From NCBI RefSeq assembly GCF_963678975.1, contig NC_089281.1, forward strand, positions 7,899,277-7,963,276: a stretch of 64,000 bases of DNA. Direction: 5' to 3'. This document shows positions 1 to 64,000 of this stretch, piece by piece. The notes beneath the pieces were generated by a model. It made no database searches. It was given only the letters and a program-made list of their open reading frames with translations, and was not told the DNA's origin. The stretch is from Dysidea avara. Its lineage: Eukaryota > Porifera > Demospongiae > Dictyoceratida > Dysideidae. Within the stretch, counting starts at the first letter, position 1. Each line of letters starts with the position of its first letter. The position numbers and the translations under genes are program-made.

Positions 1-101
1 TTTCAAGTCACCACATTATACACGTACCAGTCAACAATGCTTCATAGTGCCCATCAGTAAACCTGAAGAAAAGTTACGAAAAATAAAAATTCACATAAGT
101 A

Positions 102-277
102 CAATGAAACCTCATTAATATGGCAGGCTGTGGGACCAAAAAATTTGGCCTGAATAACAAGGTGGCCTTATTAATGAGGTCATAAGTAATGCTTAGCTAT
201 ATTTGGGACCTACTAGAGGTGGCCAATATAATGAGGTGGTCTTATTAAAGAGGTGGCCACTAAGTGAGGTTTCACTG
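102..277. mobile_element. pogo/Tigger-like MITE (non-autonomous)
   Basis: The ends are inverted: the left end reads CAATGAAACCTC and the right end reads GAGGTTTCACTG. Both are flanked by TA (100-101 and 278-279), the target duplication of Tc1/mariner/pogo elements. The interior repeats the words 'ggtggcc' and 'aatgaggt' and has no coding capacity. A second, diverged piece with the same right end (ttttcactgta) lies at about 1021-1110. Family assignment rests on the end sequence and the TA only. Confidence 0.6.
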
Positions 278-285
278 TACATATA

Positions 286-1742
286 GTTCACAATATTGTG
301 AACAATATTAATGGTTAACAATATACACTGAAACCTGCAGGTCACTTCTTGTGGAAGATTGCTCTCTACACAAAATGACACATTCAGAGATTGTATTTAG
401 ATGGATGATACAGTAACGCATTGTGACTTCAATACTCGTGATGTGTCACTGCTAGGCAGCAACCATATACACGGCACTGCCACATCGCACTTGCTCGCAC
501 ACACAATTTTGCTAACGATTTTACAAATTGATAATTAAGGGGTGTGGCAACTAGCTGTTTCCCTTCTGTACAAGTGGCCACCAAGACAGGTCCACTGTGG
601 ATGAAAGCCAGGCATTAGATATTTGGTATTTCATGTGTTGAAGACATTCCAGGGCTTCTGGTAGTCTCAAATCTCACCACAGTTTAACTCAGGCAGTGTT
701 GTGGTCACCACTAAACTACTGGAATGCTGTGTTATGTTCATCTTATGCTTGGCTACTATATTGTAGAACTGAAATGGATACTCTGAAAAATATATCCTAT
801 GGATAATGACTTCATCACTTTCTTCATCAGGAGCTTATAAGGACCAACAGTGAAACTTTTTACACTTGGGGCTGACAGTCAACTGCCTATGTCTGAAGCA
901 GTGCTTTTGGTGCTCTAACAGATTGGCTGCCCCCTTGCTGCCAGCACTCACTGTCTCATACGCTGTCATACACTAAATCCATCTCTATAGCCAGTTAGAA
1001 CAGCATGCTTCTTACCTTTTTTTAAGGCCGCATAATGCAGCCACCTCTTTAAAAGGCAAGGTTAGAAAATTTTGTCCCTACGGCCTGAATAATGACCAGT
1101 TTTCACTGTACTATTAGTGATTAGTGATCATGGGGGATTATTTATTAAGATACTAAGATATACAAACGCTACAACCTCTAAATATAGCAGTAAATTTTTT
1201 ACCCTGGTCCAATGTCTCATAATAATCGTGACTTCGTGAGAGACTCTACTGTGACAAATACATGTTTATCATGATATGTGCTAATCGCCTTTTTACAATT
1301 AAGTTTTACAACACAAATACATGTATAGTTAAACTCACCAATTGCGACTAAATCCCTTCAACACGAAAAGACAAATAATGAGACAACCTTGGAGACAACA
1401 GCCACACAAGCCTATTCTGGTGCGTTTATTTAGTAGTAATATAAATTTTAAAGGCGTTTATTTACAACAGGACATAATTACGCGCCCCTCTATTGTCTCT
1501 GTACATACTTGCCTTTTCTTTACTATTCTCATTTCATTTCACAAGATCTCTTGGCAGGGGCGTAGCTTCTTCACTTGAATTAGTCAATGCTTGAAGTAGA
1601 TCGAGATACTCTAATAAAACAGTCACATTTCTACAAGTGCCATATTTTTATATTGTAAAGTCTGTAAGTAGCTAGTAATTTAAACTATACAATCCGATGC
1701 TAAGCAGAAGTTGTAACTATGCTAAATATTGATTGCTGTGTT
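286..1742. other. Non-coding interval, no gene recognised
   Basis: No convincing open frame or splice pattern was seen. It contains a degraded pogo-MITE-like fragment near 1021-1110 and one copy of the dispersed CTCTATTAGAG motif (minus orientation) at 1599-1626. Confidence 0.4.
1599..1626 (-). repeat. Dispersed CTCTATTAGAG motif, stand-alone copy
   Basis: On the minus strand this reads GTGACTGTTTTATTAGAGTA followed by TCTCGATC, and no MITE ends were found around it. Other copies lie at 1966-1993, 2115-2140, 2311-2338, 16327-16346, 24010-24035, 27205-27234, 30594-30624, 54043-54064, 59417-59440, 60320-60346, 62226-62246 and 62414-62440. Confidence 0.7.
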
Positions 1743-1819
1743 CAGCGGTGGAGCAAGTAGTTGATATGAGGGGGGCTGGGCTGACCCAGACTTATTTCTA
1801 TAGTTTAGTAAGGTGAGAC

Positions 1820-1857
<38 letters not shown>

Positions 1858-2093
1858 TCGCAACCAACTGACAAGAGCTTCCACCTCACCAGCTACCATT
1901 TCTAGCTGATAAACTACATAAAAATCCTTACATAGCTCGCTACACACTGAATACTTTATTAGAGTGACTGCTCTATTAGAGTATCTCGATCTTTATCACG
2001 GTTTTCAGCCCCACTCCAAGAAAGATAATTTCGGTGTGATATCATTCTGAGGGGGGGCTAAGCCCCCCCCCCCCCCCCTTTCCGCCGCCTATG
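1743..2093. mobile_element. hAT-type MITE, family A, copy 1
   Basis: The element begins CAGCGGTGGAGCA and ends TCCGCCGCCTATG. It is flanked on both sides by a perfect 8-bp direct repeat GCTGTGTT (1735-1742 and 2094-2101), the target-duplication length typical of hAT transposons. Inside are a poly-A run (about 1820-1855), a poly-C run (about 2061-2078) and one copy of the dispersed CTCTATTAGAG motif (1966-1993). Related elements sit at 16124-16412 and 60123-60443. It has no coding capacity. Only the superfamily is inferred; an active partner was not identified. Confidence 0.8.
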
Positions 2094-2310
2094 GCTGTGT
2101 TACAGCTGTTTTGTGACTGCTCTAATAGAGTATCTTGATCGTTTCAATGCAGTACAAGATGAAAGGCAAAGTGTTGTTAAGGGTTTACTAGTTAAAATGG
2201 GTGTTAGTTGACTGCAGTTGCATGCCACTAACAGGGCCGTCCAGAGAAATTAGAGGGCCCAGGGAAAAGAGTTAAAGAGGGGCCCAGGGGCAAGGAAGGG
2301 TCTAGATCCT

Positions 2311-2338
2311 GACTGCTCTATTAGAGTATATCGATCTT
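2311..2338 (+). repeat. Dispersed CTCTATTAGAG motif, stand-alone copy
   Basis: It reads GACTGCTCTATTAGAGTATA then TCGATCTT, and lies outside the MITE that ends at 2093. Another copy at 2115-2140 also lies just beyond that MITE, so the motif is not confined to element interiors. Confidence 0.7.
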
Positions 2339-2554
2339 TCTTTAAACAGGTATTCAAGTGGCCCCTTTCAGGCTGTGGTAGGGGGAAAAATACCCCAGTT
2401 ACCCCCAATGTGGGCGGCCCTGGCCACTAAAATTACAGTTATATTTTAATATTCTGTCACTGTAATCTGGGGTTTCTGTCAAAACCATGGAAACTACTGA
2501 CTCACCTACTGTTATCAACAGTGCATTGCTTATTCTAACAAAAAGTATTGAAAT

Positions 2555-3169
2555 CCCATCCAAAAACAGCTTATAGCTGTAAAAAAAGTGCGCGTCCAAG
2601 TAAAGCAGAGTTAACTGCGACAAAAAGTAATGATATCATAATGCGGCCATGTGCGAGGTGTGCAAGTTGTAATATTAGCTAATCAGATAATACAATGTTA
2701 TTGTTAAAGTGTTAATGAGAACTATGTGATGCTGCTAGTTTTGAAGTGTGTGAGCATCTTCATAAATGCCACATAAATTTAATTCTCAATAAAGCAATGT
2801 GTATAGATTCTCTGATAGTAATAAATAGTTTGAGTTTGGCCGCCTTTCCTGTATACAGCAATGCTACGAACAAAGGAAAGGTGGCCAAACTCAAACTATT
2901 TATTACTATCAGAGAATCTATACACATTGCTTTATTGAGAATTAAATTTATGTGGCATTTATGAAGATGCTCACACACTTCAAAACTAGCAGCATCACAT
3001 AGTTCTCATTAACACTTTAACAATAACATTGTATTATCTGATTAGCTAATATTACAACTTGCACACCTCGCACATGGCCGCATTATGATATCATTACTTT
3101 TTGTCGCAGTTAACTCTGCTTTACTTGGACGCGCACTTTTTTTACAGCTATAAGCTGTTTTTGGATGGG
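2555..3169. repeat. 615-bp near-perfect palindrome (foldback element)
   Basis: Two arms of about 296 bp (2555-2850 and 2874-3169) are inverted copies of each other around a 23-nt loop. Frames read from both arms are identical apart from one residue (Ala/Thr), caused by a single base difference near the loop. Outside the arms the flanks share nothing. No target duplication could be fixed and no protein is encoded; the mirrored open frames in the arms are by-products of symmetry. It may be a young foldback transposon or an inverted local duplication. An assembly artefact of hairpin type cannot be excluded. Confidence 0.9.
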
Positions 3170-3978
3170 TCCCATTTTGAGTTGTACCTCCACTTTGCAA
3201 CATATTCAAGAAATTACCACCCTTTTAATCTCCAACCACTGTCATCAACCAAGACCTCACCAGGCTTTGTTTTTCTCATCTATGATTTTGCCTTGGAATA
3301 ATTCATATCAAGTAATTAAATCTATAATTCACCTTATTGTGTAATTGTACTAATTTTATTGATTGTCTGTATGGTTTCTTCATTTTCCTTTGAAGTAGGG
3401 CCCAAACGAACTTGGATTGTCAGGGTTCGAACATTCATCAACTAAAGTTCACGAATCTTTCGAACTTTTAAATGGAGCTGATTCCTGTTTATAAATTATA
3501 AATCACAGCATATCAAATGTTAAATGCATGTCTCACAAGTTTGCAACACACACATGCAGTTGTACTGACTCAACAGTGTCACTGAGAAAACTTGAAATTG
3601 ATACCACAAGTAAAAATGTTTGTGATTACTAGGTTTTAAATACATTTTCAGTGTTGGGTGTAACGCGTTACGTAATATTATTACTTTTGTGGTAACAAAG
3701 TAATATAACGAAATATGCTATGAAAACAGGTAATATAATGCACTTACAAACGTAACATGTAACCTGAGTAATACAATTACTGTAACGAGTCTAATATGAC
3801 GTAATATTATTACTAAAAGTAACAAAGTTACTAATCTTGTTACTAATCCTCTGAGTAACGCCTAACCACAACGAAGTAACGAGGCCTACTGAATGAAGCT
3901 TATTCACTAGCTTCTTACTTATAACCAAGATTTGCACATTGTCCAACAACGCAATCATGTCACGTGATAAGGTGGTAG

Positions 3979-5760
3979 TTTTTTTTTTTTTTTTTTTTTT
4001 AATGTTATTTAGACAGGGAGACAGCATCAGCAAAAGCTATTTTTCAGCTGTGCCCTGAACAAGCATACAAAAACAATATAGGTACATATATACACACAAT
4101 TAACTAAATATGACTTAAATAAGCTAGCTTAAAGCTATTTAATGAGTTCATCTCGGTGATTGAGGTAGGCAGGCTGTTCCATATAGTTGTGCCACGATAA
4201 TATAGACTTCGTTTGCCATAGTTTAATCGCACAGCAGGTACATACAAACGATGGACATTGCGCCCTGCACGACCTGTGACGGATAAAGCAGATTTGAAGG
4301 TGGAAAGTAAGTAGGAGGGTGATAGCCTTTTTAAGATCTTGTATACTTGTATGGCAATATGAAATCTGCGACGTTCAACTAAAGTAAGATTAAATGCAGA
4401 AGATCTGGCAGAGTCATATGATGAAAACCGTGAATGAAGTCTTTCCAGTCTCTTAAGATGGCCAACATTAGTAGGTACCCATACAACATCACAGTAGTCA
4501 ATTATAGGTAAAACATGGGCCTGATATAATAATTTCAACACAGTAGGAGTGAGTGGCTTAAGGCGATTAATTGAATATAATTTGCCACGAACCCTCCGTA
4601 AAACATACTCCACATGTTGGTGCCAAGTTAAATGTTGGTCAATGTAAACTCCTAAATATCGCACAGTAGAAACCTGTTGTAGTGGTAAACTGTCAAGTGA
4701 TAGGTGTAGGGTTTTCCCAGAAATACGCTGTCGGGTCCCAATGAGCATAGACGAGGACTTTGGAACACTCAGTTTCAACTTGTTGGCAACCAACCATATA
4801 AAAAGTTGTGTAACAGCACACTGTAGAATGCACTCCAATTGTCTGAAGTCACTATGACAATAATGCAGCTCTGTATCATCAGCATATAAATTGACATCAA
4901 CATCAGTAATGGCAGTTGGAAGATCATTAACATAAATGGAAAATAGCAACGGGCCAAGAATAGAGCCTTGAGGCACACCAACTTTAACCTCACCCTTAGC
5001 TGACAAAGTACCATGCAGGGAAACCCGCTGAAATCTGCCATACAAAAAACTTTGCATCCACTTGAGAGCATCTCCCCTAACACCATAGCATGTCAACTTC
5101 TTAAGCAATATCTCATGGTCAACACAGTCAAAAGCTTTAGCTAAATCAAGAAACACTGCACCAACATACTTTCCATCATCTATTGCCTTGAGCCATGAAT
5201 CAGTAACACATAACAAAACATCCTGTGTAGAATGCCCAGGACGAAAACCAGATTGTTCTGTAGAAAGAAGTTTATATTTGAGTAAATGACCAACCATTGC
5301 ATCAAAAACAAGTCGCTCCAAAATCTTTGAAGCAACAGGTAAGACGGAGATAGGCCGAAAATTACTCAAAGAATTGTTTTGTTTGGATTTTTGAACTGGA
5401 GTGACAATAGCAGTTTTCCACAAATCAGGAAAAGTACACGTCAAAATACTCATATTAATTAGTGTAGTTAAAATCACAGCCATACCATAAGGAGCAGCTT
5501 TAACAAACCTTGTTGGTATCTCATCAATCCCTACAGCTTTATGAATATCTAAAGCTTGAATGTGCTGAAAAACATCATCCACATGAACTTCAGATAGAGA
5601 AAAATCTGGTACATCTACACAATCTATATAAGACAATGGAGAAATAGAGGAAGATGGCAGGTCAGCAACAGTCTTTTCTGCAACAGTAAGAAAATGTTGG
5701 TTAATTGTATCACATGAAACATCAAGGTTAGTGACATGTGTCTTTTGACGGGAAGATAAA
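3979..5760 (-). mobile_element. 5'-truncated non-LTR retrotransposon (LINE)
   Basis: The element is inserted in minus orientation into the hAT element. Its poly-A tail appears as T's at 3979-4000, and its 5' limit is at about 5760, where the hAT sequence resumes with AGTTTCACACGTGACAG. AGTTT is present at both junctions and is the likely short target duplication. Only the distal part of the reverse transcriptase ORF survives; the upstream endonuclease is gone, as expected from incomplete target-primed reverse transcription. Two other LINE 3' fragments in the window (53060-53480 and 54447-54790) have similar C-terminal signatures. Confidence 0.9.
4104..5760 (-). CDS. LINE reverse transcriptase, N-terminally truncated
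   Basis: About 550 codons are open and end in a normal stop. The apparent start is a GTG lying in the flanking hAT sequence, so it is not a real initiation codon. In order the translation shows the RT fingers region (FRPISVLPVASKILERLV), SGFRPGHSTQD, motif A (VFLDLAKAFDCVDHEIL, about residue 210), motif B (GVPQGSILGPLLF), the catalytic YADD at residues 295-298, and the C-terminal IWNSLPTSI signature shared by CR1/Jockey/Rex-like LINEs. The AP endonuclease domain is absent. It makes cDNA from its own RNA in target-primed integration; with its 5' half missing this copy cannot act alone. The lack of internal stops suggests recent insertion. Confidence 0.9.
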
Positions 5761-6705
5761 AGTTTCACACGTGACAGCTTAAGGCTGTGGACACAAAGTA
5801 ATATAATATGTAATATTATTACAGTTACTTTATTTTATGGGTAATATGTAACTGTAACTAAATAGTTCTGTTGCAAGTAATATGTAACTAGTTACTTTTA
5901 CAATGTAACTAGTTACTTTTACAATGTAACTAGTTACTTTTACAAAGTAACTTGCCCAACACTGTATATTTTACTACTGCTGTATATTTTACTACTGCTA
6001 TACAGTTGAGACAAGTGATGGCACCACGTAGAAACCTTAAAACCTCATAGAGGCATGGCCTGTGACCACCACTAAACCATCAACACATAACTTCATTAAA
6101 TGCCTAATACAATATGTCTGGCCTCCCCCACATCATTATGCAACAAAGCAAAATGGATAGCTTAACTGTATCACTATCTAATTAGTAACTATAGTTCGAA
6201 CTGTTCAACCCACATTCGAATGTTCGTTCTTTCGAACGAACCTTCGAATTCATCAAAGTTCGTTTGGGCCTTACTTTGAAGTTGTACAGTATAGGTAAAT
6301 AAGAATAAATTTTTTCCATCTTATTCTAGGATTTCTATTGACTTAATTATTCGTATACAGGCTCAAAATTGAGAAAATATAAAGAAAGTGAATTAATATA
6401 CAGTCAGTTTGCTTTTGGATATTTATTGTCTCCAATCACAACCAAAATTCCATTAATCTCATCGCAGCTCATCTGAAAGTAATACCACACTCGTATATTC
6501 TGTTTATTAGACTGAATAAAGTCATGATCAACTAGCCTTTTCCTGTCACCAGTAACTTTCTAGTTAATTTCTCGGTGGACATTATGCTCGGAAACTGAAG
6601 AAATTGAGTGGTCTTTTAAACAATTCATCTTGTCAAGATCAGCAGAAACAACTGACATCCAATCAGCTACTGTATTGTAGTTACCTTGGTCATGCAATAA
6701 ATGAA

Positions 6706-7004
6706 TCAAAGAGATCTGCTTGATATATCAGGTATAGGAGAACAATCACTGCATGAGACAGCTATTAATATTTTATTACTATCCCGGCTATTCCATTTTC
6801 CTGGAGGTTCCACTGATAAAATGCAATTCCAGCAACGATAGCCAAGCTGCAAGTTTAAGCGTTCCATTCTGTAGAATAGACCACATCCTGGATTCAACTC
6901 ACTACTGAGATATCTGGCATTAGTCCATTGCACTGTTAATGAATCGTTGGTTTTTACAATATAGCCTCCTTGTGGTATCTGACTAGATGTTTGCTCCTCA
7001 CACA
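6706..7004 (-). CDS. Putative terminal exon of an unrecognised gene
   Basis: The minus-strand frame of about 98 codons is preceded by a good 3' splice site (tttgtgcag) and ends in TGA. It encodes a Cys-, Trp- and Pro-containing segment (for example GYRCWNCILSVEPPGKW) that looks globular rather than repetitive. No start codon belongs to it, so it must be joined to upstream exons at higher coordinates; the frame at 7690-7856 is a candidate. No family was recognised. It could be spurious. Confidence 0.35.
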
Positions 7005-7300
7005 CTGCACAAAATTCCGCTTAGACTGATCATGAGTTGATTCAGCTTGTCACCATAGCTAGTGTTTCCTTTGTAGTGTAGTGTAGCTATACATACTGAT
7101 TTATGCCGTTTAGAAAGGCTGGGCCCCAGACTGTACATTCTAAAGTCAAAGTATAGCTAAAACAACTCACATAGGAGTGACACCCAGGGTAACACTTGTA
7201 AGAAAAGATACTCAAGTAGTCAATCATTCTAATTAGAATGTCAATTTTATATTTCTGGTATACAAATTCTACTGCTTAACTGGTCAAAGTTGTGCCCCCC

Positions 7301-7302
<2 letters not shown>

Positions 7303-7332
<30 letters not shown>
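7303..7332 (+). repeat. (CA)n microsatellite
   Basis: About 15 uninterrupted CA repeats follow a short C tract. Confidence 0.95.
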
Positions 7333-7334
<2 letters not shown>

Positions 7335-7689
7335 TGGCCTGCTTCATACACCATCTTGTGAGCTCTAGATATTTCAGTTGAACATTCATCTCGAGTCCAC
7401 CAGAAATAGTTTATATTACTCATTGCTCCATATCACAGTATACACAACGTAAAGACTAGTAAGCCACTGATCTGTTGGTTTCTGTCACAGATGTCCTTGC
7501 AAGAGGTAACATGCAGCTTCTATATACTCCTTCAGTTTTTCAATGTCATAATATATACTTGGTGTAAAGGGTTATAAGCAATATTACCAGGTTGTGAGTT
7601 GGCTAATGAATGAGAAAAGCAGAAATAGAAATTCTCCAACTTTATACCACCGGTGTACAGCGTGTTGTATGTACGTAGGTATGTATGTA

Positions 7690-7856
7690 AGTAGGTACGT
7701 CTTTTAAAACTTCTTCTTTTACTCCTGCCACAACCACTTGGTGCTATCACCTCATCTGTACATGGTAGTGTGTTTCTGAGGCCAGACTCGCCACACTTAA
7801 TGTTATTAGCTTTGCAACTATACACATTGTTTTCATCAGTAATGATGGTTTTTCTG
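7690..7856 (-). CDS. Putative Cys-rich exon, unrecognised
   Basis: The minus-strand open frame carries spaced cysteines and a basic end (CKANNIKCGESGLRNTLPC, then SGCGRSKRRSFKR). A possible acceptor is ctgtacag just upstream and a possible donor is gtacct after the basic stretch. It may be an upstream exon of the frame at 6706-7004. The support is composition and splice signals only. Confidence 0.25.
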
Positions 7857-7869
7857 TACACTTCAGTTG

Positions 7870-8659
7870 AGCTCAGCTACCTCAGAGACTTTGCAAACTT
7901 TATTGACATTAAATGGCCAGGAATAGGCTCTAGGCTGGTTAAAATATCCTGGCCTCAGTGAATACTCATCTGTGTTTATGTACTTATATAGATGCACTTA
8001 TTATAGTATCTAAATAGTCACAGTAACAAGCCTTCAAAGGAACTGTTACCTCTGCTAATGATAAGTCATAGTGTAATGTATTCTGTGAAATGAGTTAGCT
8101 AATTATTGTGGTAGCCATTACTAACACTTACACCACACGCTACATAGCTACCTGCACATGTTTGCTTACTCAGTGACGTGGTCTTCTAGGAAGATCAATT
8201 ATGGTACATTCAACATTGAAGTCATAATAAAGCTATACTGAATGTTTTAGAGTCAGTGGTCCATGTACTAAACTATGAATCACTATTTTCAGCAAAGTAT
8301 TCAAGACAACAGCTGCTATACCTTGACTTCAAGATCTTCAGGTTTTCCTTGTGTACATAAAGTCATTAGCTATATAATTCATTGCTATAAATCACACCCA
8401 CACATTGTATGGCTTTTATTACTTAATTTAAGGGAACTGATCAAGTGTGACATCACCACTCTAGCTAATATTTATGGGTGCACAAATACTTCTCTTATCA
8501 GTTGTTAAACTGTTACAGACGGCATAAACAGTGCATGTATAGTTAGGGATTGTACCTTAGTACTGTAGTTGTTAGGACAGTTACTCTACTAGTAGAGGAA
8601 CAGTTTGTTGAAGAGATTAAGTTGTAGATCAGTAAGAAAAGATATAGCTAGCTACTAAA
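7870..8659. other. Upstream region of the decarboxylase gene
   Basis: No coding region was recognised. The 5' leader directly before the ATG at 8660 is AT-rich with repeated 'agctagct' words. No confident TATA element was identified. Confidence 0.35.
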
Positions 8660-9973
8660 ATGGGCTGTTGTTGTTGTTGTGCCTTCAGAACAACAGAGAG
8701 CACAGAAACCTGCATAGTAGCCAAGAATGTGTCTCATTTTGTTGGCAAATGGCTGTCTTTTGATCAATCTATTATGAACCAGTGGCTACAACAACAATTT
8801 GAAGAGGTTGACAGAAAAACTTCTCCTGATCCACTAGATCCTAGTGTAGAAAGCTTCAAAAACACTATTGAAAGCAATGCTGAACTTTTGATGTTTTTTA
8901 ATCAAATGTTTACTGAGTCATCAACAAAACAAAAGAGGAAGAATGGAACTCCCCAGGTTAGAAATTACCATGACATGCTAACACTTATCAACCATGTTTT
9001 AAAGAAGTCTCCAGAATTTAATGACAGTACTACACTGGTAACATTTCCCATCACTGTAATACTGACTAAACCAATGGAGACAATTGGTGGGTATGCGGCT
9101 TTCTTAAACCCTAACGTAAACAGCCATATCAAAGACATCTTAAACACATGGGGAAGATATTTACAATCACCAGCATCTTGTTACATTTTGAATACGGATA
9201 AATGGCTTAGCGCTAAAGCTTTGGAGAAAATGGGAGGAAATTTTGAAGATGACTTTGTTTGTGACCCTAGCAAGCCGCATTATGGATTTACCTCTTGGGA
9301 TGATTTCTTCACCAGACAATTTCGACCAAATGTTCGTCCTGTTGCCTCTCCGGATGATAATAAAGTTATTGCCAATGCATGTGAATCAAATCCATTTAGG
9401 GTTGAGAAGAATGTTACAAAACAGGGAAAATTTTGGATAAAAGGCCAACCATACAATATAAAATTTTTGTTAGCAGACGATCCACTTGTTGACAGCTTTG
9501 TAGGAGGTACTGTGTACCAAGGTCTTCTGAGAGTCTTTTATTATCACCGATGGCACAGCCCTGTAGATGGCAAAATTGTCAAAGCATTTGTTGCAGACGG
9601 CACTTATTATTCTTGTCCTCTGTCAAATGGTGGCAATGAGTACTCTGTTGTTTCTGACAATTTCCAAGGTTACCTTGCAGAAGTCGCAACAAGGGCCATA
9701 ATATTCATTGAAGCAGACAATCCTTATATAGGCTTGATGTGTTTCATTGCTGTTGGCATGCAAGAAGTATCGTCTTGTGAGATAACAGTCGAAGAAGGAC
9801 AGAAGGTGAAGAAAGGTCAGCAGCTGGGAACATTTCACTTTGGAGGTTCTTCCCATTGTCTGGTTTTTCGACCTGGTGTAGAACTTGTGTTTGACTTTCA
9901 TGGCTATAAACCAGGCCAAATTACTACAAGTGGAATAAAGATTAACTCCAGAATTGCTACTGTACCAAAGTGA
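8660..9973 (+). CDS. Phosphatidylserine decarboxylase-family protein (PsiD-like), intronless
   Basis: The 437-residue protein is read from a single exon. The N terminus is MGCCCCC, a cysteine run after Gly2 that suggests lipidation (palmitoylation, perhaps myristoylation) and membrane association. Residues about 30-190 resemble the N-terminal PSDC-type domain of longer family members. The catalytic part follows: WDDFFTRQFRPNVRPVAS (about 205-222), then NACES where canonical enzymes carry PADG, then HRWHSPVDGKI with His296/His299. The self-cleavage site is GGSS at 395-398, in place of LGST. Known family chemistry is autocleavage giving an N-terminal pyruvoyl group used for decarboxylation. The NACES/GGSS pattern and extra N-terminal domain resemble the branch that includes fungal tryptophan decarboxylase PsiD more than mitochondrial PISD, so the substrate may be an aromatic amino acid rather than phosphatidylserine (inference). 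It stands out as intronless among intron-containing genes, consistent with horizontal transfer or retroposition. The frame is intact. Confidence 0.85.
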   Translation: MGCCCCCAFRTTESTETCIVAKNVSHFVGKWLSFDQSIMNQWLQQQFEEVDRKTSPDPLDPSVESFKNTIESNAELLMFFNQMFTESSTKQKRKNGTPQVRNYHDMLTLINHVLKKSPEFNDSTTLVTFPITVILTKPMETIGGYAAFLNPNVNSHIKDILNTWGRYLQSPASCYILNTDKWLSAKALEKMGGNFEDDFVCDPSKPHYGFTSWDDFFTRQFRPNVRPVASPDDNKVIANACESNPFRVEKNVTKQGKFWIKGQPYNIKFLLADDPLVDSFVGGTVYQGLLRVFYYHRWHSPVDGKIVKAFVADGTYYSCPLSNGGNEYSVVSDNFQGYLAEVATRAIIFIEADNPYIGLMCFIAVGMQEVSSCEITVEEGQKVKKGQQLGTFHFGGSSHCLVFRPGVELVFDFHGYKPGQITTSGIKINSRIATVPK

Positions 9974-10586
9974 CACATACATATACATGTATCAAATAAC
10001 ATTCATGATTTATTATGTTGGTTCATGATGTCATCTGTTATAATAGTCACTAAATATAATAGGTGGCTATGCATGTGATATCAGGCCACATCAATAACAA
10101 ATTACCCATGTTTTTCATTGAATGTGATATTCTAAGAAAGTATATACATAGCACAGCAGACTGTACATCTAGTAACTACCCCCAGGATATACAAGTAGTT
10201 TTTATCACTGCATGATTTCAGGCTAGGAACTGATTATGTGATGTCACTAGCTATACCTTATACTTTTGTCAGTTGTTCTATACCAGGGATGAGTTCAGGA
10301 GCTAGAACAGGCAGCTGCATATATGCACAGGAAGTAAATTTGGGGACTGGGGACTATACAATACACATGAAGTTATTAGGTTGATACCAATGTAAATTTT
10401 AGTGATTTGGCTAGGTGATTATAATTATTCACACAGGTATTGCAATGGCCTTATATAGAGTACCCAACTGCTGCTAGTGTCTCCATTAAATTATGTTTGT
10501 TGGAGGATATTCCACAGGCTAAACTAAGAGGGAAAGATTTCACCCATAAGCAGTAGCTTGTTTTATGGTCTTGCCAGCCAGACTGT
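9974..10586. other. Intergenic DNA, nothing recognised
   Basis: This is the 3' flank of the decarboxylase gene. AT-rich; no clear open frame or inverted repeat was seen. Confidence 0.35.
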
Positions 10587-10664
10587 CAGTGTTGGGAGTA
10601 ACGTGTTATGTAATATTGTGGTAACTAAGTTACGCTATAAAAACAGGTAATTAACATAGTGCAC

Positions 10665-13600
10665 TACTCCATATGTTGCTTGCGGCATATTGCAGGGTAG
10701 ACTAGCTACCATATCTATAACTTTGACTACTGAGTGACTATAGACATGATTTCAGAGGAAGGCCAGGCGCGCAAGTTATCTAGGCGGTACAACTAACATT
10801 AGCCTGCAGCACTTGTTAGATGATTTTTTGAGTAGCTGGTAGATGCCCTGGGGGCCCTGCCCTGATCAATGATCTTTTGAACCAATGCAACTGGCACGAA
10901 CACGGACTGGTTTTAGAGCATTCCCGTTGTTATCCGGTGATGTTATACGTGAGGGCCTCCGGGCATCCACCAAGTAGCTAGCTCCTTTTCTTTAAGAGTT
11001 ATACTGCCCCAAAGTCTCTAACCTGGCTCTCCTACCTGTTAGGGAGATGTGCTCAATTATAGCATGAGATCTAACTTGCCATAATAATTTGACCTTCTTT
11101 ATTATAAGTAACTAGGCAGTCAATTCAGCTGAATTGCCTAGGATTTAGCGATAACAATCACAAATTTAGCTCTTCATCATGTCTTCGAGATTAGGAACAA
11201 TGAAATGGAATGTTACAGCATGTGTGCCAGCCAGAGGGCTCTCCCTCATTTGGTGTCACCTGATCCTAAGACTCAATAATATTTAGAAAGATGCTTTCAC
11301 TAGGAGGTGCAATATCGTGATTTATTACCAGCGGATCTGACGCCAACAACGAGTTGTATTATCAGAGACGTGTCAGATCAGTGGGCAGTGTTACGTTCGG
11401 AACCAGTTACCAGCAACCACATTCCTAATTGGTTCAGCAGGACTCAGGGATCCCCTATTCTCTACTGATATCTCATGTGACTCTCAAGTTCTTCGACAGC
11501 TAGCTGTCATAGCACCGGCATCAACCACCATAATCATCAATCACCAAGCAATGGAAACATAGTTACCCGGTTGGACCTTAGAGAGTTATTTCAATTGCTA
11601 CCACACACATGGACCATACGTAAGTATTGAGTTGTATACTATACAGTGTGTATGCTCAACCTCTAGTCATTTGGTAGTTCACGGTGCATATGTCACCACC
11701 ATGACAAACATTAAGCAGTTATAAAGCATGTACTAAAGTAGTTGATTGTTTTTCTGCTGCCTTCAATGCCAGTTGACATGCACATGTGGCATACAAAATT
11801 AATTTGCGTACTTAAGCAACCCTTGATGGCACTTCTTTGGCTGGGTTCCCTGTGATTTTGCAGTCAAACAACTAAAACGATTTTGTCACAACACTCTGAA
11901 GTGTTTGCTGTTAACATGCAGGGAACAATCTCCATTATGGGACACGGCAAACTTCCTGGTACGTAGCTGCCCAGGTGCTGCATAATGGAACTTGAGACTT
12001 CATCAAGAAGACTGTGCTCGAACACCACGATCAATTTGGCTTCGTGTTCCATTTTTTCCCACTATGATGCAGAGGTATACTTGTTTCACATACAATGGGC
12101 TACAAGGGCAAATTTCATAGCAAGGATAGCAAACTTGTGAGCTTGCTAGATAAGATATAGACTAGGCTATAACCTGCAAAGAACGACCATTATATGCGTA
12201 CATGAGTAATCATATGTATTTTTTCACCAGCATTCACTTGATAAATCATCTTTCACTGCTGCCCCCTAGCTATGCTCCTGCATGTGTAGACATAGTTGCT
12301 ACTTCAAAGGAGCTTGGAGGCATGATTGGCAAGGCATGGCCAACTACAGCACACCTTGTCATGCAGCTGCGAGTGACACTGTGCATGAGCCACCTGTATG
12401 GTGTTCTGCGAGCATGGCCTTGAACAAACTGGCTCATAGGGCAAGCCCTGCCCATATTTGATCACGTCTCGTGACTGAACCACGAGATATTTTGCACTGG
12501 TTATAGTGTCTGATAGAAACAAACAAAATAAAACAAGAAGGACCTTGTATTCATGGGCCACCAGCACAGTGCTATTATAAGTTGTAAGACACTGAGCCCA
12601 TGTTGAAATGACCAGAATTCACTCTTTCATGTGCAATATCTCACTACATCATCCAATGAAGTAAGGCTGCCAATGAACACTGTTAAAACTGATCATTGTG
12701 CTGTGGCAGCACCTACAAGTGCCATAGTAATGCCTAAAAGCCAAATTTTGACTGCTCCAGTCAACATAGTACCTCCAGGTGCCACCACAGTGTTTGCTTC
12801 AACAATGAAGAAGTGCCTGAATTTACTGTGAGGCATCGATACAACTAGCTATGGCACAATGTCATTGAGAGTGCCCGGGCAGAAGTGATAAGTCTCTGCA
12901 TCAACTAATCAATTGGCCGATTGCTTGATGTAAGTACTCTCCGTGCTCAGGAACAAGTCTGCATGAACTGTTTGTGCCTGTACAGCCGCCACTTTTTGGT
13001 GGGACGATACCCATCCAGCTGACCGCCTGTCATAAGCACAAGGATATGATTTGCAGTCAAATTACATAATTATTCTTAAGCATTGATGTATGACTGAAAA
13101 CAATGCTAATGGTTCCCTAATGAAGAGCTTGCGGTATTGACTCCACGCCAGCTTTAGTATATATTTTTTATTATTACTCGATACCAAATAACAGTTTAAT
13201 ATCCCAGAAACACAGCTTTGCTTTATGGGCCCAGAGTACTGTGGCTTTGCTGACCTCAGTATGCATATGCATTGCCTTGTCTCATGTGTAGCCAAGTGAC
13301 ATGAAGCTAGCATGCTGGTAGGGCCAGTGAGCCTGACCTTGCCTACCTATCACTGCTGACTAGTATCCACTACAGCATCAGCTGCTGTACCGTACCTGTG
13401 GAATTACCTATTGTTAACTGTGAAACCTACGGGGACCTTAGGTGGCTGGTACAGATAGCCCCGTTCTGATCAAGTGCTTTGAGCACTGTTTGTCTCCAGT
13501 TCAATGTACACGTATACCACCAACTGGGTGCACTGCCTTGTATCAGACTTGCCACCACCAGACCCTGGCACCTTGTTGATTGATCTAATGTGTAGACTCC

Positions 13601-15841
13601 ATGGGCTGTGCAGCCTTTAGTGCTTGGCCCTGAATACATAAGAGGCATTCTACCTGTTTCCCTACTGATAGTGGGCCTGTGTATCAGTAGTTGAGCACCC
13701 CATGGAGCGAACTGCTTCGAACGTGTATGGGTGCCCGACACCTCTACCAAACTAGCCACCTACTGTCGTGAGTGTAACTACCACTACTTCACAGCAGTGC
13801 CTTTGCATGTACTGCCTCGGACAGTGGGTAGGTACTTGGTCATATCTGTTGTTTTATCAACCAATCACTAGCGGCCTGGAGGTTGTTAACTAAACTGTGT
13901 CCCCATTGGGTGCACATCCCCACATAACAGGTTTTGTGCCTGCCGCTGTACCTGTACCAGCCACCAGTTGGTGGCACTGACTTCTGTTATGTGTATAACC
14001 CGAAGAGTCTAGAGCCGTACATGTAGATCAAGGTGAGACAGAAGGATCATGTCACTCCACCAGGAGGAGAGGCCTCAGCATTCTATGGATGGTGTCTTCG
14101 ATACCACCAATAACATGGCACATGTCGATTATTGTGCCTGTCAGTTGCAGCATGTGCAAGCCATTTGTTTGTGGCCTTGCCTCACATGCCTGTCGATGCG
14201 CTTCAATTACCAGGCACCTTATTTTGACTGTATACTGGTACTGATGACCAGATGCCTAACAGGATTGAGCCTGTTGCTGTGTAAATACTAGCCACTTGCT
14301 TGTGGGTCTGCCTTCTATTACATGTATACGACCCAGTAATGGCTGAACATAAAAGAGTAAATACCACAAAAATGCTATGAACTAGAGAATAGCCACAACA
14401 GAATACACAAGTACACCTAAATTCATACACAAGACAATCCAAGGAACCCTCATACAGATTGAGTAGAATAATTACCTAAAGCAGAGACAGAAGGATGTGG
14501 GCATCCCCAGGAGGAGGCATCACTGTTCTGTAAATAGTGTCTTCGATAAGACCGACAACACGGCACATTCAATTATTGTGTCTGTCAGTTATGAGCATAT
14601 ACCAGCCATTCGTTTGTGGCCCTGCTACATGCCTGCTGACACCTTTCAACTCCTGGGTAATCGGTTTCACCTGTATACTGGTACTGAGGACCAAATGCCT
14701 AACAGGTATTGAGTCTGTTGCTGTGCGAATACTAGCCACTCACTTGTGTACCTGTCTTCTGTTACATGTATACGACCTGGTAATAACAGAACACAGCTAA
14801 ATGTGAGGAGTGCTATGAACTAAAAGATAGCTACACAATCAACAAGTGCACATCCATTCAAAGACACAACACAATAAAAGGAACTAATTAGAATACTGAT
14901 TGAAGGTAGAGCCTAAATCTGAGACAGAGGGATGATGTCAGTCAGCTCTCTGGCATGAGGCTTTATGTAGAGTGTCTTTGATAAGACCGACTTCGTGGTA
15001 CAGTGTCTTTGATAAAACTGACTTGTTGGCATTGTGCCTGTCAGATAGCAGTATATACAAGTCATTCATTTGTGGCTTCGCCTGCTGAGACACTTTAAAC
15101 CACTGGGTGCTGCTTGACTTGTATCCTGGTACTGTGCACCAGATGGCTGCCTCAAAAGTAAATACCATCTATATTCCGAAATGAACCCAACAAAACGCAG
15201 TGGGAAATAGAGTGCTTTCTGAACAAATACCCAGCAAAATAAATAAATGAAAAATAAAAAACCTAAATAAAAATAAAAGGCAGTTATAGGAACCCTTACC
15301 AGAACAGTAATTAAACAAGTCCCGCGACCTCACAGAAGCAGAGGGAGTAAGGTAACTCCATGGGCCTAAGCCCAGGAGGAAGCTTCAACACACAGACATC
15401 TTTCAGATAGAGACCGCCGATGCGGTACAGATAGTTACATATGCATTGGTACACCAACAAAACATACTTTGACTGGAAAGGCTAAAGTGAGCCTGTGTGT
15501 GGCCCTGCTGACACGCCAGCTGGTGCATACCGGTATAGGACGAGGAGTCTTCTAATTGACGGGTTCAGTAGTGAAACACCGGAATACTTCTTCGCTAAGC
15601 GTAGCCAGCCTTGCTCGGACGTCCTTAAAGCGAAATATACCTTGACTGCCTCATGAGAAGTAGCACCAGATGTTACGCTGCAGTGACATCCGAATACATG
15701 GTTGCTAATGACAGGATGTCACCCAACCTGATTATCCTGTTTAGAACCTTATGTGGCATGCGTCTGCAAGTGTCCGGAGCTCCGTAGCTTCTATGTTAAC
15801 TCTGTTTAATTATTGAACTTCAATATAACTCAAGTTACTTT
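10665..15841. other. About 5.2-kb unclassified DNA within hAT copy 2
   Basis: This DNA separates two halves that are contiguous in copy 1. It is visibly richer in G+C than the surroundings and has no open frame above about 110 codons that resembles a protein. Two readings are possible: an insertion with a short ACT duplication at the junctions, or the ancestral interior of a longer element from which copy 1 was derived by deletion. No terminal inverted repeats were found at the 10665 and 15841 edges. Much of its right half is a degenerate tandem repeat, annotated separately. Confidence 0.5.
13580..15520 (+). repeat. Degenerate tandem repeat, period about 420-450 bp
   Basis: Landmarks recur in order: GAGACAGAAGGAT (14034, 14483, with variants at 14920 and 15343), then AGGAGG, GTGTCTTCGATA, GTGCCTGTCAG, CATTTGTTTGTGGC, CTGGTACTG, CCAGATGCC and TTACATGTATACGACC. 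The first unit (13580-14033) is the most diverged. Units are not translatable along their length. Confidence 0.65.
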
Positions 15842-16123
15842 ACTTACAAATGTAACACGTTACCTAAGTAATATGGTTACTGTAACAAGTCTAATATTAC
15901 ATAATATTACTACAAGTAATGAAGTTACTAATCTTGTTAGTAATCCACTGAGTAATGCCTAGCCACAACGAAGTAATGAAGCCTACTAAATGGAGCTTAT
16001 TCAACAGCTTTTTACTTATAACCAAGATTTGCACATTGCCCAACAACGAAATCATGTCACGTGATAAGATGGTAGTTTCACACATGACAGCTTAAGGCTG
16101 TGGACACAAAGTAATATAATATG

Positions 16124-16412
16124 CAGGGGCGGATACAGAGTTTTGAAAGGGGGGTGCACCTCGGGGTACACTTTGCTGAAAAGTTGAAAAGCAAAAAAAA
16201 AAAGGTCACACGAATAATGGCTACCCTTACTAAATGTATTTACTAAAAAGTATATAAACATCCTTATTCATAGCTTCATAGTTAAGCTACACTGCCTCAT
16301 GAACACTGTGACTGCTTTATTAGAGTGACTGCTCTATCTCGATCTTGTATGCAATGTTTTTGAAAGGGATGAAGGAAGGGGGGCACGTGCCCCCCCTTTG
16401 GATCCGCCACTG
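16124..16412. mobile_element. hAT-type MITE, family A, copy 2
   Basis: It starts CAGGGGCGGATACAGAG and ends TTTGGATCCGCCACTG, an imperfect inverted pair. It contains the sequence TGACTGCTCTATCTCGATCTT (a shortened form of the dispersed motif) and G/C runs near its ends, like the copies at 1743 and 60123. The flanking 8-mers (ATAATATG and GTAAGGGG) do not match, so one side has been rearranged. Confidence 0.7.
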
Positions 16413-17002
16413 GTAAGGGGCCTCATACAGTAGTAGCTGCCCCATAGCTACATTATCCATGCATATGTAACATAGCCACAATTACAATTTACAGTAGGTA
16501 TTCCAGCCCGCTTTTAAATTTGGACTTTTTATATGCTCAATAGATAGAGTACTGATTGCCGATCTCAGAAATATATAGTTTGTTGGGTTGGAATTAGCTT
16601 CTTTAGTATGCACAGTGCTAAAAAACTGAAAAAAGGTACATTTTTTTATCTTCATACATTTTAAAGGGAAATTAGGAAGCCATCTAGGAACCTGGACTGT
16701 CTTGAAACTGCAGTTGTTTCTAGCTGCAATTTTGTATATGTAATGAGAGTAACTTGAGGTCTTATCAGATCTCAGCAATCTTTGTATGCTTTGTGGTGAG
16801 CAAATATGTTTCACCTACTGCACACTTCTCAATACAATGGTGTATACCCATAGGCGAGTGGCTATGTCAAGTCTAACAACTTATAAAGGTAAGCAACTAA
16901 AGTGGAGGTGTCACAATGATGTAAAAATACCTATAAGGTGGAGTTGTGGTTACAATTACGGCATTGTTATGCCGACTTTGAAGTGGTACTTTTAAGCTAA
17001 TG
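16413..17002. other. Dispersed repeat fragment and anonymous DNA
   Basis: The first 80 bp or so (GTAAGGGGCC, then CATAGCTACATTAT) repeat the sequence at about 30355-30470 next to the methyltransferase unit. The minus-strand frame at 16482-16814 has no recognisable domain and I do not call it a gene. Confidence 0.4.
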
Positions 17003-17898
17003 TAGGGTTGGCAATGAAAACTCAACCTCTATATAGTTTCTCTTCCAACTCTGGGTGATCAATCCTACCCAAGTCTACATCAAAACCGTAGGGTATAAAT
17101 ACGGTGATTCCCCTTGCTGTGTCTTTAGCACGCATTTGAATGTTTCGCTATTTTTCAGGTTTTTAAATAAAAATGGGCAGCAGCATCAGCGATGCTGTTT
17201 AGAGCACTTCAATGTTTCCATGAATGGTCACTATACTATAGAAAACGGATGCGTATTCTTGGTAAAATGGATGCGTATTCTTGGTGAACCAGATGCTGCG
17301 AGTTTCTAAATCATAGTGTGAGCGAGGGCATCAGTTTGCGTTGGCACGTAAACACTGTAAATCTCCACTTAGTAAGGTCCAAAAAGATGCCTGGGAGTTA
17401 GTAAACCGACCTTGTACTTCGTTAAGTGAGTTTCAGTTGGTTGATTTTTCATTGCAGACCTGTCAAGCGCCGTTTTAGCGAAAATTGAAGTACAGCAATC
17501 ACCTTTTAAACAAGTGTATTTTGTAGAGCACCTCACCCAATAACCTAAAACAGCAATGGACAACATTCTAGATGTTCCTGCCCATTTTTATGAAAATGAG
17601 CCGAAATACGTAAAAATTTTATGACACGACTATATCCAAAATGGAAGGCATTTGGTCGCTACCAAACCCACCATTTAAAACTAGACCATTCATGCCATTG
17701 GTAGGCTCCAACCCCTAACAATCGAAATGCAAATGACAAAAAATTGGAGTTTTTAGTTGCACACGCAATTTACGACAAGTCCAAAATGGCGTTTTCGACA
17801 GGCCACGCGCACGAGAGAAATGGCATTCAACCAGTAAATTTCTGGGGTGTATTTTCGAATAAAAACACTTGAAGAGATGATTTATGGAGATAATTATG

Positions 17899-20800
17899 TA
17901 AGGTAAGTGCGGGTATTTCCGGACACCGCCTAATTCCGGACACTTTGGTGCAAGTATATACTAGTTGATACATGCTTGGGTACGAGAATCCAGATTATAT
18001 TGGAACGTGTGGTGTGTCAAAACAGTTTTTTTCCTCTAAACTTCTGTAAACAGCAAGAAAAATCTTAAGATTTGGCACTTTACTAGGCAAAATTAGTACC
18101 CAACTTGTGGAAGAAGAGCTCAATCTGCCTTGGATTTGCTGCCATACGTGACCATTAATTCTCATTGGCTCATCGCACAACAGTGCCGTTGATTTTCACT
18201 ACTTCCCTTACAATCTATGCACTACCATCCACCATTATACGTTATGTCTAATAACTAAAACAAAATACACAACAATCAAAATTTTGCTGGTGATGGCAGC
18301 AGATAACTTGCTAAGTTTGAATCCGTGCATGCGTAATTAGTTTGAATGAACTATGGCTTCGAAAGCTACTTGGGGAATTGACGGTATTATTATGCTACAG
18401 TAGCTATTATACTGTTAATAGATGGCTGTTGATCGAGTAAAGAAGAAGGAAATTACATTGAGAGAAGCAGGAAAGTTGTATGGAATATCAAAGAGTACAT
18501 TATCCGATCATGTTACTGGGAAGAGCTCAAAAGCTTATGCTGAAGCCCCAAGAGGTTTGAGTGATGAAGATGAAGTAGAGATCGTAATTACTTGCCATGT
18601 ATTAGCAGAGATGGGCGTTCCTTTGAATGTATATTATGTTGGCACTGTAATAAAAGATTACTTAGAACAACAAGGCAAGCAAAATCCATTTGGTGATACA
18701 GGAATGCCAGGCCATGATTGGTGGTCCAGATTTCTCAGCCGTCATTCCAGCCTAGCACAAAGGAGACCACAGCACCTTTCAAAGAAGCATGCCCAAACAA
18801 ATGATCCAATTGTATTGGACGAGTGGTTTGAGCAGGTAAGAAAGCTGTTTGCATCATCAAAACTTGATAAGTTTGAAAGTGAGGCAATTGCAGAGAGGCT
18901 GTGGAATTGCGACGAAACAGGGTTCTGCACAGCAGTAGCATCTAAACAAGTCCTGGCAAAGAAAGGATCAAAAGCTGTGTGTGAAGTAGGAGGAGATTCT
19001 GGGCGTGAGTATATTACTGTTTTAGGTAAGCCCAATTTATATACTAAACCTATATAGTTTACATAATTTTCAGGTTGTGGATCAGCATCTGGCAGAAGGT
19101 TGCCACCATTCACTGTGTATAAAACAAAACACATGTATGATACATAGAAGCAAGGAGGTCCTCCTGGTGCAGCATACAGTGTATCATCTTCTGGATGGAT
19201 GGAGGGTACTAACTTCCATAGCTGGTTTACCAAAAATTTTTTTGAAGGAAGTTGAGCTACTTTTGCGAAATGGTCCAGTTATTCTCTTTGTCGATGGGCA
19301 TCACTCCCACATAAATCTAGAACTGATTAATGTGGCAAGAGAATATAAGGTATATATCATGTGTCTTCCACCAAACTTGACGCACGTTTTGCAACCGATG
19401 GATGTTGGGGTATTTCGTCCACTGAAGCAGTGTTATTACAACATTTTGAAGGAGTACAAAAATGCAGACTATGGCTGAGAATGTGACAAAAAAACATTTT
19501 CCCATCACTGATCAAACAATTGTGGGACAACTCTTTCAAGGAAAGCCACATTATTTCAGGATTTAGAGCTGCTGGACTACATTCATTAAATTGAAGTGCT
19601 ATCAAAGATTCAAAACTTGCAACAGGTGTTCCATTTCAACAACCTGCAAAGGAGCCGAGAACAGCCACAACCATAGTGCAGGCCTCATCTCCCATTGTCT
19701 TGCGAGGTAGTTGCAAGAGTTGTGGGGTCGAGTTAACACCCATGTGTGCCCATCTTACATGGCACTTCACAAAAATTTTACAGAAAAAACACCATGAAAA
19801 GTCATCTAAACATAAAAAGAGAGTGAAGCAAACCTGCTATGGAGAGGCTCTGACAAGTGATGAGATCATGGCTAGGTTGGAAGGAGAATGTGCAACAACA
19901 CCACCTGATAAAGAGCCAGCATGTGATGATCATGATGAAGGTGAGAATTCAATAGTTAATAGTCACACAAAGACTTATTTATGTGGATGTGCATGTACTT
20001 AGCTAGCATAGTTCTGTAGTCAGGCAGGCCACTTCAATTAAGTCTTTTCTTCCTCGGGCCAATATCAGCCAAGTACAAATTTAAATAGAAATCATATTAC
20101 TTTTTGGTGGCTGTGAAGAGTGATTTTGTGAGTCAAACAGTATCTAAGCTACATTATGATTGCTGTGCCACTTGTCAGTAGGCTGCCATATGGTGAAATA
20201 TTTACTTTGTGATGAGCTTAAAAGGTAACTTCGTGGCATTATCTGTACAATCACGTGTGAATGTAAATATTTTTGTACAGAAAAATACATGGTTAGTCGG
20301 GCCCAAGAAAAAAGATTTAGTTGAAATAGCCTCAGCTAAATACAATCAGATGCATGCACAGCAATGAATACACAGCACATGGACAGCTTTACAGCTGTAT
20401 ATTGCCACTAGCTTTGTACGCAGATGACAAGCTAGCCAAGTATATACCCTTGTGTAGATAAAGATTCCAATTGTCAAGAGTGTGGAAAATCCTACAACGA
20501 TGATGACAAAGAGGCACAGAAAAAGTGGATAGGATGCGATAAATGCTGGAGGTGGTTCCACTACACTACGTGTGCAGGATTTCATAGAAAACTGTCCAAG
20601 AAATCAACATTTGAGTGTCGGATCTACAAGCTACAGGGACAAAAGGAACAATTATAATCCATTTATAACATCAATATACAGTTTTTATACGTTACATTAC
20701 TTTATGACGATGAATCGGTGATTTCCAATGTGTTATATGCAATGTCCGGAATTAAGTGCATGCTTGTTTATTGCACACCTCTAAATTTTGAGACGCTGCT

Positions 20801-20950
20801 CCTCTCGTGATCGACCGGTTAACTGGTGGGGCACTACAAAGGGTTGGAGTGTAACATCATATGGTTAGTTGCTTAGAAAAAGCTACTGTGCTTATAGTAG
20901 ATGGTGAAGTTTGAAAGAGTGTCCGGAATTATCTACATTTAGCTACCTTT
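17899..20950 (+). mobile_element. pogo/Tigger-type DNA transposon, approximate limits
   Basis: TAATTCCGGACACTTT near 17929 is matched in inverse by AAAGAGTGTCCGGAATTAT near 20915. Additional TTTCCGGACACC (17912) and TGTCCGGAATTAAG (20739) copies lie inside, giving repeated subterminal CCGGA boxes on both sides of the transposase gene. The exact ends and the TA duplication could not be fixed. Confidence 0.6.
18422..20657 (+). pseudogene. pogo/Tigger-like (CENP-B/DDE_1) transposase with PHD-like C terminus
   Basis: Exon 1 (18422-19025) encodes an N-terminal HTH (EAGKLYGISKSTLSDHV), the middle region, and the first catalytic acid in WNCDETGF. A 48-bp intron (19026-19073) follows. Exon 2 (19074-19940) carries GCGSASGRRLPPF, the second acid in FVDGHHSHINLELI and the third in LPPNLTHVLQPMDVGVF, the classic DDE_1 order. 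Exon 3 (20458-20657) encodes C-x2-C, GCDKCWRWFHYTTC and a final FEC, a PHD-type zinc finger whose last Cys is replaced by Tyr. Exon 2 has a TAG in place of the usual Trp codon after KHMYDT (19145-19147) and at least one later frameshift, so the gene is dead. Known role: cut-and-paste transposition at TA targets. It is a possible trans-acting source for the small pogo-like MITEs at 102 and 62343, though their ends differ. Confidence 0.85.
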
Positions 20951-21967
20951 GTTTATTTAGTCTTGAAACGTGCGGGCTGAAAGTATTTCAGTATTAGAAT
21001 TGAACAAGAATTTAGCTGCTCCCAATTTCACTTTGCTGTGGATAAACGAAAAAGAGTGCACAAAATCTGAGTCAACGAAAGTAATAAGGTTTGTATGGAG
21101 TACATCTAGTAGCTGTTAGAAGAGGGTGTTATTCAGTATCTTGTTATACACAATAAACCATACATCACAGTGTTATAAGGTGTTAAACAACTTTTGTGGA
21201 TTGCCAAAATGTAAAAACTTTTTGAAAGAAATTGTGGTTCAGATATAGCTCTCTCAATAGTGAAAATATCTCAGTTGCTCCACACCTTTTGTACATGGAC
21301 TGTGTAAGTAGAGATTCATAACATATGGACAATCCTCATTACAGGTTCAGTAGTCAATGGTATCAGCCTCAGTTTACACAAATGTAACCTTCATACAAAT
21401 CTTTGCTAATACTGAAATAGTTCTCGTACTTTGTCTTGATACTTAGAAATAGTTAAACCTGGGCAACCATGGTGATGAAGTTTGGAACAAACTGGCTGCA
21501 TGCCACGGTGATTTGATAACACTCACCCAAAGTTAAAAGTGAAACTATCAAGATATTTCATGAAGAAACAAAGTTGAGTTAGTGAGATAGTCTGGACTTG
21601 TAACAAGGATTACTTGTACATAAAACTATTAATTCCCACAAAATTCTTGAGAAATAATCATTACTGCTACCTTAGTTTCATATAGTGGTGCACATGTTAA
21701 AAATAAATCATCAGTTACAACCTTTTCTCCTAGGTCAGACTCTTGCAGTGTAGCTGGATTCAGCAACTTGTGATTCACATCCAATGGTAAGGGCTTCCCA
21801 CAGCAAAATTCAGTGAGTTAGAGCATTGCTGTATGTTATGTAGATTTAAATGTTGTCCCACGGTATCCTGAATTTTTGACAATCTTTATTTAGACTAGCT
21901 GCAGTTGCTTAATGTGTTTCACTATGACGCTTTACCAGTACATAATTAGAGAAATACATGGAGCTAC
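20951..21967. other. No gene recognised
   Basis: AT-rich DNA without coding-like frames or clear inverted repeats. Confidence 0.35.
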
Positions 21968-22425
21968 TATATAGAGAGCTTGCATACGAAGCGCGGGCTT
22001 AACAACAGTTACTAGGTCAGCCATGTTTGAAGGCAAAATATGTGCTAAAGCTGTTCTCAATGGTTTAGCGAAGTACAGGACATGTTCATTAGGTTAGTTA
22101 CTTGTATAAACTAGGATAGCTGTAGTCAAAATCCCACAAAGCGGAGAAATCTACCGAAAATTAATATTGCGCTTGTGCATGTTAAACATAGTTTTGATAT
22201 TTGTTTATAACGTAATAAGCTGATTGAAGTAGATAAGTAGCTGTTGTTGAGTTGAAGCATTCCTTTGAAACCTTATCCTAGCATCTGGCAGTGACACTCA
22301 TTGTGCGTAGCTTGTGGTGGCAAACCAAGAACATTTGTCACAATTAGTCCCATTGAAATTTCCCCTCAACTATGGCTGAGTAACAACAGTTGTCAAGCAA
22401 TTTTTGTATGCAAGCTCTCTATATA
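21968..22425. mobile_element. MITE with 20-bp TIR
   Basis: TATATAGAGAGCTTGCATAC at the left is repeated in inverse at the right (GTATGCAAGCTCTCTATATA). The similarity continues loosely inward (AACAACAGTTACT and GTCAGCCAT on the left; matching words inverted on the right). A TA target is plausible. About 460 bp, non-coding. Confidence 0.75.
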
Positions 22426-23884
22426 ATATAGTAATACAAATAACTCCCTGAAGTTTTAAGATCGTAATCACTGCTGGAAATTGATAGTTACTCAAAATGG
22501 ATGCTAACCATAAGGCAGGAAATTTTTACTCAAGAAAATTTAACAAATTAGTTTAGATTGTAAACTATAAATTCATCAAATTCTCATAAGCACCTTTAAA
22601 AGTATGTGTTTAGATCTATAATTTCTCGATTTTTGAGGACATTTACAGTAATTCACCAAAGCTGCTGAAATGTAGATTCATCAAATTTTCTTGTCGTATG
22701 GTATCTCTTTTCTGAGTATCTGTTTTACAAATTTTTGTTCCTGTTAGTTTGTGAAATCCTGGATTTTCCCCTGATTTATTATGATGGTCTTCTAAAGTCT
22801 CATGTGTACCCATGTGTACTTGTGACGTTTGTACTGTACAGGTAACTGATGATAACCTTGGTTTATTAAAGCTGTCAGAACAAACTGATTTTATCAGTTG
22901 CAGTGTTGTACTATGATAACTGTTTTGGAATGAGAAAGCCCTTCTGAAGCAACAATAGTTTGGCTAGATGAAAGTGGCCTAGGTACGTAAGTTGGTCAGT
23001 GTTGTGACTGCTCTCTTTCAGTGTGGCTAGCTATCCATTCCTCAATAGATTTTATTAACATTTTTTTTTCTTTTGATCAATTTATCTCACATTTTATGTA
23101 TTTAGTAATACTACATTCTAACAGCTAGTACATCCAGTTGTATTTTTGAAATTAATACAGGGTTAGGACTGTGATGGATGACCAGGCCTCTGTGTAACTC
23201 CATGACAGGAACAGTACTGTGCGGGATTTACCCTGGACACAGTAGGAATGGAGTCCTTGAAGATGGCTGTACCCAAACAGTTAAAAGTTATTGTTGAATT
23301 TGATAGTCAACAATTTCTATTAACGTTATCAGGTGGAGACTTCCTGTGCCAGAATACTGCTGCTACTACTCCAAGATGACCAAAGATGAAAGTTCTACTA
23401 ATTTAAAATGTGTAAAAATGCTATTTGTCAACAATTACTGTATGTGTAAACAGCAGCTAAAGTGCACAACTTTTTACAACATAATTATCAAGTTCAGGCT
23501 TTTGTCTAGTTGTGCAAATTAGTTAGCAACACTAATATGGCTTGAAACAAATTTGTACCACACCTCAAAACCACCTTGTTATTACTTACCAACTTTGTTC
23601 AGTGCTTTGTAGCTCGTTGCTAACTAACTGCAGCTGCCGAATTTGGTTGCTGTGGGAAAGACAAGTGACGTGTTGTTACGTGACACCCAGTGCATACAGG
23701 AAAGAACGTTGCATCTGGAAGCTACAAGCGTTTGTAGTCAGATGGTGTTCTACCCGAAGAAGCACTTGTTTCTTCGCGAGAAACAAGCTGTGCAACTAAA
23801 TACACGTAATAGAGCATATTTTTGCCACTTGCGTTTTGACTGCTGAGTTACAAGTTCTAAAGTTAATCCAAAGAGGGTCGATAT
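22426..23884. other. No gene recognised
   Basis: Mostly AT-rich DNA. A 67-codon plus-strand frame at 23643-23846 lies just inside the 17003-23902 right TIR; its composition is protein-like, but no family was recognised. Confidence 0.3.
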
Positions 23885-23907
23885 TTTCATTGCCAACCCT
23901 AGCTAAG

Positions 23908-24979
23908 GCCATACCTATTTGAAAAGTTGTTGCTCGGACCCGACCGACCCAAATTTTAATTAAGAAAAGAAAAAATAGATCACGTGGCACTTTAAAAATT
24001 GCTGCAAAAGATCAAGATACTCTAATAGAACAGTCAGTTGGTACAATTTTGATCTCAAATGTAATGCTAGCTATCTGTAAACCATAGATAATAGACACCC
24101 CATACTGGATTGGAAACTTCTAAGCGCCACCTAATCTATCCGTGCTTCGCGCCCATTATACTGTACACAGTACCGGGGTATATTTTATAAGAACATGTTT
24201 TGCTTACTGGTGAGTAGTAAACCTACCACTATGGAATATAAGGTTTGGCCTATTCATAGTGGGTGTACTGATGTGTATTAGCTAGAAGTTTGACAAGCGT
24301 GAAAGGTGATACTTGACTAAACTGGAGCGAATATACCATGAAACACATACCAGTACACGCAACATTAGTTAGTAATAAGCATCAGCCTTAAACTAAACTT
24401 GTTCACCCCGCCATTTTCACAAACATATTCAAATACTTTTTATAAGGAAAGCGCCTATACCAGTAGTAGACCAATCGCCACCCAAGAAACAATCTACTAA
24501 ACTTACTAGTTAAAGCAACCGAGCTGTATCCAGACAGTAAAACAGAATCTTCGAATGAATGAAAAAGAGTGTTTGAAAACTTCAGGCGCGAAACGCAGAT
24601 AGAACAGTAGTTTTGTATGGGCACTATACGTGTGCTTCCAATCCAGGTAGGGGTGTCTATTATCTATGTGTAAACATAAAACCAGCATGTTTCTCACCCC
24701 TGGAAAAGAAAATCTATGATAGCATCAGTGCAGTACTCATTGAACTCTAGCTATGTTTATCCATTTTTTTAATAGTTATGTATTAGAATGGATTTGATAG
24801 GTCTGCATAACTTACAGCTTTAATGTGACTTACTGATCTGTTATATGGCTTGTAACCAGCATGCACATATCTAAAAATTATAGTTAGCTATAGCTGTCTT
24901 CTTTTTTTTTTGCCTACCAACCGCCGACCATTTTGTTGTAAAATAAATCCAAGCAACAACTTTTCAAATAGGTATGGCC
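23908..24979. mobile_element. TIR element, GGCCATACC ends
   Basis: GGCCATACCTATTTGAAAAG and the following TTGTTGCTCGGA at the left recur in inverse at 24948-24979. It contains one dispersed CTCTATTAGAG motif (24010-24035) and an entire smaller element at 24083-24668. TAA precedes the left end, but the right flank does not match, so the target duplication is uncertain. Confidence 0.75.
24083..24668. mobile_element. 586-bp nested MITE with TGTAAAC duplication
   Basis: Ends CATAGATAATAGACACCCC and its inverse GGGGTGTCTATTATCTATG extend inward through CTGGATTGGAA on both sides. TGTAAAC lies immediately outside each end (24076-24082 and 24669-24675), a perfect 7-bp duplication. No transposase is encoded. 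Confidence 0.85.
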
Positions 24980-25187
24980 AAGACTTCATAATATATATAC
25001 TGAGGAGAGTATCCTACTCTCATATACCCCTGTAGAAGGGCTTATCGTGTAGTTATGACGTAGCACTTCTGAGTTCGCCCGTTTTTCTTTGTATAATTAA
25101 TGATGTCATTTATAGCTAGTTGAACATGGTATCGATTGAACGCGTGCCTAATAACATCGTTAGCAACCGAAGTTTCTCCAGCTCTAA

Positions 25188-25953
25188 GGCCACTCCAAAT
25201 AAATTCTCTGTTTCCCGTCCTGGGCTCAGGCATATTTGCATGCGGGCGGGCGGTTCATTTTCATTATTTCATTGTAAGATTGGCTAGCTTTTCAAGCCAT
25301 TATGCACCTATCAATGTCAAGCCCCACCCCACCCAGTACGGGCTATGTGGGGCGTTAGGAGGGGATTTGAACTTAAATTTTGCCCCCAGGGGTGGGGAAT
25401 TTGAACAAGCGCTCTATAGTAGCATAGATCATTTACAGTAGTTTTATACGTGAAGCGCGAGAGAACACGTGATAAAACCGCAGCACCTCGTGTACCTTTG
25501 TCACTGTGGCTTCTGTTTTTGCAACATGTTGGTTGTCAAATCCCCTTCCTATCCCCACCTCATAGGGTGGGACTATGTGGGGATTTGACCTGATAATTCA
25601 CCGCCAGGTAGGGGAATTTTACTTTCCACTTGATTATATCCCCACCCTCCCCGTACTGGGGGTGGGGGATGGGGCTTAACATTGATAGGTGCATTATTTG
25701 CCTGGCACAGTCCAAAAGGCTGCATAAAAGCATGCTTAAGCTTGTTCCTTCCTTTGTAAGTTGCAAAAACAACATAAACGTGCTTACTTGATAGCACTAT
25801 TGAAACGTGAGCTGACGCTGGCTTTACTAAGCCTATCAGTATGCAATAATAACCGGAAAATAATGGAAGAATACGGAATAATGGAATTTTTAGACCTGGC
25901 AGTAACCAGATGCGGGCAGTGGACGGGAAACAGAGAATTTATTTGGAGTGGCC
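25188..25953. mobile_element. PIF/Harbinger-type MITE nested in the 24980 element
   Basis: GGCCACTCCAAATAAATTCT and the following CTGTTTCCCGTCC are matched in inverse at the right end. TAA flanks both sides (25185-25187 and 25954-25956), and the paralogous empty site at about 50968 reads GCTCTAAGTGTTTCTC. A TAA 3-bp duplication with GG-starting ends is characteristic of PIF/Harbinger. Confidence 0.85.
25304..25692. mobile_element. Third-level nested inverted-repeat element
   Basis: GCACCTATCAATGTCAAGCC at the left and its near-perfect inverse at the right are bounded by ATTAT on both sides (25299-25303 and 25693-25697). The interior alternates G-rich and C-rich blocks (CCCCACCCC, GGGGTGGGG) that mirror each other, giving a strong potential hairpin. 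Confidence 0.8.
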
Positions 25954-26304
25954 TAAGCGTTTCTCACCGAACTACAATCGTTCCTTCATGGGTTAAGACC
26001 GCTTTGTAGGCGTTTCTTGCTAAGCCATTCGCGAATACTGCTATCCTGAGTGTCGCGAGTGTGAATTGGTGCTAACGATTCTTGCACTTTTACGACTTCC
26101 CGTACGTCACAAACAACATCTTGTCGTTACGTCATAACTTCACGATACGCCCTTCTACAGGGGTATATGAGAGTAGGATACTCTCTTCAGTATATATATT
26201 ATGAACTCTTGGTATGACCTAATGACACAGCTATCAAAAAATTGTTGTGAGCTGAAAATCGCTAACCCCAGCGAAGTAACTACGCCCTTTAAAGTAAGCA
26301 CCAG

Positions 26305-26605
26305 TGCAAGGGGTAGTCACTTCAGTGCCGTCTGTTGAAACACTTGCGACCGGGATCAAGAGTGATCAAGGGGCTTTTGTACAGTGAATCAAGCGATCAA
26401 GACGTACGCAAAAGTGACGATCAAGCACCTTTCGAAGCTAACTTTAGCAACACGATAATTTACTAGTATTTTACGGTAGACTATCAAGAATCAAGGCACT
26501 TTTATAAGTGTAAACAAGCGATCAAGGCGAAATTTCTACGATCAAAATTCTTGATCCCGGTCGCAAGTGTATCAACTGGCGGTATGGAAGTGACTACCCC
26601 TTGCA
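26305..26605. mobile_element. MITE with subterminal GATCAAG boxes
   Basis: TGCAAGGGGTAGTCACTTC and ACACTTGCGACCGGGATCAA recur in inverse at the right. Inside, GATCAAG/ATCAAG occurs at least nine times in one orientation or the other, resembling reiterated transposase-binding sites. About 300 bp, no coding capacity. Confidence 0.8.
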
Positions 26606-26612
26606 GTGACTA

Positions 26613-26739
26613 TAGTCTCGCGTGGCCAGACCGCTTTTTCTTGGCACGGCGCTTATTGATTGCATTATAAGCGCCTGCTCGAATAATGCAATCGATAAGC
26701 GCCGTGCCGAGAAAAAGCGGTCTGGCCACGCGAGACTAC
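26613..26739. mobile_element. Foldback MITE with 9-bp target duplication
   Basis: TAGTCTCGCGTGGCCAGACC and the next 35 or so bases are almost exactly inverted in the right half, around a loop of about 17 nt. CAGTGACTA directly flanks both ends (26604-26612 and 26740-26748). The 9-bp length is what Mutator-like elements leave. It inserted against the right end of the preceding MITE. Confidence 0.85.
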
Positions 26740-26748
26740 CAGTGACTA

Positions 26749-27039
26749 CCTTTCACCAGACCGCAGTACGTTTTAAAAAGTTTTAAAGCGGTATTCTACA
26801 TACATTACAAGGCTTAAAAAGATTACAAAACAACACAAAACTTACTTATATGTAACGCGTATGATAAAACTAAGATTTCCATGATGATCAGCATGTGGAC
26901 AAACCGCATAGTGATTTTCATCCTCATTGGAGTTCGGATGAAGGAGCAATCCCAAGTTAAACGCGAGTTGTTATTTTGTGCCAGCTACTATAGGGGAATA
27001 CGAAAAATTTTTTATTTAAAAATCCCGGATACTGGAATG
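26749..27039. other. Anonymous DNA
   Basis: A short open frame begins at 26881, but nothing in it is recognisable. Confidence 0.3.
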
Positions 27040-28084
27040 CCTATTTACAGTGTAAATCTTCCCCTGTATATAGCTATATAGAGTTGTAGAAACAGGAAGC
27101 CTCAGTAAGAGATACCATATGTAGCGGCCAGCAAGCTGTGCACATGGCAGCTAACCATTTATCTTATAAGGTGCTTTATAGACAGTGAAACTTTTTACAT
27201 ATACAAGATTGAGATGCTCTAATAGAACAGTCACCCTATTACAGCAGTCAGGAAAATAACTGTTAGAAATCAGTCTGGCATATAGGGTATAAAAATTTCC
27301 TAGGTGGTATGTATTTGGCAGAAAGTTTGCTATAAAATTCAACTAATACAGCAGTCACTGCATGTAATACAACAGTCAAATAATTATACAGTGATAAAAT
27401 CACTCTCATATTCAATCTCATGCAGAGGGTCTAATCTTCAAAAATTTCCTCAGGGGCATGCATTCTCCCAGCTTGGCATGCTTAATTTGCATACTAAAAC
27501 TATTGATAAGTTTTGATTATCAATTAGTATAGCTACTAGTTTGCTTTTAGTTGTAGTCAAGTAGCTAGTTAGCTATAAGCTTGTTGTAAAATCACTCTCT
27601 TATTCAATATCAGAGGCTATAATTTTCAAAAATGTCCTGGCCATGGGGAGCATTCCTCCAAACCCCTTAGCTTGGAATGGCTTTGCATGCTAAAACTGTT
27701 AATAAACTTATCCGTTAGTAGCTAGTTCACCTCTATAGTTGTAGTCTAATAGCAAGTTAGCTAAGCTTGCTTTTGTAATGTCGCTTTTGTCTGTTTTTCC
27801 TTACTGAAAATTACGGGTTATAAGGGCCCCATTCTAATGGGATCCTCTTGGTGGCCCTGTTTGTGATGTGTAGTCCCTGATCATTTCGGCATGTGCTAAC
27901 TTAAATACATCAGAGATATATCAGTCAACAAGCTTAATGTTATTCTACCGTTACAAATTTTCATTTAATCACATAGTTTGTTACATACATTCATGCATAA
28001 AAACTATGCATACCTGTGATAAATGGATTAGGACAACTTATTATGATGTTATGCATGCATAGTCTAGATTGTGTGGAAGGATTC

Positions 28085-28117
<33 letters not shown>

Positions 28118-28160
28118 CTGTCTGTCCGTCTGTCTGTGTCTGTGTGTCTGTGTGTGAACA
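28085..28160 (+). repeat. (TG)n/(TCTG)n microsatellite
   Basis: Mixed TG and TCTG repeats, present in unit 1 but absent from the corresponding place in unit 2. Confidence 0.9.
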
Positions 28161-28542
28161 CACTTGCTTAAACTGCAGATGCAATCTGGTGATCATTCTT
28201 TGTTCAACGCTAGCATTAAGCAGACTCTATAGCTCCTGCATTTAAGTACAGCATATGGGTCCCTATAATGGACTGTGATGATGACAGTTATCACTGTCTT
28301 TCTATATAATGCATGCATGTATGCATTCTCCACGTCCATGAGCTAGTAGTCAATTTCATATATATATACCAAGAGTACTTTTACAACAACCTATAACTCA
28401 GTTGGACTGTCTGTCTATCAACTACTTAACAATAAACAATATAATATGTATTATACAAGTCTATTGTAAATTAAATCTAAGTAAAATTAACTGAAACTTA
28501 CACAACAAATTAGTATAGCTAAACTGTGTACGTATAAGATAG

Positions 28543-29498
28543 CTAATTCTGCTGTGTGGTAAGATTAGCAGTTTGGCAGTGCTTTTGATACATGATGGAT
28601 ATAAAAGCCAATGGATGATCAACAACAGATTTGCTGAGTTGACTTTCAGGGTGTGTTTGGTTGTACAACACCATCCTCTCCTCGGTGTAAATATTGTCGA
28701 TTTGATCTATGGAAAGACCTGCTATGATTACGCTATCCAACATAAACTGATCTCTATAAAAGAAGTTAGGGAAGGTTAAAACTTGGGTTTTACTCCATAT
28801 GGGGTCTCCATTTGATAGCTGGTTTGCATCTTCAACCTGGTAGACATCTCCATCTTCATTTGTTGCAAAGAACATTTTTGCGACCTCTTGAAGACCCTAG
28901 CTGAAAAGCTTTGTTGACTTGTGACACTGTATAGGATTTTTTGGAAGTTGCTTTAAACTTTTGTTAATTTTTCCTTTCACAACAACTTCATCTCCACTGA
29001 CAGTTAAATACATCTTATCAACGGACTTCTCAGCCAGGTTGATTATTACAGCTTTTCCTCCTGGCTTGAGCACTCGATACAGTTCCTTAAAATGTTTGCT
29101 CAATCTTTCCCTATCTAAATTACAAGTCACATACAGACTCATAGCAATGTCAAATGTCTCATCACCATATGGCATCTCCACCACATCTCCAACTTTGATA
29201 TTCACCATGTGATGTTGCTTGTCTTGCTAATGTGACCATCTTCTCTTGGACATCAAATCCGTCAACTGATTTGGCTCCATGCATACCGAGCTGCTTGGTA
29301 GCTCCAATAACCATCTCCACTCCCAATATCCAGTACCTTTTTACCAGGGACTTCTGACTTTAGAAACTCTTCCATTGCCGGACACAGGAATGCTTGTATC
29401 ACAGGCTCCTTCTCACAATACTTGTCATAAGATTTAACCCCATCAGATCCATACAGGTCAGTCATGTTAGAATAACCACTGTTTTCAAACTCTACCAT
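28543..29498 (-). pseudogene. SAM-dependent methyltransferase, broken copy 1
   Basis: The minus-strand sequence is close to the intact paralogue at 31630-32559 but falls into three frames. Visible lesions are an extra 4 bp (GCAT) at 29281-29284 after AARY, an 8-bp loss just before MVNIKVGD, and an extra 4 bp (AGCT) at 28899-28902. The Cys of motif I (LDIGCGD) is Ser here. The 5' leader and ATG context match the intact copy. Both 4-bp insertions fit the self-complementary pattern described in the findings. Confidence 0.85.
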
Positions 29499-30439
29499 AA
29501 TGTTTCAATGGTGAAGATATTAAGTTCCGTAGTGATTGCTGACTAGTTGAATCATACACCCAGTTCACTCTTTTTTATATGTGCATGGCAGTGAAATATT
29601 GCATTTACGTATTATATCATGAAAATGCATGATGTAGTTAGTACGGTAGGATACCCTTCAGTGGTAATTTAACTCCAGTGAAAGTTGCTGTTGAAGTACA
29701 ACTTTTCTACCAATTGTTGATTTTCTAAGAATTAGATCTCCTTAATTACTTATATGCATAGACATATAGCTAGATACAGTGTCAGTTATTTAATGATGAC
29801 AGACTATCCAGGCTTATACATACATACATGTATATAACAGTTAATCGATGATTGAAACATCAATATTAGAATGTGCAAATGTGTTTCAACAATACAATGT
29901 TGATGTCATTATCCTAGTTTTACATTCTTGATTTTACTGCTGAGCAGCAATATAATGGTGTTCTGAGCGTAATGGTGTTCTGAGCGTATAATGGTGTATG
30001 GTGTTTCATATAATGGTGTTCTGAGCTAAAGAGCCAAGAAAAAGTATTGGAAGTTCAGTAAGGAAGGATTACTATAGTGCATTATATCTAATTTGTTAAC
30101 TGATTTCTATATGCATGCTGCATGAGCATAAGTAAGTAACCCTTAATAATCATCTCAGTTAGACCGTAAATTTAAAACTCCGTAATGGATTGTATTATGC
30201 ATTGTATAAGAGGGCAACAAAAAAGAAGCAGGAGAATGATCAGCCAAGCCAGTTCCTATAGAGGCTCACATGCAGAGCAGCTAAACAAATTTTGTTACCA
30301 GGGCCACCAATGGGGGGAGGGAGCAACTAGGCCATTATGCTCTGGGTTCCACTTTGTAAGGGGCCCCAAGGGAACATCCAGGGGCTTCATAAAGTAGTAG
30401 CTGTCCCATAGCTACATTATCTATGCATATATGTAACAT

Positions 30440-32645
30440 AACTACAATTACAACTTACAGTGTAAATCTTCCCTGTATAGAGTTGTAGAAACAGGAAGCC
30501 TCAGTAAGAGATACCATATGTATAGCCAGCAAGCTGTGGTAGCAAACCATTTATCTTATAAGGCGCTTATATAGACAGTGTGACTTTTTACATAAGATTG
30601 AGATGCTCTAATAGAACAGCCACCCTATTACAGCAGTCAGACAAATATTCAATTACGGTAACTGTTAGAATCAGTCTGGCATATAGGGTATACTAGGTGG
30701 TATGTATTTGACAGAAAGTTTGCTATAAAATTCAAGCAAATACAGCACTCACCATAATACAACAGTCAAATAATTATAGCTACAGTGATAAAATCGCTTT
30801 CATATTCAATCTCAGAGAGTCTAAATTTCAAAAATTTCCTTGGGGAATTTCCTCAGCTTCACATGCTAAAACTATTAATAAGCTTTAATTATCAAATAGT
30901 AGCTACTACCATAGTTTGCTTTTAGTTGTGGTATAGTAGCTAGTTAGCTAAACTTGCTCTTGTAATTCTTATTAGTACTTTACAGTGTCCAGCACTGAAT
31001 GTCCTTTTGTCTGTTTTTTCTTACTGAAAATTATGGATTATTACATAGGGCCCCATTCTAATGGGATCCTCTCAACATGTAGTCCCTGATCATTTGGGCA
31101 TGCACTAACTTGCAAGCGTTACAAATTTTCATTTAATCACATAATTTTTCACATGATCACACTTACTAGAAATACACATACATTCATGCATAAAAACTAT
31201 ACATACCTGTGACAAATGGATTGGGACAAGTTATTATGATGTGTAGAAGGATTCTATATTCCTACAATCTGGTGATCATATATTTATTCGTTCAACTTTA
31301 GCATTAAGCAGACTCTATAGCTCCTGCATTTAAGTACAGCATATGGGTCCCTATAATGAACTGTGATAAGAACAGTTATCACTTTCTATATGCATGTATA
31401 CATTCTCCATGCATGTCCATGAGCTAGCAGTCAATTTGATATTTTTCGTATACCGACAGTACTTTCATAACAACCTCTAACTCAGTCGGACTGTCAACTA
31501 CTTAATAACAAGCAATATGTATATATACAGGTCTCAAATTGTAGAATTAAATGTAAGTAATTACTTTCACAACAAATTATTATAGCTAAACTGTGTATGT
31601 ATAAGATAGTTAATTGCTGCATGGTAAGGTTAGCAGTTTGGCAGTGCTTTTGATACATGATGGATATAAGCCAGTGGATGATCAACAACAGATTTGCTGA
31701 GTTGACTTTCAGGGTGTGTTTGGTTGTACAACACCATCCTCTCCTCGGTGTAAATATCGTCGATTTGGTCAATGGAAAGACCTGCTATGATTACGCTATC
31801 CAACATAAACTGATCTCTGTAAAAGAAGTTAGGGAAGGTTAAAAATTTGGTTTTACTCCATATGGAGTCTCCATTTGATAGCCGGCTTGCATCTTCAACC
31901 TGGTAGACATCTCCATCGTCATCTGCTGCAAAGAACATTTTTGTGACCTCTTGAAGACCCTGAAAAGCTTTGTTGACTTGTGACACTGTAGGATGTTTTG
32001 GAAGTTGCTTTAAACTTTTGTTAATTTTTCCTTTCACAACAACTTCATCTCCCCTGACAGTTAAATACATCTTATCAACGGACTTCTCAGCCAGGTTGAC
32101 TATTACAGCTTTTCCTCCTGGCTTGAGCACTCGATACAATTCTTTAAAATGTTTGCTCAACCTTTCCCTATCTAAATTACAAGTCACATACAGACTCATA
32201 GCAACGTCAAATGTCTCATCACCATACGGCATGTCCATCACATCTCCAACTTTGATATTCACCATGTTAAACTGTGATGTTGCTTGTCTTGCTAATGTGA
32301 CCATCTTCTCTTGGACATCAAACCCATCAATTGATTTGGCTCCATACCGAGCTGCTTGGTAGCTCCAGTAACCATCTCCACACCCAATATCCAGTACCTT
32401 TTTACCAGGGACCTCTGACTTTAGGAACTCTTCCATTGCTGGACACAGGAATGCTTGTATCACAGGCTCCTTCTCACAGTACTTGTCATAAGATTTAACC
32501 CCATCAGATCCATACAGGTCAATTCGGTTAGAATAGCCACTGGTTTCAAATTCTGCCATAATGTTTCAATGGTGAAGATATTAAGCTCCGTAGTGATTGC
32601 TGACTAGTTGAATTTGAATCATACACCCAGCTCACTCTTGTTGCA
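30440..32645 (-). repeat. Methyltransferase duplication unit 2
   Basis: This is the partner of unit 1. Its 5' flank stops abruptly at about 32645, where the sequence becomes the 32650-33041 repeat. The stretch 30185-30440 at the junction contains the dispersed GGGGCC/CATAGCTACATTAT repeat also found at 16413. Confidence 0.85.
31630..32559 (-). CDS. Class I SAM-dependent methyltransferase
   Basis: The 309-residue, single-exon protein has the Rossmann-fold order of the UbiE/Methyltransf_11 type. Motif I is VLDIGCGDG (55-63), the acidic ribose-binding Asp is in GFDVQEK (about 81), and motif II is MPYGDETFDVAMSL (110-123). LKPGGK is at 145-150, followed by a strand and a C-terminal lid of about 150 residues. 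It should transfer a methyl group from S-adenosylmethionine; the acceptor (small molecule or protein) cannot be told. It has no signal peptide or membrane segment, so a cytosolic enzyme is expected. The ATG lies after a short leader shared with both broken copies. It is the only intact member of a small local family. Confidence 0.85.
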   Translation of the reverse strand: MAEFETSGYSNRIDLYGSDGVKSYDKYCEKEPVIQAFLCPAMEEFLKSEVPGKKVLDIGCGDGYWSYQAARYGAKSIDGFDVQEKMVTLARQATSQFNMVNIKVGDVMDMPYGDETFDVAMSLYVTCNLDRERLSKHFKELYRVLKPGGKAVIVNLAEKSVDKMYLTVRGDEVVVKGKINKSLKQLPKHPTVSQVNKAFQGLQEVTKMFFAADDDGDVYQVEDASRLSNGDSIWSKTKFLTFPNFFYRDQFMLDSVIIAGLSIDQIDDIYTEERMVLYNQTHPESQLSKSVVDHPLAYIHHVSKALPNC

Positions 32646-32649
32646 ACTT

Positions 32650-33041
32650 GATATCGTTACTAAATAGATCATAATGGTATATGGTCACATTACGCTATTT
32701 TGACCGCTATGGCCGATATTACTGCTGTGGTAGGTTACGAGGATTTACTAGACTAGGTTACTTATCCAGCGCGCTGGTTCTTGGCGGGTGGTTTTCTCTT
32801 TCCCACAATCGTTACGTGCGGGGTTGCTGGTTCACAAGCGTTCTTCACGAGGTGCTCTGGGCCTGTCATCACGAAGCTTGCCAAGGGATCAAGGCCACTC
32901 TGAAGTAGAAGCAAAGACGACAGACTACGGTGAGTGATGCTTCTGCTTTCATAGACGATTTACAAGGTTAAGCAATACGAAAAGTTAGTTGTTAGCCTGA
33001 GCCTACACAGAGTCTTCCAGGGATTTGACTGTTATAACGTT
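32650..33041 (+). repeat. Inverted duplicate block, copy 1 (promoter/exon-like)
   Basis: It is nearly identical to the complement of 53505-53885. The block is G+C-rich relative to its surroundings and carries a strong 5' splice-site-like sequence (CTACGGTGAGTGATG at about 32925). That suggests a captured promoter plus first exon rather than a classical transposon. Frames in it differ between copies, so they are probably not coding. Confidence 0.75.
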
Positions 33042-33429
33042 GCTGAGTTTGACTGGCCTGTAATTGATGAACTGTTTTCGTTAATGTCACCAGTACGAAA
33101 AGCACTGAACTGTGGTGCCATTCAGCAAGCAGCTCGTGTTGCAATCTCCTGTTCATACAGGATCTTTAACTCCCGTGCTTCCACTATTTGGGATGTAGTT
33201 GATCTGTTTACCTGTTGAGAAGCCATGTATAATTGTTTAGTATTGTATGTAGTTTATTTTTTTTTTTGGTCTTGCCAGGGCTCCATACTTTTTAGTAATA
33301 ACTTGGTAACCCTGAGACTGGACTCCTGACCCCTTGTAATTATTTGTTCATGTAATTGTCAATTATTATGACGTTTATCTCTCTCTACGTTGTGGACCTT
33401 ATTCAGTTTATTGAAAGACATTCTGAATT

Positions 33430-33560
33430 GAGAAGGTGCAAAGGAGTGTTACTAAGGCCAAGCCAACATATCCAAAATATGTCATCTTAAACCATACATT
33501 GGGTGACCTGCAGTTCGAATCCTGGGGTTGAATGGATTTTTTCTCTTCTTTGTCCCTTTT
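33430..33560 (+). mobile_element. Possible tRNA-derived SINE fragment
   Basis: GTTCGAATCC (about 33512-33521) is a perfect RNA polymerase III B box, followed within 25 bp by a T-rich tail. A convincing A box was not located, so this is tentative. Confidence 0.3.
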
Positions 33561-33594
33561 CTGTTTCACCTTATTCAGCTCTATTCAGTCCCTA

Positions 33595-34195
33595 TAGTGT
33601 AAGTCATCAATTATCGGCACTTGTAAACTACAGAAGCTACAGGGCATATGGAGGCTACCAAGTTCCACAATGGGCAGTTATATCCCATAAAACATTTTAT
33701 GAATCGTTTTTATTTATTGTTGTTGGAGTGTTATGCAAGCTATGCTGGTTAAGCATGGAATTACATAAAAATAATTTTATATTGCGAACCACTACGCTTT
33801 TACGTTTAACCTGAATATCTCTTGATCAGCTGGCCTCATCTTTGTAAAGCTTCTGGGAAACGGAGTTATGCAAGGACTGTATCTCCCTCAAAAATTTCAC
33901 AAAGAACCAACGAGGCATCATGGAGGTACACACAAAATTGCACTTTGTGCTGATAATTGATCAATCATGAAAGTATAGTTGCCAATAATAGGTACCCCAT
34001 GCCAATAATTGGCACATGATAGGCATTGTGATTTTCCGTATAACAAGATGTTCACTCACATGAGATAATTAAAATTTGGTATGCTAAGAGACGAAGGATT
34101 ATTCTGTTAAATGGTTCAAATCAGAAGTTCATACGCCACTGAATTAAAGAATTACAACTGTGTGATGAAATGCCGATAATTGGTGACTTACACTA
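33595..34195. mobile_element. MITE with 26-bp TIR
   Basis: TAGTGTAAGTCATCAATTAT then CGGCA at the left is matched in inverse at 34171-34195. Further TGCCAATAATTGGCA-type words occur around 33985-34015. TA borders the left end. About 600 bp and non-coding; probably mariner-like. Confidence 0.75.
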
Positions 34196-35406
34196 TGTGC
34201 AGTTTAGGTTATGTAATCCTAAGGCTGCAGCACATGTTGCTGTCAGGCCTTTAGTGCTGGTCACTGTAAATCTTGAATACAAATGCATTTTAAAATCTGT
34301 AACGTATTAAATTATGTAAAAATAACACTGTTTTTATTATTTACCTAGGCTTGAGTCACATACAAACACAAACAGGACGACCTACCAATAGGACAAGTAT
34401 ATAATGCACAGTACATTATAGCAAATTAAAAATAACTGATACAAAAATTTAATGGCCTAGACCTAATAAATTGAAACAGAAAAAGGGCTTGGCAAATCTT
34501 CTGTAATACTTGCCTATTTACAATGGCCTACCTAGGTTACCCATACATACATAGCGTAAGTAATGCTAAAGCCTCAAACTAGCAGATCTGTATGCTAGTA
34601 TAGCTACTCACAGATGTGTTAGTTTGGTTTTGCCTGCATGATGTGCAGTTTGGATCAGTTTGTAAAATCTGGTCACATATACAGTATCTAAACTGTATGA
34701 AACAAGTTGATGTTGTGCAACTTCTAAAAACCAGGCACTCAGCTTGCTTTAACCAACCAAATGCTTATAGTACAAATTTTCTATTGTTTATGCAAGAATT
34801 TGTTTCATTTAATTGTAATTATTTATTTAACTATTAAAAATTATTTTGTAGTTCGTTAATTACCACTTTCTTTTGTTGCTAAGCCGTAAACAACGCATAT
34901 ATATAGAAGTAAGTATTTTCTTAAAGTTTTATAGTTTTTCTATGATAATCTTTAACAGAAATCCACTAAACCAGTTACTAACTCTCTTCATTTTCGCACA
35001 TGTATGAGAAGGGACATGTCCACTTTTAACTCATAAGGATGCACGGTTTCTGGTAGCCTATAAGGCTATGACACTTATAGAGTCTATTAGAAAAGGTGTT
35101 CAATCCGTGTTCTGCTGCCTGCTTTATCCATATTTAACTCACACACAAAGAAACCGCTTCAAAGTAAAGCTTACCTGCCTTAAAGTGTAATAGAATGTAT
35201 ATACAGCTCTCATTTATCAAACCTTTATCATAAAGCTTTTTGCTCATGTTGGCAAAATGACACATACACACATTCACACACACAATTTGTATATGTCAAT
35301 TACAGTAACCAGGCTCACACCTTGCAGCTGCGGCTGCAGGGCGTGCTCCTGGTTAAAAACTTTGTCAGTCTGGATTCGCTGGAATATAAATTTTGTTTAC
35401 AGTACT
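34196..35406. other. 5' side of the KDZ element, no gene
   Basis: AT-rich. I looked for terminal inverted repeats matching the downstream side (after 42221) and found none I could support. Confidence 0.35.
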
Positions 35407-38400
35407 ATGACATCAAGGTCACACAAAGCAACCAACAATGACCTACATTTACTTGAATCACAGCTTCGAAATGAAGTGCACAGATTGTCTGCAAAGAGCC
35501 ATACCACTAGTATAAGGAAATAGCAGACATCTGATACGCACATTAGATATGATGCAAAGACTGGCAAGAGAATACAGCAAGATAAACCTAGACGCAGGAC
35601 AAAGAGGAAGACTGTACAAATGGCGCAAGCTAGTGTTGGTAAGTAATACTATTCTGCCTGATACACTATGGTTTGAATTACTACTTCTTTTAGCCAACAT
35701 GCAAATCGAAGAAGCATATGATGCAGCATGCCTAGATCTGCAGGGTGATTATAATGAAACTATAGAAACAGGTACTGCAGGTGCATTACAGGGTGGGCCA
35801 TTTATGATCAGCAAATTAATAAAAGTAATAAAGTAATGACCTAGCTTGCCTAGCTGTAATGGAACCATAATGTTTTGCAATTGGAAAGTGTCACTAAACA
35901 TAAAGCTTCTGAATGCAAGCAGAAGTATCGTTTCGTTGATCTCAATTTTTAACTACATATGCTTTAGATAATGAATCATCAGAAAATCATATCCTGCAGC
36001 AGCTAATGGTTGAGATTGAGGCTGATTTGTCTAAAGTGTCTAGGATGAACAACAGAAAAACTGGCAATTGGACAGAAAGGATGGAACGCAGTGAAGAAAG
36101 CTGGGAAGCAATTAGACCTACATTATTTGAGTATAGTGTAGCCAGTGCTGCTCCTCCCAAACATAAGGTGTGTTTGTGCATGCAGATAATTGCTGAATAT
36201 GTGGGTTATATATTATGAATGTGTATGTATATTGCTTGCCAGTGCTATGTGTTTATGTAACACTTATGATTTTAATTTAGGATTGTTTTCACTGTGGTGA
36301 AAGGAGTGGAGTTGTACGTTGCTGGCAATGTGGACCTTCGTGCATGCTATGTGCTCAGTGTGATATTAAAATCCACACCATGGTAGCTCTCCATAATCGA
36401 GACATCTGGACAGGGTCATGCTTTTTGTCAGTTTCTCCAACCCAATATGTGGATGAAAACACACATGATATTGTGGAGATAGGTCAGAATTTCTGATGTG
36501 CACTTACTAGTTTCTGTTAACAACACATGTATAGAATGTCCCATACCATTGACGGTTCCAAAGGTCTGTCCATCTTGTGGTGTTAAAGGGGATATGGATG
36601 TGTACAAGAGTGGAGAAGCTAAAAGAATTATTGTTACAATGTCTGGTTAGCCATTTGCACAAATTAGGGTGAAAAGTTTAATTGGTGAAATAATTTAAAG
36701 GACGATATGATCTATCTGATGCACACGTGGTATGCTTAGCATGCCACACTGTTTTTGCTGATGTATTCCATGAGACAGTGTCTGAAGGATTCTGGCCTGG
36801 TAGTGCTGGAAGGAGATCAGCATATTTATTCCATCAAGATGTTTTCAAATTTTTCATCCATTTAAAATTTTTCAATCCAGGCATGTCACAGTCAGGGTTT
36901 TTGAAAACCTTGGAACAAATCAGCTTACTGAATGGAAGAGTGAGTTACATTCTATTTAAATAATCACTATATGTATTGCTGTATGTTCATAATTTTGGGG
37001 GACTACAAGGTTACTCTGTGCAACCTTTGACGTGACAGTATGCATACAGAGCAACAAAATTATTCACCATTTTCATGATGGTATACAAGACAATTCTCTT
37101 CTTCTATTGTCAAAAGAACTGCACATGTGTACTCTAGTATGCTGTTTACTACTTTAGATACCAACCATAAATCCAACAGCCTTTTCTAAAGCATTGTCAG
37201 AGTGGAAGTACTGTCAGTATGAGAAGCAAAAACTGAAAGGTGTTCCTTTGTTAGATTGTCCTGCATGTTATTCTAATCAGCATTCTGTTCACATTGACGG
37301 AAATAAGAAATTGTACAGATTCAGCAAAGTGCCAAGGTAGACATTTATGATTATGAATACACGGCTGTGTGCACACTTATTTAGAGGGTCAAGGAAGTCG
37401 TATTATGATGGAGCTTTTATTGCCAAAAATGAGGACGTAGATGATCATTTAGCTTTGATTGGTTACTTTGATGAGACATTGATGGTAAGAAAGAAAGTAT
37501 TAATTGTAATATTTATTATTCACCGTATACTTACTCTATTGGTAATCTTGACAATGGATACTAAAATTTTGTGCTTAACCAATTGATGTTCTTCTACAGT
37601 GTATACAATGTAGAAAAGCAATCTTCTACCACCAATGGAACTATTTATATAAATATAATACAAAATTTTATTTTAAATTCTCAGTTTTAGTAATAAAATG
37701 GCCATCATAAAATAATGCAGAAATGAGACGATGAAAGAATTAATATGTGTTGGTGATTATACTGGTACCTGTGCATACCCTAGGTGCAGTTAGCCTAAAA
37801 TTTAAATGTATTAAAACAATACCTACTGTATGCTCCTACTCCACCACCCTGTATCCACCTAACCATTGTCATCACAACAACAAAAAACATCACTACTAAA
37901 ATTGTGATCAAAAGGCAGCAAAACCAAAAAAGCAGTGTCTTGGAGGATTTGAACCCATTGTTGGAAAGTACTTTCTTTATATTCTGACCACTTAAAAATT
38001 ATTTTGTTGTTATGCTTTAGGCATGCTGGCTTAGTTGCAGTTCTACACATGCTAATTATAGCATCCTCCACAGTAATGACACAGCTGTGACTTCCTTTTA
38101 GGTACTCTGATAACTATACTAAACCGGATATCCTGCACTTTATGATTAGGATACTATGGTATTTATATTAATGCAATACTACATAGAATTCAAGACAACT
38201 TACTAATAAGGACTTACATCAATTGTATTGTGCACACACATTAAGAACCTGAAATCACATCTCTTTAACATGGACACCTAAATAATTAGGTGATTGTCCA
38301 TTTGTATTATGTATAGTCTATACAGACCCTGGAAACCAGAATACTTCAATTTTACATTATTCCCAAGATTGGGCCAAGAACACATACGTACAAATACAGT

Positions 38401-41400
38401 ATGTATAACCACTTTGCCTGGATTACTACATAATATGTGAAAGTAAACCCTTAAGATGGATAGTCATGTGTTTGTAGTAAATATGTGTTTAAATTGAAGC
38501 GTGACGATCAATGTGGATCTACTCGTTGGAAAGCTGCTAAAGCAGTATCTCGAACAATGCCATCTCTAGATGAGACTGGACTGGAAGTTGGTGGATGCAG
38601 ACATGCAATTGCTCAGAAAGCTGTCAATATGTTTCGTGGAGAAATGTATGTTTACCTATGCTGCAATACTTTCTTTATCATAGTTACTGTCACAGCTATG
38701 GATATGCACATTATTTGCACACAAAGGTATTTGCTCCACGAAATGTTAGCTATTTCTGGGAGGACATCGTCTGTAAATATTGGCCTTGGGCACGTAACAA
38801 GGAGCACCTTTTTCCAGGAAGCATGGACATGATACCCTGTTTATCTGTAATGCATGGAAAAGCACATTCTTGGCCATGTGGGGTTTGTAACTTTGTGCAT
38901 GCATGTGATATGTAGCTACAACAATCAAATATTTCAGATTATCTGGGGTGGTAGATGGCAAGATGGTGCAGCAGGCGGATCAGGGGAAGACATGGAGCAA
39001 CTTTTCTCTAATTTATCCAGATGGGCATTTTCAACAAAAAATGTTAAGTGCAGCTGGTATGTAATTTTGTACATGGTGCATAAGTATCATGCTACCACTA
39101 ATTTCCCTTGCATTGTTGCCGCTTACCATTGTATTTGTTGCACTGTAGGCAGAGATGATGCACTAACCGAAGCAGTAATGTTTTGGAATGAAAGGAAGGT
39201 TTTAGGACTGCCAAAACATCTATCTTTAAGGATTCAAAAAGTTTGTGACACGAACATGGAATGATTATCCTATGCATGCGTATATAAAAGGCTCGAGCTG
39301 TCATAGAGGAAATGGAGGAAGTTTTAAAAGATTGAAGAAAAAATAGGGATGAGTTTAACAACGACTACACTACAACATTTCAAAGCTAACTTATGCCAGA
39401 TTGCACATGGTTTGTGCCAATAACATGGTTAACTGGATGTGCCATTCTAAATTTTGTCATATTTTAGTTGAAAGGTCAACAGATACCAGCAGTGTGCCTC
39501 TATCTTTAGCAGGGCAGTACTACAAACTATTGCAACAGATAAAGGATGCCAATTACTTAAGGAGTTTTGTAGCTGGACATGATGTTCCTGTCAGTATAGC
39601 TATTGGTACGTAGTTATATGAGCTAGAAAATTATAGCGTGTGTATGTTTTCATAGACAACAATGACCTTCATATCAGTGCACAGGCTTTTGCAGATGCTG
39701 TAACCCAAAAGGCTAATGCACTTCATGATTTAGAGAATCGTTTAGGCCTCACTAACCAAGATGAAAGAGAATCTGTGCTACAAAGAGGCAGACAAGAAGT
39801 CCTCAATCAGACAAAGGAAAGACTGGCCAGCCATCTTGAAATGCTGCATTTGAGCATCATGAGGAAACAGGAAACCATCACCAAAGATACAAGTTTGTTA
39901 ATAGAGAATTAATTTGTATTTGTTATGTAATGGTTGTACCACCAGCACAAGTCTATTGCCTGATGTGCAAGCAAGATAAGTCTAAAAGAGAGGGCATATG
40001 AATTTTTATAGGCTAAGGGGAAAACATGGTAAAATTAACAACTTGGATTTTTAATCTGTTGCTAATCTGGGATTTCAGATAATACTAAATTATCTGTACA
40101 TGCACTAAACTTTTGTGTCATCCAGTTTGATACATATTGCTTAATTTGTATATGCGCCATGCAACAGGTAATTAAATTTTGTGAGATATCTATGTATGGT
40201 GTGGGAGTTTTGCATCTAGGTAGCCGTCAGCGTTCATTTGGTATGCATCAAATGTATACACAAATCTGCCGGAATACAAAACAAGGTATTTAGGCCAGTC
40301 AATGGAGTTTTTAGTAAGAATGTGTATATAGCTACAATATAGCTAAAGGTGATCAAACTGTGGTATATGTGTATAGTTACTGTATATACATACGTATCTG
40401 CATCCATGCACATCCGTGCAAGAATCTGTAATACTTGCTATTTGATACAAGAGGTGTATTAATGTATGCAACACTTTACAGCATCTAGCAAACAAAGGCA
40501 AGCACTAAGAAAAGCTATAGCTCAAGATAAGAAGAAAATTTCAGAAGTAGTCACGCACTATAATAGTGTTATTCAAGACCTGCAACCATCGCAGTCTTTG
40601 TTGACTACAGAAGAGGTAACAGCAGGAATTTTCCCTTGGTCAGCACTATCAGGTATGATTTGTGGGTCACATAATGTCCAATGAGTGGATTTTTATCTCA
40701 TGTAGGAGTTCGTAACTGTATTGCTGTTCAACTGCAATATGAAGCTGTAGATACATATATGAAATTATGCAGATTCCAAGAAGAGGAACGGCAGGTCATT
40801 CGAGAGATGACTTCATTTCTCCTTTATTTTAAAGATAGAGTTTTGTCATCCTTGCATCAGTCATTGGCAGGTAATGCACTTATTTCTATATTGACAGCAA
40901 TGTGTATTTACATATTCTGCTGGGATTTATTCGACATAATTTATATAGAAACAGAAACACTTCTGTGTGATGATGAGGTTTCAACTGAATATCATGATAA
41001 TGGATCACTCGATTCTCATGACGATGAATTGCTGAATCACCATCATGATGGATTTCTGAATTGTTGTAACAATGGATCACTGAATTGCCATGACGATGGA
41101 CTGTTGAATCGTCATGATGATGGGTTGCTGGATCATGAAGACAATGAAAATTGTGATCAAGTATGCAACATTAGTTAGTATCTCTTCACTGTTGTGTTAT
41201 CAAAGCTGTGTTGTTATTACCTACTGTACAGCATGCCTTTCGCAATTGTACAGTATCCTCCATATAACTTTTCATTGCTAATAGAGAACCCTTGCTACTT
41301 TGCACTCTTCAGCACATCAATTTACCCATGCAAGATACTTATAATCAAAAGGCCATTTCATTGAGCTTGTTTAATTGTCTATATGTATATCCCATAATTT

Positions 41401-42221
41401 TGGCAAGCAGAATTAGCATTTTGCTGGGGTTTAATTTGACAAAATGCATGTGGTAGCAAATTCTATGGAAGCTACAAGCAGTTACGAACTTGCTAGATAT
41501 GGAAAATTTTTGATTTGGCAAGTTTTGTAAGCATCTACGAAATTGCCAATTTACTTAATTCCACACCAAAATTTCTGCTCATACAGTATGCATTTAAAAT
41601 TTAATTCCACCTTATTAAAATTTAATTCCACATCAAAGTAAATGATCATCATTACACGCTCTGAATAAGAGCCCCATTCTTGTCCAAAGCATCTAAGTAC
41701 TGTTCCCTTGCAAATAATTATCTTCTCAAATTACACCGTGGTGTCAGCTGCAAACAAGCGTTGTCATTTTATTGAGACCTCACCCTTAATACTCAATATT
41801 TTGTTGTTTAGGCACTGCTTTTATGCTGTAGCTAATAGATACTTATATTTTTAAAACCTGTAATTTGTGTATTCAAACAACTGTTATTATAAATAAAATC
41901 AATGTGGCTTGACTAATATGTAAAGTGATCATGTCATATATCTTTTTGTGCATTCAGGGATCCCTTATGTCCAAGGAGACTACCTGCAAATATTCTTCAC
42001 ACTCAAAACACCCTAGTTTTCTCAGAGGAAAGTGTGCTTTGTTCAACGAAGGAATACTATATGCTTCAAGCATGCTCAAAGCTGGACTAAAAAGCTTCAG
42101 TGTTTTTCTTACACACGATCATGATGATATTAGTGAAGCAGATGTCTGTGATCAGCCAACCGGTGGGGAGTGTGATGTGTATACAACTGACGATGATGCA
42201 GACACATATTTATCAGATTAA
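35407..42221 (+). CDS. KDZ (Kyakuja-Dileera-Zisupton) transposase, about 19 exons
   Basis: Phase-consistent exons are 35407-35638, 35694-35771, 35968-36167, 36281-36482, 36535-36645, 36701-36939, 37158-37336, 37385-37484, 38464-38645, 38696-38882, 38938-39047, 39153-39240, 39291-39409, 39468-39605, 39656-39892, 40482-40652, 40706-40870, 40949-41160 and 41958-42221, about 1,070 residues. Exons 4-6 hold a Cys-rich cluster (CFHCGERSG, CWQCGPSCMLCAQC, CPSCG, CLACH) like the CxC domains linked to KDZ transposases. Catalytic-core landmarks are LLDCPACYS and HIDGNKKLYRF, CGSTRWKAAK with GCRHAIAQKAVNMFRGE, then MHGKAHSWPC and SGEDMEQLFSNLSRW. A helical C-terminal part and an acidic tail follow. Known role: DNA transposition with an RNase H-like fold. 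Oddities are a TAG at 35521-35523 (possibly an acceptor, with exon 1 elsewhere), a one-base phase slip in exon 13, and a weak acceptor at 38463. Terminal repeats were not found. Confidence 0.8.
40975..41160 (+). repeat. Coding minisatellite in the KDZ gene, about 24-bp unit
   Basis: Exon 18 is made of about seven imperfect 24-bp units encoding an 8-residue motif of the form HDDGLLN-x (variants HDNGSLDS, HDDELLNH, NNGSLNC). The exon's phases fit its neighbours, so the repeat is probably translated as an acidic, His-rich linker. Confidence 0.65.
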
Positions 42222-43502
42222 AAATGTTATTTGTTTATTTAGCTATGTTTACCAAGACTTAAAATGTAATTTACACAAAAAGGACTTTTATAAAAATTCC
42301 CATCATAGAGTGGGGTGATGAGCTCAAGGTGATCAAAATGTCAGTAGTATAAAATGTTTTCATATCTACAGTTATAATACAACCATATACTGGCACCGAT
42401 TCTAGATCTTTGCATGTCTATTATGAAGGTAAAGGTCAAGTAGAAAAGAAAACACCTCAGTATGGAGGAAGAGACAGTGTGGCATAAGTAAATAATTTTT
42501 ACAACTACTTCAACAGCTACATGATATGCATGAAGCTCAACCTGAGCGAGGGTTATCCAATATCACAAAATGAATTAAGCCACCTTATCCATATGAGAAT
42601 AAAGAAAGTCTAAAATTTTTATCACCAAAGTGGAGAACCCAATAGTTTCAAGCTGGTGCCTTGCTGGATGTTAAGGTAATTCAGGAAAAGAGTCCCCAGA
42701 AAGTTAAAATGGATCACACTTGGAGAAATGTGATCCTTGAGTGGTAAAGTGAGGCAGTAGTAAAGAAATTAACTAATGTACCATCATCAAGGTACAAGAT
42801 CATGAAAATGGACAGGGTCAATGAATTAGAACAACAAGTGAAAACATGTGACCAGATTTGCTAAAAGCTTAGGGTCTTCCACACACATGAATCTGATCGT
42901 ATGAACTTAGAGATGTATAACTTGGTGTTCAAGTTACAGTATAATTTTTTCCATTCAACCGACCACTGACTTATATGGTGATGCTCATTACTGCCCAAAT
43001 TTCAAGGGAATGCCCTTTAGCAATCTGAAGATATGACTTGTCAAAGTTGGTAAATTGGATGAGTATATGCATGGAAGACCTGTTTTCGCAAATCTGGTCA
43101 CATAATGTGTAAATGCATGGTTCTGTGAAGTTGTAAGGATGTATTGTGTCAAAGGTGTCATTGGGGGTTCTAATGCCAACAGTTAAATTTAATATGACCG
43201 GGCTTGCAAAAATAGGCCATGTGGGCACAAACCTATACTCTATCACATAACATTATATCTCAGTCCTGAAATACAGTATTTATTATTCTGTAACTTGTGT
43301 TATAAAGCCAAACACTTTTTTGACAAAATCTGGATCGCCTGGCCATAACATATTGGCATTAAAACTTATGGGCAAAAAAAGTAGACAAATTTTGTGTGCC
43401 CACATGCCCCATTTTCACACGTCCGATCACATATTAAAGCGAGTTATATATCTAACTTGCTATTACATTAATAAAATAATTATACCATGCATGAAAGCAA
43501 GA
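42222..43502. other. No gene recognised
   Basis: This is the 3' side of the KDZ gene. Minus-strand frames at 42971-43246 lack recognisable features. Confidence 0.3.
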
Positions 43503-43550
43503 GTATTCCTCAGGTGGGTGAACTAGCTAGTTCACCCACCTGAGGAATAC
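43503..43550. repeat. 48-bp perfect palindrome
   Basis: GTATTCCTCAGGTGGGTGAA followed by CTAG and then the exact inverse. There is no loop, so it can extrude as a cruciform. No flanking element was identified. Confidence 0.95.
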
Positions 43551-44417
43551 CCTGCAGGCACACAACAATGGGGTATGCATATATCAAACATGTCATTGTA
43601 CCTTGCAATTGTGTGTCTGTATTCTGTATACACAGCAGCTATACACCCACAGCTATTAAGCGTGTGGTATCAAGATCGTTATGGCCATGGCTGATCTTGT
43701 ACTGAAATAAAAATTAGCTGTTTACAGCACAGCCATTTCATGGTACCGGTGCAGCTTACCCTTTTGGTTTGGAGTATGACATAGTTATGTCCCTCCAAAT
43801 GCCTAGTATTAATTTTAGGTACAGGATATATTACATGCATGACTTGACTCCCCAGTATGCTTCTTTCAGTTGATATGCTCATGACCAGCTTGATTAATTT
43901 TCCTGACAAGAAGGCTGATACCAGTTTTTTTTTATTTCCTGTTTCCATTTTCTCAGAAGTTCTGACATTTCAAGCTATAACCTACAGCTGTTTGCTTCTC
44001 ATTGTTTGAGATCATTTGGGTACATGTTCTGGAACATCAAATCCTGGTCATGGATTATATAAAACTATGTGCTTTCATATGGTTTGGCCATCCCTGACCC
44101 AGAATTTGTAGTTGACCATGGATTGCATTATATATCCGTGTCTTGGAGTAACTTCTGCTGGTTTACTTTTTCTCTGTGACTCTTTCAGGTTTGGTGACAA
44201 TCTTTTAATGGTATTAGAGTTCCAATCTCAACAATCTTTTTAATGTAGTTTTACATGTAGCATTAGCAATGAACTCTCAGTACAAAGAAAATACGGCTCT
44301 ACACAATGTAACTAATGTTATGCAGCTCTTTAATTACATACACATCATGCTCAATCTGCTTTCTGCTATGTAAACTCAGTAATTTTTAATAATGCAACAG
44401 ATAAAACATCAGTCAAC
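43551..44417. other. 3' flank of the exon-array gene
   Basis: No coding region was recognised. If the last exon is spliced at the GT after CGTGTTTGCATC (44432) instead of reading to the TAA, another 3' exon should lie here or further left. Confidence 0.35.
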
Positions 44418-47400
44418 TTAAATATCTACAGGTACGATGCAAACACGCCATTTTTTAAGGCTAGGTGTTTTACAATTTTTGCAACTATTACAGTTTGTAG
44501 CTCTACAGCCTTCACATGCACCACAGCGGCGTCTTCTCCTCTTTCTACCTATCAATTATTTGGGTAAGGTAGTAAAATCATTACACAATTTTATGTACCT
44601 GAAACATGTGATGGCACCACAACTGGTACTGTTGTGTTGCTATTAGCAACACCATCACTCGCTACATAAAATAGTAACATCTGACAATCATTACATAATT
44701 TTATGTACCTGAAACATGTGGTGGCACCACAACTGGTACTGTTGTGTTGCTATTAGCAACACCATCACTCGCTACATAAAGTAGTAATATCTGACAATCA
44801 TTACATAATTTTGTGCACCTGAAACATGCGGTGGCATGACTGGTACTGTTGTGTTGCTATTAGCAACACCATCACTCGCTACATAAAATAGTAATATCTG
44901 ACAATCTTTACATAATTTTGTGTACCTGAAACATGTGGTGGCATGACTGGTACTGTTGTGTTGCTATTAGCAACACCATCACTCACTACATGAATACTAA
45001 CAGCTGACAATCATTACATAATTTTGTGTACCTGAAACATGTGGTGGCATGACTGGTACCGTTGTGTTGCTATTAGCAACACCATCACTTGCTACATAAA
45101 GTAGTAATATCTGACAATCATTACATAATTTTGTGTACCTGAAACATGTGGTGGCATGACCGGTACCGTTGTGTTGCTATTAGCAACACCATCACTTGCT
45201 ACATAAAGTAGTAATATCTGACAATCATTACATAATTTTGTGTACCTGAAACATGTGGTGGCATGACTGGTACCGTTGTGTTGCTATTAGCAACACCATT
45301 ACTCGCTACATAAAGTAGTAATATCTGACAATCATTACATAATTTTGTGTACCTGAAACATGTGGTGGCATGACTGGTACTGTTGTGTTGCTATTAGCAA
45401 CACCATCACTCGCTACATAAAGTAGTAATATCTGACAATCATTACATAATTTTGTGCACCTGAAACATGTGGTGGCATGACTGGTACTGTTGTGTTGCTA
45501 TTAGCAACACCATCACTCGCTACATAAAATAGTAATATCTGACAATCTTTACATAATTTTGTGTACCTGAAACATGTGGTGGCATGACTGGTACTGTTGT
45601 GTTGCTATTAGCAACACCATCACTCACTACATGAATACTAACAGCTGACAATCATTACATAATTTTGTGTACCTGAAACATGTGGTGGCATGACTGGTAC
45701 CGTTGTGTTGCTATTAGCAACACCATCACTTGCTACATAAAGTAGTAATATCTGACAATCATTACATAATTTTGTGTACCTGAAACATGTGGTGGCATGA
45801 CCGGTACCGTTGTGTTGCTATTAGCAACACCATCACTCGCTACATAAAGTAGTAATATCTGACAATCATTACATAATTTTGTGTACCTGAAACATGTGGT
45901 GGCATGACTGGTACCGTTGTGTTGCTATTAGCAACACCATCACTCGCTACATAAAGTAGTAATATCTGACAATCATTACATAATTTTGTGTACCTGAAAC
46001 ATGTGGTGGCATGACTGGTACCGTTGTGTTGCTATTAGCAACACCATTACTCGCTACATAAAGTAGCAATATCTGACAATCATTACATAATTTTGTGTAC
46101 CTGAAACATGTGGTGGCATGACTGGTACCGTTGTGTTGCTATTAGCAACACCATCACTCGCTACATGAATACTAACAGCTGACTATTATTACTTAATTTT
46201 ATGTACCTGAAATAGGTGTAACATTCTCCCCTGCTATTGCATATACAACTTTAATTGTAAGTGCACAGTGACAAATACTTGTCATTACCTGCTATTTTAG
46301 TGTACCCTACCCACAAGTTATACACATCATGGTACCGTATCATGAATTGTTCTCCAACACCTTCACTTTCATAATGGCACCAGGAGTTACGACTATCATT
46401 TCTTTTCCGCATCAAGACAACAATATCTGCATCTCCAGATGCATGCAATACCCTAACCTGCATTAAAATACACACATACTTTAAGCACATTCATGTTACA
46501 TAACTTAGCACAGCATACTTTGGGAAAATGCATGGAAATTCAAATGCTAATTAGGACACAGGGTTGGCTAATAAGATATGTGCAACTGCTACGAAAATTA
46601 ATATTATCAGCTACAGTGGTCCCACAAATCATATAGGTTTTATACCAAGTTTCGTCTGGTGCAGTACTTGTCATTCGCAAAACAGTAGCTAGTGGTGGCA
46701 ACATTGGTCACTATCAATCATGTGGATATAATTTTGGCATTGAAGTTACATTTATAGAACACTACAACTTCTAATTGACTACACGCACACATATACTATA
46801 CCTTACCTTTAAGAGAGCCCCATGCTTTATAGAAATGCTTAACTTTAGCTGGTTCTTCATCTCTTCCCTTTTTAAGGAACTTCTCACCACACTCTTTGCA
46901 CCTATCACATCTGATAGGTGAAAAAGACTTGCAGACATTACATTCCTTTTTCATATCTAATATGATATCATTGACAATTACAACAAACACTTGTCATGTC
47001 ATGCATGTACAATTAGATGATGCGTTTTCTTGTTCTTCTATCTCTTCTTCATCATCCCTAACCCTGCATGTAAAATACAAATGTTAGTATGATGTACTAG
47101 CAGTTACATGCCTTAGTTTATCAACAGCATAAATACAAGCCGACACTGCTAATAATGTACCAAATCTCAAGGTAAGAAGTTGGGTGTGTGGGCACTCGTG
47201 CTGTAGCTGAAGCTAACGCAGGCTTTTCTTTGATACTAATAGTCAGTATCCCCAAGTCCCAGCCTGCATTAGACCAGAAAATATGCTTAATAATGCTTTC
47301 ATAGCCCTGCCCTAGGTTAGGAACGCTACAACACTACAGCCCATTTCACATCAACTAATAGTGTGGTGAAAATAGTTGATGGATTAGATTATTATCAATT

Positions 47401-48215
47401 TTACCAAACAAGAAGGCATACACAAAAGGTAAAGCCTGTACAAGGTTCAGCCTACAAGGAGAAAACATAAAGCCAATACAAAACAAGACAAAAATACAAA
47501 ACAAATTACAAAACACAACAAAAAACTTAATACACATCAATTTACACATAAGTGGAGTGGGTAGAGTGGATGGAGTGGGTAGTGGCTATAGCCAACCCTT
47601 TATCACTACCCCCATCACTTGCTGGGCAGCTGGATAACACCAGCAACTATGAAGTAAGCTAAAAGAGGGAACTGAGTATTGGGTGGGCAAACAGGGATCA
47701 GCACAAGCTAAGGCTCTCGTGAATTGTGACTTCACGCCAATAATAAAATGGTACCTAAACTTGTTGGTCCAGTTGTTGGCCTGGATTCTTGAGTTGTCAC
47801 ATGATGGTGACTACTTTATGGTGGACATGTGCCACAAGTTAAACCTGTTTAATTAACCTGTGTTTAAAACTGGAGTTATTTTCAAATAACACAATTTAGA
47901 AGTATCAGTTTTTTGGAAAATAAAAATTCCTGAGTATATAGTTATAGTTGAATTTCTTGCGAACAATTGTCCTGGCGATTACATAGTTACACACATCATA
48001 ATACAGTAAGATCAGACTAACCACTTCGAATGAAAATAGTAAGTATGTTGCAATCAGTAACCCCTTTTGATGAGACTATAAATGTAGTTTAGTCATGAAG
48101 TTTATCAATGGAGATATTTACATGCAGTGTATAAGCACTTTCTATAGTACTTACTCCAAATCTCGTTGATCCTCATGATCTGAACTCATTACACACTGTC
48201 GATCTGATTCCCAAT
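44418..48215 (-). CDS. Novel gene: Cys-ribbon, 15 tandem exons, short CXXC-like finger
   Basis: Minus-strand exons, all phase-compatible, are 48155-48215 (ATG at 48187-48189), 47011-47063, 46807-46956, 46646-46710, 46289-46457 and 46207-46233, then 15 repeat exons (46160 down to 44599), then 44418-44548. From that ATG the spliced frame is 1,536 nt with no internal stop, a 511-residue protein. It has an acidic N terminus (RDDEEEIEEQEN), a Cys ribbon (ECNVCKSFSPIRCDRCKECG), an unrecognised middle domain (about residues 75-155), fifteen repeats of ASDGVANSNTTVPVMPPHVS, then RKRRRR and CGACEGCRATNCNSCKNC. The C-x2-C-x2-C-x4-C-x2-C-x2-C pattern with its basic lead resembles short CXXC zinc fingers of the TET/CXXC5 type, which bind CpG DNA, but the last Cys pair is incomplete. 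A nuclear DNA-binding role is inference. The first exon's frame is open upstream of the ATG (DWESDRQCV if joined to a G), so more 5' exons are possible; 50013-50197 is a candidate. Confidence 0.75.
44599..46160 (-). repeat. Tandem array of 15 exon-intron units (about 107 bp each)
   Basis: Exon starts on the plus axis are 44599, 44709, 44819, 44926, 45032, 45139, 45246, 45353, 45460, 45567, 45673, 45780, 45887, 45994 and 46101. Thirteen exons are 60 nt and the two most 3' ones (44599, 44709) are 63 nt, both multiples of three. Introns are 46-47 bp, beginning gtacac/gtacat/gtgcac and ending tatgtag or catgtag. Each exon holds the inverted repeat GTGTTGCTAATAGCAACAC. Introns are as similar as exons, so whole units are amplified or homogenised together. 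A variant intron (catgaatactaacagctg on the plus axis) recurs at 44986, 45627 and 46161, six and then five units apart, showing a higher-order duplication of about 641 bp. Confidence 0.9.
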
Positions 48216-50012
<1,797 letters not shown>

Positions 50013-50197
50013 TTTAGGATTGTTCTGAAGACTCATATTTTGGTGACATACAGTACACACATTGTGCAGAAATTTTGTCTGGCTGTTGGACTTATTTTTG
50101 CAGTCTTTAGTACCTCTTGTGTATCTTTCATACATATCGCTATCACTAGCTAGTTGCCTCCGAGTTGCCTCTACCACCTTTACAACATGGATATTAG
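50013..50197 (-). CDS. Candidate internal exon
   Basis: This 185-nt minus-strand block has an acceptor (acttttag) and a donor (gtatgt) and stays open through both. It encodes a basic, polar segment with HNVCTVCHQNM, a C-x2-C pair reminiscent of the ribbon in the downstream exon-array gene. It may be a 5' exon of that gene, with at least one exon between them missing from my model. Confidence 0.35.
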
Positions 50198-50766
50198 CTA
50201 AAAGTAGATGATGACACTACAACAGCTGTTTTGAGACAAAGATATAACATTTAATATCTATGGAACTTCTTTCTCCAGAAAATATATCAGACAGCTTAAA
50301 TAATTTTAAACTTAATTACTCATCCCCATCCCCACCCGCACCACCATATTCCTTGCCACATCAAGCTTTTTTGTAGCTGAATGCAGCCATCCAGCACCTT
50401 TTATAGTTGATAACTTAGTTAGAGCAGTCTAAGAAAATTGCATTCTGAGTCATTTTAGCTATTTATTTAGCCAAAGATAAAAATCCACCCTCCTCATCAC
50501 TATTTTGAGTGTCAGAGGATGAGAAACCAATAATTAAACTTATGTGACCTTAAGAACAATTTAGATCATTATACCATACCTGTTTCACTGCCCATACAAA
50601 AGTCTCAATAGTAGCAATGAAAATTTATCCCGTATTTCACTGGTAGCAGTGAAAAGGTTATAATTGCAATTTCATTGGCTAGAATTTATGTTAACAATGT
50701 AGCGCCAATTAGTGTTTACGCTTGTTTAGTACACAGTGACAAATTGCGTGCGTAGTGCACAGCATC

Positions 50767-51224
50767 AAGAGTTCATATTATATATACTGAGGAGAGTATT
50801 CTACTCTCATATACCCCTGTGGAAGGGCGTATCGTGAAGTTATGATGCAACGCTTCTGAGTTTGCCCGTTTTTCTTTGTATGATTAATGATGTCATTAGT
50901 TGAACATGGTATCAATTGAACGCTTGCCTAACAACGTCGCTAGCAACCGAATTAACTCCAGCTCTAAGTGTTTCTCACTGAACTAAAATCGTTCCTTCAT
51001 GGGTTAAGACTGCTTCGTAGGCGTTTCTTGCTAGGCCATTCACAAATACGGCTATCCTGAGCGTCGCTAGTATGAAATGGTGCTAACGATTCTTGCACTT
51101 TTACGGCTGCTCGTACGTCACAAACCACAACATCTTGTTGTTACATCATAACTTCATGATACGCCCTTCTACAGGGGTATATGAGAGTAGGATACTCTCC
51201 TCAGTATATATATTATGAACTTTT
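50767..51224. mobile_element. TIR element, copy 2 (empty, short form)
   Basis: AAGAGTTCATATTATATATA and the following inverted end of about 90 bp match the element at 24980-26210. This copy is 458 bp and lacks the PIF/Harbinger insertion, giving GCTCTAAGTGTTTCTC across the insertion site. Confidence 0.85.
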
Positions 51225-51476
51225 GACAGCATGCATGTATGCAGCGAATATGGTACTAATAATAATGCTTTACAGAATAGCATTCTACCAGTGACCTACA
51301 CTGATAGCCTAACATACAATAAATAATATTACTACATGTTTAATCACTAATCCCACAAGCAAATGTGTTACCATATAATACTCCCAATAGCACCTTGACA
51401 AAGTATTTTGAAATATGTTAAGTATTTTGAAATATGTTAAGCAATTAGCCAATAGAAATAGTATTACACTTGTTTG

Positions 51477-51800
51477 TCAAGGTAATTTCGATTGTGTACC
51501 ACCGCTTTGACATGATGTAAACAAACGGTCATAACTTATATATCCTTCAGTGTATTGCAATGAAACAACAATTTTCGAACTGCTCTTGTGTAGGCAAATA
51601 ACTTGATATCCAGGTTTTAACCATTCGGTCCTTCCTCCACTAAGAACAAGGCGCTTAAAAAGTTCCAGATTTTTTTCATAATATGCACCCATTGCATTCA
51701 ATGCTTTATACTGCATATTTAAGTTTGGGTGATTATGTTGGGTTTTCAAAGATCCAGTCACATATTGCGGAATGATTCTGTTAGAAACACATATCTGACT
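51477..51800 (-). CDS. Unrecognised open frame, possible exon
   Basis: The minus-strand frame of about 108 codons follows a good acceptor (tttctaacag). It encodes a protein-like sequence (YYEKNLELFKRLVLSGG, then RTEWLKPGYQVICL) and ends in a stop. No family was recognised. Confidence 0.3.
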   Translation of the reverse strand, partial: SQICVSNRIIPQYVTGSLKTQHNHPNLNMQYKALNAMGAYYEKNLELFKRLVLSGGRTEWLKPGYQVICLHKSSSKIVVSLQYTEGYISYDRLFTSCQSGGTQSKLP

Positions 51801-51839
51801 TAACAATTAGTGTTACCGTAGTGACAGATGCCCTACAGT

Positions 51840-53059
51840 ATAACAACAATATGGTTACTTAGTAATGATTACTAGGCAACAGTTGGCTTGCTATGTGTGA
51901 ATAACTTTTGCAGCGGTTAATTTTCAAATTTCTATTGCTTGGTAATGGTTGCTATGGTTGTCGGATTAATTTGTAATAGCACAGCTAGCTATAGTATTCA
52001 AGATAAATAGCTCTCGCATTGTAAACAGGAAGGAAATAGTTTATCCCTAATGCTTGCACTATTTAACCTGAATACCACAGCCTGTCATCCTGTTGCATTA
52101 TATAGCTGTAATTATTAGGTGCAGGAGTCTTGGAACAATGGGAAAGGTGACAAAGGCGATGAAACCTACACGGAGATGAATCCATAAAAAATTATTTAAC
52201 TAAAGCTAGTGATTGTGATAGGTTAATTATTGGCAGAGAGTTCCATAGTCAATAGGTAGGGAGTTAATAGCTGCATTGGTATGGGCTGTCTTGTGGTGTC
52301 AGGCGATCCAGTAGAGCTAGTTGATAAGTCAGCATACCCTGTAATTCAAGATGTTAAATTTATCTGTTGGACTGTTGAAGGATTTGATGAAAAGAGGATG
52401 TCAGATATTTCATAAATATACATTTATGGCGACATACCAAGTTGGGTTAATCTAGTACGTAGTCTGATAAATAATCTGAGAGTATAGATTTAGGCCAAGC
52501 CAAGTTGATTGTTAGTTTTCTATTTCATTGATGTGGGCGGGAGGTCATTATTCACTATTCATTATAGATAGAACTTTGAGAAAAACCCCACCAATACAAT
52601 AATAAAAATTTTGTGAATATTTTAAAATCCATGAGGTGGAAATAATGATATAATGGGCATCTGCATTAAACTTAGCATGTGGGCAGAAACAGGAATCTAG
52701 CAATCCACTCATCAAAATATGCTTTAGAACCAATGTGGTCAAAATAAAATTCAACTTGACATTACTGGCCTATTTCAACTTTATAATATGTTTGTAGCTT
52801 TTGTTTAGTTGAACCGATTGATTAAAACCTCCTTGTCGACTTGCATTTTTCCTGCATTTAGTACTAAATTTAAAAATGTGAAAGTAAACATTAGCACCCC
52901 CAATCTCTACAACACACTATATATAAAATTGAATTCTCTATACAATTCCACCTCCTAAAAGCAAAACTTAAGGCTTGGTAATGCCTTTTCTCTTGCTCTC
53001 TGCATAAACTCTTATACATCACTTGACTCGCCATTCATCAAGGATTCATGAGCCATACA
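51840..53059. other. No gene recognised
   Basis: AT-rich intergenic DNA. No convincing inverted repeats or coding frames. Confidence 0.3.
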
Positions 53060-53480
53060 CAGTTTATGATTATATTATATTGGAAAGACAGCAATGTGCT
53101 GATATACATTCAATAATATAAACTGACTGTTGGTCCAGGAGTCTGTCATAACTAGATGGTGGCAGCTCATTCCATTCTTTGGTAGTTTTGTAAAAAAAGC
53201 ATTCCTGATAATGTTGGGTGTGTGATGGTGATAATATAAAACGTAGTTGGTGGAATTGTCTGGTACTGGAGGTCTGTGGCAAAAAAATATTGTGGCATTC
53301 ATATGGCTGGCTCAAAAAGCTATTATTATTATTTGAACTCCGTAATATATGCAGAAGTTACGGTGTCATGCTTAATAAAGCTTGTTCGGTCACCAGTGTA
53401 TAAGGCTATAATCTTAGTACTGAACACTCCTTTGCACCTTCTCAATTCAATATCTTTCACCAAACTGCATGAATAAGGTC
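53060..53480 (-). mobile_element. LINE 3' fragment (RT C terminus)
   Basis: The minus strand encodes FFYKTTKEWNELPPS, the conserved C-terminal signature of CR1/Jockey-like reverse transcriptase ORFs. The 5' part is missing. It is different in sequence from the LINE at 3979-5760. Confidence 0.65.
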
Positions 53481-53504
53481 TCCACAATGTAGAACAGTTT
53501 AACA

Positions 53505-53885
53505 AATCCTTGGAAGACTCTGTATGTAGCTAACAACTAACTTTTCGCATTGCTTAACCTTGTAAATTGTCTATAATCTAAATACTATATGTTAGTAACA
53601 GCAGAAGCATCACTCACCGTAGTCTGTCGTCTTTGCTTCTACTTCAGAGTGGCCTTGATCCCTTGGCAAGCTTCGTGATGACAGGCCCAGAGCACCTCGT
53701 GAAGAACGCTTGTGAACCAGCAACCCCGCATGTAACGATTGTGGGAAAGAGAAAACCACCCGCCAAGAACCAGGCGCTGGATAAGTAACCTAGTCTAGTA
53801 AATCCTCGGTAACCTACCACAGCAGTAATATCGACCATAGAGCGTAATGTGACCATATACCATTATGATCTATTTAGTAACGATA
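53505..53885 (-). repeat. Inverted duplicate block, copy 2
   Basis: It is the reverse complement of 32663-33041 with few differences, including the GGTGAGTGATG splice-donor-like site. Together the two copies bracket about 20.5 kb carrying the KDZ and exon-array genes. Confidence 0.75.
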
Positions 53886-54446
53886 TCAAGTTGCTTATAC
53901 CGTATAGCCGGAAAGTTTGGCGAGTGAACGATGTTTCGCCAAACTAAAATCCGCCAAATCGTTTGTCCAATACAAATCTATAAGGCCAATGAAACTTGAT
54001 TAGCAGTTTATACACCCGCATGGAATTTCATTATTGGTATTTCAAGATCTAATAGAGCAGTCACTTTTACTGAAAAATCGCTTGTTATAGATTAGTAAGT
54101 ATGTATACTTTAGTTATTTAATGCAAGAGTACTTAATCAATGTAGATCCTTACTCAGTGTTTTTTGGCAGAAACCTCGAGAGAAATCTTAATGGGTTTGG
54201 ATCAGTGTGTGTTGTGCTTTTGGAACTTGAAATAATGAATAATAACCACCCGCCCGCATCAAAATTTCAAAAATCTGAGCAAGAAACTGGTAATCAAGTT
54301 TCATTGGCCTAATTAGCTCCACAAATTAGCCAAACTTTGTTCTCGCCAAAATCCTATCGCGCGCGGCAAATTCGCTAAAGTTTCCGGCTATACGCACGGT
54401 AGCTACATACGTATACTAGCGCACACTAAAACAAGTGTGCATGCTA

Positions 54447-54790
54447 TTATTATTATTATTATTTATTTACTGTACAGAAACCTCCATATGGAGTATATAG
54501 TACAACAGATTAAATTAAGAATAAATTGTAGTGATTGTACTTAGCTATAATTAATACATTGTTTAAATGTGCTTAAGGTAGGTGATTCCACAGTACTGCT
54601 AGATAGGTTATTCCATAATTTAATTGTAGAGGGGTAATAAGAGTAAAGGTAAGAATCAATTCTGGAGTGTGGCTGCAAAAATCGTTGATCGTGACCTCGT
54701 GTTTGGCTTGCTGTTGGGATTAAATAGGTTCCATTATCGATGTGAACTTGTCTATGCACCATTTTATACATCATAACTATAGCTTCAAAT
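54447..54790 (-). mobile_element. LINE 3' fragment with (ATT)n tail
   Basis: The minus strand encodes LQPHSRIDSYLYSYYPSTIK then LWNNLSSS, an RT C-terminal signature. It ends after a 3' UTR in a short ATT microsatellite (54447-54462), the tail type of CR1/L2-like LINEs. Strongly 5'-truncated. Confidence 0.75.
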
Positions 54791-54879
54791 TGTTCCGTCG
54801 CTGTTCAAGAGTTGGTAGATTCAGGTGATCTAGTATCTCAGTTACACTAGCCCAGGGTGAATAATTTTATAACACGTCC

Positions 54880-55230
54880 CCAGTTTCAGCACTGTGACAC
54901 TACACATGTGCTCATGTTGAAATAGCACACTTAAAATATCACATGTGTCAAGTTAAAACAGCACACTGCTCAACTTACATGCAAGTGTGCTAAAGTAGCA
55001 CACTCAGTACAAAACACGAGCACACTGGCATGTCAAATTAACACGTCAATGTGCTGTTTTATAACGCTGGTGTGTTGTTTTAGCACACTTTCATTTTTAG
55101 CACACCGTACTGTGTTAAAATAACACACCTATGTGCTAAATTAGCACAAATGGAGTAGCATATGTGCTGACTCACTGCATGGGGACATTTTGGTGTGCTG
55201 TTTTACACACCAGTTTTTACTGTGCGATGT
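54880..55230. repeat. Cluster of AGCACAC/GTGTGCT boxes
   Basis: At least a dozen copies of GTGTGCT or its complement, often paired as GTGTGCT-x-TTAGCACAC hairpins, lie in 350 bp. The right edge is AGTTTTTACTGTGC. It is probably a MITE with reiterated subterminal boxes, but I could not fix both ends. Confidence 0.6.
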
Positions 55231-55740
55231 CAGTGGCATGGCAATGAAATATTGCATTTGCGTATTGTATACAAATGGATTGATGCATGATGTAATTAGT
55301 ATGGTAGGATACCCTTCAGTTGGAATTGATTCCAATGAAAGTTGCTGTTGAAGTACAACTTTTCTACGAACTGTTGATTTTCTAAGAATTAGATCTTTTT
55401 AATCACTTATCAGTAGACGCATAGATACAGCACCAGTTATGGACTATCCAGACTATACATTGATTACATATACATATATATATAGCAGTTAATTGATGAT
55501 TGCAGTAACTATTATCATTGAAACATTATAATATTAGAATGTGCAAATGTGTGTTGTTGATTCAACAACACAATGCATCATCCTAGTATTGACATTCATA
55601 ATTTTTCTGCTGAACAGCAATAGAACATGGTATATATTTCAACACATCATGGTGTTCTGAGCTAAAGAGCCAAGAAAAAATATTGGAAGTTCAGTGTGGA
55701 GGGATTACTAGTGCAATATAGCTAAAACAGATTTGCCGCG
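55231..55740 (-). repeat. Orphan methyltransferase 5' flank
   Basis: It matches the 5' flank of unit 1 (29580-30080) from GAAATATTGCATTT to GAGCCAAGAAAAA and TATTGGAAGTTCAG, but no gene body lies to its left. It is the remnant of a further copy whose gene has been lost or moved. Confidence 0.75.
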
Positions 55741-56580
55741 GCTAAGTTGACTTTCTTGGTTGTACAACACCATCCTCTCCTCGATGTAAATATTGTTGAC
55801 TTGGTCTATGGAAAGACCTGCTATGATTACATTATCCAACATATATAAACTGATCTCTGCATGTAAAAGAAGTTAGGGAAGGTTAAAACTTTAGTTTTAC
55901 TCCATATGCATGGGGCCTCCATTTGATAGTGGCTGGTTTGCATCTTCAACATGGTAGACATCTCCATCTTCATCTGTTGCAAAGAACATTTTTGTGACCT
56001 CTTGAAGACCCTGAAAAGCTTTGTTGACTTGTGCACTGTAGGGTGTTTTGGAAGTTGCTCTAAACTTTTGTTAATTTTTCCTTTCACAACAACCTCATCT
56101 CCCCTGACAGTTAAATACATCTTGTCAATTAATGGACTTCTCAGCCAGGTTGACTATTACAGCTTTTCCTCCTGGCTTGAGCACTCGATACAATTATCCT
56201 TTCCCTATCTAAATTACAAGACTCATAGCAATGTCAAATGCATGTCTCGTCGCCGTACGACATGTCCATCACATCTCCAACTTTGACATTCACTATGTTA
56301 TTAATAATAAACTGTGATGTTGTTTGTCTTGCTAATGTGACCATCTTCTCTTGCATGGACATCAAATCCATCAACTTATTTGGCTCCATACCAAGCTGCT
56401 TGGTATAGCTCCAGTAACCATCTCCACACCAGTACCTTTTTACCAGGGACCTCTGACTTTAGGAACTCTTCCCGCCCCCATTGTTGGACAAAGGAATGTT
56501 TGTATCACAGGCTCCTTCTCACAATACCGACTTGTCATAAGATTTAACCCCATCAGATCCATACAGCTAGGTCAGTCAGC
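55741..56580 (-). pseudogene. SAM-dependent methyltransferase, degraded copy 3
   Basis: It aligns along its length with 31690-32530 but is broken by many small insertions (about seven of 4 bp, plus 2, 7 and 9 bp) and losses (about 8, 10 and 17 bp). Substitution is modest compared with the indel load. The 5' flank continues to 56920. Confidence 0.85.
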
Positions 56581-56589
56581 TCACTCTTT

Positions 56590-56927
56590 TTTATATACAT
56601 AGTGATGTACACGGTATAGTGAAGTATTGCATTTGTATATTATATCATACAAATGGATGCATGATGTAATTAGTACAGTATAGGATACCCTTCAGTGGTA
56701 ATTGATTCCAGTGAAAGTTGCTGTTGAAATCCAACTTTTCTATATGAACTGTTCATTTCCAAGGATTTTCTAAGAATTAGATCTTTATTACTAATTACAT
56801 TAGTAGGCACATAATTACAGCACCAATTAAATGACTGGACTATATACATTGTAGTATATATGTATGTGCTTGAGTTGAGTATAATATCAACAGTTTATTG
56901 CATGATTGTAACTATTATGAATGAAAA
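56590..56927 (-). repeat. 5' flank of methyltransferase copy 3
   Basis: Homologous to 29570-29870 and 55231-55520. It is cut at 56928-56937 by the insertion of the 819-bp element that follows. Confidence 0.75.
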
Positions 56928-56937
56928 TTAATATCTG

Positions 56938-57756
56938 GGAGGTGTATCCAATCACTGGACTGGACTACTGGACTGAACTACTGGACTCACATAAAATTTG
57001 TTCAAACACATTTTTTTCAACTACAAAGACATTTTTCAAACACTAAAAGTGATTACATAGAGTAGTATACCACACGTGGGGCTAAGGCTCTCCATGTCTT
57101 GTCATATAAAAAATACACAAAGAGGCACATACAGTCTATTTTTTTTTTAAATTTATTTATTAAGGCTTTATTAAGTATGTTTGAAAAGTGCTGTAGTTTT
57201 GCAGTGGTCTGTTTTATAGTATGACATAGGTTTTTTACTCTTGTTACACTCACTGCATTTTTTGCAAATATGTGTAACCCTACCTTCCTGTTTGAAAGTG
57301 TGTGCATTGGGAAGCTTAATAAATGTGCCACTGCGCACTCGTTGATATTTACAAACATTATAAACCAAAGAGCCAGCGAAGCTGAAGTGAATGTGCAGGC
57401 TATAGGCAATTTTCAATATGTTATACAGTAACGTAATGTAATTACATGTTGTAAAACTTATATATGGTGTGCTATTTTACAAAGAAGGCTAGAGAAGACA
57501 GACATGCATTAACAGTGCTAACAGTGCTTGAAACATTGCTAGCAGTAGGAAATTTTTTTTTGATAACAAACTGCACTAAGGTTTAGTGCAGTTTTTGTGA
57601 TTAATGTACAAGTTTTTTGTCTCGTGGTGAATGTGTTAGTTACTACTTGAAAACACTTTTTAGTTAAGTCTGGCAATAAAAACATAAGAAAACAAAAAAA
57701 AAAACCTGAGTCCAGTAATCCAGTCCAGTAGTCCAGTCCAGTGAATGGATGCACCC
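56938..57756. mobile_element. 819-bp TIR element with perfect 10-bp duplication
   Basis: TTAATATCTG flanks both ends (56928-56937 and 57757-57766). The inverted ends (GGTGTATCCAATCACTGGAC on the left; GTGAATGGATGCACCC on the right) carry reiterated ACTGGACTGG boxes. A 9-10-bp duplication is typical of Mutator-like elements. Minus-strand frames at 57053-57416 include GRVTHICKKCSECNKSKK, a Cys/Lys-rich stretch that may be a vestige of a zinc-binding domain. No catalytic domain was seen. Confidence 0.85.
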
Positions 57757-57766
57757 TTAATATCTG

Positions 57767-60122
57767 TAAGTAGATCACATTGTGCATCGTATGCCTCTAC
57801 TAACAGAATCCCAGTGTAAAATAATAAACTCTTTGTTAGCATATAGAGTTTATAAAAGAGAACAGGTATATGAGTCTACAATACTATTCATTACGCCAAC
57901 ATCGCATGATATAACTTGTGAATATTATGAGGGTGCACACCACACATTACTTTAATGTTATACACATATTAGGCAAGCCATTGTTCTTTCATGCATTCTG
58001 AGGTGTGCAGGTAGCTTTATGCTGTTAGCTATAGCCTATATTAAACTGCCAACTGATCTGTTTACTGACTATTGTCATCACAGCAACAGCAACTAGTTGT
58101 CTCTAACAGTCCCTGTAAGTTATCTAACAATTAATATAGAGACATAGCTATAGTTGAGCATATACAATTCAGTATGCACTGGTAATATAAGCTAAAATAA
58201 GAGCTGTGTTATAAAAGCATATAGCCTACTTCTATCAGTACTTGATAGATTTATCATCTCTACTGCCACAATGACAGCATTCAACTTTCTGCTCATGCAT
58301 CCCATTATCATCACTGGAATAATACTGTATGCACTCAGTATCCATGTCATGCCATACTCCGCACAGTCATAACCATGTTATGTTATCAACTGCTTTTTTT
58401 AACTGGACCATCTCATGTTCAGAATCTGATTTGTATCTTTTTGCTGGCCTGGTTTCTGAAAGCATAATATCATTATTGTGATAAAAAGATGAAAAAAGAG
58501 AAAGAAATGGCAGAGAAGAAACAATATCCCTGTGGTTTTCCACCTCCTGAGAACTGCTGTATACTAAAAGAAAGTAACTTTGATCAATCTCCATCTGGTA
58601 TATACAAAATGAATACTTGGTGTAGTAGGAAACTAAACAGTAGTTGACATGTACTGTGACACTACAACAGCTAATGGAAGATGGACAGTCATACAGAGAA
58701 GATGGATCTGAGAATTTTCATCGATCGTGGCTTGATTATGAGAAAGGATTTGGAGATTTAACTGGTATGGCCTTAAGTTGCTTTACTGTCTTATCCGGAA
58801 TTGTCAATGGGAACTCAGAATTGACTTTCAAATAGACAACACGACTGAATCATGCGACTACATTCACTACACCAATTTTAAAAGTAGGGAGTCCCAGTGA
58901 AGAGTACTACCAGTGGCTTTACCGGTGACACTATTACTGACTCTTTCTCTACTGGCAAACACAATGGCATAAATGTTCAGCACATACGATAACGACAATG
59001 ATAAGTGGGGTGCCAGCTGTTCAGTATGGATAGATAACACTAGAAAAAAATGGAGGATGGTGGTTTTATTCTCGGTTTTATTATTGTTGGCACATCAATC
59101 TCAATTGCCAATTCAGTATGGATCCATACTCATTCCTGGTGGGTGGAAAAATGCCAGGTGGATAGAAATGAAGATACGTCCTCTCAACTGTATACCTCAG
59201 TGACCACTGTATACTGGAACAGTAGCTTTGTGTATTGCTATTCCTGATATAACAAAGGTCTTAGTAGCATGTTATGACGACTGGAACTATAGCTACTATT
59301 GAAGTATCTATTGCTTATAAAACTATCTTTCTCAGTAACCTCAGCAGCCTTTGGTAAGATGGAGAAGGTTGGGGGAGGGGATGTCCATAAATCTGCCTTG
59401 ACCTATGTACATACAGATCAATTCACTCTATTAGAACAGCGCAGGCCAAATGTATAGTATTAGAGCTCAGTGATTGTATAGCTACTGTGGACCTGTTCCT
59501 GACTTCGTAATTATATATAATGTTACCAGATTTTGCAAAACCAAACCAAATCACACATCACGCAAAATCAAACTAACACCACCAACTAATAAAGATGTGC
59601 TCCTCTTTTAGTAGACGGGCATATGTAGCCGGCAGACTAGTGGGGCCAAAACACCCTGTCCAAATTTTTTTCTGTTGTGGCTGCGTTTGTAAGAGAAGTT
59701 CCACTGTAGGCTCAGTAAGAAAATATTGAGTAGTGGGATAGACAGACTGTAGCTACCCTTGGATGTACTCTAGTGTTCCAAATGATTAACTATTGCCTGG
59801 CGTCAATTCATTTGATGAGAGAGAGACCATCATTTTATTGATGAAAACTATTGAGTGTTACAACAACACTGAATAATGTGAGGTGAATCCTCGGGGACAC
59901 ACTGCCACTCACGGAGCTATGCCCCAAGAGTGGGTGTGACAAGGAAAAAATTACAAAAATATAGCTACGTATAATTAATCAAGTGTCAACATTCAAGAGT
60001 CCATTCAGAGCAATTCTTAGCCAAAAATATTCTTCTGGAAGCGGAGATAGATATTGAAGCTGCCAAGTCAACATATTACTGACCATAGGCATGGGGGGAG
60101 GGGGGCTTTATATACTATCAAT
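57767..60122. other. Mostly anonymous DNA; one possible small exon
   Basis: No recognised gene. On the minus strand at about 58380-58460 a short stretch encoding RPAKRYKSDSEHEMVQLKKA follows a plausible acceptor and could be an exon. One dispersed motif half-copy lies at 59417-59440. Confidence 0.3.
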
Positions 60123-60443
60123 CAGGGGCGATGGAGCAGGCCAAAGAGTGAGGGGGCCAGGCCAGCTGCTGAAGACCAAAAAAAAAAAGAAAGAAAAAAA
60201 AAAAAAAAAAAAAAAAGGTAGCTAATCACCTGCTACAATAACTGCCCTCCACCAACTTATTTATAACTACACATACGTAGCTAAGTAGCTTGCTACACTG
60301 CTTCTCTGAATACTGTGATGACTGCTCTATTAGAGTATCATAGATTTTGACTGTTCGATCTTTTCTTGCAAGCATTGTCCCATAAATAAAAGTGGGGGGA
60401 AGCCCCCCCCCCCCCCCCCCCCCCCCCGTCTCCACCGCCTATG
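60123..60443. mobile_element. hAT-type MITE, family A, copy 3
   Basis: It starts CAGGGGCGATGGAGCA and ends TCTCCACCGCCTATG, with flanking 8-mers CTATCAAT and CTATCTAT (7 of 8). A poly-A run, a poly-C run and the dispersed motif (60320-60346) are in the same order as in copy 1. Confidence 0.8.
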
Positions 60444-60558
60444 CTATCTATGTACTGACTGAGCTAACTCCTTGCAGTGCACTGAATTAGGATTCATGAA
60501 ATATCCTAAAATAATTGAGAAATAACCACGTGTATCGAAAGTTTACGGAAAGACAGCG

Positions 60559-61036
60559 ATGAGTACCTCTGCACAGAAGTCGTTCGAGCTAGCCAATGAT
60601 GTGAGGACGATAACATCTTTAGATGAAATCTTTAAATATGACGGAGAAAAGCACAGTACACTTGTAGCCAACAAGCCGTGGGATAAAGAGTAAGTGTTCT
60701 AAATAATGCCCACAACAGTAGACGCTGCTGTAATAACTATCCTCCACAGTCCGCACTATTTCTCAGAGATTAACATTTCAGCATTGGCATTGTTGAAGAT
60801 GGTGATGCATGCTAAGTCAGGAGGAAGACTAGAAGTGATGGGACTCCTTTTGGGTATGCAATAACTCCTAAGGGTAATCTGATTTAAGACTGAAATTATG
60901 TATAGGCAAGATTGCTGAACGTAAGATGTTTGTGATGGATTCGTTTGCTTTGCCAGTTGAGGGAACAGAAACCAGGGTGAACGCCCAAGCTGCGGCATAT
61001 GAATACATGACAGCATACATTGAATCAGCTAAGAAG
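60559..61036 (+). CDS. COPS5: COP9 signalosome subunit 5 (CSN5/JAB1), first three exons
   Basis: Exons 60559-60689, 60750-60853 and 60906-61036 splice in phase and encode the N-terminal 122 residues. Diagnostic blocks are KFELAND-like [47 protein letters not shown] and [20 protein letters not shown] then [10 protein letters not shown], very close to animal CSN5. CSN5 is the metalloprotease subunit of the COP9 signalosome and removes NEDD8 from cullins. The JAMM zinc motif (H-x-H-x10-D in the GWYHSHPGYGCW block) is not in these exons, and I could not find it before 64000. The fourth exon therefore lies beyond the window, behind an intron of at least 2.9 kb, or the copy is truncated. The ATG is placed by similarity to known N termini; introns 1 and 2 are 60 and 52 bp. 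Confidence 0.93.
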
Positions 61037-61248
61037 GTATGTTTAACTACATTACAGGTATCCAGTGATATTGTATTTTTTAAACTTTCCATGTATGATG
61101 TGGCATTAAACAGTCCTAGCTTGTCCTTTGTACAGCTTGGTAGGGTACTTTAATTTATTTGGCTATTCATCTGGTTCCAGATGCTGACTTATACAAGCTA
61201 TTCGTCCTGCACTCGCCCATCATAACTCAAGTATCAAGCACACTAGTT

Positions 61249-61356
61249 GTATGAAGGTAAGTTTTTGGTGAGTTCGAGGTGAGCAGGGTTGGAGCAAGCA
61301 TCCCAGTGAAGCTGGGCCAACCCTAGCTCACTTTGAACTCACCAAAAACTTCATAC
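61249..61356. mobile_element. Short hairpin MITE in COPS5 intron 3
   Basis: GTATGAAG, then AGTTTTTGGTGAGTTC and GTGAGC, are inverted at the right (GCTCAC, GAACTCACCAAAAACTTCATAC in two pieces), forming a stem of about 40 bp with few mismatches. About 108 bp, no coding capacity. Confidence 0.75.
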
Positions 61357-61454
61357 AGACAGTGAAGGACTAACAGGCAAACATTAGGGGGTTCGGTTTT
61401 GGTTTCTTCTTCACCCAGTCTTCTAACTATATTATATACAGGTTACTTATTGAA

Positions 61455-61580
61455 TCACATTTATAGTAAGAGAGCTGGGTAGTTAACAGTGGTAGCACAG
61501 CCTGTACCACACTGGTCTTTCACGCTGGTGGTCCAGTTTCGAGCTCTGGAAGTTTTGCGGTTTTTCTTTTTTGCTTTACC
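61455..61580 (+). mobile_element. Possible tRNA-derived SINE
   Basis: GTGGTAGCACAGCCTG resembles a polymerase III A box, and AGTTTCGAGCTCTGG about 40 bp downstream resembles a B box. A T-rich stretch follows. The boxes are imperfect and no second copy with the same body was found in the window. Confidence 0.35.
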
Positions 61581-62342
61581 AACCTTTTTTGTCTGAGTTT
61601 TTTTATTGCGTATGAAACCAGATGAATAACCCCTTCCTGGTCTTGAAAGACAGCTCTATATTAAAGTAGAAGTGATGCGCATGTTTATATAAAAAGGCAA
61701 AAATGCTCAATCTAACATTAACATGTTGTGCAAGAACTGATAGAACAAATGCACTAAAACTCTTTGTATTTTGAAATTTTAAGCCACAGATGTGTGCATG
61801 CATACATGTACTCAGGACGTGGCTTTTTTTTCTCTAGCATTAATGTTTGTAGTGTCTATTAAATAGAGTATATTCACATTTTAACTAGTAACAACAACAA
61901 GATCAATTCAGCAGTGATTGGGAAAATAAATTACAGGTGCTTCATAAAATGGTGATAATTTATAAATGCAATGATATACAGTGTTGCACTGTTGTGTTGG
62001 TGGGTCCACTGCTGGTAAGTTTTCCCTGTTAAACCTTTGTTCACAATAGACAAAAGTAAAATCAGTGATCATTTGCATGCAATCTTTTTGATTTACATAA
62101 ACAAATGCTCTAACTTACATGTCTGTTGACCTACCATAATTTTAAATCCTCTTGACTCATAATTTGATGTTAGTTGGACCTTGGGTGAAAGCAGCATGAG
62201 ATATAGAACATTTGCTACCTGGTGAAATATCCTAATAGAACAGTCACATGTGCTTGTAAGTTATCAAACTGTCATACAGCATTATTGGTGTTACAAATTA
62301 AAATACACTTTTTCATTCTGTGAGCAAATTTTTGAATATATA
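61581..62342. other. COPS5 intron 3 (continued)
   Basis: Intronic or intergenic DNA without recognised coding sequence. A partial dispersed motif lies at 62226-62246. Confidence 0.4.
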
Positions 62343-62569
62343 GTAGTCTCTCTATCTGGCCATTGATTATCCAAATTTTCTGTTATCCAAACTGTGGAGG
62401 TGAAGGTGAAGGTGACTGTTCTATTAGAGTATTTTGTCTTAAGTGTGTGTTCTATTAGAGTGATTGAACAGTGCTCTGTGTATAAGTGAATGGGCTTCTA
62501 TTATCCAAACTTTTTGATTATCTGAGCACACTCAAGGCCCAATGAGTTTGGATAATAGAGGGACCATTG
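62343..62569. mobile_element. pogo/Tigger-like MITE
   Basis: The left end GTAGTCTCTCTATC with GATTATCCAAA and the right end TTTGGATAATAGAGGGACCA then TTG form an imperfect inverted pair between TA dinucleotides. ATTATCCAAA boxes recur inside. It contains two dispersed motif copies (62414-62440 and about 62449-62470). Confidence 0.65.
62414..62440 (+). repeat. Dispersed CTCTATTAGAG motif inside a pogo MITE
   Basis: GTGACTGTTCTATTAGAGTA followed by TTTTGTCTT. Its presence in a pogo-type element as well as in hAT-type elements shows that it is not the property of one transposon family. Confidence 0.7.
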
Positions 62570-64000
62570 TATAGGGAAAAATTGGAGCGTTGCTTAAATC
62601 CATAATAAATAGCACAACGGTAGCAGTTTAGCAACTATTTCACAGCTATGTATTGCTGGTGTCTGCAATAGTAGCACGTTTATTCTTGTGGTGTACTTCT
62701 TTGCTATTGAATAAGAAGCAGTACATGCTTTGTATAGCTTAGGATGAATAGAAACTTCATTATCTTAAATAAAAGCACAAAGTGCAGATACTCTCCCACT
62801 ACTAGCATGCAGTGTAGCATATTATACACATGGCTTGTGTCTCTTACAGTTTTCACATGATCAATTTAGTGTCATACAACCACCATATATAGCTAATAGC
62901 TATGTGTAGCTCCTGTAGACAACCTTCTCATTTCTTAGGCAATTTACCACACTAACTCTGAAACGGTTAGCGATTATTTTACTATTTTGGTATCCTGAAC
63001 AAATGTTCCAGATATCCTAAGGTTAGTGACATCATCACTTGTTGGAAAAGAAACTAATACATTTATTTACACCATAGCTTCGATCACATATAAAATTGAA
63101 TACGGCATGTGGTTTCAATACATAAAAATGGAATCACTATACTGCTAATCTTCTTGTTTTAGAATTACAAATCTTGTAAAGTATTTTGCATCTACTAGGG
63201 ATCTAGTTGGTAATGATTGACAAACTCTGCATGTTCAAGTTGCTTGCGCGGCTTGTAAGCCTTACTTGGCATAATGTAATTGCTGCTGGCTGTAAAATGA
63301 TGTGGCATAGTTTCGATTGCCTGTTATCCATTGTCGGCTCGTATAACAACACCCACTTGTTCGATCGTACTCTCTTCGCACAGGACTTTGTCTTTTACAG
63401 CTTTCTAGGGTTTCCAGTCAATTGCTCTGAGTATCCTTAGAATTGGAGCATTCACTGCACAAACTAAGTCAGAAGAAATCTATCCCATACTCTAGATGTA
63501 ATTGGTTTCGAAATATTTTGTTTAGACAATTTGCAATGTTGGACGAGTAACCTTTTCTTCTCCAAGAGTCAATCGTGAGTTGTATAAACAACTCTCTAGA
63601 AGTAAGGCTGTATAATGGTCACGTACATGCGAAGATAGCCAACAATTTACATTTTCAGAACTGCATAGCAGCTAAAGAAGTTGAACCCTTAAACAAAGTT
63701 GTTTGTAAGAGCAAAAGCTATTGAGTTGTGCTCATGTAGTATCAGTAGCAGTTAGGAGATAGAAATTTGCAATGCCACCTAACCCTAACCCTAAAGTCGG
63801 ATGATTACAATTATACTCTAAAATGACTAAAAACAAAGGGGACGTTCAGAGTGGTTTAATTATATTACAGAATCTGTTTTTTTCTTCAATGCTTCCATTT
63901 TACAACAAAGAGATCTTTAGGTGATTCAAGAGTCAGTTATGATAATCAGATGATTTGATTTGATTTGATTTATAATTTAAACTCAAAACCAGTCGGCCCC
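62570..64000. other. No gene recognised (probably COPS5 intron 3 continued)
   Basis: A plus-strand frame at 63207-63440 has no recognised domain and does not match the expected CSN5 exon 4. Two TAACCC-type units at 63778-63791 are too few to call telomeric. Confidence 0.35.

Follow-up and report, generated by a model that had tools for sequence, protein, structure and literature searches.

A 107-bp tandem array lies in the window analyzed here, a 64,000-nucleotide stretch of Dysidea avara DNA. Arrays of this kind are easily masked as satellite DNA, and a transposon gene is then missed. An earlier note on the same DNA had read the array on the minus strand as micro-exons of a gene. The question raised by the locus is whether its repeat units are satellite DNA or spliced exons and, if they are exons, to what kind of gene they belong. 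We consider it probable that the units are spliced micro-exons that code for a variable linker, and that their gene is an accessory gene of a 21.25-kb Kyakuja/Dileera/Zisupton (KDZ) cut-and-paste transposon. This reading is based on the arrays found in related genes, on the pattern of splice sites, phases, and lengths, and on a second copy of the element with seven units.

The array and the predicted gene

The array was delimited with Tandem Repeats Finder at 44576-46212 of the window (15.3 copies, 95% match). Parsed on the minus strand, it yields 15 head-to-tail exons, 13 of 60 nt and two of 63 nt, all in phase 1 at both ends; the introns are 46 or 47 nt long and run from GT to AG in every case. 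The earlier description of 15 micro-exon-type units on the minus strand, uniform in phase and with these exon and intron lengths, was thus reproduced. None of the listed open frames of at least 80 aa overlaps the array.

The window array and its copy on C9 form family A. Over both copies, changes from the unit consensus were found at 26 of 1200 exon sites and 33 of 857 intron sites (splice dinucleotides excluded), which bears out the earlier remark that introns are as conserved as exons. Because exon and intron divergence is similar, whole exon-intron units appear to be what amplifies. When the window array was compared with itself at offsets of 90-1299 bp, identity was highest (90%) at 641 bp, or six units; hence, blocks have been duplicated as well as single units. 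Repeats this similar are difficult to assemble, and collapse or expansion of the assembly would make the unit number and homogeneity unreal. Such an artefact is extremely improbable in view of this six-unit peak, of the distinct, ordered variants carried by the window units, and of the same pair of 63-nt units with which both family A copies end.

The predicted gene, at C10:7943694-7947465 (window 44418-48189), is outlined in Table 1. As claimed earlier, the exons flanking the array join it in phase in a stop-free frame. The claimed length of 511 codons was not reproduced: our model has 491 residues, with flanking exons of our own choice, of which exons 1 and 2 were called from splice signals and frame alone. 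The true start codon may lie in exon 3 (MKKECNVC...).

Table 1. Features of the transposon and its predicted accessory gene, with positions in the window
Feature	Position	Strand	Evidence
Left terminal inverted repeat	32643..32947	+	292 of 306 aligned positions identical to inverted right end; same end at both ends of C9 copy
Open frame, CxC3 cysteine cluster of KDZ transposases	36694..36963	+	Pfam PF18804, E 8.9e-17, 61.4 bits (cut-off 26.6); relatives in genome
Open frame, KDZ transposase domain	38464..38832	+	Pfam PF18758, E 2.6e-6, 27.8 bits (cut-off 26.6); relatives in genome
Last exon, CXXC-like zinc finger, then stop	44418..44548	-	Pfam zf-CXXC match below cut-off; alignment with relatives
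Predicted array of 15 micro-exons (60/63 nt) and introns (46/47 nt)	44599..46160	-	
Short leading exon, 27 nt, phase 1-1, then array-type intron	46207..46233	-	
Exon 4, conserved N-domain, phase 1 end	46289..46457	-	25-41% identical relatives in families B to E
Exon 3, Cys-rich	46802..46956	-	33-37% identical relatives in families B, C, and D
Putative exon 2, acidic	47011..47063	-	Splice signals and frame only; identical in C9 copy
Putative exon 1 (ATG; weakest call)	48155..48189	-	Splice signals and frame only; identical in C9 copy
Right terminal inverted repeat	53600..53894	-	Long matches to C9 copy end here

A CXXC zinc finger has eight zinc-binding cysteines. The last exon of the window gene matches Pfam zf-CXXC (PF02008) with an E-value of 4.5e-5 and 23.8 bits, below the cut-off of 26.5. 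The last exons of eight relatives score 17.2-25.8 bits, also below the cut-off, and no other family was listed for any of them. The late cysteine pair is kept in the relatives of families B and C; in the window copy, one member of the pair is missing. The finger is called CXXC-like because this eight-cysteine pattern is incomplete.

The anatomy of the gene is common to the families: an N-domain, a repetitive linker with many small and polar residues, and the CXXC-like finger. A search of viral contigs with the N-domain as the query found no relatives of it. Several copies are damaged, which counts against the reading favored here. The CXXC-like exon of family B on C7 has a frame break, and one cysteine is lost both from exon 3 of the C9 copy (by eye) and from an F-like copy on C2. 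Among the arrays, one unit is broken in family B on C7 and one in family C on C14, and one acceptor AG is lost in family D on C1.

The host transposon

The gene lies inside an element of 21.25 kb (window 32643-53894) with terminal inverted repeats of about 300 bp, where it is convergent with the plus-strand KDZ and CxC3 frames. A second copy of the element is located at C9:15421123-15442340, and its main pieces are 97-99% identical to those of the window copy; in the exons flanking the array, 3 of 570 positions differ. The long matches between the two copies stop at the inverted repeats and the flanks differ; hence, the copies are separate insertions. The C9 copy has, by eye, a 7-bp direct repeat (GCTACAG) immediately outside its CAACTTG/CAAGTTG ends, which are of the CA...TG type; no target duplication was seen by eye at the window copy. 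Given its transposase domain, its defined ends, and the 7-bp duplication on C9, the element is a discrete KDZ DNA transposon. Its subgroup signs are mixed, with 7 bp and CA..TG as in Kyakuja and inverted repeats as in Zisupton.

The full-length inverted repeat occurs at four ends only, those of the window and C9 copies; inverted ends were examined for family A. Parts of its outer section (about 120 bp) match 24 other places, several of which are inverted pairs 9-17 kb apart (for example, C7:18375110/18391654, C10:5168571/5185639, and C3:11192332/11209004). These pairs with a partial repeat are probably other elements sharing these ends.

Other repeats and frames were recorded in and near the element. 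A plus-strand 24/72-bp repeat (window 40993-41146) lies in an open frame 3' of the KDZ gene region, and the C9 copy has a similar one (4.8 copies of 24 bp; L009 9884-9997). A perfect AC run of 119 copies is located inside the transposon (window 49177-49414); in the C9 copy, the run is impure and has about 72 copies. Minus-strand open frames resembling methyltransferases, in at least two similar copies, occupy window 28461-32565; the frame at 31630-32565 matches Pfam Methyltransf_11 (E 3.8e-22), and a similar fragment is found at 55827-56153.

Arrays in related genes and their predicted splice pattern

In genome searches, the 107-residue peptide of exons 3-4 gave at least 11 matches at no fewer than nine loci, and the CXXC-like exon of family C gave at least 18; these counts are lower bounds because only the best candidates were scored. 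The 18 matches, the two family A loci, and the family B locus on C7 made up 21 CXXC-like loci, itself a lower bound, and all were examined. At 15 of the 21, a tandem array immediately precedes the CXXC-like exon. The array loci belong to families A (C10, C9), B (C3, C7), C (C4, C14), D (C1, C4), E (C2, C5, C13), F (C13, C14), and G (C4); a decayed array copy on C2 was classed as F-like by eye. With an array in the same slot at this many loci, the reading as plain satellite DNA outside any gene was rejected. In 282 kb chosen around these genes and the KDZ matches, which is not a random control, all arrays with a period of 50-160 bp and at least four copies occupy this slot, except one minisatellite (L056).

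The N-domain exon was found upstream of the array at both loci of families A, B, C, and D and at the family E locus on C2. It was not found in 5.5 kb upstream of the family F array on C13, in 7 kb upstream of the family G array on C4, or in the stretches of less than 1 kb covered upstream of family E on C13 and family F on C14; the family E locus on C5 was covered only from within its array. One N-domain locus (C7:29236495) has neither an array nor a CXXC-like exon in 10 kb downstream.

The association with KDZ elements extends beyond the window. The window KDZ exon peptide gave at least 25 genome matches. For 13 of the 15 array genes, a KDZ exon follows downstream in convergent orientation, at a distance of about 1-16 kb; the exceptions are those of family E on C5 and family G on C4. 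Twelve of the 25 listed KDZ matches have no listed CXXC-like exon nearby, so that for some KDZ elements no accessory gene was identified.

The six CXXC-like loci on C12, all within 450 kb, have no array in 1.5-1.8 kb upstream (C12:7667689-8115667; L041, L043, L046, L049, L052, and L058). Over 7.6 kb upstream of one of them, only a minisatellite was found, which by eye was not readable as exons. None of the six has a KDZ exon near it, or convergent with it within about 1-16 kb, among the matches listed. These six may be host genes that arose from the transposon gene or gave rise to it.

About seven unit types were distinguished. According to Tandem Repeats Finder, their periods are 107, 88, 82, 82, 80, 83, and 131 bp in families A to G, respectively, with exons of 60/63, 42, 33, 30, 30 or 33, 30, and 75 nt; family D has an additional second array of 156-bp double units. 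Only three of 28 pairs of unit types (C-G, D-F, and the two unit types of D) were more alike than all of 100 shuffles. Relatedness of all arrays by descent was rejected, since the remaining 25 pairs did not exceed all shuffles. The arrays thus have partly shared origins and, beyond these pairs, either several origins or complete turnover, with no one visible ancestor. The family G array (L039, C4:6426386), in which the 131-bp unit with its 75-nt exon is present in only 2.8 copies, may represent an array at an early stage or one that has collapsed.

In each of the six copy pairs compared, the two members have different unit numbers, which supports the earlier statement that repeat number can change without damage to the frame. 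The two copies have 15 and 7 complete exons in family A, 19 and 13 in B, 17 and 11 (one damaged) in C, and 29 and 23 in D. The D loci differ despite an 11.7-kb match at 99.2% identity, and their second array has 4.2 double units in each. By Tandem Repeats Finder, the family E copies have 27.8 and 14.8 units (at least 18 on C5) and the family F copies have 25.1 versus 5.5 plus 2.1.

The parse of a single unit by itself is little evidence for exons, because most shuffled sequences allow one. An in-phase GT-AG parse, with an exon length that is a multiple of three and at least one stop-free frame, was possible in 84-98% of 1000 dinucleotide shuffles per unit type (A-D). On the opposite strand, no such parse was possible in any of the four actual units. 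Phase and GT-AG alone cannot separate exons from a minisatellite. The arrays could accordingly be minisatellites in one large intron between phase-1 exons, with GT/AG and phase as by-products of copying. The frequent chance parses fit this alternative, as do the phase-1 exons flanking the window array, whose complete removal leaves an open frame, the low copy number of family G, and the C12 relatives with no array in the upstream sequence covered. We nevertheless regard it as unlikely, given the following patterns.

The splice rule was applied blind to length: the best generic donor was taken, as scored with donor weights, followed by the first AG at least 40 nt on. Nine units were tested, namely the unit types including D with its two second-array units. 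Mostly dissimilar in sequence, they gave, in eight of nine cases, an exon whose length is a multiple of three and which is stop-free in phase 1. Family F fails this rule, and its second AG gives 30 nt. Of the eight units parsable on the opposite strand, two gave an exon divisible by three and one an exon that was also open in phase 1.

At the eight loci of families A-D, 134 complete exons were parsed, and 127 are divisible by three as aligned. Seven depart from this. Four are from family B, where GTAC has been inserted at the donor; taking the first GT would bring them to 42 nt. Two more are the final units of the two family C loci, 34 nt in the alignment, and the seventh is a damaged family C unit. 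Apart from the four GTAC units and one broken unit, exon lengths in families A and B step by +3, -3, and -12, whereas intron lengths step by 1, 4, and other values. Splice dinucleotides are also about tenfold less prone to change than intron sites: in 125 full units from families A-D, which are not independent of one another, two of 499 sites were changed against 21.6 expected at the intron rate. Partial units at array ends and two damaged ones were excluded from this count.

Two further tests were less favorable. At all 19 loci tested, the 40 nt preceding the CXXC-like exon contain a phase-1 AG. It is the nearest AG at only 12, and an AG in another phase also occurs at 10, so the phase-1 acceptor gives weak support. 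The codon-position test for purifying selection gave a mixed outcome and is counted as evidence against the favored reading: third-position changes dominate in family A only, and first-position changes dominate in B and D. The earlier proposal that the units are micro-exons of a gene is supported through homologous genes, which have other arrays in the same slot and mostly phase-1 exons divisible by three; the phase and GT-AG evidence that it offered itself is insufficient.

The array might also act as DNA, for example as repeated binding sites for the CXXC-like protein of the element, with its coding capacity incidental. CpG observed/expected ratios reach 0.60-0.93 in the arrays of family B on C3 and C7, family C on C4 and C14, and family F on C13, against 0.29-0.47 outside arrays, and are mildly raised in the window array and in family E on C2. 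They are not raised in family A on C9 (0.28), family D on C1 (0.29), or family G on C4 (0.20), which complete the ten arrays measured. This inconsistent enrichment led us to reject a CpG binding platform. An array of binding sites also needs no phase-1 exons divisible by three, and we hold the DNA-level reading to be very unlikely.

Proposed mechanism and comparison with known systems

If the arrays are spliced micro-exons, as we favor, the gene product would begin with a Cys-rich and conserved domain, continue with a repetitive linker, and end in a C-terminal CXXC-like finger, each window micro-exon contributing one linker repeat of 20 or 21 residues. The units would be spliced in vivo, the linker is presumably flexible, and the protein may bind DNA for the transposon. 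Through unequal exchange or slippage, whole units would be gained or lost, one at a time or several together. The frame would stay intact because each phase 1-1 exon comes with its own short intron. In other KDZ families of this genome, mostly dissimilar units occupy the same slot, and up to about 37 micro-exons are predicted in one gene.

CXXC fingers in other proteins bind CpG DNA. CpG observed/expected is low in the window (0.40), which suggests a methylated genome, a setting where a CpG-reading accessory protein could help the element. We propose, tentatively and with more doubt than confidence, that the gene has a licensed phase-1 slot between the N-domain and the CXXC-like finger, where arrays have repeatedly arisen and been replaced. 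The sequence and length of the linker would then change with each divergence of the element, possibly in conflict with host silencing.

If spliced as predicted, the arrays of this single genome, with about seven unit types and six copy pairs, form a natural series. They would allow the study of how exon-intron units multiply and how up to about 37 small, similar exons in one gene are spliced, and also of what leads a transposon to remodel the same region of a seemingly DNA-binding accessory protein again and again.

Micro-exon arrays in a transposon were not found among the titles and abstract openings listed in searches of open-licence literature, and no paper in that literature was found for "CXXC" together with "Zisupton". 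The combination seen here, a transposon gene in which dissimilar units fill the same slot across families, was not met in the open-licence literature searched. Its parts are already known from the sources below: tandem micro-exons with homogenised introns, and KDZ elements with cargo genes.

The polymorphic mucin (SmPoMuc) genes of Schistosoma mansoni are described as having a 27-bp micro-exon tandemly repeated with its flanking introns, in 1 to about 20 units between genes; the introns are >94% identical and the product is a repeat protein (PMC2576457). Both systems have tandem exon-intron units, homogenised introns, and variable unit numbers; the symmetric phase reported here was read from the sequence alone. 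The SmPoMuc units are about 1 kb long, belong to mucin genes, and are proven by cDNA, as described there, whereas those of D. avara are 80-131 bp long, are predicted from the genome, and lie in a transposon accessory gene whose relatives have different units. Near-identical introns are also described for spider flagelliform silk (Flag) and A. trifasciata MaSp2 genes (PMC3522626). According to that source, the introns other than that of MiSp measure 496-2620 bp, and the genes are structural rather than part of a mobile element.

Fungal KDZ transposons carry TET/JBP genes, and target duplications of 7 bp with CA..TG ends in Kyakuja and of 8 bp in Zisupton are described (PMC12730594). In the D. 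avara element, too, a KDZ transposase is accompanied by a cargo gene with a link to DNA modification, and the C9 copy shares the 7-bp duplication and CA..TG ends. The term "CXXC" is absent from the main text of that paper. Fungal Kyakuja, as described there, has no inverted repeats and carries a dioxygenase as its cargo, whereas the element reported here has repeats of about 300 bp and a CXXC-like micro-exon gene. The known cargo of KDZ transposons is widened by a CXXC-like protein, beside the fungal TET/JBP genes.
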